DNA of 56,985 bases from Rhodopirellula sp. (GTDB lineage Bacteria > Planctomycetota > Planctomycetia > Pirellulales > Pirellulaceae), in the NCBI GenBank assembly GCA_002701385.1, contig NZVD01000055.1:8019-65003 (forward strand), written 5' to 3'. Numbering within the stretch: position 1 is the first letter of the stretch; each line of letters begins with the position of its first letter. The notes beneath the pieces are model-generated. The model ran no database searches and had not been told where the DNA came from. It saw only the letters and a program-made list of their open reading frames with translations. Shown piece by piece: positions 1-56,985 of this stretch. The translations under genes and the position numbers were made by a program.

Positions 1-885
1 GGTGGCGATCGTCGTGTAATCCAATGTGCTGGGCGTCGGTGTGGGATAATCAGGCCAACCGATCGTTCCGCGAGCCAACCCCGTGGTGCCTTCCAGACGC
101 CATGAAATCCCCAAATCGCTTGCCGCCCCTTCTTTCGCCGGTCCGGTCCAAACGTCATCCCAACTACTCGCTCGAAGCCCATCGGCATACTCGAGAATGT
201 ACATACAGAGTCCGTCGGAGTGGTCGAAAGAGGTTCGAGGGTCAGGTCGAGTGCTACAAAAAACTCTCTGTGGATCGCCCAGCCAATACCGAAACGTATC
301 CAGATGATGAATGGACATGATCCGCAAAGTGACCCAGCCTTGCCGTCGTTGCCAGGGCATCCAGTGTGGAATGGCTCGCATGTCGATACTGGCAAAGATG
401 GGATTTCCTAATTGGCCGGTATCAATTAAGGCACGGCAGACGCGGACGCTTTGGTCATAACGCATGTTTTGATTGACACTAAGTACAACCCCGGCCTGTT
501 GGCAAAGCGTCACAATTTCTACGGCCTGTTGATAATCGACGCCCAGCGGTTTTTGGGCCAAAACCCCTTTAATCTTCCCAGCGTGTTTGACGATCTCACG
601 TATGACTTCCAATTGAAGGTCCGGAGGGACAGCTACGTCGACCACTGCAATATCTGCCTGCTCGAGCATTTCCTGATAGGTGGCAAATGCGGTTAGTCCA
701 TGTCGAGTAGCTACACGCTGAGCGTTTTCTGGTGTTCGTGAAGCGATTGCAACTGGATTGAACCCAGCCTGTCGATAGGCGACTAAGTGGCAATCAGCCA
801 TGATGAACCCAGAGCCAATGCATCCAATCGGCATGTCCCGCTGTTGTGGTAATTCAGGAAGATGAGCGTCACTTGGTATGATCAT
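1..885 (-). CDS. Gfo/Idh/MocA family oxidoreductase, partial (C-terminus beyond window)
   Basis: The reading frame starts at an ATG at 885 and stays open to base 1, so 295 codons are present and the C-terminus is missing. After about 18 residues comes a Rossmann strand, [14 protein letters not shown], with the glycine pattern of NAD(P)-binding Gfo/Idh/MocA enzymes. Further on, AQKPLGVDY matches the family's usual EKP motif, whose Lys is catalytic, with Gln in place of Glu. Family members oxidise or reduce sugars and polyols with NAD(P); the substrate cannot be told. No export signal is visible, unlike the second family member at 7641-8723. It lies 17 bases behind the sugar isomerase on the same strand, and oxidoreductase plus TIM-barrel isomerase pairs are typical of sugar or inositol catabolism. 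The family call is firm; the pathway is inference. Confidence 0.9.
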
Positions 886-902
886 GAATTGCCTGACTGG
901 GG

Positions 903-1724
903 TTAGCCTCGTAAGCCGACCTGCTCCATGAGGGCGGCTGTTTCACGGTAAGCCTCTTCTACCCATTCAATGATTTTATCGGGTTCAGGGGAGTACTCCA
1001 ATTCAATCGAGATGGTACCGTGAAAATCCAGTGCTTTGATTGCTTCAAGGTAGGGGATGAAATCACAGACGCCTCGACCCGGCGGTAAGTCACCATGCAC
1101 TTTTCCATCGCAATCAGAAATGTGAACATGAATGGCTCGGTCTTTCAGCTTCAAAATGTCTTCTGGAGCATCACCAGCCAGTAAGACATGAGAAACGTCG
1201 ATATTGGCTTTAACCGCTGGGTGATTTACTTCATCGATGAACCGTACCATATTGTCGATATTGTTTAGAAGTGACAGTTTGAATGGTTCTAATTCCAAAG
1301 CGATTTGAATTCCGATTCGCTCTGCATAGGCTCCCAGAGTTCGACAGTGTTCTACAGCGGTATTCCATTGTTCTTCAGGAGGAATGACTTCTTGCTGCCA
1401 GATGTATTCTCCCAGGACGAGCAGCAAATTGTCGGCTCCGTACTCGTAGACCAGGTCGAGATATTGTTCGCATCGTTCGAGGTGAAATCGTTGCACGCTA
1501 GGATTAAAGTCAATGAGTCCTACGGCGACGCAGCAAATCGACTTAATCGGAAGTTCCAGACGCTCGCATTCGTCTTTGATTAGGCGACGCTCCTGAATGT
1601 CGGTATCCAGTGGATCGATAAAAATATCAATGCAGTCAAAACCGATTTCTTTGGTCTTCTGTAAGCCAAATTGCGTTGGCTGGTTGGCTTGTACCCAGGC
1701 GGAATTAATCAATCCAAGTCGCAT
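903..1724 (-). CDS. sugar phosphate isomerase/epimerase (xylose isomerase-like TIM barrel)
   Basis: A 273-residue protein starting [12 protein letters not shown], with the layout of the AP endonuclease 2/xylose isomerase-like TIM-barrel family. Visible family signatures are an acidic strand end (LELEPF), [14 protein letters not shown], a metal-ligand-type HVHISDCDG and a late [10 protein letters not shown]. These enzymes are usually cytoplasmic, metal dependent, and isomerise or epimerise ketoses or inosose; the substrate is not predictable here. It starts 7 bases after the prolyl oligopeptidase stop and ends 17 bases before the Gfo/Idh gene, so the three are probably cotranscribed. Length is normal for the family. 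Confidence 0.85.
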
Positions 1725-1731
1725 GGTGGTG

Positions 1732-3990
1732 CTAATCTCCGATGGTCCAGTGTTTGTTTTTGAGGACTTTAGTTAGGAATGCATAGACGTCCGCAGCGGC
1801 TGCGATTCGTTTGCTGGTGGGAGTCCCCGCGCCGTGCCCAGCACTTTCTTCAATACGAATTAAAACCGGAGGGTTTCCGCGGTGTGTATGCTGTAATTCC
1901 GCGGCAAATTTGAAGCTGTGTCCAGGGACAACCCGGTCGTCATGATCAGCAGTGGTGACCATGGTGGCGGGATAGCTCGTACCCTGGCGTAGATTGTGGA
2001 GAGGGGAATACTTCAGCAACGTATGGAATTGATGTTCATCATCCGAACTTCCATATTCGCCGACCCAAGCCCAACCAATGGTGAATTTGTGATAACGCAG
2101 CATATCCATCACTCCGACCGCTGGAATCGCCGCTCCAAATAGCTCCGGCCGCTGCGTCATGGATGCGCCGACTAACAACCCTCCGTTACTCCCGCCTCTG
2201 ATTGCAAGATTTGCGGACTGCGTAATTTTCTCTTCGATTAGCCATTCGGCACAGGATATAAAGTCATCGAATACATTCTGTTTATTATCCCGCATGCCGG
2301 CTTCGTGCCAACGTAATCCGTACTCGCCACCTCCGCGTAAGTTAGCGACAGCATAGACTCCTCCCATTTCCAGCCACACCAAATTGGAAACCGAAAATCC
2401 AGGAGTGAGTGAAATATCGAAGCCACCATATCCATAGAGGATCGTGGGGTTTTTTCCATTTCGCTTCAGCCCTCGCTTACTGGTCACGAACATGGGGATT
2501 TTTGTACCGTCTTTACTGGTGACAAAAACCTGCTGCGTTTCATACAACTGTGGATCAAATCCCACCTCAGGCTGTTTGTATAATTCGGATTTACCTGTTT
2601 CGATATCGTATCGATAGATGCGGGTGGGAGTGACATAATTTGTAAAGCTGAAAAACGTCTCACTGGCATCTCGTCGCCCACCAAATCCGTTGGTTGACCC
2701 CACACCCGGTAATTCGACTTCACTCTGTGGCTGTCCATCTTCAGAAAAAATGTAGACTCGGTTTTGGGCATCTTGAAGATATTGAACGATGAAACGGCCA
2801 CCGGTATTGGAAATCCCCTCAATTCGATGTTCAGATTCTTCAATTAAAGTACTCCATGACTCACGCTGAGGTTGGCTCAAGTCAATTTGAATAACTCGTT
2901 TTTGCGGAGCGTTCAAATCGGTAAGTACCCAGAATTGGCTTCCGTCATTCCCGATAAAGTCATAGTCGGCATCAAAACCTGTGATTAATTCCTGAACGGT
3001 TGCTGTAGGATTTCTCAGGTCTTTGAAGAAAATTTGATTCTTCCTGTCTGAACCTTTCCAGACCGAGATGATGAGAAAGTTGCCATCTTCGGTCACGAAG
3101 CCACCAAATCCCCATTCCTTTTGGTCCCGTCTTTCGTAGATTAATTCGTCATCTGTTTGTGGTGTGCCAATGCGATGGAAGTAGAGTTTTTGATAGTAGT
3201 TGGTTCCGGAGAATTCCTCTCCCTCCTTAGGGGCATCGTAGCGACTGTAATAGAAGCCCGAGTTATCATCGGCCCAGGATGCACTGGAAAACTTAGACCA
3301 TTGAAGATGATCCTCTAATACTTCGCCGGTGTTTACATTCAGCACATGCCATTCTCTCCAGTCTGAGCCTGCTGAGGAAACACTGTAAGCCAAAAGTTGT
3401 CCGTTGGGACTTGGAGAATAGGAAGATAATGCTTCTGTACCGTCTTCAGCCCATTGATTGGGGTCCAGTAGGACTCGTGCCTTTTGACCTAGCGACTTTG
3501 TTACGTACAGCACACTCTGATTCTGTAGTCCGTCGTTGTGAGAATAGAAGTAGTAATCGCCGCGTTTAAAAGGACGTCCAAATCGTTCGTAATTCCATAG
3601 CTTAGTGAGGCGATCGACGATGGGTTGTCGAGTGGGAATGGCACTCAGGTATTCAAAGGTGATGTCGTTTTGAGCCTGAACCCAGACAGCTGTTTCCTCC
3701 GATTCAGTGTCCTCCAGCCAACGATATGGATCTTCAATTGTAGTGCCATGATAGTCATCCGTGATATTGTCTCGGCGTGTGGACGGGTAAGTCAGATCGG
3801 TCATTTGACGTTTCCATAGAACAGAACGTACGTTGGCTTGTCTAGTGTGAGTCTTTACGGGCGATTCGGCCTGTGTGACGCGAAGGGAGCAATCTAGGTT
3901 GGTGAGGACTAGTACCGAGCTGAACACTAAGCACCATTTGAGTCGTTGGCTTTTCAGGCGATCAGTAAAACGAGAGTGTCGGCGTAACAT
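1732..3990 (-). CDS. prolyl oligopeptidase family serine peptidase (S9A), exported
   Basis: A 752-residue protein. The first about 42 residues form a basic start and a hydrophobic stretch (LVFSSVLVLTNL), a likely signal peptide, so the enzyme probably acts in the periplasm. The mature part opens with YPSTRRDNITDDYHGTTIEDPYRWLED, the classic S9A opening, followed by a beta-propeller region of roughly 350 residues and an alpha/beta hydrolase domain. The nucleophile is Ser601 in GGSNGG, the His is His719 in SAGHGAG, and the Asp lies in TADHDDRV near residues 683-685. Such enzymes cleave short peptides after proline. An internal Met at about residue 62 just before the S9A domain would give a cytoplasmic form, but the upstream signal peptide favours the long start. 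It heads a three-gene minus-strand run. Confidence 0.92.
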   Translation of the reverse strand: MLRRHSRFTDRLKSQRLKWCLVFSSVLVLTNLDCSLRVTQAESPVKTHTRQANVRSVLWKRQMTDLTYPSTRRDNITDDYHGTTIEDPYRWLEDTESEETAVWVQAQNDITFEYLSAIPTRQPIVDRLTKLWNYERFGRPFKRGDYYFYSHNDGLQNQSVLYVTKSLGQKARVLLDPNQWAEDGTEALSSYSPSPNGQLLAYSVSSAGSDWREWHVLNVNTGEVLEDHLQWSKFSSASWADDNSGFYYSRYDAPKEGEEFSGTNYYQKLYFHRIGTPQTDDELIYERRDQKEWGFGGFVTEDGNFLIISVWKGSDRKNQIFFKDLRNPTATVQELITGFDADYDFIGNDGSQFWVLTDLNAPQKRVIQIDLSQPQRESWSTLIEESEHRIEGISNTGGRFIVQYLQDAQNRVYIFSEDGQPQSEVELPGVGSTNGFGGRRDASETFFSFTNYVTPTRIYRYDIETGKSELYKQPEVGFDPQLYETQQVFVTSKDGTKIPMFVTSKRGLKRNGKNPTILYGYGGFDISLTPGFSVSNLVWLEMGGVYAVANLRGGGEYGLRWHEAGMRDNKQNVFDDFISCAEWLIEEKITQSANLAIRGGSNGGLLVGASMTQRPELFGAAIPAVGVMDMLRYHKFTIGWAWVGEYGSSDDEHQFHTLLKYSPLHNLRQGTSYPATMVTTADHDDRVVPGHSFKFAAELQHTHRGNPPVLIRIEESAGHGAGTPTSKRIAAAADVYAFLTKVLKNKHWTIGD

Positions 3991-4178
3991 GGATTTATAT
4001 TCGGGGAGGAGTAAGGAACGGTTAATTCACAATATACAACAGTTTCTTAGCGGGTGTGACAGCAAGGTGTCTTTAGCTTGGCACTTACATGTCAGTGGGC
4101 TGGTTAAATGGCAAGGACGCAATGATGAAGCTTGCTGCAGTTTTTCTATCGCATGTAAGGGAGAAGGGAATGTAACTA

Positions 4179-6767
4179 ATGATTCATCATCTCACACCGA
4201 TTACGGGCATTTTGTTATCAGCCATCGTTGGAATCCTCGTCGATCGTTATTTTCATCTTTCGCCAATCAGCTATATGGCTGGTTTCCTGCTCACGGCAAT
4301 GGGATTGATTTTGAGCGGTGCACCATGGCTATCTTATGTAGGCGCCGGGCTTCAGAGATTTTTGGTTCGAGTAAATCTCTGGGGGGTAGTGGCCAGTATT
4401 TTCGCGATTTTGCATTTTCTGGATTGGTGGTGCGAGCCTGCTGATGCATTTCGTCGAGGGCTGAATACACAGACTCCGATGGTTGCGATGGTTGAATTGC
4501 GAGAATTGCCTCAGATCATTCCGGCTAGAGCATACCATCCGTTACGACGAGGTGAGAGTCATCCCCGAGTGAAAGCTCACATCGCTATTACTTCTGTGAG
4601 ACAGAACCGAGACGGAACGCTTGTTTGGATTCCTGTAAGTGGCCAGGGAATACTTCTTTGTTCAGTTGCGAAAGTACCAGCCGGTCTGCTCAATCCTGAA
4701 AAGGCTGTTCAGCCAATCCAACAAATTGAAGATGTTGAGCGAGTCGACTGGCAGCAGTTAACGATTGGAACACGTCTGTTAGTGCGTGGAATAGCGAGTC
4801 CGTTGCAATCGGAAAAAAACCCTGGGGGATGGAATGCTGCAGAGTACTACTGGGATACGCGGCGCAGTTTTACTCTGCGAACCAGAGATCATCCAGAATC
4901 ACTGCAGGTGATGGGGGGGAGAAGTGAGCCCTTCGAATGGATGCGGACGGAAACGATTCAATTCGCTCGTTACAACCTCCGGCAGCACTTGCGTCCGGAT
5001 CAATTCAGGCTGGCGGCCGCTGTTTTGCTGGGAGATCGCTTTCGTCTTCAGCCAGAAGAGTTAGGGCAGTTTGCCAAAGGCGGAATCATTCATTTGATTG
5101 CGATATCTGGATTACACGTTGGCATCCTCGCTGCGGGACTCTTTCTGCCTCTACGGTGGATTTCCAGACATCGCGTCCTGCTTGCTTATCTTGGATTGTG
5201 TGTAATTTGGTTTTATGCGGTCATCGTCAATCTACGGCCACCTGTCGTGAGGGCATCGATTCTGGTGTCTGTCACAGTGCTGTCCAAAATGTACTATCGG
5301 GAAAACCACCAAATCTATAGTCTGTCGGTCGCTGGGCTTCTGATATTGATTTGTAATCCTTCCACTCTGTTTAGTGTAGGGACGCAACTTTCTTTTATAG
5401 CTGTGGCCACATTAATTACAGCTCAGCGATTCTGGACCTTTCAGCTGTCAAAACCAGCCAAATTATTACTGAGGAAGCGCGGAGTGCCGTTGAAGCTCTA
5501 TATCTATGGAGGTCAAGCGTTACGTTCAACGATGTTAGCCACGGCTGCCGTCGTGGTGGTGACGCTGCCCGTTACCGCATCCAACTTCCACGTGGTGAGT
5601 ATTGCTGGGATCGTATTGAATACGGTCTTGAGTGTTCCGGTTGTTGTCGCCATTTTGAGTGGATTTCTGTTGTGCCTGTTTGGCAGTATAACAATCTTGG
5701 GCGTCCTAATAGGAGCGTGTGCAAATAGAGCTTTTGCCTGTTTATGGATATGTAATGAGTGGTTCGTAGAGAATTTAAGTCTCGTCGTCTGGCTCGCAGG
5801 ACCAACAGCCGTTTGGACAGTGTCCTGTTATTTGATACTGTCGATGGCCACGGGAGTCATTCCTACGGCTAAACCATTTCGGGCCAAATTGAAATGGCTC
5901 CTGCTAGTTTGGATACTCGGAAGTACCGCATTATGGCCTCATCGAATCGGAGGCCGGACCAAGGTCGCCGACTTGCGACTGCAGTTTATCAATGTAGAAC
6001 ATGGGACGGCTGTCTTGATGGAGTTGCCGAATGGTGGAATTTGGCTCTATGACGCCGGTAGCCTGACGGATCATCAATTTGCGGGTCGTGAAATAGCGGA
6101 TGTTTTATGGAGTCGAGGGCATAGCCGGATCGATGGTATCTTTGTCTCTCATGCTGATCTGGATCATTTCAATGCGATTCCTTTCTTACTTGAGCGTTTT
6201 GGTTCCGCCCGAGTGATGTTAAGCGAGCCCATGCATCATAAATTATTTGGAGGATTGCTAAACCGCCGAGGGCCTGCCGAAGCATTTTTGGCGGACCAGT
6301 TGTTGGAGTATGTTGAATCCATCGATTCACTTAAGGAAGGAAACTTGGTCCAAGTCGGATTAGGACAGTTTCAGATTTTGGGACCTCAGGCTGGCGTGCA
6401 ATACGAATCGGATAATGATGCCAGTCTGGTACTGTTATTGAAATGCCAGGGAATTTCTGTCTTGTTACCTGGCGATATTGAAGCACAAGGTATTGCCCAA
6501 GTGATGCAATTCCCACTGAACCCCTGCGATGTGGTGATGCTCCCACACCATGGAAGCATTCATAGTAATCCGGATCAGTTCAGTCACTGGAGCCAACCCC
6601 GGTACGCGGTGGCAAGTACTGGTCACGCTGAATTGGCAAAGTGGGTACGAGAATGTTACCAGCCGGTAGTGACTGCCCGTCAGGGGAAAATCCTAATGAC
6701 CAGCCAGCAGGGCTCGATCGTATTTCAACGAAGCAGGTCAGAAGCCCTTCTGCTGGTGGAACCCTAG
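4179..6767 (+). CDS. comEC: ComEC/Rec2-type DNA uptake channel protein
   Basis: An 862-residue membrane protein with ComEC organisation. Hydrophobic segments occur at the N-terminus, followed by a soluble region, then a Competence domain containing LIAISGLHVGILAAGLFLPL and many further membrane spans, and a C-terminal metallo-beta-lactamase domain with SHADLDHF at residues 657-664, LLPGDIE and MLPHHGS. In competent bacteria ComEC passes single-stranded DNA through the inner membrane, and the C-terminal domain is thought to degrade the other strand. The start has a purine-rich ribosome site (GAGAAGGGA) just upstream. No other competence gene lies next to it; the prepilin peptidase is 16 kb away. 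ComEC genes are widespread and do not by themselves prove natural transformation. Confidence 0.93.
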   Translation: MIHHLTPITGILLSAIVGILVDRYFHLSPISYMAGFLLTAMGLILSGAPWLSYVGAGLQRFLVRVNLWGVVASIFAILHFLDWWCEPADAFRRGLNTQTPMVAMVELRELPQIIPARAYHPLRRGESHPRVKAHIAITSVRQNRDGTLVWIPVSGQGILLCSVAKVPAGLLNPEKAVQPIQQIEDVERVDWQQLTIGTRLLVRGIASPLQSEKNPGGWNAAEYYWDTRRSFTLRTRDHPESLQVMGGRSEPFEWMRTETIQFARYNLRQHLRPDQFRLAAAVLLGDRFRLQPEELGQFAKGGIIHLIAISGLHVGILAAGLFLPLRWISRHRVLLAYLGLCVIWFYAVIVNLRPPVVRASILVSVTVLSKMYYRENHQIYSLSVAGLLILICNPSTLFSVGTQLSFIAVATLITAQRFWTFQLSKPAKLLLRKRGVPLKLYIYGGQALRSTMLATAAVVVVTLPVTASNFHVVSIAGIVLNTVLSVPVVVAILSGFLLCLFGSITILGVLIGACANRAFACLWICNEWFVENLSLVVWLAGPTAVWTVSCYLILSMATGVIPTAKPFRAKLKWLLLVWILGSTALWPHRIGGRTKVADLRLQFINVEHGTAVLMELPNGGIWLYDAGSLTDHQFAGREIADVLWSRGHSRIDGIFVSHADLDHFNAIPFLLERFGSARVMLSEPMHHKLFGGLLNRRGPAEAFLADQLLEYVESIDSLKEGNLVQVGLGQFQILGPQAGVQYESDNDASLVLLLKCQGISVLLPGDIEAQGIAQVMQFPLNPCDVVMLPHHGSIHSNPDQFSHWSQPRYAVASTGHAELAKWVRECYQPVVTARQGKILMTSQQGSIVFQRSRSEALLLVEP

Positions 6768-6780
6768 ATTCAATTTTTCT

Positions 6781-7323
6781 TTAGAGCCAGTCCTTAAGCA
6801 ATTCACGTAGCTGAGTACGAGCTCGGTGCAGTCGACTCCGCACCGTCCCGATATTGATTTCCAACGCGTCGGCAATCATTTGATAATCAAGTTCTTCCAA
6901 TTCCCGCAAGATGATGACCTGCTGCTGATCATCAGGGAGTTTTGCGATAGCTGCCTTTAACGCAAGCTGGAATTCACTACTTTCCAACCTGAGTTCTGCT
7001 GATTGGTCTTGGGCGGGGATCATCATCTGGGAGGTGTCGATTGAATCCGGGCGTTGTCGGCGTTGACGTGTCCGAGCAATATTGAAGCCTATGCGATAAA
7101 TCCAAGTGAAGAAATGGCAATCGGATTTTAGAGAATCTAGTTTGCGGAAAACTTGAATGAAGGTTTCCTGAGTTACATCGAGCGCTTCCTCACTGCTTCC
7201 CGTGACCGGTAATAATGCTCGGTAAAGGCGGTTTTGGTACAACGTGATGAGTTGCACCAGCGCATCGGAATCTCCTTGTTTAGCAGATTGGACGAGGGTG
7301 ACATCGGGGGGATCCGGATTCAC
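6781..7323 (-). CDS. RNA polymerase ECF-type sigma factor
   Basis: A 180-residue sigma-70 family protein starting at GTG. Region 2 is seen in VTQETFIQVFRKLDSLKS and FFTWIYRIGFNIARTRQRR, and region 4 in LPDDQQQVIILRELEELDY followed by the helix-turn-helix IADALEINIGTVRSRLHRAR. The spacing matches RpoE-like ECF factors, which lack regions 1 and 3. No anti-sigma gene follows it; the next gene is comEC, converging tail to tail with 13 bases between. Its regulator must be encoded elsewhere, or it is controlled by other means. A 13-base direct repeat sits 50-80 bases upstream of the start. Confidence 0.93.
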   Translation of the reverse strand: MNPDPPDVTLVQSAKQGDSDALVQLITLYQNRLYRALLPVTGSSEEALDVTQETFIQVFRKLDSLKSDCHFFTWIYRIGFNIARTRQRRQRPDSIDTSQMMIPAQDQSAELRLESSEFQLALKAAIAKLPDDQQQVIILRELEELDYQMIADALEINIGTVRSRLHRARTQLRELLKDWL

Positions 7324-7373
7324 GATGTTACTAAATCAATGGAGGATGAGGTTCCAAAATCCTGCGGACCATT

Positions 7374-7405
7374 ATTACGACGCCGGATTACGACGCCGGA
7401 TTACG
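7374..7405. repeat. 13-bp tandem direct repeat in the 317-base gap upstream of the sigma gene
   Basis: The unit ATTACGACGCCGG occurs twice head to tail (7374-7386 and 7387-7399), followed by a partial third copy, ATTACG (7400-7405). It lies in the non-coding gap 7324-7640, between the sigma factor start and the end of the oxidoreductase. It could be a regulatory site for the sigma promoter or simple replication slippage. I see no convincing gene or terminator in the rest of this gap. Confidence 0.75.
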
Positions 7406-7640
7406 GCAGCGGGTCGGTTTCGGATTGGCTTGTAGAATGGATCGAAAAAATAAGTCCGCGATGCGGTATCGATATTCCTACAGGGATATTGTTCACCAAA
7501 TCCTTTGTTACTGTCAAACATTTGGTTGATGTTGAATTACTTGTCATACCAATACGGATAAATCACAGATGTAATCTTCGGCTTACATCCGGTATTTTCC
7601 CGTCATTCTTGCAGGAAAACGAGCTTAGTTGTGTTCGGGT

Positions 7641-8723
7641 TTACGTCAGTTTGAGCCCCGATCCAAGCAGGACACTTTTCTGAACATCCAGATCGTGCTG
7701 ATAACTGAAGGGGAATTCGCGTTCGCCGTTCAGGACAGCAGCCAATTCTAAGAAGTCTCCGTCATATCTTCCCCCCAAGGCTGGTAATTCGACAAAGTGT
7801 GAGCCTTTGGGATGCTGTCCCGTGGCCGATTCTAAGGTAAGTTCCAACACTGGCTTTTCTAGGGGACGAAGAATGATCGTGCCCGTGTCACCGGTGACGA
7901 TGAATTGACGTCGTCGAAAACCATCAACTTCCAGCATAGCTGATCGAATGGTGGCAGTTGCTTTCGGGTAGTCAAAGACGGCGAGCATGTTATCTGCCAA
8001 TGCGTCTTTTTCAGGAAAGGTTGTACGCGGAAAGGCAGTGACTTTGTTCGGTGTGCCCATCGCCACATGTAGAGAGTCAATTAAATGGCAGCCTAACTCA
8101 AACATCGTACCGCCGGCATATTCGGCCAGTTGCTTTCGAGTGGCATCCCCGATCTTCTTACTAATGACTCCATCGACTCCAAAGACTTCACCAAGCAGGC
8201 CGTTGCGGATTGCCTGAAAGATGAATTGAAAACCTGGGTTGTATCGAAACATGTAGCCCATTTGTATGATTCGTTCCTGAGCTTTGGCCGTTTGGACTAA
8301 TTTCTCGAAACCCGAATAATTCGTGCCGGCTGGTTTATCGAGATGGATGTGCATGCCTGCTTCTATACTGGCTTGAGCAGTCTCGATGAGATCTTTCACT
8401 TCAGTTTCAATACATACTAATTGCAAGCCCTCGACATTCAGGAGTTGTTCTTGAGTCATCCTTGGAACACCGTTATAAGGCCCCGTCGCTTTGACTCGAT
8501 TCCATTGCTGGTCATCAGGTTCGACAACGCCAATAAATTCGTATAGTTCTGAGTACTTGCGAGCTGTGCCAATCTTTCCACTGGCATGCGCATGCTTCGT
8601 TCCAATCTGCCCGACTTTGATTTTTTGAGGCTTCTTAGCTGTGGCCTGGGATTCTGTCTGTGGCAAGGCGGCCATGGCGCCTAAGGTCGATACGAAGGAA
8701 ATGAAGTTTCGTCTTGTACTCAT
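7641..8723 (-). CDS. Gfo/Idh/MocA family oxidoreductase, Tat-exported
   Basis: A 360-residue protein. The N-terminus, MSTRRNFISFVSTLGAMAALPQ, is a twin-arginine (Tat) signal, consistent with export folded with its cofactor. The nucleotide-binding region starts KIKVGQIGTKHAHASGKIG, and HLDKPAGTNY carries the catalytic-type Lys-Pro pair. FELGCHLIDSLHVAMG matches the substrate-side GGxxxDxxxH region in looser form. This exported subgroup is abundant in planctomycetes; activity on periplasmic sugars is inferred. It follows the gamma-glutamyltransferase gene by 33 bases on the same strand, so cotranscription is likely. Substrate unknown. Confidence 0.88.
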   Translation of the reverse strand: MSTRRNFISFVSTLGAMAALPQTESQATAKKPQKIKVGQIGTKHAHASGKIGTARKYSELYEFIGVVEPDDQQWNRVKATGPYNGVPRMTQEQLLNVEGLQLVCIETEVKDLIETAQASIEAGMHIHLDKPAGTNYSGFEKLVQTAKAQERIIQMGYMFRYNPGFQFIFQAIRNGLLGEVFGVDGVISKKIGDATRKQLAEYAGGTMFELGCHLIDSLHVAMGTPNKVTAFPRTTFPEKDALADNMLAVFDYPKATATIRSAMLEVDGFRRRQFIVTGDTGTIILRPLEKPVLELTLESATGQHPKGSHFVELPALGGRYDGDFLELAAVLNGEREFPFSYQHDLDVQKSVLLGSGLKLT

Positions 8724-8756
8724 GAAGTTAGTCCTGAAAAGCGAATGATGAATGGG

Positions 8757-10535
8757 TTAATACCCGACCGTAGCTCCGTCCTTGCGTGGTTCGGTGGCAC
8801 CATGAAGGACACCATTTTTATGGTCAATGAGAATTCCCTGATATCCCCCGAACCCCCCCACGCTTCGTCGTACCTTATGTCCTCGTGATTCGAGGTCTTC
8901 GACAATGGAGTCCGGGATGCCTGATTCCACTTCTACGATTCCCCGTCCATCTCCGGAGACACCTCTTGGAGTGGAGCTCCCCAGATGCCGAATTCGGGCC
9001 AGATCACCGGCTTGCTGGACGTTCATTCCGAAGTCCAGAAGATTGACCAGAATCTGAACATGGCCCTGAGGTTGCATATCTCCTCCCATGACTCCGAAGG
9101 AAAAGAATGGCTTATCGTCTTTGGTGACCATGGCAGGAATAATGGTGTGGAAGGGACGTTTGTGAGGATCCAGACGATTCAAGTGATTTTCGTCGAGTGA
9201 AAAGAGAGCACCACGGTTTTGGATCGCAAACCCAACTTCAGGTGGCGTCACTTTGGAACCAAAGCCGTGATAGATGCTTTGAATGAAGGAACAACAATTC
9301 CGATTCTTATCAACGACCGTTAAGTAAACGGTGTCACCTTGCTGTAATTTGGGATCACCGGCAGTCGTGTTTTGGTTGGCCTGTTGCATATCGATGAGCT
9401 GCCCGCGTTGCTTGGCATACTCTTTGGATATCAGGCTTGCTACGGGGACATCAACGACGTCGGTATCGGCATAGTATTTCGCTCGATCTTCAAACGCTAA
9501 TTTTTTGGCTTCGCTAAACAAGTGCAGCCAATCAGCCGAACCCGGTCCCATAGTTCTAACATCATAAGCCTCGATGAGATTGAGCATCTGTAATGCGGCA
9601 ATCCCCTGACCGCTGGGTGGGAGCTCCCATACGTCGAATCCTCGATAATTCGTCGAAACCGGGTCGACCCAAGTCGCCTGGTGGTCTTCAAAATCCTGCA
9701 GGCTGAACAGCCCACCAATCTCTTCACTGTAGGCAACGATTTCTTTTGCGATCCGACCTCGGTAAAAAGCGTCAGCACCTTGTTCGGCAATCAGCTGATA
9801 ACTTGCAGCCAATTGAGGTAATCGGAATATCTCACCTGTTGAAGGAGGACGGTGGTCGTCAATTAAATATGTTTTTGCCGAGCCAGGGTATTGGGCGAGT
9901 GACGGAGCGGAGACTTTCCAGTAATGAGCAATGACTTCAGAAACGGGGAACCCTTCCCGGGCAGTGAGAATTGACGGTGCTAAGAGCTCTTTGAGAGCCA
10001 TCGATCCAAAACGATCGTTAAGGGCCTGCCAGCCACTGACACATCCAGGAACTGACCAGGCCAGAGGTCCAAACAGTGGAATTTGTTTATGTCCATGCTC
10101 AGCAAAATACTCCCGAGTGGCCTTATGGGGACTTCTCCCACTGGCGTTCAGGCCAAAGAGTTTCTTTTGTTTGTTGTCCCAATAGATACAGAATAAGTCA
10201 CCGCCAATTCCATTGCTCATTGGTTCCACAACTCCCAGCATCGCATTGACGGCAATTGCAGCATCGACCGCGTTACCTCCAGATTTCAAAACGTCCAATC
10301 CTGCCTGAGCGGCCAAAGGATGGCTTGTGGCCACCATGCCATTTTTTGCGATGACAACACTGCGACTTTGATTGGAGGGGGATACGGGGCGGTCGTAGCC
10401 TGCCTGACGAGTGGTATCTTGAGCTTGAGCGTCTAATACTGGTTCGGTCATAAATGTGATGATTGCGAGTAGAAGGTGAGCAATTGGAAGCCGTGATCGA
10501 AAGAGCATGGTGAATATGCTTACTGAAAATTGCAT
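8757..10535 (-). CDS. gamma-glutamyltransferase family protein, exported
   Basis: A 592-residue protein of the Ntn-hydrolase GGT family. An N-terminal hydrophobic stretch (IAHLLLAIITFMTEPVLDAQAQ) is a probable signal peptide. GGNAVDAAIAVNAMLGVVEP and GIGGDLFCIYWD are the strongly conserved opening of the large chain. Autoproteolysis is expected before Thr402 in GDTVYLTVVD, which aligns with the nucleophile Thr of E. coli GGT. The later GVMGGDMQPQGHVQ motif is typical of the bacterial GGT-like subgroup often annotated as glutathione hydrolase or acylase-like, so the donor may not be glutathione. It heads a two-gene minus-strand run and is divergent from the toroid gene at 10623. Confidence 0.92.
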   Translation of the reverse strand: MQFSVSIFTMLFRSRLPIAHLLLAIITFMTEPVLDAQAQDTTRQAGYDRPVSPSNQSRSVVIAKNGMVATSHPLAAQAGLDVLKSGGNAVDAAIAVNAMLGVVEPMSNGIGGDLFCIYWDNKQKKLFGLNASGRSPHKATREYFAEHGHKQIPLFGPLAWSVPGCVSGWQALNDRFGSMALKELLAPSILTAREGFPVSEVIAHYWKVSAPSLAQYPGSAKTYLIDDHRPPSTGEIFRLPQLAASYQLIAEQGADAFYRGRIAKEIVAYSEEIGGLFSLQDFEDHQATWVDPVSTNYRGFDVWELPPSGQGIAALQMLNLIEAYDVRTMGPGSADWLHLFSEAKKLAFEDRAKYYADTDVVDVPVASLISKEYAKQRGQLIDMQQANQNTTAGDPKLQQGDTVYLTVVDKNRNCCSFIQSIYHGFGSKVTPPEVGFAIQNRGALFSLDENHLNRLDPHKRPFHTIIPAMVTKDDKPFFSFGVMGGDMQPQGHVQILVNLLDFGMNVQQAGDLARIRHLGSSTPRGVSGDGRGIVEVESGIPDSIVEDLESRGHKVRRSVGGFGGYQGILIDHKNGVLHGATEPRKDGATVGY

Positions 10536-10622
10536 GGGTTGTTTGTTGGGGTTCGAGTAAGATAAAGCGGAACCACTTCATCGTTCGATGTCTTTAGATT
10601 ACCAAACTAAAAAGCTCTCTTC

Positions 10623-11762
10623 ATGAACATTGTGATCAAAAGCCTCTCGGTTTCGGCTGTTACTTTCATTTGCCTTCAAGTCGGCTTGCCCGCATTGACC
10701 GCTGCGTCGAAACGCGTCGTTGCTTCTACCCAAGCGGTTTCTAAAGCTCTGCCCTTGATAATGAAAAGTGCCGAAGATTATGTGGAGCAAAAATCTTGTT
10801 TTACTTGTCATCACCAGTCCTTACCGGTTACCGCCGTAGTTCGGGCGAAGAGTATTGGGTTCGAAGTAGATAGAAAGTGGTTGGAAACCCAACGCAAGTT
10901 CACAGCGGACTTCTTTTTGTCTCGGAGAAAAGAGCTGAGTAAAGGGAAGGGCGTTCCGGGAGGAGCGTTTACTGCGGGATATGCACTTGCGCAGTTTATC
11001 AGTACCTCTCACGCCACGGCAGTTGAGGATGTGAATCAAGTACCACGATTGCCAGGGACGGACGAGTTATTGGAGTATTTACTTCAAATCTATAATCCAG
11101 AACGGCCGTGGAAAATAAATACCATTCGGCCACCCTTGGAGTCGAGTGACTTTACAGCGACTGGATTGGCCGTTGCCGCATTAGGGACGTATGAGCCCGA
11201 GCAATTGATGCAACGCATGAAAGAAATACGGCATTGGTATGGCCAGACACAAGCAAAGACGACCGAAGATCGAGCATTCCAAGCGATGGGGTGGTATTGG
11301 TTGATTCATTCGGAATATGCTTTTCATGCAAAACGATCATTGCCTACGGAGGTAAGAAATCGTCCGGGGGAAGTTCAGATGCCTGATACACAAGCGGACG
11401 CTGAGCGTATGATGGAATTCATAGCAGGATTACGTGATCGGCAGCGCGAAGATGGAGGTTGGGGACAAACCGACCAGATGGAGAGTGACGCTTATGCAAC
11501 CGGCCTCGTATTGACCTCATTATTGATGGTTAAACCCTCTCTTTACCGGGAAAAATGGGTCGTAAAAGGGGTTCAGTACCTGATTAAGAATCAGGAATCC
11601 GACGGATCCTGGCTGGTAAATACTCGTAGTAAACCCATTCAGGAATACTTCGAATCTGGATTTCCACATGGCGAGGACCAATTTATCTCGATTGCCGCTT
11701 CCTGCTGGAGTGTCATCGCATTAAGTCAATTCGTGGAATCCCACGAGTTTGAGGATAACTAA
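10623..11762 (+). CDS. prenyltransferase/squalene-oxidase repeat (alpha-toroid) protein with CxxCH motif
   Basis: A 379-residue protein. The start has a signal-peptide-like hydrophobic region (VSAVTFICLQVGLPALTAAS). Residues 59-63 are CFTCH, a possible c-type heme attachment site, in the context SCFTCHHQSLPVT. The C-terminal half has repeats like those of terpene cyclases and prenyltransferases: DGGWGQTDQMESDAYATG and NQESDGSWLVNT. I do not see the DxDD catalytic motif of squalene-hopene cyclase, so cyclase activity is unlikely; the fold may serve binding. Related planctomycete proteins are annotated only by the repeat. It is a lone gene between a divergent GGT gene and rpsO. Function unknown. 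Confidence 0.75.
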   Translation: MNIVIKSLSVSAVTFICLQVGLPALTAASKRVVASTQAVSKALPLIMKSAEDYVEQKSCFTCHHQSLPVTAVVRAKSIGFEVDRKWLETQRKFTADFFLSRRKELSKGKGVPGGAFTAGYALAQFISTSHATAVEDVNQVPRLPGTDELLEYLLQIYNPERPWKINTIRPPLESSDFTATGLAVAALGTYEPEQLMQRMKEIRHWYGQTQAKTTEDRAFQAMGWYWLIHSEYAFHAKRSLPTEVRNRPGEVQMPDTQADAERMMEFIAGLRDRQREDGGWGQTDQMESDAYATGLVLTSLLMVKPSLYREKWVVKGVQYLIKNQESDGSWLVNTRSKPIQEYFESGFPHGEDQFISIAASCWSVIALSQFVESHEFEDN

Positions 11763-12023
11763 GCTGATTTCGGGCCGTTTTCTAGCGGATATTCATATAT
11801 TAGAAGTGCTTATACCCACTTGCATATCCCCTTGTTAGTGGTAGATTTAATGGATTAAAGACGCTCCGTAATAGTTTACGGGCTGAGTATTGGTCCCTCC
11901 TTACGGGATTGTCCCTGACAAGGCTTCATTAGTTAGCGGTTGCAGGGCAGTTTGGTTTGGAACAGTCGCTCGATGGCTGCTCAACGGTTGGGCAGGGTAT
12001 CGGCAAAGAAAGTAGTAACACCT
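11763..12023 (+). promoter_or_regulatory. rpsO upstream/leader region
   Basis: A 261-base non-coding region before rpsO. It contains overlapping short inverted repeats: TCCC near 11894 against GGGA near 11905, and GGGA-TTG-TCCC at 11905-11915. Only one of these can form at a time. The 11-mer GATTGTCCCTG at 11907-11917 recurs exactly in the hairpin behind rpsO. Ribosomal protein S15 represses its own mRNA through leader structures in several bacteria, so an S15-binding leader is plausible, but I cannot match it to a known class. Confidence 0.4.
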
Positions 12024-12293
12024 ATGACAATTACAAGAGAACGCAAGCAGGAACTAATCGGCGAGTATAAGAATTCGGACGGCGATACCGGTTCACCGGA
12101 AGTTCAAATTGCAATCTTGACTACACGCATCAATAACCTGACTGAGCACATGCGGTCGCATAAGAAAGATTACGCATGTCGTCGTGGGCTTCTGGCACTT
12201 GTTAGCCGCCGTCGCCGGTTGTTGGACTACTTAAGAAAGATCGATCCTCAGCGATACCTCGATATCATCGGTAAGTTAGGCATTCGAAAGTAA
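12024..12293 (+). CDS. rpsO: 30S ribosomal protein S15
   Basis: From the ATG at 12024 the product is 89 residues, the standard S15 length. It starts [17 protein letters not shown] and contains [23 protein letters not shown] and [23 protein letters not shown], which are S15 signatures. The frame extends upstream to 11940, but that part shows no S15 similarity, so 12024 is the start. S15 binds 16S rRNA early in assembly of the small subunit platform. It is followed by a strong hairpin and then pnp, the classical rpsO-pnp order. Confidence 0.97.
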
Positions 12294-12320
12294 CACTTCG
12301 AAGGCCTTCAGGCCGCTTCA

Positions 12321-12350
12321 GATTGTCCCTGGTTTTTACCAGGGACAATC
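12321..12350 (+). terminator. hairpin terminator/processing site between rpsO and pnp
   Basis: A perfect 12-bp stem (12321-12332 with 12339-12350) closes on a 6-base loop, 28 bases after the rpsO stop. It is followed by TTATAT rather than a long T run, so it may be a weak terminator, an attenuator or an RNA-stabilising end. Its stem repeats an 11-mer of the rpsO leader. Confidence 0.7.
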
Positions 12351-12482
12351 TTATATAGGGAGCGAATATCTCCCCGAATCACGTTGTTAACGCTTTGGTT
12401 CTTGTTGGTATGTGGCTTTTTACCTACAGCAATCAGACCAGCAGCTGCCGAGTCGTTGGTGACGCAAGAGTATTTTTGGAAA

Positions 12483-12528
12483 GAAGTAAGTAAGAATTTT
12501 GCCTCATGACTGAGGTAGGTAGGAATTT
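12483..12528 (+). promoter_or_regulatory. pnp leader: imperfect direct repeat around a small hairpin
   Basis: Two 17-base copies, GAAGTAAGTAAGAATTT (12483-12499) and GAGGTAGGTAGGAATTT (12512-12528), differ at three positions, each A to G, spaced every 4 bases. Between them lies a hairpin of about 7 bp with loop TGAC (12500-12517). It sits 26-71 bases before the pnp start. PNPase represses its own translation through its leader in E. coli; a similar role here is inference. Confidence 0.45.
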
Positions 12529-12553
12529 GTAGGTTAGAGAAAGAATTGTACGA

Positions 12554-14761
12554 ATGGAAAAGGTACGAGTAGAAAGAGAAATTGGAGGCCAGACGTTTTC
12601 GTTAGAAACTGGCTTCATTGCTAAGCAAGCCGGAGCATGTGTTCTGGCTCAATTCGGTGATACCGTTGTACTCAATGCAGTTACTTCGGGATCCCCACGG
12701 GAAGGAATTGACTTCTTCCCTTTGATGTGTGATTACCGTGAGCGATTTGCTGCTGCCGGGAAATTCCCAGGTGGATTTTTGAAGCGTGAAGGTCGTCCAT
12801 CGACAAAGGATACATTAACGTCTCGATTAACCGACCGGCCAATTCGTCCGTTGTTCCCTAAGGGATTTAAGGATGAAGTTATGTGTCAGTCGACAGTGGT
12901 TGCCAGTGACGGTTTAAATGATGGCGACGTCATTGCCATGAATGGTATTGCCGCAGCACTTCACATCTCTCCATTGCCGTTTGACGGGCCGATTGCCTCG
13001 GTTCGCGTGGGACGTATTGATGGTCAGTTAGTGACATTCCCAACCGTGGAAGACCTGGAAGAGAGCGATCTGGATATGATCGTTTCCGGTAGTCTGGAAG
13101 AAATCCTGATGATTGAAGGATTTGCCCGTGAAATGCCGGAAGACGAAATGGTGGAAGCCATTCTCTATGCTCACGAAGGAATTAAAGCGGTCTGTGAATT
13201 ACAGAACGAGTTGCATGCGAAATGTAATGTCGTGAAGCAGGATTTTGTTGAACCGGAAGATGATGGTTTGGCAGATATTCTGATCGGTAAATACACAGAT
13301 GAATTCAAGGCAGCTCAGCTTACAGAAGGAAAGCAAAACCGAGCGGATGCAGTGAATGTAGTCAAAGCCAAGATCAAGGAAGAGATGATTCCTGATCCTG
13401 AAGCTGAAGACGCGATCTGCTCGAAAGCTCTGGGAGCAGCACTTTACAAGCTGGAAAGCAATGTTATTCGTCAGCTAATCATCGAAGGGACTCGTCCTGA
13501 CGGTCGTTCGCATGATGAGCTGCGAAATATTGAATGCTATGTGGATGTGCTTCCACGTGTTCATGGTTCAGCAGTGTTCCAACGTGGTGAAACACAGGCT
13601 TTAGTCACCGTGACACTGGGGACGAGCAAAGACGAACAGCGAGTAGATGGTATTACCGATAACTACTCCAAGAAATTCATGCTGGATTACAACTTCCCTG
13701 GTTACAGTGTTGGTGAAGCTAAGCCAAACCGAGGACCAGGACGTCGTGAAATCGGTCATGGAATGTTGGCTGAACGTAGTGTGAAAGCTGTTCTGCCTGA
13801 TCCAGAGGATTTCCCTTACACTATTCGAGTGATCTCAGATATCACCGAATCGAACGGGTCATCGTCTCAGGCTTCTGTCTGTGGAGCGACACTCGGTCTC
13901 ATGGCCGCTGGTGTACCAATCAAGAATCCTGTTGCAGGAATCTCGATCGGTTTGGTTCAGGAAGGCGATCAAAATATTCTCTTGACTGACATTCAAGGTG
14001 CAGAAGATCACTTTGGTGACATGGACTTTAAAGTTGCTGGAACGCAAAAGGGTATCACTGGTATTCAGTTGGACTTGAAAATCAATGGTATTAGCGAACA
14101 GGTTATTCGTGATTCACTGGTTCAAGCGAAAGATGCTCGTATCCAGATCATGCGTGAGATGATTCGCACCATCGAACGTCCTCGTGCGGAGACTTCCGAG
14201 CACGCACCTCGATTGATTCGAGTCAATATTGCATCCGATAAGATCGGTGCTCTGATCGGCCCTGGCGGAAAGAACATTCGCCACATTCAGGAATCTACCG
14301 GAACCGTTGTTGAGGTAGATGATGATGGTGTAGTTACGATCGCTTCAACGAATGCCGAATGGGCGGAAGAAGCTCGATCGCTTGTCGAGGCCTATACAGC
14401 CACCGTTCAGGTTGGCAAGATCTACGAAGGCTCGATTAGTAGCATCAAAGACTTTGGTATCTTTGTTGAAATCCTACCTGGTCGCGATGGATTGTGTCAT
14501 ATCAGTGAATTGTCAGAACATTACATTTCCGATATTTCGAAGGCTGTCAACGAAGGTGACGTCGTCAAGGTGAAATGTATTGGAGTGGACGATCACGACC
14601 GAGTTAAACTTAGCCGTAAAGCGGCATTGGAGGAACTTGGTGAAGAGGATGATTGGGAACCACAGGAACGATCTGAAAACGATGGTGAGCGACGTGAGCG
14701 TCGTCCACGACGTGATGGCGATCGTCGCGGTGGTGGCGGACGTCGCCGCCGACGTGACTAG
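12554..14761 (+). CDS. pnp: polyribonucleotide nucleotidyltransferase (PNPase)
   Basis: A 735-residue protein with complete PNPase architecture. It has a first RNase PH domain (GDTVVLNAVTSG, FKREGRPSTKDTLTSRLTDRPIRPLFPKG-type region), an alpha-helical linker, a second RNase PH domain (ALVTVTLGTSKDEQ, GPGRREIGHGMLAERS, SNGSSSQASVCG), then a KH domain (KIGALIGPGGKNIRHIQ) and an S1 domain (GKIYEGSISSIKDFGIFVEI). The tail is rich in Arg, Gly and Asp (RRGGGGRRRRRD), probably an extra RNA contact. PNPase degrades RNA 3' to 5' with phosphate and works in the degradosome. It follows rpsO by 260 bases and has its own leader elements and terminator. Confidence 0.97.
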   Translation: MEKVRVEREIGGQTFSLETGFIAKQAGACVLAQFGDTVVLNAVTSGSPREGIDFFPLMCDYRERFAAAGKFPGGFLKREGRPSTKDTLTSRLTDRPIRPLFPKGFKDEVMCQSTVVASDGLNDGDVIAMNGIAAALHISPLPFDGPIASVRVGRIDGQLVTFPTVEDLEESDLDMIVSGSLEEILMIEGFAREMPEDEMVEAILYAHEGIKAVCELQNELHAKCNVVKQDFVEPEDDGLADILIGKYTDEFKAAQLTEGKQNRADAVNVVKAKIKEEMIPDPEAEDAICSKALGAALYKLESNVIRQLIIEGTRPDGRSHDELRNIECYVDVLPRVHGSAVFQRGETQALVTVTLGTSKDEQRVDGITDNYSKKFMLDYNFPGYSVGEAKPNRGPGRREIGHGMLAERSVKAVLPDPEDFPYTIRVISDITESNGSSSQASVCGATLGLMAAGVPIKNPVAGISIGLVQEGDQNILLTDIQGAEDHFGDMDFKVAGTQKGITGIQLDLKINGISEQVIRDSLVQAKDARIQIMREMIRTIERPRAETSEHAPRLIRVNIASDKIGALIGPGGKNIRHIQESTGTVVEVDDDGVVTIASTNAEWAEEARSLVEAYTATVQVGKIYEGSISSIKDFGIFVEILPGRDGLCHISELSEHYISDISKAVNEGDVVKVKCIGVDDHDRVKLSRKAALEELGEEDDWEPQERSENDGERRERRPRRDGDRRGGGGRRRRRD

Positions 14762-14864
14762 AGGCTTTCCTGGTTACTCTGGGGTTCCTGCCTTCAGTAC
14801 GTAAGTACTTAGACACGGGCCGAGAGACTCGGAGCACCTGCTCCACATCCCAATGGTTAGACCT

Positions 14865-14915
14865 ACAGCCGGTCGTCCTAAGCTCTTCGAGCGGTCAGGT
14901 CGATCGGCTGTTTTT
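14865..14915 (+). terminator. rho-independent terminator after pnp
   Basis: An 11-bp stem with one G-U pair (14865-14875 with 14901-14911) is followed by TTTTT at 14911-14915. It lies about 100 bases after the pnp stop. The loop is long, about 25 bases, and may hold a smaller inner hairpin (GCTCTTCGAGC). Confidence 0.7.
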
Positions 14916-14999
14916 ATTCAGCACACGACTCAAGACCGATAGCAAAAAGACTCTTCCAATTGTTGGTTGCAGGCTAAAATAAAGGTTTGAGCGGTTTAA

Positions 15000-15815
15000 G
15001 TGCGGGGCGTATCTGAGCCGGGTGCGAGCGTGCTAATAACACAGACATTGCATGATGAGTTTTTTATGGTGGATCGCGAAGTAGAACGTTGGCAGCAACG
15101 AGCTCAATTGCTTGAAAAGCAATATTCTGAGCTTGCGCAAATTGCTGGTTCGCTTGCCCATGAAATCAAAAATCCACTGTCTGTGATCCGAATGAATATG
15201 GAGTTGGTGGAGGAAGATCTCGAGGAGAGTGAAACTCCCCGAGAGCGTCGCGTCTGGACAAAACTGCAAACGGTTCACGCGCAGTGTCAGAGGCTTGAAA
15301 AATTACTCAATGACTTTATGAAATTCGCCCGTTTAAGGGAGCTCGATCTGGAGATTGGCTCGCTCAATAAACAGGTCGCGATGGTGCTGGATATGTATGA
15401 AGCTCAGGCACAATCGCAGGGAGTGCAAATCAATCGTTATCTGGATCCCGAGTTGCCTGCGATGCAATTGGAACCGGAGACGCTACAAGCCGCTATGGTC
15501 AACCTGGTGAAAAATGCCATGGAATCGATGGAAGAAGGTGGTGAATTAACCGTCATTACCCGAGTCACTCCGGTTGGAATTGCGATGGACTTAATTGATA
15601 CCGGTTGTGGTATGAGTGAAAACACTGCACTGAATATGTTCAGTGCTTTCTACACTACAAAGCCGGCCGGATCAGGCTTAGGGTTGCCAATGGCAAGGAA
15701 GGTGGTTCAGGCTCATGGTGGTCGAATCGATGTGCAAAGTCAGGAATCGCAGGGTACTAAATTTACGTTGGAATTCCCTACGCCGGCACGTCTGGATTCG
15801 TCGGAGAACAAATGA
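15000..15815 (+). CDS. soluble sensor histidine kinase (NtrB-like)
   Basis: A 271-residue kinase. The phospho-acceptor box is AHEIKNPLSVIRMNMELVEED; the ATPase part has NLVKNAMESM (N box), DTGCGMS (G1) and GSGLGLPMARKVVQAHGG (G2). No membrane segment or sensory domain is seen; only a helical stretch of about 50 residues precedes the H box, so it is probably cytoplasmic and driven by a partner. The start is uncertain: GTG at 15000 gives the full frame, but an ATG at 15066 (MVDREVERWQQ) at the start of the coiled coil is also possible. It overlaps the response regulator by 4 bases (ATGA), so the two are translationally coupled and form a pair. Confidence 0.92.
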   Translation: MRGVSEPGASVLITQTLHDEFFMVDREVERWQQRAQLLEKQYSELAQIAGSLAHEIKNPLSVIRMNMELVEEDLEESETPRERRVWTKLQTVHAQCQRLEKLLNDFMKFARLRELDLEIGSLNKQVAMVLDMYEAQAQSQGVQINRYLDPELPAMQLEPETLQAAMVNLVKNAMESMEEGGELTVITRVTPVGIAMDLIDTGCGMSENTALNMFSAFYTTKPAGSGLGLPMARKVVQAHGGRIDVQSQESQGTKFTLEFPTPARLDSSENK

Positions 15816-17236
15816 CAGGATTGGAAGCAGAGGGATTTAAATTGACTGAATCAACAGACATACCTGGCTTGAGTGCCGGTGAGGTTCGCGTTCTGGTGGT
15901 GGATAATGATCCACCTCTGGCGACTGCGATGGTGGAAAGTCTGGAGTCGGTTGGCTATGACATCAGTATGGCAACGTCCGGGCCGGAAGGCCTAAAAATG
16001 ATTCAGCAGAATCAGTATGATATCGTCATCACCGATTTGATGATGAACGACGTGGATGGCATGGGGATTTTAGAGAACACTGTCCAACTGTTACCCAATG
16101 CTGAAGTGATTATGGTGACCGGGCATGCCACTGTTCCACGGGCAGTCGAAGCCATGCAGCTTGGTGCCTATAACTTTCTAGAAAAACCAATTACTCCAAA
16201 GCGATTACGAGCAATTACAGCTCGGGCTGTCGAATCGGTGGCGTTACGAAGATGTAATGAGGAATTGCAGCAACGTCTCGATGAGAAGTTCGGATTCGAC
16301 GGGATTATCTACGCCAGCGATAAAATGAAATCGGTGATCGACCGTCTTAAACGGATTGCACCAACCGATGCCACCGTCCTGATTACAGGCGAAAGTGGTA
16401 CAGGGAAGGAATTGATTGCGCAGGCAATTCACCAAAACTCTCCGCGAAAAGGTAAGCGACTTGTCCCACTGAATTGTGCCGCCGTTGCTGAAAACTTAGT
16501 GGAAAGCGAGTTGTTTGGGCACGTCAAAGGAGCATTCACAGATGCTCATTCGGATCGCGTCGGAGCATTCGAATACGCAGATGGTGGGACTATCTTTCTA
16601 GATGAGATTGGCGACATGCCACTGGCCACTCAGACTAAGCTACTTCGAGTTCTGGAAGAGAGCCGGATAACGCGTGTTGGCGATAACGACCCTATGGACG
16701 TTAATGTTCGGGTTGTATCGGCCACGAATCTCGTGCTTGAAGAAGCGGTGGAAAACAATGAATTCAGGAACGACCTTTATTACCGTTTGAAAGTGGTGAC
16801 CATTGAATTGCCGGCGTTGCGGCAGCGACGCGATGATATTGTTCCACTGGTGGATCACTTTCGAAAACAATGTAACCAACGACACAATAAAAACGTAACC
16901 GCGGTATCACCGGCTGTGACTCGCAGGTTCTTCGCTTATGACTGGCCAGGTAATATTCGGCAGTTGAGGAACATCGTGGAAAGTATGGTTGTCTTAGATA
17001 TGGACGGAGTTCTGGATGTGGATGACCTTCCTCCGGATTTCGAAGTCGGTAATGATGAATTGCCGACCAATTCACTCGGGCCAGTCGATTTGGTCGGACA
17101 GCCAATGGCTCAGATAGAAAAATGGGCTTATCAACAAACCTTGGCACTTACTAATGGAAATCGGGAGGAAGCAGCCGGTATACTGGGAGTAGGTGCTCGT
17201 ACGGTTTACCGAAAACTCAAGGAATACGAACTGTAA
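15812..17236 (+). CDS. sigma-54-dependent response regulator (NtrC family)
   Basis: A 474-residue protein in three parts. A receiver domain (about 25-135) has the phospho-acceptor Asp75 in IVITDLMMND and Lys125 in LEKPITP. An AAA+ domain has Walker A GESGTGKE (193-200) and Walker B around TIFLDEIGD (260-268). A Fis-type helix-turn-helix ends the protein (GNREEAAGILGVGARTVYRKLKEYEL). The sigma-54 contact loop reads GAFTDA at 240-245 instead of the canonical GAFTGA. Activators of this class bind upstream and open sigma-54 promoters with ATP. Its partner kinase overlaps the start. Target genes are not evident. Confidence 0.94.
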   Translation: MTGLEAEGFKLTESTDIPGLSAGEVRVLVVDNDPPLATAMVESLESVGYDISMATSGPEGLKMIQQNQYDIVITDLMMNDVDGMGILENTVQLLPNAEVIMVTGHATVPRAVEAMQLGAYNFLEKPITPKRLRAITARAVESVALRRCNEELQQRLDEKFGFDGIIYASDKMKSVIDRLKRIAPTDATVLITGESGTGKELIAQAIHQNSPRKGKRLVPLNCAAVAENLVESELFGHVKGAFTDAHSDRVGAFEYADGGTIFLDEIGDMPLATQTKLLRVLEESRITRVGDNDPMDVNVRVVSATNLVLEEAVENNEFRNDLYYRLKVVTIELPALRQRRDDIVPLVDHFRKQCNQRHNKNVTAVSPAVTRRFFAYDWPGNIRQLRNIVESMVVLDMDGVLDVDDLPPDFEVGNDELPTNSLGPVDLVGQPMAQIEKWAYQQTLALTNGNREEAAGILGVGARTVYRKLKEYEL

Positions 17237-17276
17237 TTTAGTATTACAAATACTAACCCAATGGATGGGAATTAGC

Positions 17277-19154
17277 ATGGCACGGATTGCACAACTTTCG
17301 ACAAGTATTATCAATAAGATCGCCGCCGGTGAAGTCATCGAGCGTCCGGCGAGTGTCGTAAAAGAGCTTGTTGAAAACTCAGTAGACGCTGGCGCAACTC
17401 GAATTGATGTTACGGTCGAGGATGGTGGCAGCGCGCTTATTCGTATTGTGGATAACGGATCGGGGATTGATCCGGATCAAATCGAGTTAGCCGTCGATAG
17501 TCATGCCACCAGTAAAATAACGACTGCGGATGATTTGTTTTCCGTTGCTTCCATGGGGTTTCGGGGCGAGGCTTTGGCATCTATTTCTGAAGTCAGCAAT
17601 ATGATCATCCGCAGTCGCACGCCAGATCATGATTCGGGGATGTTGTTCGAAATTCATGGAGGAAAGAGGCAGGCCCCGGAGCCGACTGGTTGTCCTGTTG
17701 GTACGATGATCGAAGTTCGCAATCTCTTCTTTAACACACCGGTACGCAGGAAATATCTTAAAACGGCCCAGACAGAGATGGGGCACATCACCGAAGCCTT
17801 TACTCGGATTGCATTGGTTCACCCTCACATCCACTTCAGCCTCAAACACAATGATCGTATGAAGCACGATCTTCCCGCTGTGGACCATTGGAAAGATCGT
17901 ATCGCACATTTTTATGGACGTGATTTAGCCGAAGGACTGATTTGGGTGGAAAGTCAGGATGACGAAGTATCCGTATCCGGATATGTAGCCGACCCTTCTT
18001 TCTTTCGCTCGAACACCAGAATGCAATATCTGTTTCTGAACAATCGGCACATACGAGACCGTAGTTTGCAGCATGCGTTGGGCGAAGCCTATCGCGGCCT
18101 GCTGCTTCACGGCCGTTACCCGATCGTCTTTCTGCGAATGGATATGCCACCGGAAATGGTGGATGTCAATGTACACCCCACCAAATTAGAAGTCCGGTTT
18201 CAGGACGGGCGTCGGCTATATAGTCAGCTATTGAGTACGATCCGCAACAAGTTCCTGACGACCGATCTCACTGCTCGTGTACGAGAAAAGCAAGCCGCAG
18301 ACACCTCTTCTTCGGTGGCTACGGCTCCTGAACAAACCCAACGGATGGATTTCCAATTTGGTACGTCTCAGGTAAATCCCGCATTCATTGGACAACGAGA
18401 AGGCCAAACGCCAGGTTATACGGGGAGCAGTGCTTTACCGGAGAGTTTTCAGCGTGCATTAGACCCGTCCAGTTTGGAGGATGCCAGCGGGTTGACGCCC
18501 AAAGTTGGATTCGACAAGCCGGTCGAAGAAGTAGCCCCGTGGGATGCCGACGGTATCGATGTCCGGACAGCGGGGCATACCAGATTGGGAATACAAATCC
18601 ATAATCGCTATCTGGTTACCGAGGACGAACGAGGGATGGTTGTGATTGACCAGCATGCTTTGCACGAAAGAATTCTCTACGAACAATTTCGTGCGAAAGC
18701 AATGGAAGGTTCTCTGGAGACACAGCGGTTGTTGGTACCCGAGCCTGTAACGTTGACACCGGCGGAGGCTGCTGTAATCCTCGACAATCAAGAAGAGTTG
18801 AAGAAACTGGCAATTGAAGTCGAGCCTTTTGGTGGAGATACCGTATTAGTTTCGAGTTACCCAGCCATGTTGCGGCGATTAAAGATTGAAGAAATGATAC
18901 GGCAGTTAGTCGATGTTTTGCTTTCTGGTAAGCAGTCGCCGGATAAACGAGATGTACTGGAAGATTTGCTGGCCAAGATGTCTTGTAAAGCTGCTGTCAA
19001 AGCTGGTGATCCTCTGACGACCGAAGAGATTAAATCACTTTTAGAGCTTCGCGACCTTTGTCAAGACTCGCACCACTGCCCCCATGGCCGTCCCTCCGCA
19101 CTGGTATTCTCCCGTGATGAACTCGACAAACGATTTCAACGTACAGGTATCTAA
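17277..19154 (+). CDS. mutL: DNA mismatch repair protein MutL
   Basis: From the ATG at 17277 (MARIAQLSTSIINKIAAGEVIERP) the product is 625 residues; an in-frame ATG at 17265 would add four residues. The N-terminal GHKL ATPase shows ELVENSVDAG, DNGSGID and GFRGEALASI. The C-terminal domain has the endonuclease motif DQHALHERILYE at 458-469 (pattern DQHA-x2-E-x4-E) and CPHGRP at 601-606. This is therefore the nicking type of MutL found in bacteria without MutH. mutS is not in this window. It lies 40 bases after the response regulator on the same strand. Confidence 0.96.
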   Translation: MARIAQLSTSIINKIAAGEVIERPASVVKELVENSVDAGATRIDVTVEDGGSALIRIVDNGSGIDPDQIELAVDSHATSKITTADDLFSVASMGFRGEALASISEVSNMIIRSRTPDHDSGMLFEIHGGKRQAPEPTGCPVGTMIEVRNLFFNTPVRRKYLKTAQTEMGHITEAFTRIALVHPHIHFSLKHNDRMKHDLPAVDHWKDRIAHFYGRDLAEGLIWVESQDDEVSVSGYVADPSFFRSNTRMQYLFLNNRHIRDRSLQHALGEAYRGLLLHGRYPIVFLRMDMPPEMVDVNVHPTKLEVRFQDGRRLYSQLLSTIRNKFLTTDLTARVREKQAADTSSSVATAPEQTQRMDFQFGTSQVNPAFIGQREGQTPGYTGSSALPESFQRALDPSSLEDASGLTPKVGFDKPVEEVAPWDADGIDVRTAGHTRLGIQIHNRYLVTEDERGMVVIDQHALHERILYEQFRAKAMEGSLETQRLLVPEPVTLTPAEAAVILDNQEELKKLAIEVEPFGGDTVLVSSYPAMLRRLKIEEMIRQLVDVLLSGKQSPDKRDVLEDLLAKMSCKAAVKAGDPLTTEEIKSLLELRDLCQDSHHCPHGRPSALVFSRDELDKRFQRTGI

Positions 19155-19201
19155 CGAACACTAGTAACTCATAGATGCTGGTCAGATCTTTCCGATGGAA
19201 T

Positions 19202-20689
19202 TCATCGACGTGGTGTCATGACTTTCATGGCTTCCGGAACGGCATAAGCACTGTCGAGTCCATATGCCTGCCAGTAAATCACGCAGTTGATATTTCTAGT
19301 CTGAAACATCTCAAAATCCTGATAGCGGATGTCACAGTTACGGACGATGATTTCCCGCAGGTTGGCCATAGACGAAAGTTGCTCCAGATTGCTCCGGTTC
19401 AATGAAGAGCTTGAAAGATTGAGATGAGTGATGGGTAATTGAGCTAACTTCTGAAATCCCTCCGATTCCAATTGGACTCCAATGAGCTGAAGGCTGGTAA
19501 GTGCGTGTAGCGATTGAAGGTTTTCTATTCCCCAGGTTGTAACAGGACAGTGTGAGAGATCAAGGTACGAAAGTCCTGATGGCATAGCAAGTTTCGAAAG
19601 ATGCTCGCCGCTGAGATTAGTTCGGTAGAGGATTAGATGTTCCAACGCCGTGCAGTTGTTTAAAGCAGGTAGCCAGTCATCCTGAAGATTCGATTCGGCT
19701 AAATTCAGAGTCGTGAGAGTTTCTATGTTTGAAATAGACTGGAGTACCTCTGCGTTGAGGGACATTGCCTGCAAACTTAATGATTCGAGTGGTAATGCCG
19801 GTAAGGTTTGGGCTAAAGCGGCAGCGGAGCATTGAGTTTGCCCGAGATCGAGTTGCTGACAGTTTTTGCTCTGAATAATCAATTCAAGACCTGCGTCTGA
19901 GATCACTGTGCTATTGAGGTTTAGCTGGCGAACATCAAGTGTTTCCATAAAGGCGAGATCTTTGTTCGTGATCGTTGATTGTGATAAATCCAAAGTCAAT
20001 GGTTGCCGAGTGGAGAGTTCACGAAGTTGGTTTAACTCATTCTTTCCCAGCTCGCATCCGCTGACTGCTAGATGGCTTAACTGCTTTAGTTTCTTGAATT
20101 CCTGAAGCCCTATAAACGAAACCTGAGTGTTGTTGAGATGGATCGTTCGCAGTTTTTCATGGTTTTTCAACTTACTTAACGTGACGTCGTCGACGGGGGA
20201 ATAATCAAAGATGATTTCTTGCAGGAGTGGGAGTTCGGTTAATAGGTGCGCGTTGGCGTTGTCCCAACTTGGATTATTGCTGAGCGTCAGGGAATCGAGT
20301 CCTTTCGCTTGCGTAAGATATTTGAGTCCACTTCCGGAGAAGTGTAGTGATTGTAACTGCAGAGATTGGAGTTTGGTAAGGGAGTGGAGAGGGGACAGAT
20401 CGTTGTCTGTGAATGTTCCATGCCGAATCGTCAGGTGTCTTAAATTGGATAGAGTCCCAAGAAGTTCAAATGTCGTTCTATCCGTCAGTCCCTGGGCATC
20501 CAGAGTTATTTCAGTAATGGTGGAGTCATCGTCCTCCGTTAGGATCGTGATCAAGGGACCAAACTGTCCTTCGAGTTGATGGCGGGCCGAGTGCCTGGAT
20601 TGTTCCGGGCCGGTGGAAATTCGAATGAAGATCAGGGCAAGCAGACTACAGGCCAGTAGACTGACTGGAATGACAAGATTTTGCTTCAT
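19202..20689 (-). CDS. leucine-rich repeat protein with N-terminal membrane anchor
   Basis: A 495-residue protein. Residues 6-23 (VIPVSLLACSLLALIFIR) form a membrane anchor or signal peptide. The rest is a chain of leucine-rich repeats of about 22-25 residues, for example LRHLTIRHGTFTDNDLSPLHSL, KLQSLQLQSLHF and LTSLQLIGVQLESEGFQKL, of the RI-like or AMN1-like bacterial type. Such proteins are common in planctomycetes and usually of unknown role, with protein binding expected. It converges with mutL (47-base gap) and diverges from aroDE. No catalytic domain is seen. Confidence 0.85.
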   Translation of the reverse strand: MKQNLVIPVSLLACSLLALIFIRISTGPEQSRHSARHQLEGQFGPLITILTEDDDSTITEITLDAQGLTDRTTFELLGTLSNLRHLTIRHGTFTDNDLSPLHSLTKLQSLQLQSLHFSGSGLKYLTQAKGLDSLTLSNNPSWDNANAHLLTELPLLQEIIFDYSPVDDVTLSKLKNHEKLRTIHLNNTQVSFIGLQEFKKLKQLSHLAVSGCELGKNELNQLRELSTRQPLTLDLSQSTITNKDLAFMETLDVRQLNLNSTVISDAGLELIIQSKNCQQLDLGQTQCSAAALAQTLPALPLESLSLQAMSLNAEVLQSISNIETLTTLNLAESNLQDDWLPALNNCTALEHLILYRTNLSGEHLSKLAMPSGLSYLDLSHCPVTTWGIENLQSLHALTSLQLIGVQLESEGFQKLAQLPITHLNLSSSSLNRSNLEQLSSMANLREIIVRNCDIRYQDFEMFQTRNINCVIYWQAYGLDSAYAVPEAMKVMTPRR

Positions 20690-20926
20690 TTTGTCTTCGC
20701 CGAATAAATGAGAGTTGGAGTACCAACAGGATATATATTAAAAACCTCGGCGTAGTACCAATGCAATTCTTAGATGTAATTTATATTGCTGAGGGATTGG
20801 CTTTGAAGCCTTTGAAAGTCGTTACTTATTCTGGTGATTCACGGTTAGCATTGCCGAGGTTATAACAGAGTAAGAGCGGGTAGTAGAACCATCAAATTGT
20901 CTTTATATGTGTTGAGGTAGACTTCG

Positions 20927-22432
20927 TTGAGTGATCAGGTAGGATCGGTCATTTGTGTAAGTATCGGTCGCGGTAGGCATAAACACATGATCGCAGAACA
21001 TAAGCATTTGGCTGAAAATGGCGCCCGGTTAGTGGAATTACGGCTGGATTATATTCGACGAGCCGTCACGCTTAGGCGTCTATTAAAGAACAGGCAATGC
21101 CTCGTTGTAGCGACCTGCCGGAGACCACAGGACGGTGGTAAATGGCAAGGGACGGAAGCCGAGCGAGTGATGTTGCTACGGTCTGCCATTGTCGAAGGCG
21201 CTGATTACGTTGACTTAGAAGAAGAAATTGCTGACGAGATTCCTCGCTATGGTGATACCAAACGTATTATCAGCATGCATGACTTTGATGAGACTCCGCA
21301 GAATCTTGAAGAGATTCATGCACGACTGGCTAGTAAAGATGCAGACATCGTCAAAATTGCCTGTATGGCTAACTCACCTCATGATGTGACACGAATCCTG
21401 AGGCTCATTGAAAACAGCGAGATCCCCACGGTTGGTATCTGTATGGGGGATATGGGGATGCCCAGCCGTATTCTGGCCGGAAAGTTTGGATCTCCCTTCT
21501 CATTTGCCACATTTCATCATGAGCGAACGATCGCTCCCGGCCAGCTTAGCTTTCAGGATATGACGGATGTCTATCGATACGAATCGATCGATCAGGATAC
21601 AGAGGTCTTTGGTGTGATTGCCGATCCTGTGGCTCATAGTATGAGTCCAGTAATTCACAATGCTGGATTTGAATCGATGGATATGAACCGGGTTTATCTT
21701 CCATTTCGGATTCCAAAAGACCATCTCAACCAATTCATTGATGATGCTCCAGGTTTGGGAATCCGGGGCTTGAGTGTGACGATTCCTCATAAACAAGAGG
21801 TCATGGCATCCTTAACGAAGATCGAGTCGGGAGCAAAAAAAATTGGCGCGGTTAATACAGTGATATTCGACGACGGTGAAATCGTTGGCTACAACACCGA
21901 CTTGTATGGAGCGATGGTTAGTCTGGCTGAAGCTGCTGGAGAGGCCCCCGATTCTCAATGGCTGGAAGGGAAACGGGTGTTGTTGCTGGGAGCCGGAGGA
22001 GTGGCTCGTGCGATCGGCGTAGGTGTGAAGGACCGCGGAGCTGAATTGCTTGTTACATCGCGTACCTACGAACGTGCCATTGAACTGTCCACCAAACTTG
22101 AGGGTGAGGCCATTGTCTGGGAAGAACGGCATTCCGCGAATGCGGACGTGCTGATTAACTGTACTCCCGTTGGCATGCACCCCAAAATGAATGACACTCC
22201 TTTTGAAGAAGCAGGGTTAACCCGTGGCATGATCGTCTTTGATACGATTTACAATCCGGAGCAGACTCTGTTAATTAAGCAGGCCAGAAAGCATGAATGC
22301 CGCACCGTCACTGGGGTGGAGATGTTCGTGCGTCAGGCAGAATTACAATTCAAACTGTTTACTGGTGAAGAGGCGCCGCTGGATGTAATGCGAGAGACAT
22401 TTAGACGTACTATTTCATCAGCCAACTATTGA
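20927..22432 (+). CDS. aroDE: bifunctional type I 3-dehydroquinate dehydratase / shikimate dehydrogenase
   Basis: A 501-residue fusion. Residues 1 to about 220 are type I dehydroquinase (VICVSIGRG, LVELRLDYI, VATCR), with catalytic His118 (ISMHDFD) and Schiff-base Lys143 (IVKIAC). Residues about 226-501 are shikimate dehydrogenase: GVIADPVAHSMSPVIHNAGF (shikimate site), LSVTIPHKQ (catalytic Lys), GAVNTV and LLGAGGVARAIG (NADP site). It catalyses dehydroquinate to dehydroshikimate to shikimate. The start is TTG at 20927 with a good ribosome site, GAGGT, 8 bases upstream. aroK follows after 31 bases, so three consecutive steps of the chorismate pathway are coexpressed. Confidence 0.95.
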   Translation: MSDQVGSVICVSIGRGRHKHMIAEHKHLAENGARLVELRLDYIRRAVTLRRLLKNRQCLVVATCRRPQDGGKWQGTEAERVMLLRSAIVEGADYVDLEEEIADEIPRYGDTKRIISMHDFDETPQNLEEIHARLASKDADIVKIACMANSPHDVTRILRLIENSEIPTVGICMGDMGMPSRILAGKFGSPFSFATFHHERTIAPGQLSFQDMTDVYRYESIDQDTEVFGVIADPVAHSMSPVIHNAGFESMDMNRVYLPFRIPKDHLNQFIDDAPGLGIRGLSVTIPHKQEVMASLTKIESGAKKIGAVNTVIFDDGEIVGYNTDLYGAMVSLAEAAGEAPDSQWLEGKRVLLLGAGGVARAIGVGVKDRGAELLVTSRTYERAIELSTKLEGEAIVWEERHSANADVLINCTPVGMHPKMNDTPFEEAGLTRGMIVFDTIYNPEQTLLIKQARKHECRTVTGVEMFVRQAELQFKLFTGEEAPLDVMRETFRRTISSANY

Positions 22433-22463
22433 TTTATTCCGGCCAATGTCGAGGGGCAATCGT

Positions 22464-22982
22464 ATGCCTAATATTTTCTTAACGGGTTATCGCGCCACTG
22501 GAAAAACGTCGGTGGCTCAGCTTGTGGCCGATCAATTGGGGCTGGAAGCGATCGATGCGGATGTGTTCCTGGAAAGTGAAGCCCGTATGACGATTGCCGA
22601 AATCTTTGAAGCTGAGGGAGAACAGGGGTTTCGTGAACGTGAATCCAGCGTGGTTCACCAACTCGCCCAACGAGACGAATTGGTTGTGGCACTTGGCGGA
22701 GGGGCAATTGTTCGTGAGGAAAACCGTCGGGCAATACAAGGCAGGGGGGTAACAGTCTGGCTTACAGCAAGCCCTAAAATAATCTTTGACCGTATGACGA
22801 CTGACCCCCTAACCGGACAACGTCGTCCAAATCTAACAGCGACCGGAGGCTTACAGGAAATACAGCAGTTGTTGGAACAACGAAATCCTCTGTATCAGGA
22901 GGTTGCTGATTTTTCAGTGGACACTGAGCAGATGACACCTGCAGAAGTGGCTGGAGAGATTATCGCAAAATTGCGTGATTAG
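22464..22982 (+). CDS. aroK: shikimate kinase
   Basis: A 172-residue kinase starting MPNIFLTGYRATGKTSVAQ; the Walker A motif is GYRATGKTS. Further signatures are DADVFLES, FRERESSVV (shikimate-contact region), VALGGGAIV and PLTGQRRPNL (lid). The ATG at 22464 is chosen because GAGGGG lies 7 bases before it and the length fits the family; an ATG at 22446 would add six residues. It phosphorylates shikimate made by the gene just upstream. Its stop overlaps the stop of the opposing prepilin peptidase gene by 4 bases. Confidence 0.94.
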   Translation: MPNIFLTGYRATGKTSVAQLVADQLGLEAIDADVFLESEARMTIAEIFEAEGEQGFRERESSVVHQLAQRDELVVALGGGAIVREENRRAIQGRGVTVWLTASPKIIFDRMTTDPLTGQRRPNLTATGGLQEIQQLLEQRNPLYQEVADFSVDTEQMTPAEVAGEIIAKLRD

Positions 22983-24241
22983 CGGATAAGCTTTTCTTTG
23001 ACTAACCGCCAGGCAAACAGCATGCCTCCCATTGCTGATAAACCGGCCATGAGGACGAATGGCAATGCATCGATGTATTGAAATAAGGCAATCGATGTGC
23101 GAGCCCAAATGGATTCCCAGAATAGTACAACGAGGATGGCCGCTAAACTGAGGTAGGGGCCGAACGCCATTTCATTTTCGCGTCGAATAATGGCTTGGAT
23201 CAGTCCGATGATGACGCCTGCAAAGGGAGCTAGGAAAAAGGTAATGATGACTGCCTGCCAACCAAGGAAGGCACCTATCATCGCCATCAGTGTCACATCC
23301 CCAAATCCCATGGCTTCTTGCCGTAAGGCGACCTGCCCGATAATCCGTACGCTCCAGACCAAAACCAAACCGGCTGTCATACCAAGAATGGCACTGAAAA
23401 GGCTTTCCCATTGAATGGGAGTTCCCCATTCCCATACGAAATAGAGTAAGGCCCAACCTAGCATCGAACTGCCGGCGATTACCGTCGTAACCGTGAACGG
23501 TCTTCGTCTTCGTTTTTCCCCAGGTGGAAGTGATTTTCGGCGAGGTCGTATCACACTGGCGAACATCAACGACATTCCTCTTTTAACTCCCCACCGCAAC
23601 GTACAGAGCTTAGGCATACTTGCTAGACCCCAAAATCCCATCATTCCCATCGCATACAACAAAGTTCGCGGCTGCTCGGCCCAGATAAACCAATCCTTGG
23701 GAGAATGGGCGTGGAGATATAGGAGACGGTCGGCTTGTAATTGTTCGGTATCTAGTAACCTTCCTTCGGGGAGGAATGCAGCCAGTACTAAAGCGAGGAG
23801 CGTTCCGGAGACAGTAATTTCATCGGGAATCATCCGTTCGTCAAAGTCGACGAACGTAGCGATACAGAGCAGGGTGGCCATCGTTAAGTAGGGGATACAC
23901 TGTTGCCAAAGAAAGCCGTCAGGTAGGGAAGCGGAAGTATGTTCACCGATCCCTGCGAAATGGGAATAGCTATAGCCAAAGAACAATGCCATGCCGATTT
24001 CGATCCACATCGGACGGACCCAAAAACGATAACCATGCTGACGGGTTTCAGATTTCATCTGTAACCAGCCGGTGACCGGTATACGGGTAGCCCAGGATCG
24101 ACTTGAGACTTCTTCAGGCAGCGGTCCCCAGGGGCTAATACGCCGTTTGTTCCAGGCGAGATTGTAAATGCCCCAATTTACGAACATCCCCAGAAAGGCA
24201 CCGGCGATCATCACTGTCAGGCATGTACTCCAACTGAACAT
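22979..24241 (-). CDS. prepilin peptidase (A24 family), cysteine-less N-terminal domain
   Basis: A 420-residue polytopic membrane protein. Both catalytic aspartate motifs of type IV prepilin peptidases are present: FVDFDERMIPDEI and MGFGDVTLMAMIG. The N-terminal region keeps the family shape (LGMFVNWGIYNLAWNKRRISPW, RIPVTGWLQ), but the four zinc-type cysteines expected around it (two CxxC pairs) are missing. Such enzymes cleave and often N-methylate prepilins; cysteine-less versions do occur and may lack methylation. A loop of about 120 residues between the aspartate motifs is long for the family. No pilin genes are adjacent. It lies 48 bases after the OmpA lipoprotein gene. Confidence 0.87.
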   Translation of the reverse strand: MFSWSTCLTVMIAGAFLGMFVNWGIYNLAWNKRRISPWGPLPEEVSSRSWATRIPVTGWLQMKSETRQHGYRFWVRPMWIEIGMALFFGYSYSHFAGIGEHTSASLPDGFLWQQCIPYLTMATLLCIATFVDFDERMIPDEITVSGTLLALVLAAFLPEGRLLDTEQLQADRLLYLHAHSPKDWFIWAEQPRTLLYAMGMMGFWGLASMPKLCTLRWGVKRGMSLMFASVIRPRRKSLPPGEKRRRRPFTVTTVIAGSSMLGWALLYFVWEWGTPIQWESLFSAILGMTAGLVLVWSVRIIGQVALRQEAMGFGDVTLMAMIGAFLGWQAVIITFFLAPFAGVIIGLIQAIIRRENEMAFGPYLSLAAILVVLFWESIWARTSIALFQYIDALPFVLMAGLSAMGGMLFAWRLVKEKLIR

Positions 24242-24289
24242 GAGAGACTCAGGTGCTTTCGATTGAGGTGAAGATGGGACAGGGGAAAC

Positions 24290-25069
24290 TTAGTAGGTTT
24301 CGGGAGACACAATCAACTCAATACGTTGATTGGCTTCACGTCCCTGTTCTGATGCCGTGGAATAGCGAGGATGATTGTTACCCTTGGATGCCAGTGAAAG
24401 CTGATTCGCAGGTAGTTGAGTCATCCCCACAAGATAATTGTATAGTGCTGTGACTTGTTGGATAGCCTGTTGATGATCGTCATGAGGGGTCAGGCCGGAT
24501 GCGGCATGGGCTTCGAGAGTTATTTGCTGATTGGGATATTGTTGTTTGACGGCAGCTCCCACGCGATCGAGCAGCGTCTTTCCGTCATTACTAATCGTCG
24601 CCGTATTGGCATTAAAGAGTTGAGCACGTGGCAATTCAATACGAACCATGTTTTTGTCGCGTCCGACAACAACTCCTTCGATACTAACGGTATCGAGCGT
24701 TGTTGCTTGCCCAGCACTGTCGGCTGATAGGTCGATACCCGCTTGATTGGCCAGCTTGGCATTGGCATCTTTTAATTGCTCTTTCACCAAATCTAATTCG
24801 CCAACGGTTACCCGAAATTGCTGGCGTGCTTTAGCCAATTCGGCATGGAGTGACTCGTTGTCAGCAGAGAGTTTATCGATGTTGGAGCCGCTGTCTGCTG
24901 GGTTGGCTTCTGCCGTTGTGCCAGCACTTGGGTTGGCAGCTTCATCTGTGCCGCGTTGTCCCCAAGTAAACTTTCCATCAGGGCCGATGGGGCCCGACTG
25001 GCAACCGCACAACAGGATGATTAATCCTAGAAGTAATCCCGGAAGCGAAATTCGGTACAAAGTGTTCAT
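24290..25069 (-). CDS. OmpA-family lipoprotein
   Basis: A 259-residue protein. Residues 11-23 (GLLLGLIILLCGC) end in a lipobox with the lipidated Cys at 23. Residues about 60-115 are a predicted coiled coil (NESLHAELAKARQQF, ELDLVKEQLKDANAKL). The C-terminal part resembles an OmpA peptidoglycan-binding domain: LEAHAASG, YNYLVGMTQLPANQLSLASKGNNHP and EANQRIELIV. The usual Asp/Arg diaminopimelate pair is only partly recognisable (REANQRIEL keeps the Arg). It probably tethers the outer membrane to the cell wall. It is upstream of, and likely cotranscribed with, the prepilin peptidase. Confidence 0.85.
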   Translation of the reverse strand: MNTLYRISLPGLLLGLIILLCGCQSGPIGPDGKFTWGQRGTDEAANPSAGTTAEANPADSGSNIDKLSADNESLHAELAKARQQFRVTVGELDLVKEQLKDANAKLANQAGIDLSADSAGQATTLDTVSIEGVVVGRDKNMVRIELPRAQLFNANTATISNDGKTLLDRVGAAVKQQYPNQQITLEAHAASGLTPHDDHQQAIQQVTALYNYLVGMTQLPANQLSLASKGNNHPRYSTASEQGREANQRIELIVSPETY

Positions 25070-25379
25070 CTTTTAAGCGATATAGTGCAAACGACGAAGG
25101 CAACAATACGGGGGAAATAGTATCAAAACAGACGTTTACTAGGGAATAGCAGTGCAGGTGTTGGAATAAAGCCAAACTGTTGCTTGACACTAGTATTCTG
25201 TGACCTACGATTGAGTATTATCCTCAAACCCCACTCTTTTCGGATGAAAACGATGAGATTTATGTCTTACTACAGTATTTGCGACTGTCTCTGTTGTTGC
25301 TGTTCCAAGTAACAATTGCGCTTTTATACGCTTGTAGTATGCTCTTTTACCCATCTCTCTTTTCTATTAATCATTCGAA
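25070..25379. other. 310-base intergenic region, divergent starts
   Basis: It separates the OmpA lipoprotein (minus) from serine acetyltransferase (plus), so both promoters should lie here. A TTGACA occurs at 25184-25189, but no good -10 element follows at normal spacing. I see no gene, repeat or hairpin worth naming. Confidence 0.5.
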
Positions 25380-26336
25380 ATGTCATCACGAGAAAACAAA
25401 CAACAACTGCCCGGTTTGACCAATCAGATCATCAATACCTATGAAGATCTGGGGACGATCAACCATTTGGATCATATTCCGCTTCCGCAGCTTGATAAGA
25501 TCATCGAGATTCTTAACGACTTCAAAGAAGTTTTATACCCAGGCTATCGACGTCGTCAGGGGTTACACGGAGGCAATGTTTCCTATTACGTGGGGAATCT
25601 TGTCGATCGGATATTCAACGAATTATCCACACAGATCGCCCGCGCATTGCAACACGAAGATGTGGTCTTCGAATCTCGCGGTGAATGGAATTCATATCTG
25701 GAGCAGGGAGAGCAACTAACGTTGAAGTTGCTGGAACGATTGCCTGAGATCAGACGTGTACTGGCAACGGATGTACAAGCTGCCTATGACGGTGATCCGG
25801 CTTGCAAGAGTTTGGACGAAGTAATCTTTTGCTATCCCGGACTGGATGCCATTACTGTCCATCGTATTGCCCATGAATTGTATCTGCTAAACGTTCCCTT
25901 TATTCCTCGCATGATGGCCGAATGGTCCCATAAAGAGACGGGGATAGATATCCACCCGGGAGCGACGATTGGCGACTCATTTTTCATCGACCATGGGACA
26001 GGCGTGGTAATCGGGGAAACGACCGTGATAGGTAAACAGGTAAAACTCTATCAGGGGGTTACTCTGGGAGCCTTGAGTTTCCCCACCGATTCAGATGGGA
26101 ATATTATCCGTACTATGAAACGGCATCCTACGATTGATGACCGCGTGGTAGTTTATGCTTCCGCAACAATTCTAGGTGGAGAAACGATCGTCGGACATGA
26201 TAGTGTGATCGGTTCCAGCGTTTGGCTGACACGTAGTGTGCAGCCCCATACCACTGTGACGCTGGAAAAGCCTAAACTCAGAATGCGGGCCGACAGTAAA
26301 GAAGCGGTTACCAACGATTCGTCGTTTGAAATATAG
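25380..26336 (+). CDS. cysE: serine O-acetyltransferase
   Basis: A 318-residue protein. The N-terminal helical half (about 1-190) matches the EpsC/SAT type. The left-handed beta-helix begins [27 protein letters not shown], which includes the catalytic His-Gly pair, and continues [33 protein letters not shown] and VIGSSVWL. It transfers acetyl from acetyl-CoA to serine, the first step of cysteine synthesis. The insertion between LGALSF and KRHPTI ([12 protein letters not shown]) is typical of the plancto/EpsC-like subgroup. No cysK is adjacent. It converges on hisA with an 8-base gap. Confidence 0.93.
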
Positions 26337-26344
26337 TGCTCAGT

Positions 26345-27061
26345 TTACTCGTTAGCCAATGCAATGGCTTCGGGCAGATGAATGACGCCATCATACAGAC
26401 TACGGCCGATGATCGCACCGTCTAGTCCTGCGTCACGAAGCTGTCTTACGTCTTCTAAGGTTGTGACTCCACCTGACGCGATGACCGGAATTGAGGTGGC
26501 TTGTTTCATTTCAGCCATTCCTGCAACATTAGCTCCTTGCATCATTCCATCCCGAGCGATATCGGTATAGATAATCGCAGCAACCGGCTGGCCGGCGAAT
26601 TGTTGGGCCAGACTGATCGCCGTGGTTTCGCTCGTCTCCAGCCACCCATCTGTGGCGACCATGCCATCCCTGGCATCGATTCCCAAAGCTAGTTGATGAG
26701 GGAATTTTTCCACCATGGATGAGAACCAATCGGGTTCCTTTAAGGCTTTCGTTCCTACAATCAGGCGGCTCACACCAAGCCCAAGAAGTAATTCAATCGT
26801 GGATTCTTCTCGGACTCCTCCCCCCAACTGACAAGGCACATCAATTGCCTCGACAATGCTGCGAACGGCATCCTGATTGATCCATAATCCGTCACGTGCT
26901 CCATCCAAATCAACTAAATGCATGCACTCGGCGCCCTGAGAACACCATTGGCTAGCCATACCGCCTGGGTCTTCTCCGAAAATAGTCTCCTGATTGTAAT
27001 CACCTTGTTTAAGGCGAACACAATTACCACCACGGAGGTCGATGGCTGGCCATATCTTCAT
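26345..27061 (-). CDS. hisA: HisA, phosphoribosylformimino-AICAR phosphate isomerase
   Basis: A 238-residue (beta-alpha)8 protein starting MKIWPAIDLRGGNCVRL. The catalytic pair is Asp8 (AIDLRGG) and Asp129 (GIDARDG). Phosphate-binding segments CQLGGGVR, IVGTKAL, VIASGGVTT and GAIIGRSLYDG are present. It performs the Amadori rearrangement of ProFAR in histidine synthesis. It follows hisH by 67 bases on the same strand; hisF is not in this window. TrpF-like features of the dual enzyme PriA were not looked for in detail. Confidence 0.95.
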   Translation of the reverse strand: MKIWPAIDLRGGNCVRLKQGDYNQETIFGEDPGGMASQWCSQGAECMHLVDLDGARDGLWINQDAVRSIVEAIDVPCQLGGGVREESTIELLLGLGVSRLIVGTKALKEPDWFSSMVEKFPHQLALGIDARDGMVATDGWLETSETTAISLAQQFAGQPVAAIIYTDIARDGMMQGANVAGMAEMKQATSIPVIASGGVTTLEDVRQLRDAGLDGAIIGRSLYDGVIHLPEAIALANE

Positions 27062-27128
27062 GGATGTTATCTTTCTTGAGACGTGCTAGGGGTGTTAGGA
27101 GCGGAGAGTTGGGGGAATGAATACGAAT

Positions 27129-27734
27129 CTACAATGAACCGAAGTTCTTTAATACATGAATGCCAGCGGATTGACTTTTTTCAGGGTGAAATTGAGTGGC
27201 ATACAGATTGTCTCTCCAGATCATCGCACAAAATTCACCGTCATAGTCACTGGTAACGGCGATCACGTCATCCTCTTTGGGAGCAACGTAATAGGAGTGT
27301 ACGAAGTAAAAGTGAGTCCCGAATTCAATGCCATCCAGGATGGGAGCCTGTCGCACGATATTGGCCTGATTCCAGCCCATATGAGGCACCTTGAATCCAG
27401 ACTCTACGTCAAATCGTTTGACTTCCCCGGGGATAATCCCCAGTCCTTCAAACTTCCCCCCTTCATAACTAACATCAAACAGCAATTGCAATCCTAGACA
27501 AATCCCTAGAAAAGGTTTGTCGGCGGCAATCACATCTTTAATGGGGCTGACCAGATCCCTGCGATGAAGTTCAGCGATTGCGTCTTCAAAAGCACCAACG
27601 CCTGGTAAAACAATTTTTTCGGCTGTTGCTACTTCTTGTGGGTCACTGGTAATCGTGGCTTTAAATCCGGCCTTTTCAAACGCCTTTTGAACGCTGCGAA
27701 GGTTACCCATTTGGTAATCGATAATGGCGATCAT
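27129..27734 (-). CDS. hisH: imidazole glycerol phosphate synthase subunit HisH
   Basis: A 201-residue class I glutamine amidotransferase starting MIAIIDYQMGNLRSVQKAFE. The triad is Cys79 (FLGICLGLQ), His184 and Glu186 (TQFHPEKSQ); the oxyanion strand PGVGAF is at 44-49. With HisF it forms the imidazole ring, supplying ammonia from glutamine. It lies upstream of hisA and 119 bases after the YfhO-like gene. Confidence 0.96.
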   Translation of the reverse strand: MIAIIDYQMGNLRSVQKAFEKAGFKATITSDPQEVATAEKIVLPGVGAFEDAIAELHRRDLVSPIKDVIAADKPFLGICLGLQLLFDVSYEGGKFEGLGIIPGEVKRFDVESGFKVPHMGWNQANIVRQAPILDGIEFGTHFYFVHSYYVAPKEDDVIAVTSDYDGEFCAMIWRDNLYATQFHPEKSQSAGIHVLKNFGSL

Positions 27735-27853
27735 GTTTTAAGGAATCCGATGGAAGGAATGTTAGTAGACAATACCCTATTGTAAGCCAAACTCAGTGGA
27801 CTCAAAACCGGTGATAGAACCAGTGACTTACACAGTCTGACATGCCGACGGCA

Positions 27854-30457
27854 TCATTTGGAACGGGATTTTGTTCTCTGCCTAATGACTGCGAGGCTGA
27901 GGCAAACTGCGATCCAGCCGAGAAAGCTGACGCCCAGCCCCCAAACAAACGAATCAGGCTGGTATATCACGTCAACAGTTTGTTCACCCTTACGGAGTAT
28001 TACTGCCTGCATCACTCGGTTGGCTCGTAGCAATTCAGCCGATTGTGGGTATGTATTTTCCTGATTCCAGATCCGCACTTTCCATCCGGGAGCGAATCCC
28101 TGATTGATAATTAATGGCCCTGCTTCCTGTTTGACGACTCGGATTCTGACAAATCCCGGTTCGAATCTCTCCACTCGAATTTGGTCCAATTCAGTGCTCG
28201 TTGAGTCCTTCTCCGCGTCGAGGGAATCGGATTCAATGTATGCCCAATTTCGAAAATCTCGAATGACTCCGTCTGGATAGAATACTTGAGCGGACAGTGA
28301 ATCCAGTTCCTTCAGTGTCTTACCGGCAAACTCTGGTGCCACATTCCAGGTTGGCACGCTCCAGACAAAGGGAAGGGGGGCATCGGTGGGAGTGATACTA
28401 ACATCCTCGAGCGTCGTTGGTCGTGTCAAGTTTATGTTAGCGTGTGGGTAATAATTGCCAGGCCCCAAAATGTGGCTGGCCCCAAGAACCTGCAGGCCTT
28501 GCGCGTCGGGTTCCTGAACGCCGTCTGGACGTTGTTTACCAAAAGATCTCATGACTCGCAAAACTGAATCGTAATGAGCATCCGAGATACTTGCATTGGC
28601 ATCCAATGACTCGATGTTGCTAAGTAAATGCATACGGGGGCGCAGTGATTGACGGTCCCATTTTATTGCTTCGCGTTGTCGCTGTTCCGAGCTGGCTTTT
28701 GCATAGGACGGTGGATTCCAATGTGAGAGTCGAGCACGGTATACTCGAGCTGGTGTTTGCTTTGTCGAATCTTTAACCTGTTGTTCGATGCTGCTGACCG
28801 CATCCCATTGATACGTTGGCGCAGAGGATAGTATCCACTTATTTGCTACGAGTAAGTCGCAGGCCAGAAGTGAAAGCAAGATTGTTTGAGCCAAAGTTTT
28901 TCTTTGGACAAATCGGGTTACTATGAGGACGGCTGTCATGAGGATCAAAGGCTGCAGGCCAGCAACGAGTAGATCCTGTTTGACACCTGAGATTGAAATC
29001 GGGCCAAGGAATGGGTCGGCAGAAGCATTACTGAGTCGGTTTGCAATAAGTTGGTTCAGCAGCGGATAACAGGCCACCACGGAAGCGGCCAATCCCAGTC
29101 CAGCCCAAAAGTAGATCTTTCGTCTGCGCAGTTGTTCCGTTTTTTCGGCATCCCAGCCACAGCCAGCCAGGATGGCCAGGAAGAGACTGGCAATGACGAA
29201 CCACTTCGCCGGATATCGGAATTGTATATAGCCTGGGACGATATTGCATAACAACCAGTAAACGCCACCGGATTCCGGAGCGACCTCTGACGTGGTACCA
29301 AAGAGGTTAAGGAGCCACCCCAACCCAAAACTCCCCAAAGCAGCGAGCGTGGAAAATAGTACGAGTCGGCTTAGTTGCTTGTGTTTGGATTGACGTCGAA
29401 TCCCAAATACACAGAGAGCTAGTAGTAAAGGGAGCATTCCCTGATAGATCGATGGGTACCAGGTTCGAGGATTATCTTCGAAGAGAAAAGACCAACGGTG
29501 TCGTTGCGGGTAAAGTCGTCCTGTGATGTTCGGTAGTGCCAATTCACTGAGTTGCCAGGGGGCTAGAGAGAACTGGTACAATTGACCGTGATGTTCTGAC
29601 TTCAGTCCTCCGCTGAAGATGTGATTCGGTAATTCAGTGTTGGAAAACTGGTCGGAGGCCCATTCGTAGGTTGTTCTCGATGACGAGCGGAATTTACGAC
29701 TCCCACTTTGTGCCCATTCATAAGTGGGTAAGACTTGGATGGCTGCGAGGGCGAAGGCAATCAGGCATGCAGCGGTCGTCCGTTGAGTTAATTTTCGATA
29801 AGGAATCCGTGACTCTTTTTCTTTTGGGCGGTTGAACCAATGCATTAAGGGAATGAGTAGTACGACATGCAGGGCCATCTGAGCATCACCACCGAGCACG
29901 ATTAGGGCGAGTGTTACTCCGAGGTAAATCACCGGACGTGCGGAATCGGTTTTGGTGGATGGTTGGAGTATGCGGTGTACTAAACTGATGGCTAAGGGCA
30001 ACCAGGAGGCTGAAACTAAATAGATGATATTCGAGTGCTGAGTGAGTACGGCTCCTCCCAGACCAAAAGACAGGCTTGCTAGGACCGCTCCACTCGTGGA
30101 GACTCCGAATTTGCGAGCTAGATAATAGGTATTGAGGCATGCCAGTAGGAGATGCGCGGTGAGATAGACTAGCATACAACTGGCAAAGCTTAGGGGAAGC
30201 CAAAACAGGAATTTGCCGGGGTAGAAAATACTCGCGCTTGAATCAGCAGCAAAGGGGCGTCCCAGGTCATCCAAACTACTCCATAGAGGGGCGATTCCCT
30301 GACTCCACAAGGCATGTTCGTAGTGAAAGGATGGGTAGTAGAAGTGGCCGGCATCTCGAAAGACAGGTAACTCGCCACTGACCCAAAGTGGCCCGGCAAT
30401 CGCCAGGATGGCTAGGAATGGGATCAATAATAAGAGCGAGAGTTTAGATCGTTCCAC
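27854..30457 (-). CDS. YfhO-like large polytopic membrane protein
   Basis: An 867-residue protein with about a dozen hydrophobic spans in its first two thirds. The start, FLAILAIAGPLWVSGELPVFRDAGHFYYPSF, and the extracytoplasmic loop LWSSLDDLGRPFAADSSASIFYPGKFLF resemble the GT-C-like YfhO family. The C-terminal 250 residues are largely soluble, with FVRIRVVKQEAGPLIINQGFAPGWKV, a region found in YfhO proteins. Those proteins are thought to move or attach lipid-linked sugars in the cell envelope; the substrate here is unknown. It is the first gene of a minus-strand run with hisH and hisA, which is probably accidental. Confidence 0.78.
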   Translation of the reverse strand: MERSKLSLLLLIPFLAILAIAGPLWVSGELPVFRDAGHFYYPSFHYEHALWSQGIAPLWSSLDDLGRPFAADSSASIFYPGKFLFWLPLSFASCMLVYLTAHLLLACLNTYYLARKFGVSTSGAVLASLSFGLGGAVLTQHSNIIYLVSASWLPLAISLVHRILQPSTKTDSARPVIYLGVTLALIVLGGDAQMALHVVLLIPLMHWFNRPKEKESRIPYRKLTQRTTAACLIAFALAAIQVLPTYEWAQSGSRKFRSSSRTTYEWASDQFSNTELPNHIFSGGLKSEHHGQLYQFSLAPWQLSELALPNITGRLYPQRHRWSFLFEDNPRTWYPSIYQGMLPLLLALCVFGIRRQSKHKQLSRLVLFSTLAALGSFGLGWLLNLFGTTSEVAPESGGVYWLLCNIVPGYIQFRYPAKWFVIASLFLAILAGCGWDAEKTEQLRRRKIYFWAGLGLAASVVACYPLLNQLIANRLSNASADPFLGPISISGVKQDLLVAGLQPLILMTAVLIVTRFVQRKTLAQTILLSLLACDLLVANKWILSSAPTYQWDAVSSIEQQVKDSTKQTPARVYRARLSHWNPPSYAKASSEQRQREAIKWDRQSLRPRMHLLSNIESLDANASISDAHYDSVLRVMRSFGKQRPDGVQEPDAQGLQVLGASHILGPGNYYPHANINLTRPTTLEDVSITPTDAPLPFVWSVPTWNVAPEFAGKTLKELDSLSAQVFYPDGVIRDFRNWAYIESDSLDAEKDSTSTELDQIRVERFEPGFVRIRVVKQEAGPLIINQGFAPGWKVRIWNQENTYPQSAELLRANRVMQAVILRKGEQTVDVIYQPDSFVWGLGVSFLGWIAVCLSLAVIRQRTKSRSK

Positions 30458-30560
30458 TATGTTCTGTCGTCGTTATGAGATAACTGCAAACGGATCTCAG
30501 CGATAGGCGAACTGAGATGGTGTCTTCGCAGGTCACATTTCGTTACTGATGAACGCCACG

Positions 30561-30592
30561 AAAAAACAGGGTGTAGATTTCTACACCCTGTT
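30561..30592 (-). terminator. rho-independent terminator of the ATP synthase operon
   Basis: A perfect 12-bp stem (30565-30576 with 30581-30592) with a 4-base loop. On the minus strand it is followed directly by a run of T (plus-strand A run 30561-30566). It lies about 50 bases beyond the atpC stop. Confidence 0.9.
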
Positions 30593-30643
30593 ATTATACG
30601 GTTTTGTTCCAGTCAGAGGCTTGGCTAGTTGAGTAGCAAAGAC

Positions 30644-31036
30644 TCAGGACTTGGTGGCGACACGTAGTTGAGACCGTGCAGTTTCAACGGCACGCTCACG
30701 TAAATCAAGGTCTTCGTCGTTGTTTCCAGGCATTGCCAGAGCATCTTTGAGCTCCTGCTGCAGCGACTCGGCATCCAGATCACTTACTTCGATCACTCGG
30801 TTGGTGAGGATCGAAACGGTGTTATCCAGTACCTGGACGAATCCACCTTCGATGTAAAACCGAGATGGCCCTTCGGTACCAAGAAGAGACAGCTCTCCGT
30901 TGCCCAACCGCCCAATCATAGGGGCGTGGTCGCTCATGACACCTTTATTACCATCAAATAATGGCAGTGTAATGGACGAAGCTTCTGTTTCGACAGCGGT
31001 TTCAGCCGGAGTTACAACGATACAGTTAAGAGACAT
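30644..31036 (-). CDS. atpC: ATP synthase F1 epsilon subunit
   Basis: A 130-residue protein: LNCIVVTPAETAVETEASSITLPLFDGNKGVMSDHAPMI is the N-terminal beta-sandwich, with the hallmark GxxGVMSDHAPMIG-type stretch. The C-terminal helical hairpin (LDAESLQQELKDAL through RERAVETARSQLRVA) is present. Epsilon links the rotor to the catalytic head and can inhibit ATP hydrolysis. It is the last gene of the operon, 3 bases after atpD, followed by a strong terminator. Confidence 0.95.
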   Translation of the reverse strand: MSLNCIVVTPAETAVETEASSITLPLFDGNKGVMSDHAPMIGRLGNGELSLLGTEGPSRFYIEGGFVQVLDNTVSILTNRVIEVSDLDAESLQQELKDALAMPGNNDEDLDLRERAVETARSQLRVATKS

Positions 31037-31039
31037 GAA

Positions 31040-32527
<1,488 letters not shown>

Positions 32528-32543
32528 TTATTATTGGTTTGAT

Positions 32544-33428
32544 TTAGCTTTTCAATGCTTCCACGCCACCGATGATTTCCATGATTTCGCCAGTAATCTG
32601 AGACTGGCGGGCACGGTTGTAAGTCATCGACAGGTTGCGGATCATGTCGTCGGCGTTTTCGGTAGCACTCTTCATCGCGACCATTCGAGCGATCTGTTCG
32701 CTTACGGCTGCATCCAGGAAACACTTGAATAGATTGATACGAAAACTCATGGGTACCACTTCTTCGAGAATGCTTTCCGCAGATGGGAAGAACTCAAAAT
32801 CGGCATCTACACCGCTGTCATCAGATTCCTCGTCAGCTCCACCGACGCTTCCAAGCGGTAGTAGTGTTTCCACGACTGCGACTTGTTTTGAACTTGAGAT
32901 GAATTGTGTGTAGGCAATATCGAGTCGATCAAGTCTGCCTGCAATGAATTCATCCAGTAGACTGTCCGCGATTTCTTTGACTTCTTCAAAGAGAGGTTCG
33001 TCTTCGAATTGGGTATAGGATTCGTCTGCTGAGTAGCCTCGGAATTCCAGGTTGGTAATACCGCGTTTACCCGAGACGATGAGTTTCGTGTTGTCGTAAG
33101 TTTCTGATAGACGATCGAAGTGCTTCATGGTTTCACGGACGATATTTCCGTTGTAACCGCCGCAAAGTCCACGATTGGAAGTTAATACGATCAGCGCCGC
33201 ATTGTCTGTGGCCGTTCGCTCTTCCAGCAAAGGATGCTGCACTTCCGTGCCGCTTTTGGCCAGACTGGCAACCACTTCGGTGATTCGCTTCGTGTACGAT
33301 GTGGCCGCGGTCGCTCGATCCATTGCTTTCTTAAATCGAGCGGTTGCGATCAATTCCATCGTTCGCGTAATCTTGCGAATATTACGAACTGATTTTCTTC
33401 GTTTGTCTAATGCCCTGGCATTTGCCAT
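32544..33428 (-). CDS. atpG: ATP synthase F1 gamma subunit
   Basis: A 294-residue protein. The N-terminal coiled-coil helix (ANARALDKRRKSVRNIRKITRTMELIA) and the C-terminal helix (SATENADDMIRNLSMTYNRARQSQITGEIMEI) are the two most conserved parts of gamma. The Rossmann-like middle has LTSNRGLCGGYNGNI. An acidic insert (ADEESDDSGVDADFEFFPS) near residues 198-216 is somewhat longer than in E. coli. It forms the rotating central stalk. It lies 61 bases after atpA. Confidence 0.96.
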   Translation of the reverse strand: MANARALDKRRKSVRNIRKITRTMELIATARFKKAMDRATAATSYTKRITEVVASLAKSGTEVQHPLLEERTATDNAALIVLTSNRGLCGGYNGNIVRETMKHFDRLSETYDNTKLIVSGKRGITNLEFRGYSADESYTQFEDEPLFEEVKEIADSLLDEFIAGRLDRLDIAYTQFISSSKQVAVVETLLPLGSVGGADEESDDSGVDADFEFFPSAESILEEVVPMSFRINLFKCFLDAAVSEQIARMVAMKSATENADDMIRNLSMTYNRARQSQITGEIMEIIGGVEALKS

Positions 33429-33489
33429 AGGATTTTTCCTGTCACTTTATTGGTTCAAGTAAAACCTCAAATCGACGTGTGCTTGCAGT

Positions 33490-35115
33490 CTACTCTTCAG
33501 TGGACTCTTCTGCACCTTCTTCATTTGCTTTTTCAGCTTCCGCTTCTGGAGTTTCCGCTTCGGCGGCAGCTTCTTCAGCAGAATTATCTTCTACTGCGGA
33601 TTCTTCAGCCTGGTAGCTTTCGGCTAAGCTCTTGAATTCGTTAATGGCACCGATGAGTTCATCTTCATCTCGAATGTTACCATCGTTGCTAATAGCATCG
33701 AGAATCTCAGGTTTTTGGTCTCGCAGGAATTCCAACAGCTGAGTTTCGAATTCAGCGACATCGTTGACGTCGACTTCGTCGAAGTGGCCGTTTACACCTG
33801 CATAAATCGAGCAGACTTGTTCGGCAACTGGCAGCGGAGCGTACTGTCCCTGTTTGAGTAGTTCAACCATTCGGTATCCTCGGTCCAGCTGACGCTGTGA
33901 AGCGGGGTCGAGATCTGTTCCCAGTTGAGCAAATGCTTCCAGTTCACGGAAGGCAGCCAGGTCAAGTCGAAGACCACCGGCAACACCTTTCATGGCTTTA
34001 ATCTGAGCGGCACCACCTACCCGGGAAACCGAGACACCGACGTTCATCGCAGGACGAATACCTGAGAAGAATAGGTCGGGTTGTAGGTAAATCTGACCAT
34101 CGGTAATCGAAATGACGTTGGTCGGGATATAAGCAGAAACTTCCCCTTCAAGTGTTTCAATAATTGGAAGCGAAGTGAGTGAACCTGCGCCCAATTCGTC
34201 ACTTAGCTTACTGGAGCGTTCCAGCAGGCGGCTGTGACAGTAGAACACGTCACCAGGGAACGCTTCACGTCCTGGAGGACGTCGCATCAACAGTGACAAT
34301 TCACGATAGGCGTTGGCCTGCTTGGAAAGGTCATCGTAGACGATCAAGGTATGTTCACCACGATACATGAAGAACTCGGCCATCGAAGTACCTGCATAAG
34401 GAGCAATATACTGTAGCGGGGCAGGCGCACTGGCACCGGAGACGATGACTGTCGTGTAATCCATAGCTCCCTGTTCTTCCAGAATCTGGATCACACCGGC
34501 TACGGAAGAGTCTTTCTGGCCTACGGCTACGTAGAAACATTTCACGCCTGAACCCTTTTGGTTCAGGATGGTATCGATAGCAATGGCGGTTTTACCAGTT
34601 TTACGGTCACCAATGATCAATTCACGCTGCCCACGTCCAATCGGAGTCATGGAGTCGATCGCTTTGATTCCAGTCTGCAATGGTTCACCGACTGGCTGGC
34701 GTTCTGCCACTCCAGGAGCTCGGGCTTCCACGACTCGCGTGTCTGTTGAGTTAACAGGCCCTTTTCCATCGAGTGGATTTCCCAGCGGATCGAGAACTCG
34801 ACCAATCACAGCATCGCCAACAGGTACGGACAAGAGGCTACCGAGTGCTTTGACTTCGTCACCTTCTTTAATCTTCAGATAATCACCAAGAATGATGACC
34901 CCGACACTGTTTTCTTCCAGGTTAAATGCCAGGCCGTTAACGCCGCCGGGGAATTCGACCATTTCACCGGCTTTGACACCGGCGAGACCGTAAACTCGGG
35001 CGATCCCGTCACCAACTTCCAGGACGGTTCCGACTTCGCGAACGTCCAACTGACTTTCGTATTGCTCAATTTCCTGTTGCAATACGGACGCAATTTCGTC
35101 TGCGTTGAATTTCAT
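33490..35115 (-). CDS. atpA: ATP synthase F1 alpha subunit
   Basis: A 541-residue protein. The P-loop is GDRKTGKT, the Lys variant also seen in actinobacteria. Other signatures are [39 protein letters not shown] and [12 protein letters not shown]. It is about 30 residues longer than usual because of an acidic Ala/Glu-rich tail ([17 protein letters not shown] region), which looks disordered. Alpha holds the non-catalytic nucleotide sites. It lies 50 bases after atpH. Confidence 0.97.
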
Positions 35116-35165
35116 GGAAGGTATTCCTTACGTTTTACTTATTAAAAAGGTGTTCCTGTTGACCG

Positions 35166-35798
35166 TTAGGCATCGGCTGAAAATCGATCAGTCGCCAAAC
35201 GGATTTCTCGGATTGTATTGTCTCTGGCCGACTGTCGAACTTTCTCCAGTCGGTTGGCTACACTGCTGTCGTATACCGTGTCACCAACTCGGATTAAACT
35301 GCCTCCGATTAAATCGGAATCGACATCGAGTACCAGTTCAACCGTAGCGTCAAAGGCTTTACTCAGTGCTGCTCGCATTGAGTCCTGTGTCGCCTGATCA
35401 AGTTCGGTGGCTGTTGTGACCTGAACTTCGAGCTGTCCCTGCTGAGCAAACAGTTGTTCTCGGAAGCTTGCATGGATCACACGCAGGCAATCGAGTCGAC
35501 CGTGCTTGGAAGCGACTTTAAGGAAGTTCAAAAATGTCTTAGTAGTCTTTCCCTGGAAAGCCTTATCCAGAATGCTCTCTTTCTCTGCATGAGAAATTCG
35601 TGGCGAGCTTAGGATCGACTCGAATTGAGCATTGGCGTTCAGGACATCGTCAATCAGACTTTGAAATTCCGCTAACACGTCCTGAGTCTCTCCAGCTGCA
35701 TCTGCAGCATTCAAAAGAGAGGCAGCATAGACTTCCCCGACCTGCTGTTTGCCGGTATCGAGTGTGGTTTCGTGTTTTGGTGCTTCCGGTTCAGCCAT
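35166..35798 (-). CDS. atpH: ATP synthase F1 delta subunit
   Basis: A 210-residue protein with the delta pattern: an N-terminal helical bundle (VYAASLLNAADAAGETQDVLAEFQSLI, NAQFESILSSPRISHAEKESIL) and a C-terminal domain ending in VLDVDSDLIGGSLIRVGDTVYDSSVANRLEKVR, the typical OSCP/delta end. It joins the peripheral b stalk to the top of F1. It begins 2 bases after the atpF stop, so the two are tightly coupled. Confidence 0.95.
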   Translation of the reverse strand: MAEPEAPKHETTLDTGKQQVGEVYAASLLNAADAAGETQDVLAEFQSLIDDVLNANAQFESILSSPRISHAEKESILDKAFQGKTTKTFLNFLKVASKHGRLDCLRVIHASFREQLFAQQGQLEVQVTTATELDQATQDSMRAALSKAFDATVELVLDVDSDLIGGSLIRVGDTVYDSSVANRLEKVRQSARDNTIREIRLATDRFSADA

Positions 35799-35800
35799 GG

Positions 35801-36619
35801 TTAACCTTCCTGGATGTTGTCCAGAGTTTCCTTAATCAGTGTCTGGTGGTCGGAGGCATTCAGTTCTTTACTGACGATCTTGGCTGCCAGAGCGACAGCG
35901 ATATCGGCTGATTTTTCAGCGACTTCCTGTAATGCCGCATTCTTGGCAATATCGATGTCATTTAATGCCCGATCTCGTTCAGCCGTTGCCGCATCCTGAG
36001 CTTCCTGCACAATGCGATCTTTGGTGGCTTCCGCATCGCGTCGCCCTTCGGCAACAATTTCATTGGCTTCCTGAGCGGCTGCTGCGATCTTGGATTCGTA
36101 TTCTTCCAGAAGACGTTCTGCTTTACTGGCACTTCGACGAGCATCTTCAATGTGGTCAATGATCCCCTGTTCACGTTCTGCCAAAGCATTCTTAATTGGG
36201 TTCCAAGCAGCAACACGGAGGATGATCAGCATCAAAATGAAGACGACCAAGGTATAGATCGCCATGTCTTTCTTGAATTCACCTGAGTCGTTTAGGTGGT
36301 GGCTGGCATTGGCATGAGAAAGATCGGTGTGATCGTGGTGGCCATGTCCATCTCCATGTCCATCTCCATGCTCATCGCCATGTTCGCCAGCATGTTCGTC
36401 GTCATGATGTCCGTCTTCATCATGGTCGTGACCTTCATGATCGTCGTGGTCTTCTTCATGGCCTTCCTCGTGCCCTTCAGCGCCATCACTGTCAGCAGCC
36501 GTTTCTGCTTCCGGTTTTGACTCGCCATCGGCAGCGACTACAGGCATGGATGCTGTGCCAATCAGGAGCAACAGAGCAAAGCTCCAACGAATCCAGCTTT
36601 CTTGCATAATCTTGTTCAC
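35801..36619 (-). CDS. atpF: ATP synthase Fo b subunit with signal peptide and His/Asp-rich N-terminal extension
   Basis: A 272-residue protein, far longer than the usual 155-175. Residues 1-30 look like a cleavable signal peptide (FALLLLIGTASMPVVAA). Residues about 45-110 are extremely rich in His, Asp, Glu and Gly, with 19 histidines between 50 and 108. A single membrane helix follows (IYTLVVFILMLIILRVAAW, about 121-139), then the normal b stalk coiled coil (NALAEREQGIIDHIEDARRS and onward). Since the b helix enters from outside, the His-rich part should lie on the periplasmic side and may bind metal ions or protons; this is inference. It starts at GTG with GAGGT upstream. The atpE gene normally found before it is missing. 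Confidence 0.94.
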   Translation of the reverse strand: MNKIMQESWIRWSFALLLLIGTASMPVVAADGESKPEAETAADSDGAEGHEEGHEEDHDDHEGHDHDEDGHHDDEHAGEHGDEHGDGHGDGHGHHDHTDLSHANASHHLNDSGEFKKDMAIYTLVVFILMLIILRVAAWNPIKNALAEREQGIIDHIEDARRSASKAERLLEEYESKIAAAAQEANEIVAEGRRDAEATKDRIVQEAQDAATAERDRALNDIDIAKNAALQEVAEKSADIAVALAAKIVSKELNASDHQTLIKETLDNIQEG

Positions 36620-36697
36620 GTTGTTACCTCGAGTTTCGTGAATCTAACTTTTATGTGATTAACGAATTGATTTGTTAATTAGTTGTATCGATTTGAT
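36620..36697 (-). other. atpB-atpF junction lacking atpE
   Basis: Only 78 bases lie between the atpB stop and the atpF start. They are AT rich and end in the atpF ribosome site. The c-subunit gene, usually 70-100 codons, is expected here and does not fit. I also saw no c-subunit-like protein (two hydrophobic helices with Gly repeats and a membrane carboxylate) elsewhere in the window. Confidence 0.85.
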
Positions 36698-37969
36698 TTA
36701 GTGGTCGTGCATTGCTGCACCAATAAATAGTGCACTCAGCAGTGTGAAAACATACGCTTGTAGGAATGCGACAAATAATTCCAACATTCCAATGCAGGTA
36801 GCTCCAATCATCGCTGCTGGGGCAACTCCCCAGTAAATGCTTCCGTCAGCGGCAGCTATGGCCATACCCATAATGGACAAAAGCACCATATGGCCAGCGA
36901 CCATATTGGCTAACAAACGAATGGCTAAAACAGCATGCTTAATAAACAGGCCGATAACTTCAATCACCCATAGCATTGGTTTGATGATAATCCCAATGGA
37001 TATGTGTAAATCCATGGATGGCAGTTGTGCCAACCAAAAACCTACCGGACCGTGCATAATGCTTCCGGAGATTAGCGATGTTAGGAAGATGGCGACGGCC
37101 AATCCCCCAGTCACTGCAAACGTTCCGGTGGGTGATCCGATAAACGGGATGAGCCCGAACAGATTGCAGGTCAGTATGAAAAAGAAGATGGTCCACAGGA
37201 CAGGTGTGATTTTGTCCGCTTTCGTGAACGTATCAGGCTTGTCTTCATCGGTGCCATGGCCGTGATCGTCATCATGGTGATCATCATGTCCATGGTGGAA
37301 ATCAGCATCGCTTCCAATGGATGGGCGAACCACTTCGTCCCGGATAAACAGGAGGAAGGTTTCCAGGAAATTAGCCAGAGTTCCTTTGGCTGGTTTTCCG
37401 CCTGAGATCGATTTGCCTAATCTTGCAAATAGTAGGACGACGACAGAAACGACGACCAATTCAACCAACATGAATTTGGAAACGCAAAAGCCTGATTCGG
37501 CTTCATGTAGATTTCTTAGTTCACCACCAAATGGCTGCGGAATGATGATTTTGCCACTGAGGTGCTTGTTATATTTTGCCAGAAGTCCATGCTCAGACCA
37601 CTTGTCAGCGACTTCACCATCTAACCACTTAGTATCCCCGAGCACTTCCTGTTGAACGGACTTGCGAAATGAAGCAGGAATTTCTTTGTGTTCGGTTTCG
37701 GTGGACTGTTCTTCTTCGTAGTAGACGTCATACGGAGCATGGTGGTGCTTAGGGCTCCAATCCTGCCATGCCTGCACAGATTGTTCGGCGGACTTTTCAC
37801 CGACGGGATATTCAGCAGCCAGTAGCTCAGCTTCAGCCAACTGAACAGTCGGGTCCAGTTTTAGCCAAACTGAAGGAAATTCAGACGGCTTGGTGTAGCT
37901 GCGTGGGAATGCAAATTTGGGGACTTCGAAGAAGTATGCATCTTTAATATGGAGTGCTGGGTCGGCCAT
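36698..37969 (-). CDS. atpB: ATP synthase Fo a subunit with long N-terminal extension and His-rich loop
   Basis: A 423-residue protein; typical a subunits have 240-290. Residues 1-160 are a mostly polar extension before the first membrane helix (about 164-184). Residues 221-243 form a His/Asp-rich insert (FHHGHDDHHDDDHGHG) between helices 1 and 2. The rest is a normal a subunit: the essential Arg is Arg351 (AIRLLANMVAGH), with His360 and Glu397 at the positions of E. coli Glu219 and His245, the swapped pairing seen in mitochondria and many bacteria. It forms the two ion half-channels against the c-ring. It starts right at the end of the atpI-like gene. Confidence 0.95.
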   Translation of the reverse strand: MADPALHIKDAYFFEVPKFAFPRSYTKPSEFPSVWLKLDPTVQLAEAELLAAEYPVGEKSAEQSVQAWQDWSPKHHHAPYDVYYEEEQSTETEHKEIPASFRKSVQQEVLGDTKWLDGEVADKWSEHGLLAKYNKHLSGKIIIPQPFGGELRNLHEAESGFCVSKFMLVELVVVSVVVLLFARLGKSISGGKPAKGTLANFLETFLLFIRDEVVRPSIGSDADFHHGHDDHHDDDHGHGTDEDKPDTFTKADKITPVLWTIFFFILTCNLFGLIPFIGSPTGTFAVTGGLAVAIFLTSLISGSIMHGPVGFWLAQLPSMDLHISIGIIIKPMLWVIEVIGLFIKHAVLAIRLLANMVAGHMVLLSIMGMAIAAADGSIYWGVAPAAMIGATCIGMLELFVAFLQAYVFTLLSALFIGAAMHDH

Positions 37970-38434
37970 TTAGATGTCTGTCTTTGTATTCTGGGTACTG
38001 TCTTGTGATTTGATTAACTGCACACCCAATATGGTGTCCACAATTAATGCCAATAGGAAAAAACCTAGTGTGAAATACATAATATGTGCATTTCGCCATT
38101 GCTCATTCCCCTGCTGTAGCAAAAATGCTCCAGCCATCGGAATAAACATCCGGAACAACATCCCTGCCAGCAAACCGCTTACAGCGTTCTCCGCACCGCG
38201 GAGGTACATAGGCGGTATCAGCCCCAGGACAGATCCCAACCAACACAGAAAAGCTGCGATCCCAGCAGCCTTCATTTCCATGTCAGTAAACTCACGGTAT
38301 CCGTACCATGCTACTGCAGTGAATGCTAAGCCAAGAACGATGGTGATTATCACCAACGGTTTCCAATGAAACCGAACAGGTGGTAATTCAACCGACTCCG
38401 CCTTGTCTGACTCGGACGACTTGTTTTCGCTCAC
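37970..38434 (-). CDS. AtpI-like membrane protein of the ATP synthase operon
   Basis: A 154-residue protein with about four membrane spans (PLVIITIVLGLAFTAVAWYGY, AAGIAAFLCWLGSVLGLIPP, AVSGLLAGMLFRMFIPMAGAFLL and MYFTLGFFLLALIVDTILGVQLI). Position between the atpZ-like gene and atpB, size and topology suit the AtpI role, which in other bacteria assists c-ring assembly or magnesium supply. Sequence similarity to AtpI is not strong by eye, so the name is by context. It lies 14 bases after the upstream gene and directly abuts atpB. Confidence 0.6.
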   Translation of the reverse strand: MSENKSSESDKAESVELPPVRFHWKPLVIITIVLGLAFTAVAWYGYREFTDMEMKAAGIAAFLCWLGSVLGLIPPMYLRGAENAVSGLLAGMLFRMFIPMAGAFLLQQGNEQWRNAHIMYFTLGFFLLALIVDTILGVQLIKSQDSTQNTKTDI

Positions 38435-38448
38435 CGATTTGAGCTCCT

Positions 38449-38721
38449 TCAGTTTTCCGATTCGTTGGAGTGTTCTCGGGAGGCTGAATCGGCCACTTTA
38501 ATTAGTTGCCATAGACCCAATGGAGGGCCAAGAATCCAGCCAATAACCATCATATACGATGTCTCGTAATGTGTGTCGAGGTAGGCCCCACCAATTCCTG
38601 GAAGAACCATTATCACGACACATGTAATCACACGCGACAGTACGTCGTAGGCCTCGGACATTGCCGAACGCTTGGGACGCTTCGGATATTCTGGTTTTTC
38701 AAAGTGAGGTAATTCGACCAT
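38449..38721 (-). CDS. AtpZ/AtpI-type small membrane protein
   Basis: A 90-residue protein with two membrane helices (VLSRVITCVVIMVLPGIGGAYLD and YMMVIGWILGPPLGLWQLIKVA), the size and topology of AtpZ-like proteins at the head of atp operons. The helices are joined by a short polar loop (THYETSY). In Bacillus AtpZ and AtpI are linked to divalent cation transport for the synthase. It is the first gene of the operon, 34 bases downstream of the candidate -10 element. Confidence 0.7.
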   Translation of the reverse strand: MVELPHFEKPEYPKRPKRSAMSEAYDVLSRVITCVVIMVLPGIGGAYLDTHYETSYMMVIGWILGPPLGLWQLIKVADSASREHSNESEN

Positions 38722-38754
38722 CGGTCTAACCTGACGGAGGGTGGTTATTACCTA

Positions 38755-38783
38755 ATCATATATAAATAGATAACAACAGTTAA
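38755..38783 (-). promoter_or_regulatory. candidate sigma-70 promoter of the ATP synthase operon
   Basis: On the minus strand, TTAACT (38778-38783) and TATGAT (38755-38760) are 17 bases apart, giving a leader of roughly 27 bases before the first gene. An 8-bp inverted repeat (GGTGGTTA at 38740-38747, TAACCACC at 38781-38788) encloses the region. A second, weaker candidate, TTGACC with TATAAA 15 bases on, lies further upstream. Confidence 0.45.
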
Positions 38784-38807
38784 CCACCGGAGACTGGTCT
38801 ACTAATC

Positions 38808-38827
38808 CGTAGTATCCGGATACTACG
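38808..38827. promoter_or_regulatory. perfect 20-bp palindrome upstream of the ATP synthase operon
   Basis: The half-site CGTAGTATCC is followed directly by its exact reverse complement. Its centre is about 70 bases before the predicted transcription start of the atp operon, where activators often bind. It could instead be a hairpin in a plus-strand transcript. Confidence 0.6.
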
Positions 38828-38917
38828 CCAAAGTTTTACAGTTTCACTGGCTTACCGAATTCAACATCACTTAAAGCCGCTTAATTTATACTCCCTAGAG
38901 CATATGGTCAACTAACC

Positions 38918-38943
38918 ACAGGCCGATTCGGGCCTGTTTTTTT
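38918..38943 (+). terminator. plus-strand rho-independent terminator without an obvious gene
   Basis: A 7-bp stem (ACAGGCC 38918-38924, GGCCTGT 38931-38937) with a 6-base loop runs into seven T (38937-38943). No plus-strand reading frame lies between the start of the atp operon and this site, so it may end a small RNA or belong to a lost gene. Confidence 0.65.
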
Positions 38944-39563
38944 ACTTTGTAGCAGCATTTTAGGTGGCAAACGCCTTTTCACTTACTCGATCGTCCTCGT
39001 ACTCCATTTGTTTACGAAATTTGGAGCAGATGATCGCCTAGTCACCATCGTTTGTTATGAGCTACCCGATTGGTTGTATTTAAATTCACGAAACGAATAG
39101 TTGCCTATATCCTCTGGGGTTAGTTGCCCTTATGGGGGGGGTGCAGGTTGTCAATTTATAGTTCTTTAACTACAGTCAAATACACTTGTTGAGGAATCGA
39201 CTCTAAACACACTAGATTGTGTCGAGATGTCATTCCTGCAGTGGTCGGCCGATTGCCGCTCAATCACGCTTGTCTGAGTTAGAGAGTATTCTCGGCTCGA
39301 GCATCAAGATTTGAGTCTGCTCGGTAACGTGGCTCTCATGGATGAAGCGGTAGTTACGTTTTAGCGACAAAGGTTGCGAAGGAGATTTGGCACTTATAGA
39401 GGTGTGCTGGACTCTGGGAGACGCAGCCACGATCAGTGAAGCAGGGTTTGAATAGGCTGCTTTGCCGTCCCACCTAATACTCAGGAGAGCTTCGATTCTT
39501 TCCTGCCCGCCTCCGGTTCCAATCACAACCCGGAACAGAAACTACCCGAAAGGAGAACTGGCT
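38944..39563. other. 620-base intergenic region
   Basis: No supported gene. It holds a run of eight G at 39134-39141 and, near its end, the ribosome site of the DUF4912 gene. A frame open from 39462 joins that gene, but its first 34 codons look non-coding. Confidence 0.5.
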
Positions 39564-40706
39564 TTGATTTCCAAAGTTGATTTGAAATCACAGACTGTAA
39601 AAGAACTTGGTAAACGTGCTCGTGACCTTGGCATTTCAGGTTATGCTTCGATGCGTAAAGACGAACTTGTGAAGGCCTTGTCCAACAAGCTTCGAGCCAT
39701 AAAAGCTGCAAAAACACGTGCCAAGAAAAAGAAAGCGTCGGCCACCGTTTCTTCGAAGTCGAAACGAACCACACATCGCAAACGGAAAACCTCCACACCG
39801 AAAGTAAAACTGGCGACCAATTTGGTGAAGCTGGACATGGGGGAAGCCGAAAAGTACGAACTTAAGGATCTGTCCCTGGGTAGTAACTTTGGGTCTTCCA
39901 ACGGGCGGTCAATTCATCGTGATAAGATTAACTTATTAGTTCGAGATTCGTTTTGGTTACAAGCCTGTTGGGAAATCAAACGAAAAAGCGTCGTGCGTGC
40001 TCAGGCGGCAATGATGGAACACTGGCACACGGCTCGTCCAGTCATTCGGCTTTATGAAGTGGAAGATGCAGCCACAACGACCAACAGTGCCAGCATTGTC
40101 CGAGATATTGAAGTCCATGGTGGAGTGACAACCTGGTACATCAACGTATCTAACCCACCTGGTCAATACCGTGCCGAACTAGGATATCTGGCTGGTAATG
40201 GTGAATTTCACAGTCTCTGCCGCTCCAACATTGTGACGACGCCGGTTCCAGGCTCCAGTGAATCGATTGACACTCACTGGGATGACATTGCTGATAACTA
40301 TGAACGTATTTATGTACAGAGTGGTGGAAGCAAGAGTAGTGCTGGTAGCAGCGACCTGAAGGAATTGTTTGAAAAACGGCTCAATCGTCCAATCGGCGAA
40401 TCCGTAGTTTCTCGCTTTGGAATCAAACCTCCTGGAGAACAGGAAGAAGCATTCCAGTTTGACGTGGATGCAGAACTCATTGTCTTTGGTAACGCAGACC
40501 CGACTTCTTCGGTAGTGCTTTCCGGTGAACCAGTCAAATTGGGTGCGGATGGAAGTTTCACTGTGCGAATGGATCTCCCTGATCGCAGAAAGGTTCTTCC
40601 TTGTGTGGCGACAACCGCCGATGGACGTCGGCAAAAGACAGTCGTCGTGGCGATTGAGCGAAATACGAAAGTGATGGAACCTGTTACTTGCGAAGACGAA
40701 ATATAA
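39564..40706 (+). CDS. DUF4912 protein with Rho N-terminal-like/SAP-like head
   Basis: From TTG at 39564 the product is 380 residues; an AAGGAG ribosome site lies 8 bases upstream, which decides the start. Residues 1-45 (KSQTVKELGKRARDLGISGYASMRKDELVKALSNKL) resemble the Rho N-terminal or SAP helix-extension-helix fold, which binds nucleic acid. A lysine-rich linker (AKTRAKKKKASA) follows. The DUF4912 part begins near NLLVRDSFWLQACWEIKRKSV and runs through RPVIRLYEVED and EVHGGVTTWYINVSNPPGQYRAELGYLAGNGEFHSLCRSNIVTTP. The C-terminal 80 residues form a separate beta-rich part (VFGNADPTSSVVLSGEPVKLGADGSFTVRMDLPD) like a glucodextranase-B-type fold. DUF4912 function is not known; nucleic-acid binding is inferred. 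Confidence 0.85.
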   Translation: MISKVDLKSQTVKELGKRARDLGISGYASMRKDELVKALSNKLRAIKAAKTRAKKKKASATVSSKSKRTTHRKRKTSTPKVKLATNLVKLDMGEAEKYELKDLSLGSNFGSSNGRSIHRDKINLLVRDSFWLQACWEIKRKSVVRAQAAMMEHWHTARPVIRLYEVEDAATTTNSASIVRDIEVHGGVTTWYINVSNPPGQYRAELGYLAGNGEFHSLCRSNIVTTPVPGSSESIDTHWDDIADNYERIYVQSGGSKSSAGSSDLKELFEKRLNRPIGESVVSRFGIKPPGEQEEAFQFDVDAELIVFGNADPTSSVVLSGEPVKLGADGSFTVRMDLPDRRKVLPCVATTADGRRQKTVVVAIERNTKVMEPVTCEDEI

Positions 40707-40993
40707 TCTTCGGTCGTCTAACTGCACCGTGTAATTGCATCCGTTGGCGGAGAGTGCTAGATTGCTAGTAGCCTCTTCCATGTTTGTGTGTAGTGCAGAT
40801 TTTTTGGGGAGCCGATAAGAGGTCCGTTGGGAGCTGATTTTTGGCTGCGGCCACGGGTCACGCCATGTCTCGATTGCCTTGCAATTGATTCTTGTGGATC
40901 ACTCGTCCCGCTGTCCAGGTTCCCACCTTTATGGTTACACGGGCTCTCACAAAACTCTCTACCACGGCATTGCGGCGGAGGCATTTTCTTTCG

Positions 40994-41854
40994 ATGGCTA
41001 TCGAAATGAACCAAAACGAAAATGACACTCTCGAGATGATCGAGAGTGTTGTTTCGTTTATTACTCAATTTGAATCCTGTGCGGTTGCTATGTCAGCCGG
41101 TGTGGATAGTGCCGTTGTGGCAAAAGCCGCTTTTCTTGCACTCGGGGATTCGGCGATCGCCGTTACCGCTGAGAGCCCCAGTCTGGCAAGCGGAGAATTA
41201 CGGCAAGCTCAGGAAGTTGCCGCGTTGATTGGTATTGAGCATCAAACGATCCAAACACAGGAATTCAGCAATCCAAACTATGTGAAAAACCAAGGTGACC
41301 GATGCTATTTCTGCAAGACCGAACTCTATCAGCAAATGCAACGCCTTGTCACTCAAGTGAATCGTCGTGTCCTCTTAAACGGCACCAATGTTGATGATCT
41401 GGGAGATTATCGCCCCGGACTCGAAGCAGCCTCAGAGAATCAGGTCCTCTCACCGTTAGTCGAGTGCGGGATAGATAAGGCAGGGGTACGCAGGTTGGCA
41501 CAGCATTGGGGACTACCCGTGTGGGATAAACCGGCCAGTCCCTGCTTGTCGAGTCGAGTGGCTTATGGGGAAGAGGTGACTCCTCAGCGACTCCAGATGA
41601 TAGATCAGGCCGAGCAGTTTCTCAAGATGCAGGGAGTGACTCCGGTACGCGTGCGGTATCACGGCGGAGATCTTGCTCGGATTGAAGCTCCCCTTGAGTT
41701 TCTTCCTAAGCTGACGTCAGTGCAGGAACGCTCTGCCATCGAAGATAAATTTCGGGAGATCGGATTTCGATTTACGACAGTCGATCTGACCGGATTCAAA
41801 TCGGGCAGTTTGAATCAACTTCTGCAAATAGACCTGTCCGAATCGAAGGCCTAA
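40994..41854 (+). CDS. larE: LarE, ATP-dependent sacrificial sulfur transferase
   Basis: From the ATG at 40994 the product is 286 residues, the usual LarE length, with GGAGG about 11 bases upstream; the frame extends to a TTG at 40892, but that part lacks similarity. The PP-loop is SAGVDS at 34-39 (usually SGGVDS). Other LarE signatures are GDRCYFCKTELY, LNGTNVDDLGDYRPG and PASPCLSSR, whose Cys184 is the likely sulfur donor. LarE makes the thio groups of the nickel-pincer cofactor of lactate racemase-type enzymes. LarB, LarC and LarA are not nearby, so either they are elsewhere or this protein has another sulfur-transfer role. Confidence 0.92.
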   Translation: MAIEMNQNENDTLEMIESVVSFITQFESCAVAMSAGVDSAVVAKAAFLALGDSAIAVTAESPSLASGELRQAQEVAALIGIEHQTIQTQEFSNPNYVKNQGDRCYFCKTELYQQMQRLVTQVNRRVLLNGTNVDDLGDYRPGLEAASENQVLSPLVECGIDKAGVRRLAQHWGLPVWDKPASPCLSSRVAYGEEVTPQRLQMIDQAEQFLKMQGVTPVRVRYHGGDLARIEAPLEFLPKLTSVQERSAIEDKFREIGFRFTTVDLTGFKSGSLNQLLQIDLSESKA

Positions 41855-41954
41855 CGACTCATCATCACAACGCCGTGCCCCGTTTGCTTACATCGAGTTG
41901 GAATGGATGTTGTTGCATAGCCTTCCATAGTCCCCTGGATGACTCGAGAGAAAT

Positions 41955-43745
41955 TTAGAGGGAAGGTTGAGGTGGCTGTGGCTGAGCGGGATTCTCTTGC
42001 TCGTTCTGTTCACGGATCAGCTTACGCATTTCTTCAAACCGACGCAGAATTTCCTGTTGTATACCGCTGCCAGCCTCTTTGAAACTGGGGAGTTCGGCAA
42101 CGGAATTGGAAAATTTGGAGAGCTGGTTATACAAGGCTGATGTGATTACAGATTCTGAATCGGAATTGAGACTTGCCTCCGCATCCGTTGGCATTGACTG
42201 CCGGGTCGCGTCAGCCTGAAATTGTTCGACGATTTCCCGTAATTCCGGGTCGAGACGTTCCATTAATTCCTGCTGAATATCTTCATTGAGTAGTGGCAAG
42301 ACTTCCCCAAGTTCAATGAGTCGGTCAGCCATCTTGGCGACCATATTCGTTCGGAAATATACGTTGGCCAGTCCTGCGATTCCATAAGCTCGAAAGTGTC
42401 GTTCTTCAGGTGCCAGGTAATACAGTTCCATGTAGTAAGCTTCAGCAGCCTGGAAATTGCCGGCGATTAAATTCAGGTCAGCAATCCGTTGGTGGCTTAG
42501 CGTGACATAGTGGTAATTCGGTGGACTCTCACCGATAGGGAAGTAATTTTCAACGCTGAGATAGGCTTCTTCGGTATTGACGACCGAAGCGTATAGGTAC
42601 TGAGCTTCGACAGTGTCTCGTTTTTCGATCGTGGCGATCTGCGTGACTTCCTTTGGAGTTTCGAGTACTTCTTCCGAATAGGGTAGGCTCCCAGCTAAAA
42701 CTCCGGATGCGAACATCACGAAGGTGGCTACGATCCAGAGAATTCCACGGCGGGATCGTCGGGCCTGCTGGCTCTGAGTTTTCATCAAGGCATCGAGTTG
42801 TTGCGTGGCTTCAATCCGAGCATCCGCCAGTGCCACGTCGTCACAATCGATGTGCTCCAGGTCGTCCGGCCATTGGTCGTCGCTAATGGTAACCGGAATC
42901 GATCGCAAATGCTTTTGTAATTCAATAGCTTTTTGTATTCGCTGCTCGGGCTGTTTTTCGAGCATCTTCATGATCAGGTCGCACAAGGCCTGCGGAATGG
43001 CCGGGCGGACAGATGAGACTGGATCGGGAATACGTTTGAGATGTTGTACCGCGATGCTCAACGCAGTATCGCCTTCGAAGGGTGGACGTCCGGCCAGCAT
43101 GTGATAGCCGGTGACACCGAGCGAATAGATATCACTGCGGGGATCGATGGCTCCGCCTTCGGCCTGTTCCGGACTCATGTACAACGGTGTTCCCATCGTG
43201 ATGCCAATTTGAGTCGTTTCTACATGGTGCTCACCACTGGTGACTCGCGCCAGCCCAAAATCGGCAACTTTCACTTCACCGCTGGTCGATAGCATGATGT
43301 TTTCGGGTTTGATGTCCCGATGGGTGATACCCTGGTCACCTGCGCGATGTAGGGCCGCAGCAACCTGTTTTAAGATCACAATGGACAGCGGGACGGAAAC
43401 AGAGCTGTGGCGACGAATATACTGTGCCAGATTTTGTCCTGGCACATATTCTTGAACGATGTAATGGATGCCTTCCTGCTCACCGACCTCATAAATCTGA
43501 ACAATATTGGCATGCACTAGAGAAGCTGCGGCTTGAGCTTCTTTGTGAAAACGTCTTACGTAAGTCGTGTCTTTGGCAAGCTCAGATTTCAGCACCTTGA
43601 ATGCCACTCGACGTTTGAGTGACTGTTGTTCAGCTAGATACACCACGCTCATACCTCCGTGTCCGAGTCGGCGCAGTATTTGGTAGTCTCCGAGTTGGAG
43701 ACCTACCAAAGAGGAAGTCTGTGATATGGGTGTGCTGTCAGTCAT
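41955..43745 (-). CDS. membrane-anchored serine/threonine protein kinase
   Basis: A 596-residue Hanks-type kinase. The glycine loop is GHGGMSVV (28-35), with Lys50 in VAFKVLK, the catalytic HRDIKPEN (142-149) and DFG at 162-164; GTPLYMSPEQ is the activation segment end. All catalytic residues are present. One membrane helix follows (ILWIVATFVMFASGVLAG, about 335-352), so the kinase is cytoplasmic and the last 240 residues are outside. That part has helical repeats resembling TPR (AEAYYMELYYLAPEERHFRAYGIAG) and a Gln/Glu/Pro-rich end. Planctomycetes encode many such kinases; signal and target are unknown. It stands alone, converging with larE. Confidence 0.94.
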   Translation of the reverse strand: MTDSTPISQTSSLVGLQLGDYQILRRLGHGGMSVVYLAEQQSLKRRVAFKVLKSELAKDTTYVRRFHKEAQAAASLVHANIVQIYEVGEQEGIHYIVQEYVPGQNLAQYIRRHSSVSVPLSIVILKQVAAALHRAGDQGITHRDIKPENIMLSTSGEVKVADFGLARVTSGEHHVETTQIGITMGTPLYMSPEQAEGGAIDPRSDIYSLGVTGYHMLAGRPPFEGDTALSIAVQHLKRIPDPVSSVRPAIPQALCDLIMKMLEKQPEQRIQKAIELQKHLRSIPVTISDDQWPDDLEHIDCDDVALADARIEATQQLDALMKTQSQQARRSRRGILWIVATFVMFASGVLAGSLPYSEEVLETPKEVTQIATIEKRDTVEAQYLYASVVNTEEAYLSVENYFPIGESPPNYHYVTLSHQRIADLNLIAGNFQAAEAYYMELYYLAPEERHFRAYGIAGLANVYFRTNMVAKMADRLIELGEVLPLLNEDIQQELMERLDPELREIVEQFQADATRQSMPTDAEASLNSDSESVITSALYNQLSKFSNSVAELPSFKEAGSGIQQEILRRFEEMRKLIREQNEQENPAQPQPPQPSL

Positions 43746-43853
43746 GAAGTGAGTAGATGGAAAGTGAAATAATGTTTCAGGTGTTACTGCACTGAAACGA
43801 GCATGAACACATTATATATCAATTCGTACGAAGACCACTTGAAAAGAGGTCGA

Positions 43854-45677
43854 TTACAACGTCCTTAAAAACTGAATAAGATCGCTGATCTGAGCTGGTG
43901 TCAGTGGCGTTTCGGTTGGTGGACCCGTTTGAGGATGATTGTATTTCGAAAAAACTTCTATCAGAGTTTGGGCTCGATTGTCGTGAAAAAAACGATTCCG
44001 TTGGCTGATTCCCCGAAGTGACGGAGGGTTAAATTCCTTTAGCCCATACTCGTCATGGATTCCAACGTCGTACTTTGACTTGCTGGTATAAGAAGGAGGG
44101 ATATGGCATGTATGGCACTGCCTTGATTGAAATATCTGCTCGCCTCGAAGGACACTTGGGTGTGTTGTCGTCCCATGTGCTTCAGAAAGGGATGGAGCAG
44201 GGGAGAGGGTTTCCAGGAATGCGACGATTGCCTGCTCATTTGCTATAGTCGCCAGACGACTGTTTCCTCCTTGCATTGTGACATGGATCGATTTGTGTAC
44301 CTGACTTTGCAGAGTTGACTGATTACCAGTCCATGCCCAGGGAGCAGTTTGGTTTGTTCCGAGTAATGTCAGGACACGTTTGGGGGAATCGATTTGGAAA
44401 TCACTCATGTTCTCATTCAGCAGACCATTGGTGTGGCCGTCAGGGTGACAGCTATGGCAGCTGTACCATCCATCGAGTGACAGCCGGGAGTTGAAAAACA
44501 GTGCGTGTCCATGATCCGCTTGCGTCCAAGGTTTCATTTTCCCCAGCGAGATGGTGTCCACGATTCGATTTTGTTCTCGATCAAAAACGGAAATTGAATC
44601 ATCAAAGTAATTCGCTATGTAGACTCGAGTTTGATCCGCTGAAGTCTCTAACGCCACTGGGCGACGTCCGGTCTCATGGCGCTCGAGCGGATGGAACAGA
44701 TCCTCTTCGTGGGCAATTTGACTAGTGCCTGAAAAACAAATGAAAATCTCTTTGTCGTCCATGACGAGGATGTCTCCGGGGTCTCCGGCTGCGTTCCCAG
44801 GTTCTCCTAATGGGTACTGTAGCCAGTGAGCCACTTTAACGATGTTTGCTGAAGCCGGGTCTGCGGCTCGGTCGAGCAGATCCTGAAGTGGAATCGCACG
44901 CACCAGATTTTCCAGGACAGTACCCCAGAAAACACGTTGTCTTTCGGTTGCGGCTAGATCGTTTAGTAGTTGGTGAGTCAGCATCAGATGCTCTCCATCC
45001 GGACTCAAAGCCAAGCCTCGAATGTTATGTACGCCGATTTGGTAGATCATTCTGAGTTTGCGAGTCTTAAGGTCGATGAGTGCTAGGTGGCCACCGAAGT
45101 GATCGGCCACAAATAGGTGTTCATTGTCAGGTGCGATCCACTGAATGCCCGGGTTAAACGGTAAGTCGATGGTCACTGAGAGATCCGGGGAAACGGTAGA
45201 ATTGGTGACTCGTAAGTCGAACAGTTGAACTTGCCGAGCCCACAGGCAGCTGACGCTAGCGATCTTGCCATCCCGGTCGACAACGACATCGATTGGAGTA
45301 TGAGCGGTGTCTGCTGTCTGAAAACTTGAAACGTGACCTTGCACGACATTGCAGGGGATGAGTTTGTGGTTTTCTTCATCCACAGCAAGCAGAATATTGG
45401 ACTGGTCGATGGCTGCCAAACTACGGATCCTGCCACCCAGTTTAGTCTCCGACCGAAAGGTATGACGCGTCGTGTCAATAACGGAGACGGAACCTTCCAA
45501 ATGATTGGCTGAGACGATCCATTTTCCAACTCGGGTCAGATCGATCGGTCGGCGGAGTGTCTTCTCGACTTCTGGCATTGGTGGTTCCGCCGCCGGACTA
45601 AATTGCTCCGTCGTGGCTACTGTAAAAAAAGACAACAGAGCCAAAAGGTAATACCGAAGATACTTACTGTCAGCCAC
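43854..45677 (-). CDS. YVTN beta-propeller protein with two c-type heme motifs
   Basis: A 607-residue protein. The start GTG at 45677 gives a signal peptide (YYLLALLSFFTVATTEQ). Residues about 40-390 are beta-propeller blades of the YVTN type (WIVSANHLEGSVSVIDTTRH, VYIANYFDDSISVFDREQN). The rest looks like a cytochrome c peroxidase-like domain with CHSCH at 407-411 and CHTCH at 521-525, followed by SLRGISQRNRFFHDNRA and TPLTPAQISDLIQFL. It is probably a periplasmic di-heme redox protein, related to the MauG/CcP group; electron partner and substrate are unknown. It lies 3 bases after the acyltransferase stop, whose end supplies the ribosome site, so the two are translationally coupled. Confidence 0.85.
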   Translation of the reverse strand: MADSKYLRYYLLALLSFFTVATTEQFSPAAEPPMPEVEKTLRRPIDLTRVGKWIVSANHLEGSVSVIDTTRHTFRSETKLGGRIRSLAAIDQSNILLAVDEENHKLIPCNVVQGHVSSFQTADTAHTPIDVVVDRDGKIASVSCLWARQVQLFDLRVTNSTVSPDLSVTIDLPFNPGIQWIAPDNEHLFVADHFGGHLALIDLKTRKLRMIYQIGVHNIRGLALSPDGEHLMLTHQLLNDLAATERQRVFWGTVLENLVRAIPLQDLLDRAADPASANIVKVAHWLQYPLGEPGNAAGDPGDILVMDDKEIFICFSGTSQIAHEEDLFHPLERHETGRRPVALETSADQTRVYIANYFDDSISVFDREQNRIVDTISLGKMKPWTQADHGHALFFNSRLSLDGWYSCHSCHPDGHTNGLLNENMSDFQIDSPKRVLTLLGTNQTAPWAWTGNQSTLQSQVHKSIHVTMQGGNSRLATIANEQAIVAFLETLSPAPSLSEAHGTTTHPSVLRGEQIFQSRQCHTCHIPPSYTSKSKYDVGIHDEYGLKEFNPPSLRGISQRNRFFHDNRAQTLIEVFSKYNHPQTGPPTETPLTPAQISDLIQFLRTL

Positions 45678-45680
45678 GGG

Positions 45681-46874
45681 TTAGTTTTCCTTGTGGTTCA
45701 TGTCATCCAGCATGCTTTGTACCGCTTCTTCGAGCTGATGGGTAATTTCTGTGGCAATGCCCCGTTTGCGTTCTGAAGGAATAAGGATCGGATCGCCGAA
45801 TCTGATATGAGCCATTCGCTCACCACGGGGAATGGCACTTTCCACACCTAGTAGATCTTCTTCCATTTTGTCGAGTGTCTCAGCGATTCGTTCGATCGTC
45901 GGATTCTCGGCAACGTAGTTTCCGGGATAACTGAATAGTTGCACGACAAGCATGTATTCGGCCAGATTTCGTCGAATCTCTTCATCTAACTCGGTATTGT
46001 CGGGAGCTATGTCTTCCATTAGCGCAATGGTTCGTCGTCGCAATTCTTTTACCCGTTCGGGGATTGTCTTCCCTATTTTGGTTACTTCGTATTTTTCTTC
46101 GTGGCGACTTAAAATGGTGTCGGCAAGAAATCGAGTCCGTTCCGACAAAGCGCCTTCCCGTACCTGGCCGAGATATTCCAGTTCCTTCAGGGCCATGACC
46201 GCTCCTCCCAAACGGTAGATGCGGTCACCAAGGGACAGGTCGTTTTTGGAATACCAATGAATCGAATGCTCCAATTGAGTCATCAATTCCAGTAATTCGG
46301 GAGTTGGATCTTTGGTGTAACGGTATTTCATGGCACACGGAATGGCAACAATGGGGCGTTCACTTTTACGAGCAGCAAATACACTTAAGGCCGCCGCCCC
46401 TTCGCGAAATGGCGTGACCCGATCATTACAGTGGTAGACTTCGCCTTCCGGGAAAATCACTAGAGGATGCTTTTTGTTTTTCAGGATATCCTGAGCGATC
46501 TCCATGGCTTTGCGGTCCGTGCCTTCACGGTCGACGCTGAAGACTCCGTGCTTTTGCAGAATCCATTGGCCAATCTTTCCCTGGACATCAAAAATATTCC
46601 AGGTGGCCATGAAGTAGAACGGCATATTGGCCAAATAGGAAACTTCGTTCATCGCATACGGATCGGCATGCGTGGAGTGATTCGGAGTGATCAATACTCC
46701 TTGATTTGCTTTCACAGCCTCTTGAATGACTTCGACATTCTCGATTTTTACGTCTACAAGCTTACAGGCTTGCTGAGCTTTCTTCCGGCTCACCCCTTTC
46801 ATTAGATTGACAATAAATGGCGACAGCTTAGGATCCCATCGCCGAGGTGGCGCAGTCATTTGATATGGATTCAT
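45681..46874 (-). CDS. 1-acyl-sn-glycerol-3-phosphate acyltransferase family protein
   Basis: A 397-residue protein of the PlsC family. The catalytic HX4D motif is NHSTHADP (His66, Asp71), and the substrate motif FPEGEVY follows about 80 residues later. The C-terminal 180 residues beyond the PlsC domain are helical (RVKELRRRTIALMEDIAPDN) and longer than in classic PlsC, which is about 250 residues; this long form is frequent in planctomycetes and cyanobacteria-like lineages. No clear membrane helix is seen, so it may attach peripherally. It likely acylates lysophosphatidate or a related lipid. It is upstream of, and coupled to, the di-heme protein gene. Confidence 0.88.
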   Translation of the reverse strand: MNPYQMTAPPRRWDPKLSPFIVNLMKGVSRKKAQQACKLVDVKIENVEVIQEAVKANQGVLITPNHSTHADPYAMNEVSYLANMPFYFMATWNIFDVQGKIGQWILQKHGVFSVDREGTDRKAMEIAQDILKNKKHPLVIFPEGEVYHCNDRVTPFREGAAALSVFAARKSERPIVAIPCAMKYRYTKDPTPELLELMTQLEHSIHWYSKNDLSLGDRIYRLGGAVMALKELEYLGQVREGALSERTRFLADTILSRHEEKYEVTKIGKTIPERVKELRRRTIALMEDIAPDNTELDEEIRRNLAEYMLVVQLFSYPGNYVAENPTIERIAETLDKMEEDLLGVESAIPRGERMAHIRFGDPILIPSERKRGIATEITHQLEEAVQSMLDDMNHKEN

Positions 46875-47043
46875 GAATGGTCAGCTTTCAGGAGACAGGG
46901 GTAAGGATGCTGAGGGCACGGATAATGCATCAGGAGAGCATTCCGTTATTATAAGTGAAATCATCATGAACTTCACAATCCAACAGGCCAAGGTAAGCAA
47001 GCGAGATTAATGATTCACAACCGAACGAGTGAGAATATTGACT

Positions 47044-47511
47044 CTACTCTAAGTTGTTTGCCATACCTTCCCAGCCCATCATGCGTCGGTAATACACATA
47101 TTTCCAAGGGCAGATAAGCATGATGCCGAACCAGTCGGTGAGAATCCAGAAAGTCGGCATGCCGCATTGATAAGCCAGTAATGTGCCGATGGAACCGATC
47201 GTGAACAGACCGAAGATGTGGAATAGAATCAACCGTTGATACTTCACCACGTCCGTCGCGAGTACCAGAGCAAAAGTACCGTATAAGCCGCAGAGAGCGG
47301 AAGTGCTGCGGGCCAGATAAATTGCAATTGGCTTATCTGTTGGAAAAGAGCCCAGGCCAAGTTGTTGATGGCACCAGTTCATCCAACTTACCGGCATGAC
47401 GAACGGGAAGAAGGCGATCACGCAAAGCAAGCCGAACCACCGCATCAATCGTTGTAGTGGTTGCACTGCCGGGTTGGCATGGCTTTCACTTTTTGCTTGG
47501 ACGTCAGACAT
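47044..47511 (-). CDS. small polytopic membrane protein, function unknown
   Basis: A 155-residue protein with about four hydrophobic segments (FGLLCVIAFFPFVMPVSWM, STSALCGLYGTFALVLATDVV, LILFHIFGLFTIGSIGTLLAY, FWILTDWFGIMLICPWKYVYY). The N-terminal 22 residues are polar. I do not recognise the family, though similar four-helix proteins are common in planctomycete genomes. It stands 169 bases downstream of the acyltransferase start, on the same strand. Confidence 0.7.
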   Translation of the reverse strand: MSDVQAKSESHANPAVQPLQRLMRWFGLLCVIAFFPFVMPVSWMNWCHQQLGLGSFPTDKPIAIYLARSTSALCGLYGTFALVLATDVVKYQRLILFHIFGLFTIGSIGTLLAYQCGMPTFWILTDWFGIMLICPWKYVYYRRMMGWEGMANNLE

Positions 47512-47581
47512 ACTTGGTTAATGTTTCGATCAAAACTCGGTTTAGATTCTTATATAGTAATTGCTAAAGTTGCGGTAATGA

Positions 47582-48255
47582 ATGGGATACTTGTCAACCA
47601 TGGATTCAACCAATATGCCTCCCCGAAAACTCTATCGGCTAACCGTACTTAGTTTTGTCGTCTCGGCATTCTTACACGTGATTGTAGTTTTTGCTGCTTT
47701 ATCCATACTGCAACCGCTTGATGCAAATCGCCCGATATTCGAAAGAGCATCCTACCTTGTTGAGAATACCGCTTTGTGACGCATCGGCTGGCATTTCTGG
47801 CAACTGGTTGCGTTATCGAATCTCATCGCTGCTGTATGTCTGATGCTTTATTTTTAGATGCCAGACGTGCGCAGATTTCCCGGTATCGACTTCCATTCGT
47901 TTGGAGTATTTTGGGCTCACTATTTACAGCCACGGCGTCAACGGTTTGGTTCCTGGGAACAGGCCGTTGATTATCTCGTGCCGCAAAATATGGCTGTGGA
48001 AAGTTTGCGCGGCTGGGCGCCACTCATGGAGTCGAAAATGATCCCACCGAGGCAATCCCCGTAACAGTCAAGGGAGACCTGCAGTGTGCCATAGTGCAGG
48101 AATTAATGCCTGCCGAGCAGCTTGAGTGCTTTGCCTTTTTGATTCCAGAGGTGGCATTTCGCTTTTTAGGAGAATCCATTTCCTTTGACGAGCCTTCGTC
48201 AGAGATGCCCCGGATTAGCCGGATTAGCCGGATTAGCCACCCAACAGGGGAATAG
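47582..48255 (+). pseudogene. probable decayed gene for a membrane protein (in-frame stops and frame changes)
   Basis: The frame from 47582 codes for a hydrophobic start (LTVLSFVVSAFLHVIVVFAALSIL), then FERASYLVENTAL and a TGA at 47777. In the same frame, membrane-like sequence continues after the stop (RIGWHFWQLVALSNLIAAVCLMLYF) to a TAG. Another frame (from 47776) then carries plausible coding sequence: RYRLPFVWSILGSLFTATASTVWFLGTG, a stop, and finally VTVKGDLQCAIVQELMPAEQLECFAFLIPEVAFRFLGESISF to a stop at 48255. TGA where TGG would suit, plus frame shifts, suggests a broken gene of about 220 codons. Sequencing error is possible. The family is not recognised. The end overlaps the opposing gene. 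Confidence 0.6.
48211..48237. repeat. 9-bp tandem repeat, three copies
   Basis: CGGATTAGC occurs three times head to tail. On the minus strand each unit supplies a TAA; the gene at 48233-49540 ends in the first of these. On the plus strand it encodes Arg-Ile-Ser three times at the end of the decayed gene. Confidence 0.85.
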
Positions 48256-49540
48256 GGATCAGCAAGGCGTGCTGCTCAAACAAACTCCAATCACCGTACC
48301 ACGACGTGTATCTCGATAAAAAGACGACGCCGGCGTATAGAAAAACGACCGGGATGATGGCAAGTCGCGCGAGCCAAATTGAAATCACATTTCGATTGGC
48401 CGCTCGTGAGCTGGCTCGACTAAACGCCCATCCCATTAACATTCTGGAAGGCCACGCAAAGACGACGAACACTACAGTAGGGAGGAGGAACACTTCACGT
48501 GGTGTGAGCTGGATTTTTGCAAGATACACAGGCAGTGCAAATGCCCACACTGCAAACATTGAAATCCAAAGGGCAATGGGAGCTCGCTTAAAGATGACTC
48601 TGGTTTCTTTAAGCTCCCAAAATACTCGGAGCCGTCGTTCGACCGCAAAACGAGTCTGGAGGACGGGCAAGTATATTAACGTAATTGCCAGAAGCGGTAA
48701 TCCGATCAATGTGGATATCCCACGTAGGCTTTCTGGTAATTGAGTACCGCCAATACACAGGAGAACAGGTAGCAATAACCAAGCTGCGGCTCCGAGGAAA
48801 CCGAAGAATCCCAGAAGGAATAATTCCCGCAAATGGAGCGTTGACATGAATTTCCAAAATCCAGTTACAGCCAGACGGTATGTTTCGTGTTTCAATATCG
48901 TGCGGAAAAATCGCACAGGGGCAGGCCATATAAAGTGCCTGAGACGTGCTCCACGAAACCATGCCCACAAGGTATACGGAATGGTAAGTAGAACGATGAC
49001 ACCAAGACTTACATTAAATGGTTGAAGTTGCTTGGATTCAGTAAGTAGGATTTGCGCGTCGTTGAAAATGCCTGCTACGTTAAAGGCCGGTCCCCAGACC
49101 ATCAGCGTGCCCAGTGCCCAACCTCCGATACGAGCAGCCTGTCGGATACCGACGAAGCCAGCCCGAACTTTTTTCTCTCGGACGATACGTGACGAGATTT
49201 CCAGAAAGTAACCGAGCGTAATAAACTGCAGGATGGGGATGGCTGCACAGATTGTTAGTAACGATATCATCGTGACCACACCGAAGCACCACTCCAATCC
49301 GGAGAATATCTTTTTGAATGGCCAGCTGGCGATCTGACTTAGGCCGGAGTTCTGATTCGGGCTGTCCATGGCGGAGTCAGCTTGAGAATCAACAGCGAAA
49401 TCGCTTAGGTCATGCGTCGGCGTTGCCTGCAACACTGGTTGCTCAGCAGGTGTGTGAGGGGAGTGGCGATTCTGATTGAGGTCATCCGGATTCATGCCGA
49501 TACTTTTCATGGGCGAAATGAAAAACAAATAGCTCAGCAC
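48233..49540 (-). CDS. polytopic membrane protein, function unknown
   Basis: A 435-residue protein. The first about 75 residues are polar, rich in Asn, Gln, Asp and Ser. About eight hydrophobic segments follow, starting FGVVTMISLLTICAAIPILQFITLGYFLEI and ending WLARLAIIPVVFLYAGVVFL. Later ATGs near residues 11 (MKSIG) and 16 (MNPDD) are possible starts, since no strong ribosome site marks the first. I do not recognise a named family; glycine-proline-rich helices could suggest a transporter or membrane scaffold, but nothing catalytic is visible. It is divergent from the DUF1549 gene. Confidence 0.75.
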   Translation of the reverse strand: MLSYLFFISPMKSIGMNPDDLNQNRHSPHTPAEQPVLQATPTHDLSDFAVDSQADSAMDSPNQNSGLSQIASWPFKKIFSGLEWCFGVVTMISLLTICAAIPILQFITLGYFLEISSRIVREKKVRAGFVGIRQAARIGGWALGTLMVWGPAFNVAGIFNDAQILLTESKQLQPFNVSLGVIVLLTIPYTLWAWFRGARLRHFIWPAPVRFFRTILKHETYRLAVTGFWKFMSTLHLRELFLLGFFGFLGAAAWLLLPVLLCIGGTQLPESLRGISTLIGLPLLAITLIYLPVLQTRFAVERRLRVFWELKETRVIFKRAPIALWISMFAVWAFALPVYLAKIQLTPREVFLLPTVVFVVFAWPSRMLMGWAFSRASSRAANRNVISIWLARLAIIPVVFLYAGVVFLSRYTSWYGDWSLFEQHALLIPIPLLGG

Positions 49541-49640
49541 CAGTGGAAAATTACACTTTCTCCATGTGGTTTGCTAATAATATATACAAAGCATTCGTCC
49601 AAAGGCTCTCAATAACTTCAAGAAATTAGACTCAGTACCC

Positions 49641-51335
49641 ATGACGGAACGTCTCAAATCCTCGATGACATTTCGGACGCAGGCATTTCTGCTTGCCTTG
49701 GCGTGTGTGATTGGGATCGGATCGTTGATGGGAGGAGTTTTCAATTCACAGCGTCTGAAAACGAAGGTGAGCCGGATTGATGCTGGTCCACAACAGAGTG
49801 CAGAATTCCGCAGCGTGGTGGCTGAAGTAGATCAGCAATTCCAAACTCGCTGGGAAAAGAAACAACTCCGCCATGCCAAACCCGCCAGTACACTAACAGT
49901 CATGCGTCGGGCCTCGCTGGCTTTACATGGAACGATTCCGTCAGTCGAGGAAATCAGAGCGTTCGTCGATCAGCAGCAGTTCGAAGCGACGGACGATGAG
50001 ATTTTGGATCGATATGTGAATTATTTGTTGCAGGATCGTCGGTATTCAGATTACCTCAGTGAGCGTTTTGCCAGAGTGTTTGTTGGTGTTGATAATGGTC
50101 CATTTTTGATTTATCGACGAGGTCGATTTCGACTTTGGCTGAGCGATCAACTGATGGAAAATCGTCCCTATGATCAATTGGTCCACTCTTTGATTTCCAG
50201 TCAGGGGGTTTGGACGAGTGATCCCGAGGTGAATTTTGTTACGGCGACAATCACCGGTCGTAATAATGGCCGGCCAGATGTGATGAAACTTGCAGGGCGG
50301 ACGAGTCGAGCATTTTTAGGCATGCGGATTGACTGCCTGCAGTGCCATGATGATCGTCTAGGCACGATAGCCTTAAATCCTGAGCATCCTTCTGAAGGCA
50401 GTCTGCAATCGGACTTTCATCAGTTTGCGGCATTTTACTCGCAGGTCAAAACGGGGTTGTATGGTGTCGAAGATGATCACGAGCATTACGCCTACAAGTA
50501 TCTGGACGAGGAGTCTGAGGTGATTGTGCCGCCTGTCGTTCCGTTTTATCAGGAGTTAGTTGATTCCCGGGGAGCTCGTCGTGGTCAGCTCGCTCAATGG
50601 GTAACTCATCCCAACAACAGAGCGTTTGCCAGAACAGCCGTAAATCGTATTTGGGCTATGGTTTTTGGCAGACCGTTAGTCGCTCCTGTGGACGACATTC
50701 CGTTGGCTGGTCCGTTTCCTCCTGGAATGGAGCGATTGACCGATGAATTTGTGAAGCATGACTTTAATATTCAACATTTGATTCGTGTGATAACGCGATT
50801 GCAGGTGTTCCGTCTGGAAAGCAAGGCAGAATTCGAAATCAATTCAGAGCATGAGTCGGCCTGGGCAGTTTTTCCGCTGGTTCGGTTGCGGCCTGAACAG
50901 GTTGCCGGCGCACTCAATCAAACCGCCAGTCTAAAAACGATCAATGCCGATATGAGTTATCTCGTCCGATTGCAGCAGCAGAACGAGCTAGACCAGTTTG
51001 TCAAACGCTATGGCGATACGGGCGAAGATGAATTTGAAGATCGTGCTGGTACTGTCACCCAAAGACTGTTGTTGATGAATGGGAATTTATTACAGAGTAG
51101 GATTACCAATGGAAACGGGTCCAATGCCTCGTCTCGAATCGCCATGATTACCGAAGACGATCAGGACGCGATCGAATCCGTTTATCTGGCAGTGCTTACC
51201 CGCTTGCCTAATCAACGAGAACTGTCACATTTCCTCCTCAAGTTTCGAAATGAGTCAGATAATCAGCGTGGTCGGTTGATCGAAGATCTGTTTTGGACGT
51301 TAACCAACAGTACCGAGTTTTCTTGGTCCCATTAA
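49641..51335 (+). CDS. DUF1549/DUF1553 domain protein
   Basis: A 564-residue protein. An N-terminal hydrophobic segment (AFLLALACVIGIGSLMGG) targets it to the envelope. The DUF1549 part reads LTVMRRASLALHGTIPSVEEIRAF and contains MRIDCLQCHDDRLG, a CxxCH motif. The DUF1553 part begins RRGQLAQWVTHPNNRAFARTAVNRIWAMVFGRPLVAPVDDIP and ends ESVYLAVLTRLPNQRELSHF. It is shorter than most members and lacks the N-terminal cytochrome (PSCyt1) domain many of them have. Members sit next to DUF1501 genes throughout planctomycetes, as here (57 bases). Their molecular function is not established. Confidence 0.93.
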   Translation: MTERLKSSMTFRTQAFLLALACVIGIGSLMGGVFNSQRLKTKVSRIDAGPQQSAEFRSVVAEVDQQFQTRWEKKQLRHAKPASTLTVMRRASLALHGTIPSVEEIRAFVDQQQFEATDDEILDRYVNYLLQDRRYSDYLSERFARVFVGVDNGPFLIYRRGRFRLWLSDQLMENRPYDQLVHSLISSQGVWTSDPEVNFVTATITGRNNGRPDVMKLAGRTSRAFLGMRIDCLQCHDDRLGTIALNPEHPSEGSLQSDFHQFAAFYSQVKTGLYGVEDDHEHYAYKYLDEESEVIVPPVVPFYQELVDSRGARRGQLAQWVTHPNNRAFARTAVNRIWAMVFGRPLVAPVDDIPLAGPFPPGMERLTDEFVKHDFNIQHLIRVITRLQVFRLESKAEFEINSEHESAWAVFPLVRLRPEQVAGALNQTASLKTINADMSYLVRLQQQNELDQFVKRYGDTGEDEFEDRAGTVTQRLLLMNGNLLQSRITNGNGSNASSRIAMITEDDQDAIESVYLAVLTRLPNQRELSHFLLKFRNESDNQRGRLIEDLFWTLTNSTEFSWSH

Positions 51336-51392
51336 TACTGTTTGTAACAAAGCTCCCAATCACTATTTTATCCATCTTCAGAAAGACTAGTC

Positions 51393-52691
51393 ATGTCGTG
51401 CCATACTGCCACTCACTGGAATCGCCGGACGGTCATTCAGGCAGCCGGTGCATCGTGGCTGACATCGTTGGCAAGTGGATTAACTAACGCACAGGAAACC
51501 GCTCGTGATACCAAGCATCCACCGAAAAATGTAATCGTTTTGTGGATGCAGGGAGGCCCCAGTCAGCGAGATACGTTTGATCCGGCCTCAGCAGTATCTC
51601 AGGAATTTTCAGGTGGTGTGCAGTCGATTAAAACGGCGGCTAAGGGAATTGAGATTGCATCGACGTTACCAATGGTGGCCGAGCAATTTGAACAGTTGAG
51701 TGTGATTCGGAGCGTTGTCAGCCGAGAAGGTGATCACGCTCGCGGAGTTTACAACATTAAAACAGGCTTCCGCCCTGATCCGACATTGGTTCATCCTTCG
51801 TTAGGTGCTGTGGTTTGTCATCAGTTGCCCAGCGAAAGTGATATCCCTCGTCATATTTCGATTCTTGCAAGTAACCGCCCCGGGCGGGGTGGCTATTTGG
51901 GCGATGCATTCGATGCGTTTCAGATTGGTGATCCCCTGCGACCGGTTCCGGATGTACGTTCCCGTGTCAACCAGACTCGTCAGGATGCCCGAAGCCGGGA
52001 TTTGTTTGACGTTGTCGAATTGGAGTTTGCGGCCGGGCGTTTCAAAAATCTGGATGACTCCAAAACTCTGCACCAATTGTCGATTAAACGCGCAATGCGC
52101 ATGATGTCTTCGGAACAATTGCGGGCGTTCTCTGTCGAAGATGCGTCCCGAACAGATCTGGATCGATATGGAAATACGTCCTTTGGTCGCAGTTGTTTAG
52201 TGGCGACTCAGTTAGTTCAGGCAGGCGTCCGGTGTGTCGAAGTGACACTCGGAGGATGGGATACACACATCAATAATACCGAAGCCCAAAGAGATCGAAT
52301 TCGTATTCTAGATCCCGCCATGGCAGCGATGATGGCTGATTTGAAGGCTAGCGGATTACTCGCGAACACGATTGTTATCTGGGCCGGAGAATTTGGCCGC
52401 ACTCCTCAACTCAACGGTGCGAGCGGGCGAGATCACTGGCCACACGGCTTCTCAGTCGTTATGGGGGGAGGGGGAATTCGAGGTGGGCAGGTTGTTGGCG
52501 AAACCAACAAGACTCCGGATATCAGAGCAGAGAATAAAACCAGAGATGTCGTGAATCCTGTAACGATTGCCGATATCCATGCCACCGTTTTAAAGGCATT
52601 ATCGATTGATTACCAACAGGAGTTGCAGACGCCAATTGGTCGACCTATGGCCATTTCTAAAGGGACACCGATAGCTCAGTTAGTCGGTTGA
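51393..52691 (+). CDS. DUF1501 domain protein, Tat-exported
   Basis: A 432-residue protein. The N-terminus has a twin-arginine signal (NRRTVIQAAGASWLTSLASGLTNAQ). The mature part starts NVIVLWMQGGPSQRDTFDPA, the strongly conserved DUF1501 opening of an alkaline-phosphatase/sulfatase-like fold. It continues with VGWDTH-type region TLGGWDTHINN, VIWAGEFGRTPQLNG and GRDHWPHGFSVVMGGGGIRGG. The His/Asp-rich motifs suggest a metal site, but activity is not known. It is the partner of the DUF1549/1553 gene upstream. Confidence 0.94.
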   Translation: MSCHTATHWNRRTVIQAAGASWLTSLASGLTNAQETARDTKHPPKNVIVLWMQGGPSQRDTFDPASAVSQEFSGGVQSIKTAAKGIEIASTLPMVAEQFEQLSVIRSVVSREGDHARGVYNIKTGFRPDPTLVHPSLGAVVCHQLPSESDIPRHISILASNRPGRGGYLGDAFDAFQIGDPLRPVPDVRSRVNQTRQDARSRDLFDVVELEFAAGRFKNLDDSKTLHQLSIKRAMRMMSSEQLRAFSVEDASRTDLDRYGNTSFGRSCLVATQLVQAGVRCVEVTLGGWDTHINNTEAQRDRIRILDPAMAAMMADLKASGLLANTIVIWAGEFGRTPQLNGASGRDHWPHGFSVVMGGGGIRGGQVVGETNKTPDIRAENKTRDVVNPVTIADIHATVLKALSIDYQQELQTPIGRPMAISKGTPIAQLVG

Positions 52692-52812
52692 GTGGTGTGA
52701 CGCACGGCCTCAATCTTTCTTTGATATACTGACCTAAAGCTGGAGTGAAAAACTCTGGATTAAATCCAGTGAGGGCAGCTGTTTACAGAAAAACGGCCTT
52801 TGTGATATAGGA

Positions 52813-53679
52813 ATGAAAAGCATGCTTAAACGAACGTTGGTCTTAGGTGCTGTGTGTTGCATGATGTTGTTCGGGGAAACAGCCGATGCAGGAAAGATTA
52901 AGTCGAAGCTAAAGGGGCGTCATCGAACAGGCCTTCCTGGTCAGGGATATGAAGATACCTTGAATGTGCCCGGACAGCCCTGGGGAGTTCATGACAAAGA
53001 TCGTCCCGAACCATGGGTTATCACCCCGCCAACGGCGAGTACTCAAGCGAAAGCTGGTTCTGCTCCATCTGATGCCACAGTGTTGTTCAATGGAACGGAT
53101 CTATCTCAATGGCAGTCCGGTAACGGAAAAGACGCTCAATGGACAGTCAAAGACGGTTACATGGAGGTCAATGGTACCGGCTCAATCAAGACTCGCGAGT
53201 CTTTTGGTAGCTGCCAGTTGCACGTGGAATTTGCATCGCCGATGGAGATTCAGGGCGATAGTCAAAAGCGAGGCAACAGCGGTGTAATGATTATGGGCCT
53301 GTATGAAATTCAGGTTTTAGATTCGTATGAAAACCGTAGTTATTCAGACGGTCAGGCTGCTGCTATCTACGGCCAGTATCCTCCGTTGGTGAATGCTTCC
53401 CGCGCACCAGGGCAATGGCAAGTGTACGACATTGTGTTCGAAGCCCCATCTTTTGATGAAGACGGCGTTGTCGCTAAACCGGCTCATATTACCGTTTTTC
53501 ACAACGGAGTTGTCGTGCATAATCGAGCCGTTAGTCTGGGACAGGTTGCCCATAAAGATCCCCCCCAATGGAAGGTTCACGCTGAAAAGCTACCGCTTAC
53601 TTTGCAGGATCACGGTAACCCAGTTCGATTCCGAAATGTGTGGATCCGTCCCCTAACCGGATATGATTCGGATCAATAG
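52813..53679 (+). CDS. DUF1080 (3-keto-disaccharide hydrolase-like) secreted protein
   Basis: A 288-residue protein with a signal peptide (TLVLGAVCCMMLFGETADAG). The DUF1080 domain is the jelly-roll starting VLFNGTDLSQWQSGNGKDAQWTVKDGYMEVNG and running through FGSCQLHVEFASP, RGNSGVMIMGLYEIQVLDSY and QWQVYDIVFEAP to VRFRNVWIRPL. Recent work links DUF1080 proteins to hydrolysis of 3-keto-glycosides, and Gfo/Idh oxidoreductases can make such 3-keto sugars; both types occur in this window, though not adjacent. Two start codons (52813, 52822) are possible. It stands alone, 121 bases after the DUF1501 gene. Confidence 0.9.
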   Translation: MKSMLKRTLVLGAVCCMMLFGETADAGKIKSKLKGRHRTGLPGQGYEDTLNVPGQPWGVHDKDRPEPWVITPPTASTQAKAGSAPSDATVLFNGTDLSQWQSGNGKDAQWTVKDGYMEVNGTGSIKTRESFGSCQLHVEFASPMEIQGDSQKRGNSGVMIMGLYEIQVLDSYENRSYSDGQAAAIYGQYPPLVNASRAPGQWQVYDIVFEAPSFDEDGVVAKPAHITVFHNGVVVHNRAVSLGQVAHKDPPQWKVHAEKLPLTLQDHGNPVRFRNVWIRPLTGYDSDQ

Positions 53680-53831
53680 AAGTGTCTTCCCAGTGGGCAA
53701 CCCCAGATATAGATTGGTAACCGGCAGATTTTCTGTGATGCCTGTTGCTGAGTTAGTACGATGACTATTGGTGTGAGCTAATAGTGTGATGTAGCCATGT
53801 TTTCCGTCTCGGAATTGGAGAGAACCGGTCA

Positions 53832-54638
53832 ATGATATCCTTCAGATGCTTAATGTGTTCGACTACGGTTACCGCCGATGAGGACGCTCAGGGTAAGACG
53901 ATTGAGTGTCCTGATTGTAGTGCCTCGTTGAGAGTGCCTGAACAATCGGTGACCGTATCTGCGCCCGTTGTAGATAAAGCTGCGTCGCAGGTGCGAGGCC
54001 AAGGAAAGGGAATTCGTGACGCTTCAGACTCGACAAGTACGAAGTCGATTTTTCGAGCCAAGCGAAAGGCTCAGTTAGCAGCCGAATCCAAAGGTGAGGA
54101 GTTCGATAGTTCGCGTTTTGAAAAGGCAGGCCTGCCTCGTAAAACGATGTTCAGTTTGATAGTTATTCTGGTATTGGCGGTTGGTTTTTATGCTTACTAT
54201 TTGACGCGTCCGATTCCACGCCTGGTGCTAACGGACCAAAAAGCGAATTCACTGCTTAAGGCAATGAATACTCGCAACGATGAATCTATAACGTCACTTT
54301 TGGATGAGTTTCTAGGTGCACAGTGTACCAGTACGGAAATGATCGGAGAGATTCTGCGATACATTGATACAGAAGAAAAATTGGATGAGGTTATGGACGA
54401 TCTGAAGCGACTTTCTCAGATTTCTTTGATTCAGAACCCATTGGTCAATGCAATTGATCGCGATAAACCAAATATGCAGCTGCTGTCATTGATGGAAGAA
54501 TACCGCGGACGTCAGGCATCTTCTCATAGCAAGTTGGAGGAGGAAGTGTTGAGAATTAAAGCGATTGATCCGGCAATGGTCGATCGCCTTCAAAAAGAAA
54601 TTCCGACAATAGCTCTTCTTGATATGTTCCAGGGTTAA
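53832..54638 (+). CDS. zinc-ribbon membrane protein, function unknown
   Basis: A 268-residue protein with GGAGA before its ATG. Residues 3-35 hold two cysteine pairs (FRCLMCSTTV and IECPDCSASLRVP), a zinc-ribbon-like module common in planctomycete proteins. A basic linker (FRAKRKAQLAAESKG) is followed by one membrane helix (MFSLIVILVLAVGFYAYYL), so the ribbon is cytoplasmic and the last about 135 residues, helical and acidic, are outside. No catalytic motif seen. The role may be regulatory; that is inference. Confidence 0.75.
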   Translation: MISFRCLMCSTTVTADEDAQGKTIECPDCSASLRVPEQSVTVSAPVVDKAASQVRGQGKGIRDASDSTSTKSIFRAKRKAQLAAESKGEEFDSSRFEKAGLPRKTMFSLIVILVLAVGFYAYYLTRPIPRLVLTDQKANSLLKAMNTRNDESITSLLDEFLGAQCTSTEMIGEILRYIDTEEKLDEVMDDLKRLSQISLIQNPLVNAIDRDKPNMQLLSLMEEYRGRQASSHSKLEEEVLRIKAIDPAMVDRLQKEIPTIALLDMFQG

Positions 54639-54823
54639 GCCGGAATATCGTGGACGACTCCTTGCTCAAACTGATGCGTGAGTAACAGCGTGTAGAATAG
54701 CATGCAAGAATGTTGCAGAAGAGAGAGGTGTTGTGGTGGACGGCATTTCTCAAACGGGGTTCTTGTAGTACGATAAATTGCCTATTTAGACGTCAAGTGA
54801 ATCAATAAAACGAAATAAGAGAC

Positions 54824-55915
54824 ATGGAAGCAGGAATCGTAGGACTACCAAACGTCGGCAAAAGCACGTTGTTCAATGCCCTTACGAGCTCTCAGGGAGC
54901 AGAAAGTGCAAACTACCCGTTTTGTACGATTGAACCGAATGAAGGCATTGTTCCTGTGCCCGATCCACGACTGGATATCATTAGCAGTCATATCACAACT
55001 CAGAAAGTGATTCCTGCAATCCTTAAGCTTGTGGACATCGCTGGTATCGTCAAAGGCGCAAGTGAAGGTGAAGGGTTGGGGAATAAATTCCTTAGTCACA
55101 TCAGAGAGGTCGATGCCATTATGCAGGTGGTGCGGTGCTTCGAAGATGACGATGTCATCCATGTATCCGGTAAAGTCGATCCGCTGGATGATATTGAGAT
55201 CATTGAGGCGGAATTAATGCTGGCAGATATTCAAACACTTGAGAACGCGTTGAATAAGGCCGAGCGGACAGCTCGCAGTGGTGACAAAGAAGCGAAAGCA
55301 ACTGTTGATGTGGTACAGAAGTGTCTGGCTCATCTGGGAGAAGACAAACCCTTGCGGAGTCTTGGGTTGTACGAAGCCGAATTAAAATTCATCCACAGCT
55401 ATGGGTTATTGACGCTTAAACCCGTCCTCTACGTTGCCAATGTTGCTGAAGATGATTTGAATGGCGAAGGAGAACTCGTTCAGAAGGTTCGTGACTATGC
55501 TGCTGAAGTTAATGCAGGTGTCGTTCATGTATGTGCCCGTCTGGAAGCGGAGATTGCTGAATTAGATGAAGAGGATCGTGAAGAGATGCTTGAGTCAGTC
55601 GGGTTGACTGAACCTTCTCTTGCAGTGCTGGCCAGAGAAGCTTACACCACGCTGGGCTTACAAAGTTATTTCACGGCCGGTGAAAAAGAAGTCCGAGCGT
55701 GGACGGTGCCTGTTGGGGCCACCGCGCCTCAGGCGGCCGGTGTGATTCATACCGATTTTGAACGCGGGTTTATCCGAGCGGAAGTTTATTCGCTGGATGA
55801 TCTTGCTGAATTGGGTAGTGAAAAGGAAATTCGAACCGCCGGGCGGTTACGTGTCGAAGGTAAATCGTATGAGATGCAGGATGGTGATATCTGTCACTTC
55901 CTGTTCAACGTCTAG
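54824..55915 (+). CDS. ychF: redox-regulated ATPase YchF (Obg family)
   Basis: A 363-residue protein of standard length. The P-loop is GLPNVGKST (residues 6-14), with [12 protein letters not shown] (switch I), [28 protein letters not shown] (switch II), and YVANVAEDD in place of the NKxD base-recognition motif, which explains ATP rather than GTP use in this family. The C-terminal TGS domain begins near [28 protein letters not shown] and ends [19 protein letters not shown]. YchF associates with ribosomes and stress responses. It has its own upstream gap of 185 bases. Confidence 0.96.
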
Positions 55916-56387
55916 CTAATAGTTAATAGCTATTTCCGCCAAACGTAACCTAGCTTCAAGTCTTTACGTTTGTAACCATTTAGGCCGGATTCGCCCTCCA
56001 AACGAACGGCAACATTGACTCGATGGATTTTCAGGATGGCAGTCGTGCCGGGGTTGGTGGTTACTTTTGTTCATCGGTACCCAAATCGGTCCTTAGGGAA
56101 TTCATACCCATCCGAAGCGATGTGGAAAAAATTGTTGTTTCATCAGGCCGAGTTCATAAAATGCAATGACGCCCTAACTGTCTGTCACATACTGTCGATC
56201 ATTAACGGTCGTTAGCGTGTAGGGCAGGATAGTAAGGGGCACGCAAACAGAGATTGGTGATTCATGGGAAGAATTACCAAAGAGTAGAGGTCCGGATGTT
56301 GATTTTAGCCTACTGCCCCCTTTATATTCGACTGACTAGAATGAGATTCTTGGAAGAAATTAGATCCCACTCAGACTTAGTGCTGTC
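55916..56387. other. 472-base intergenic region
   Basis: Nothing convincing is seen. A short frame at 56015-56215 has no coding character, and a weak inverted repeat right after the ychF stop (TAGCT...AGCTA) has no T tract. Confidence 0.5.
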
Positions 56388-56972
56388 ATGAAATACGCTC
56401 CGGTGATTGTCTTGCTCTCTTTTTTATGGGGAGCCGTATATTGGATCTTCGTCACAGATCACCCACCCGATGCATTGGGGTATCCCCATGTGCGTGCTGA
56501 ATTGGCTCAACCTGAAGGTGCATCGAGTCCCGTCATGTACCAGGGCGGGATTGGGCGTGACCGTCATATACAGGTGTCAGGGGCTGGTCTGTTCTTTGGG
56601 TTAGTGACTTTCGTTGGATTCTCGATGTTGATTGCCTGGGGATGCCGTACCCGAAATGCCCGGGAAGAAATTGCAGCGTTCTATTGGAATCTGATGGTGA
56701 TGGTCAGCATTCTTTTCATGGCGGCTTTGATAACAATGTGTACGGTTTATCAGTCCTCTTGGGACAGCCCCTTTGAGCCACATTACTTGGGCGCCTTTCC
56801 TTTTGGAACGACCTTGATGTTTTTGGGGATTTGTGGTGTGCCAGTTGGTTTTATCGCGCTTTATGTTCTGTTCTATCGCGAATTCATTCTGCCCAAAAAG
56901 TCGCAGACTCGATTTGAAGAATTGGTAGCGGCTCGGCAGGCACGTGCAAATCAACCCGAACTGGATTCGTAA
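56388..56972 (+). CDS. four-helix membrane protein, function unknown
   Basis: A 194-residue protein with four hydrophobic segments: PVIVLLSFLWGAVYWIFV, GLFFGLVTFVGFSMLIAWGC, LMVMVSILFMAALITMCTVY and TLMFLGICGVPVGFIALYVLF. A soluble loop of about 45 residues (DALGYPHVRAELAQPEGASSP) lies between the first two. The C-terminal tail is basic and helical (KKSQTRFEELVAARQARA). I do not recognise the family. It ends 13 bases before the window edge. Confidence 0.75.
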   Translation: MKYAPVIVLLSFLWGAVYWIFVTDHPPDALGYPHVRAELAQPEGASSPVMYQGGIGRDRHIQVSGAGLFFGLVTFVGFSMLIAWGCRTRNAREEIAAFYWNLMVMVSILFMAALITMCTVYQSSWDSPFEPHYLGAFPFGTTLMFLGICGVPVGFIALYVLFYREFILPKKSQTRFEELVAARQARANQPELDS

Positions 56973-56985
56973 TGCTGGAATACCG

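Follow-up and report, generated by a model that had tools for sequence, protein, structure and literature searches.

Where is the c subunit of an ATP synthase encoded when its gene is missing from an atp operon that carries the genes for all other subunits? This question is raised by the window analysed here, a stretch of 56,985 nucleotides from Rhodopirellula sp. (family Pirellulaceae, phylum Planctomycetota; assembly GCA_002701385.1, contig NZVD01000055.1). On its minus strand, ORFs together with Pfam and NCBIfam profiles give an operon of the gene order Z-I-B-F-H-A-G-D-C (Table 1). A preliminary description of the window had reported that atpE is missing between atpB and atpF, and this is borne out by our analysis.

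Table 1 Features of the atp locus in the window, with the evidence for each
Feature	Position	Strand	Evidence
ATP synthase operon, atpZ-like to atpC	30644-38721	minus	
Operon promoter-like boxes, GTTGACC then ATAAATT	38883-38912	minus	11/11 genomes aligned
atpZ-like	38449-38721	minus	PF09527 20.4 bits, under the cut-off of 26.6; similar ORFs at the same place in relatives
atpI-like membrane protein	37970-38434	minus	position; similar ORFs at the same place in relatives
atpB, subunit a (423 aa), with a long N-terminal part and conserved Arg351	36698-37969	minus	PF00119, E 6.9e-42
atpB-atpF junction without atpE, 78 bases, 29% G+C	36620-36697	minus	
atpF, subunit b, N-terminal segment His/Asp/Glu-rich	35801-36619	minus	PF00430
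atpH, subunit delta	35166-35798	minus	PF00213
atpA, subunit alpha	33490-35115	minus	PF00006, PF00306
atpG, subunit gamma	32544-33428	minus	PF00231
atpD, subunit beta	31040-32479	minus	PF00006, PF02874
atpC, subunit epsilon	30644-31036	minus	PF02823; TIGR01216 67.5 bits, cut-off 67.25

The ORFs lie where the preliminary description placed them, and Pfam supports its naming of atpB, atpF, atpH, atpA, atpG, atpD and atpC. Its two leading genes are confirmed only in part: the profile match of the atpZ-like gene stays below the cut-off, and the atpI-like gene, recognised by its position and its counterparts in relatives, has no match to the ATP-synt_I family among the Pfam profiles. Arg351 of the a subunit, described earlier as intact, is invariant in all eight a subunits of our alignment (A1). 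The long N-terminal part of this subunit is common to the same eight rows, and its best PF00119 match starts only at residue 250; some members of the family have shorter a subunits (e.g., 315 aa in locus L084). His/Asp/Glu-rich stretches occur at 36280-36490 (N-terminal part of subunit b) and 37240-37310 (a subunit). They presumably lie outside the membrane and could possibly serve in metal binding or buffering.

The junction itself holds no convincing remnant of a c gene. A c-subunit profile run against the six frames of 36501-36800 gave a best E value of 0.43 with a negative score, the only hit with E ≤ 1 that it gave anywhere in the window was at chance level (E 0.78), and short-word blastn over 35501-38800 found nothing above chance. 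The same arrangement is present in related genomes. Among the nine other loci that we read (G001-G008 and G012), atpB and atpF are separated by 56 to 122 bases without atpE in eight; at the ninth, G004, the atpF ORF is overlong and the gap was not measured. A gap of 56 bases, also without atpE, was found in G100. The nearest genome, G006, has a gap of exactly the same length as the window (78 bases), and its flanking atpB and atpF products are 97.4 and 96.7% identical to those of the window.

A PF00137 search of the genome to which the window belongs (G000; 4.89 Mb in 100 contigs, 99.19% complete) found one gene over the cut-off, on the plus strand of contig C11 (346380-346556; 45.8 bits, cut-off 24), while the atp operon is on contig C6. 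The only other place matched (12.3 bits) is below the cut-off and contains two stops. This orphan atpE (L063:8279-8584) encodes 101 aa counted from its GTG start and looks intact; its product has two helices, an RQPE loop, a glutamate in helix 2 and, by eye, a signal-like N terminus shared with operonic relatives. It scores 47.8 bits with the F-type c model TIGR01260 (cut-off 43.95) and 23.4 bits with the N-ATPase c model TIGR03322 (cut-off 130.85). The protein aligns with the solved chloroplast and cyanobacterial c-rings, with E83 opposite their glutamate. E83 and R63-Q64-P65-E66, which we take to be the helix-2 carboxylate and the polar RQP loop, respectively, are invariant in all 13 c proteins aligned. 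The orphan c protein is 66–68% identical to the operonic c proteins of L081, L082 and L085, and 50–53% identical to those of L202 and L084. The orphan gene encodes an apparently normal F-type c subunit. With it, the genome has the full F1Fo gene set (a, b, delta, alpha, gamma, beta, epsilon and c). The N-ATPase a-subunit model TIGR03306 gave the a subunit 36.5 bits against a cut-off of 302.1. Judged by sequence, the enzyme would be an ordinary F1Fo ATP synthase assembled with the orphan-encoded c subunit.

The orphan atpE lies downstream of genes for an ABC binding protein, an ATPase and a permease on the same strand (PF13407, PF02653), whose best NCBIfam names are of the ribose type, all under the cut-offs. 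An SMP-30/gluconolactonase-like gene (PF08450) and an MFS gene (PF07690) follow downstream, and we recognised no gene of a further rotary ATPase next to the orphan. The sugar-type permease is directly upstream of atpE in all 10 genomes in which atpE is apart from atpB; the downstream neighbour is the SMP-30-like gene in seven of them, an MFS gene in two (G003 and G007) and the contig end in one (G006). We found no empty target site: the approximately 1.5 kb alongside a similar permease holds no SMP-30 gene in any of nine relatives (L098-L106), and these permeases, which are 42–50% identical to the neighbour of the orphan, may not be its true counterparts.

The DNA before the orphan contains conserved signals. 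A GGTTGAC box is located 165–199 bases 5′ of the start codon in 10/10 genomes, a TA box follows 17–18 bases past TTGAC[AG] in the nine checked by script, and an AGGAGAT Shine-Dalgarno sequence precedes the GTG start in all 10. Downstream, a hairpin with a T run (−16.4 to −23.7 kcal/mol) is present in each of the nine genomes with sequence there. A consensus scanner found no sigma-70 sites around atpE (shuffle mean 1.1) and three terminator-like sites (shuffle mean 0.7), two of them inside the gene and the downstream hairpin on the minus strand only; we read the miss of the plus-strand stem as due to the stem running into the T tract. The case for a promoter of atpE is therefore entirely one of conservation. 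The main operon has promoter-like boxes of its own, in the form TATAAATT in 9 of the 11 genomes aligned. A conserved CGGCTT stretch lies right after these boxes in most of the 11, and the interval between the boxes and atpZ (38722-38882, approximately 160 bases; 160–180 across the 11 genomes) could be a regulatory leader. We take two housekeeping-type promoters to drive the two units, with c supplied in trans, and the orphan atpE most likely forms its own transcription unit.

Its place right after the permease, on the same strand in every one of the 10 genomes, could also mean that atpE closes the sugar ABC transporter operon, which would couple the supply of c to sugar uptake. However, the two genes are parted by 219–252 intergenic bases that hold the conserved GGTTGAC box in each genome, and it seems unlikely that an essential, many-copy subunit would depend on a sugar operon. 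We give this reading a small chance. Read-through from the permease may add to transcription from atpE's own predicted promoter. We consider it very unlikely that the detachment of atpE let the c number or the Fo-to-F1 ratio be set independently of the operon, for example by carbohydrate supply; if true, relocation at a sugar transporter operon would itself have altered the regulation of energy coupling.

The separation of atpE from atpB is found in 10 of 10 genomes with both genes in two genera, eight in the genus of the window and two in another; these genomes are in several or many contigs, and "elsewhere" here means another contig, with no distance implied. Within a set of 60 relatives, 57 genomes have both genes, and c adjoins an atpB in 48 and is apart in nine. 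The nine exceptions are G000-G003 and G005-G008, which are all genomes of the window's genus with both genes, and G012 of the other genus; G100, a second genome of the latter genus, is the tenth. The PF00137 search found no c gene in G004 (69% complete), which has atpB, and G047 and G058 gave neither a PF00137 nor a PF00119 gene. In a phylum sample of 88 genomes, c is beside atpB in 82 of the 83 with both genes, and the exception is G000. Both pairings were made by eye from PF00137 and PF00119 places, counting any c within approximately 400 bases of any atpB with all enzyme types pooled. In G016 and G182, the sole atpB found is a short one of 277 and 239 aa, respectively, possibly of N-type; with both genomes left out, the counts become 47/56 and 81/82.

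For the best 80 of 555 atpB loci of named genomes, c adjoins atpB in 77, including L157, whose contig ends in a partial c 232 bases after atpB; the c profile used here comprised 23 rows, of which at least two were wrong ORFs, and left out 8 of 31 loci. The remaining three are L108 and L109, which lack c beside atpB and which we equate with the contigs concerned of G006 and G012, and L147, which ends too early to judge. G084, G063 and G100 were picked among the matches listed in a family-wide pairing of 149 genomes, from which no count was taken. G063 was dropped as a further separation, its atpB ending one contig and its atpE starting another, i.e., a contig break. In G084, which belongs to another genus, atpE (L202:7542-7847) heads the operon in the order E-Z-I-B-F-H-A-G-D, a second departure of atpE from the atpB-atpF junction within the same family. 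Like the window, G084 has no atpE between atpB and atpF (30-base gap); unlike the window, its atpE is still at the operon, approximately 290 bases upstream of atpZ, and it falls outside the group of the two genera in the tree described below.

These comparisons bear on two other proposals of the preliminary description. One was that the assembly had lost atpE from the junction by collapse or a gap, in which case the gene on C11 would belong to something else or to a contaminant. The genome is indeed a draft in 100 contigs; however, the separation and the orphan's surroundings recur throughout both genera, and G006 has the same gap between nearly identical flanks, so that independent assemblies refute this proposal and leave it next to no probability. 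The other, that the enzyme borrows its c-ring from another locus, which we read as that of a second rotary ATPase in the cell, could draw on the extra c genes of other family members, which we infer to be N-type or V-type, but is refuted for this genome, and just as close to impossible, by its single c gene over the cut-off in an assembly of 99.19% completeness, by the closeness of that gene's product to the operonic F-type c of three relatives and its failure with the N-ATPase model, and by the lack of any other recognised rotary ATPase gene alongside.

An ATP-synthase tree of 32 genomes groups the two genera together with 100% ultrafast bootstrap. It was built from AtpA, AtpB, AtpH and AtpG and midpoint-rooted, and is an enzyme tree, not a species tree; it leaves out G001 and G087, in which genes are lacking, and takes in G004, for which the search gave no c gene. 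The tree suggests that atpE would have left the atpB-atpF junction once, in the common ancestor of the two uncultured Pirellulaceae genera, and a single relocation in that ancestor is the simplest reading. The operonic atpE genes of G010, G015 and G014 lie between atpB and atpF, unlike the orphan, but resemble it in c identity (66–68%), the AGGAG ribosome site and the GTGAACAA start. Because the ribosome site and first codons are alike, the gene seems to have moved together with its translation start.

We propose a relocation of atpE based on these results. In two genera, the only c gene over the cut-off is outside the operon, with the same permease upstream and surroundings that recur among the genomes, and the earlier suggestion that atpE had moved elsewhere holds. 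As its conserved flanking sequence suggests, the orphan would be a single-gene transcription unit that has a sigma-70-like promoter, a ribosome-binding site and a terminator of its own. The c subunits would then be made in trans, form a ring in the membrane and combine with the a, b and F1 subunits that the main operon supplies. What changed would be the gene layout and probably also how the excess of c over the other subunits is set. We hold this explanation as a whole, with one move, a unit of its own, c in trans and an ordinary enzyme, to be very probable. The retained AtpI-like gene, which was said to make the absence of atpE stranger, is unsurprising because a c-ring remains to be assembled.

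In epsilon-proteobacteria, splits of the atp locus on either side of the c gene, from a and from b, are reported in PMC4154653, which gives planctomycetes as unsplit. The locus described here is of the same kind in that the c gene stands apart from both its usual neighbours, the a and b genes, and the enzyme is otherwise complete. It is unlike the epsilon-proteobacterial loci in that it belongs to Planctomycetota and only atpE is gone while the rest of the operon is together. Titles and abstract openings of the literature searched contained no description of a detached atpE in Planctomycetota. Other bacteria are thus already known to have a detached c gene, and here this layout is an inherited rearrangement in Planctomycetota.

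The finding corrects the picture of unsplit planctomycete ATP synthase loci, as given in PMC4154653. It adds what seems to be a one-time change, limited to two genera, in a bacterial operon that is well conserved. It also warns that an operon without atpE is no evidence of a broken enzyme. With atpE off the common message, the two genera provide a natural test of how a cell still maintains many copies of c for each enzyme.
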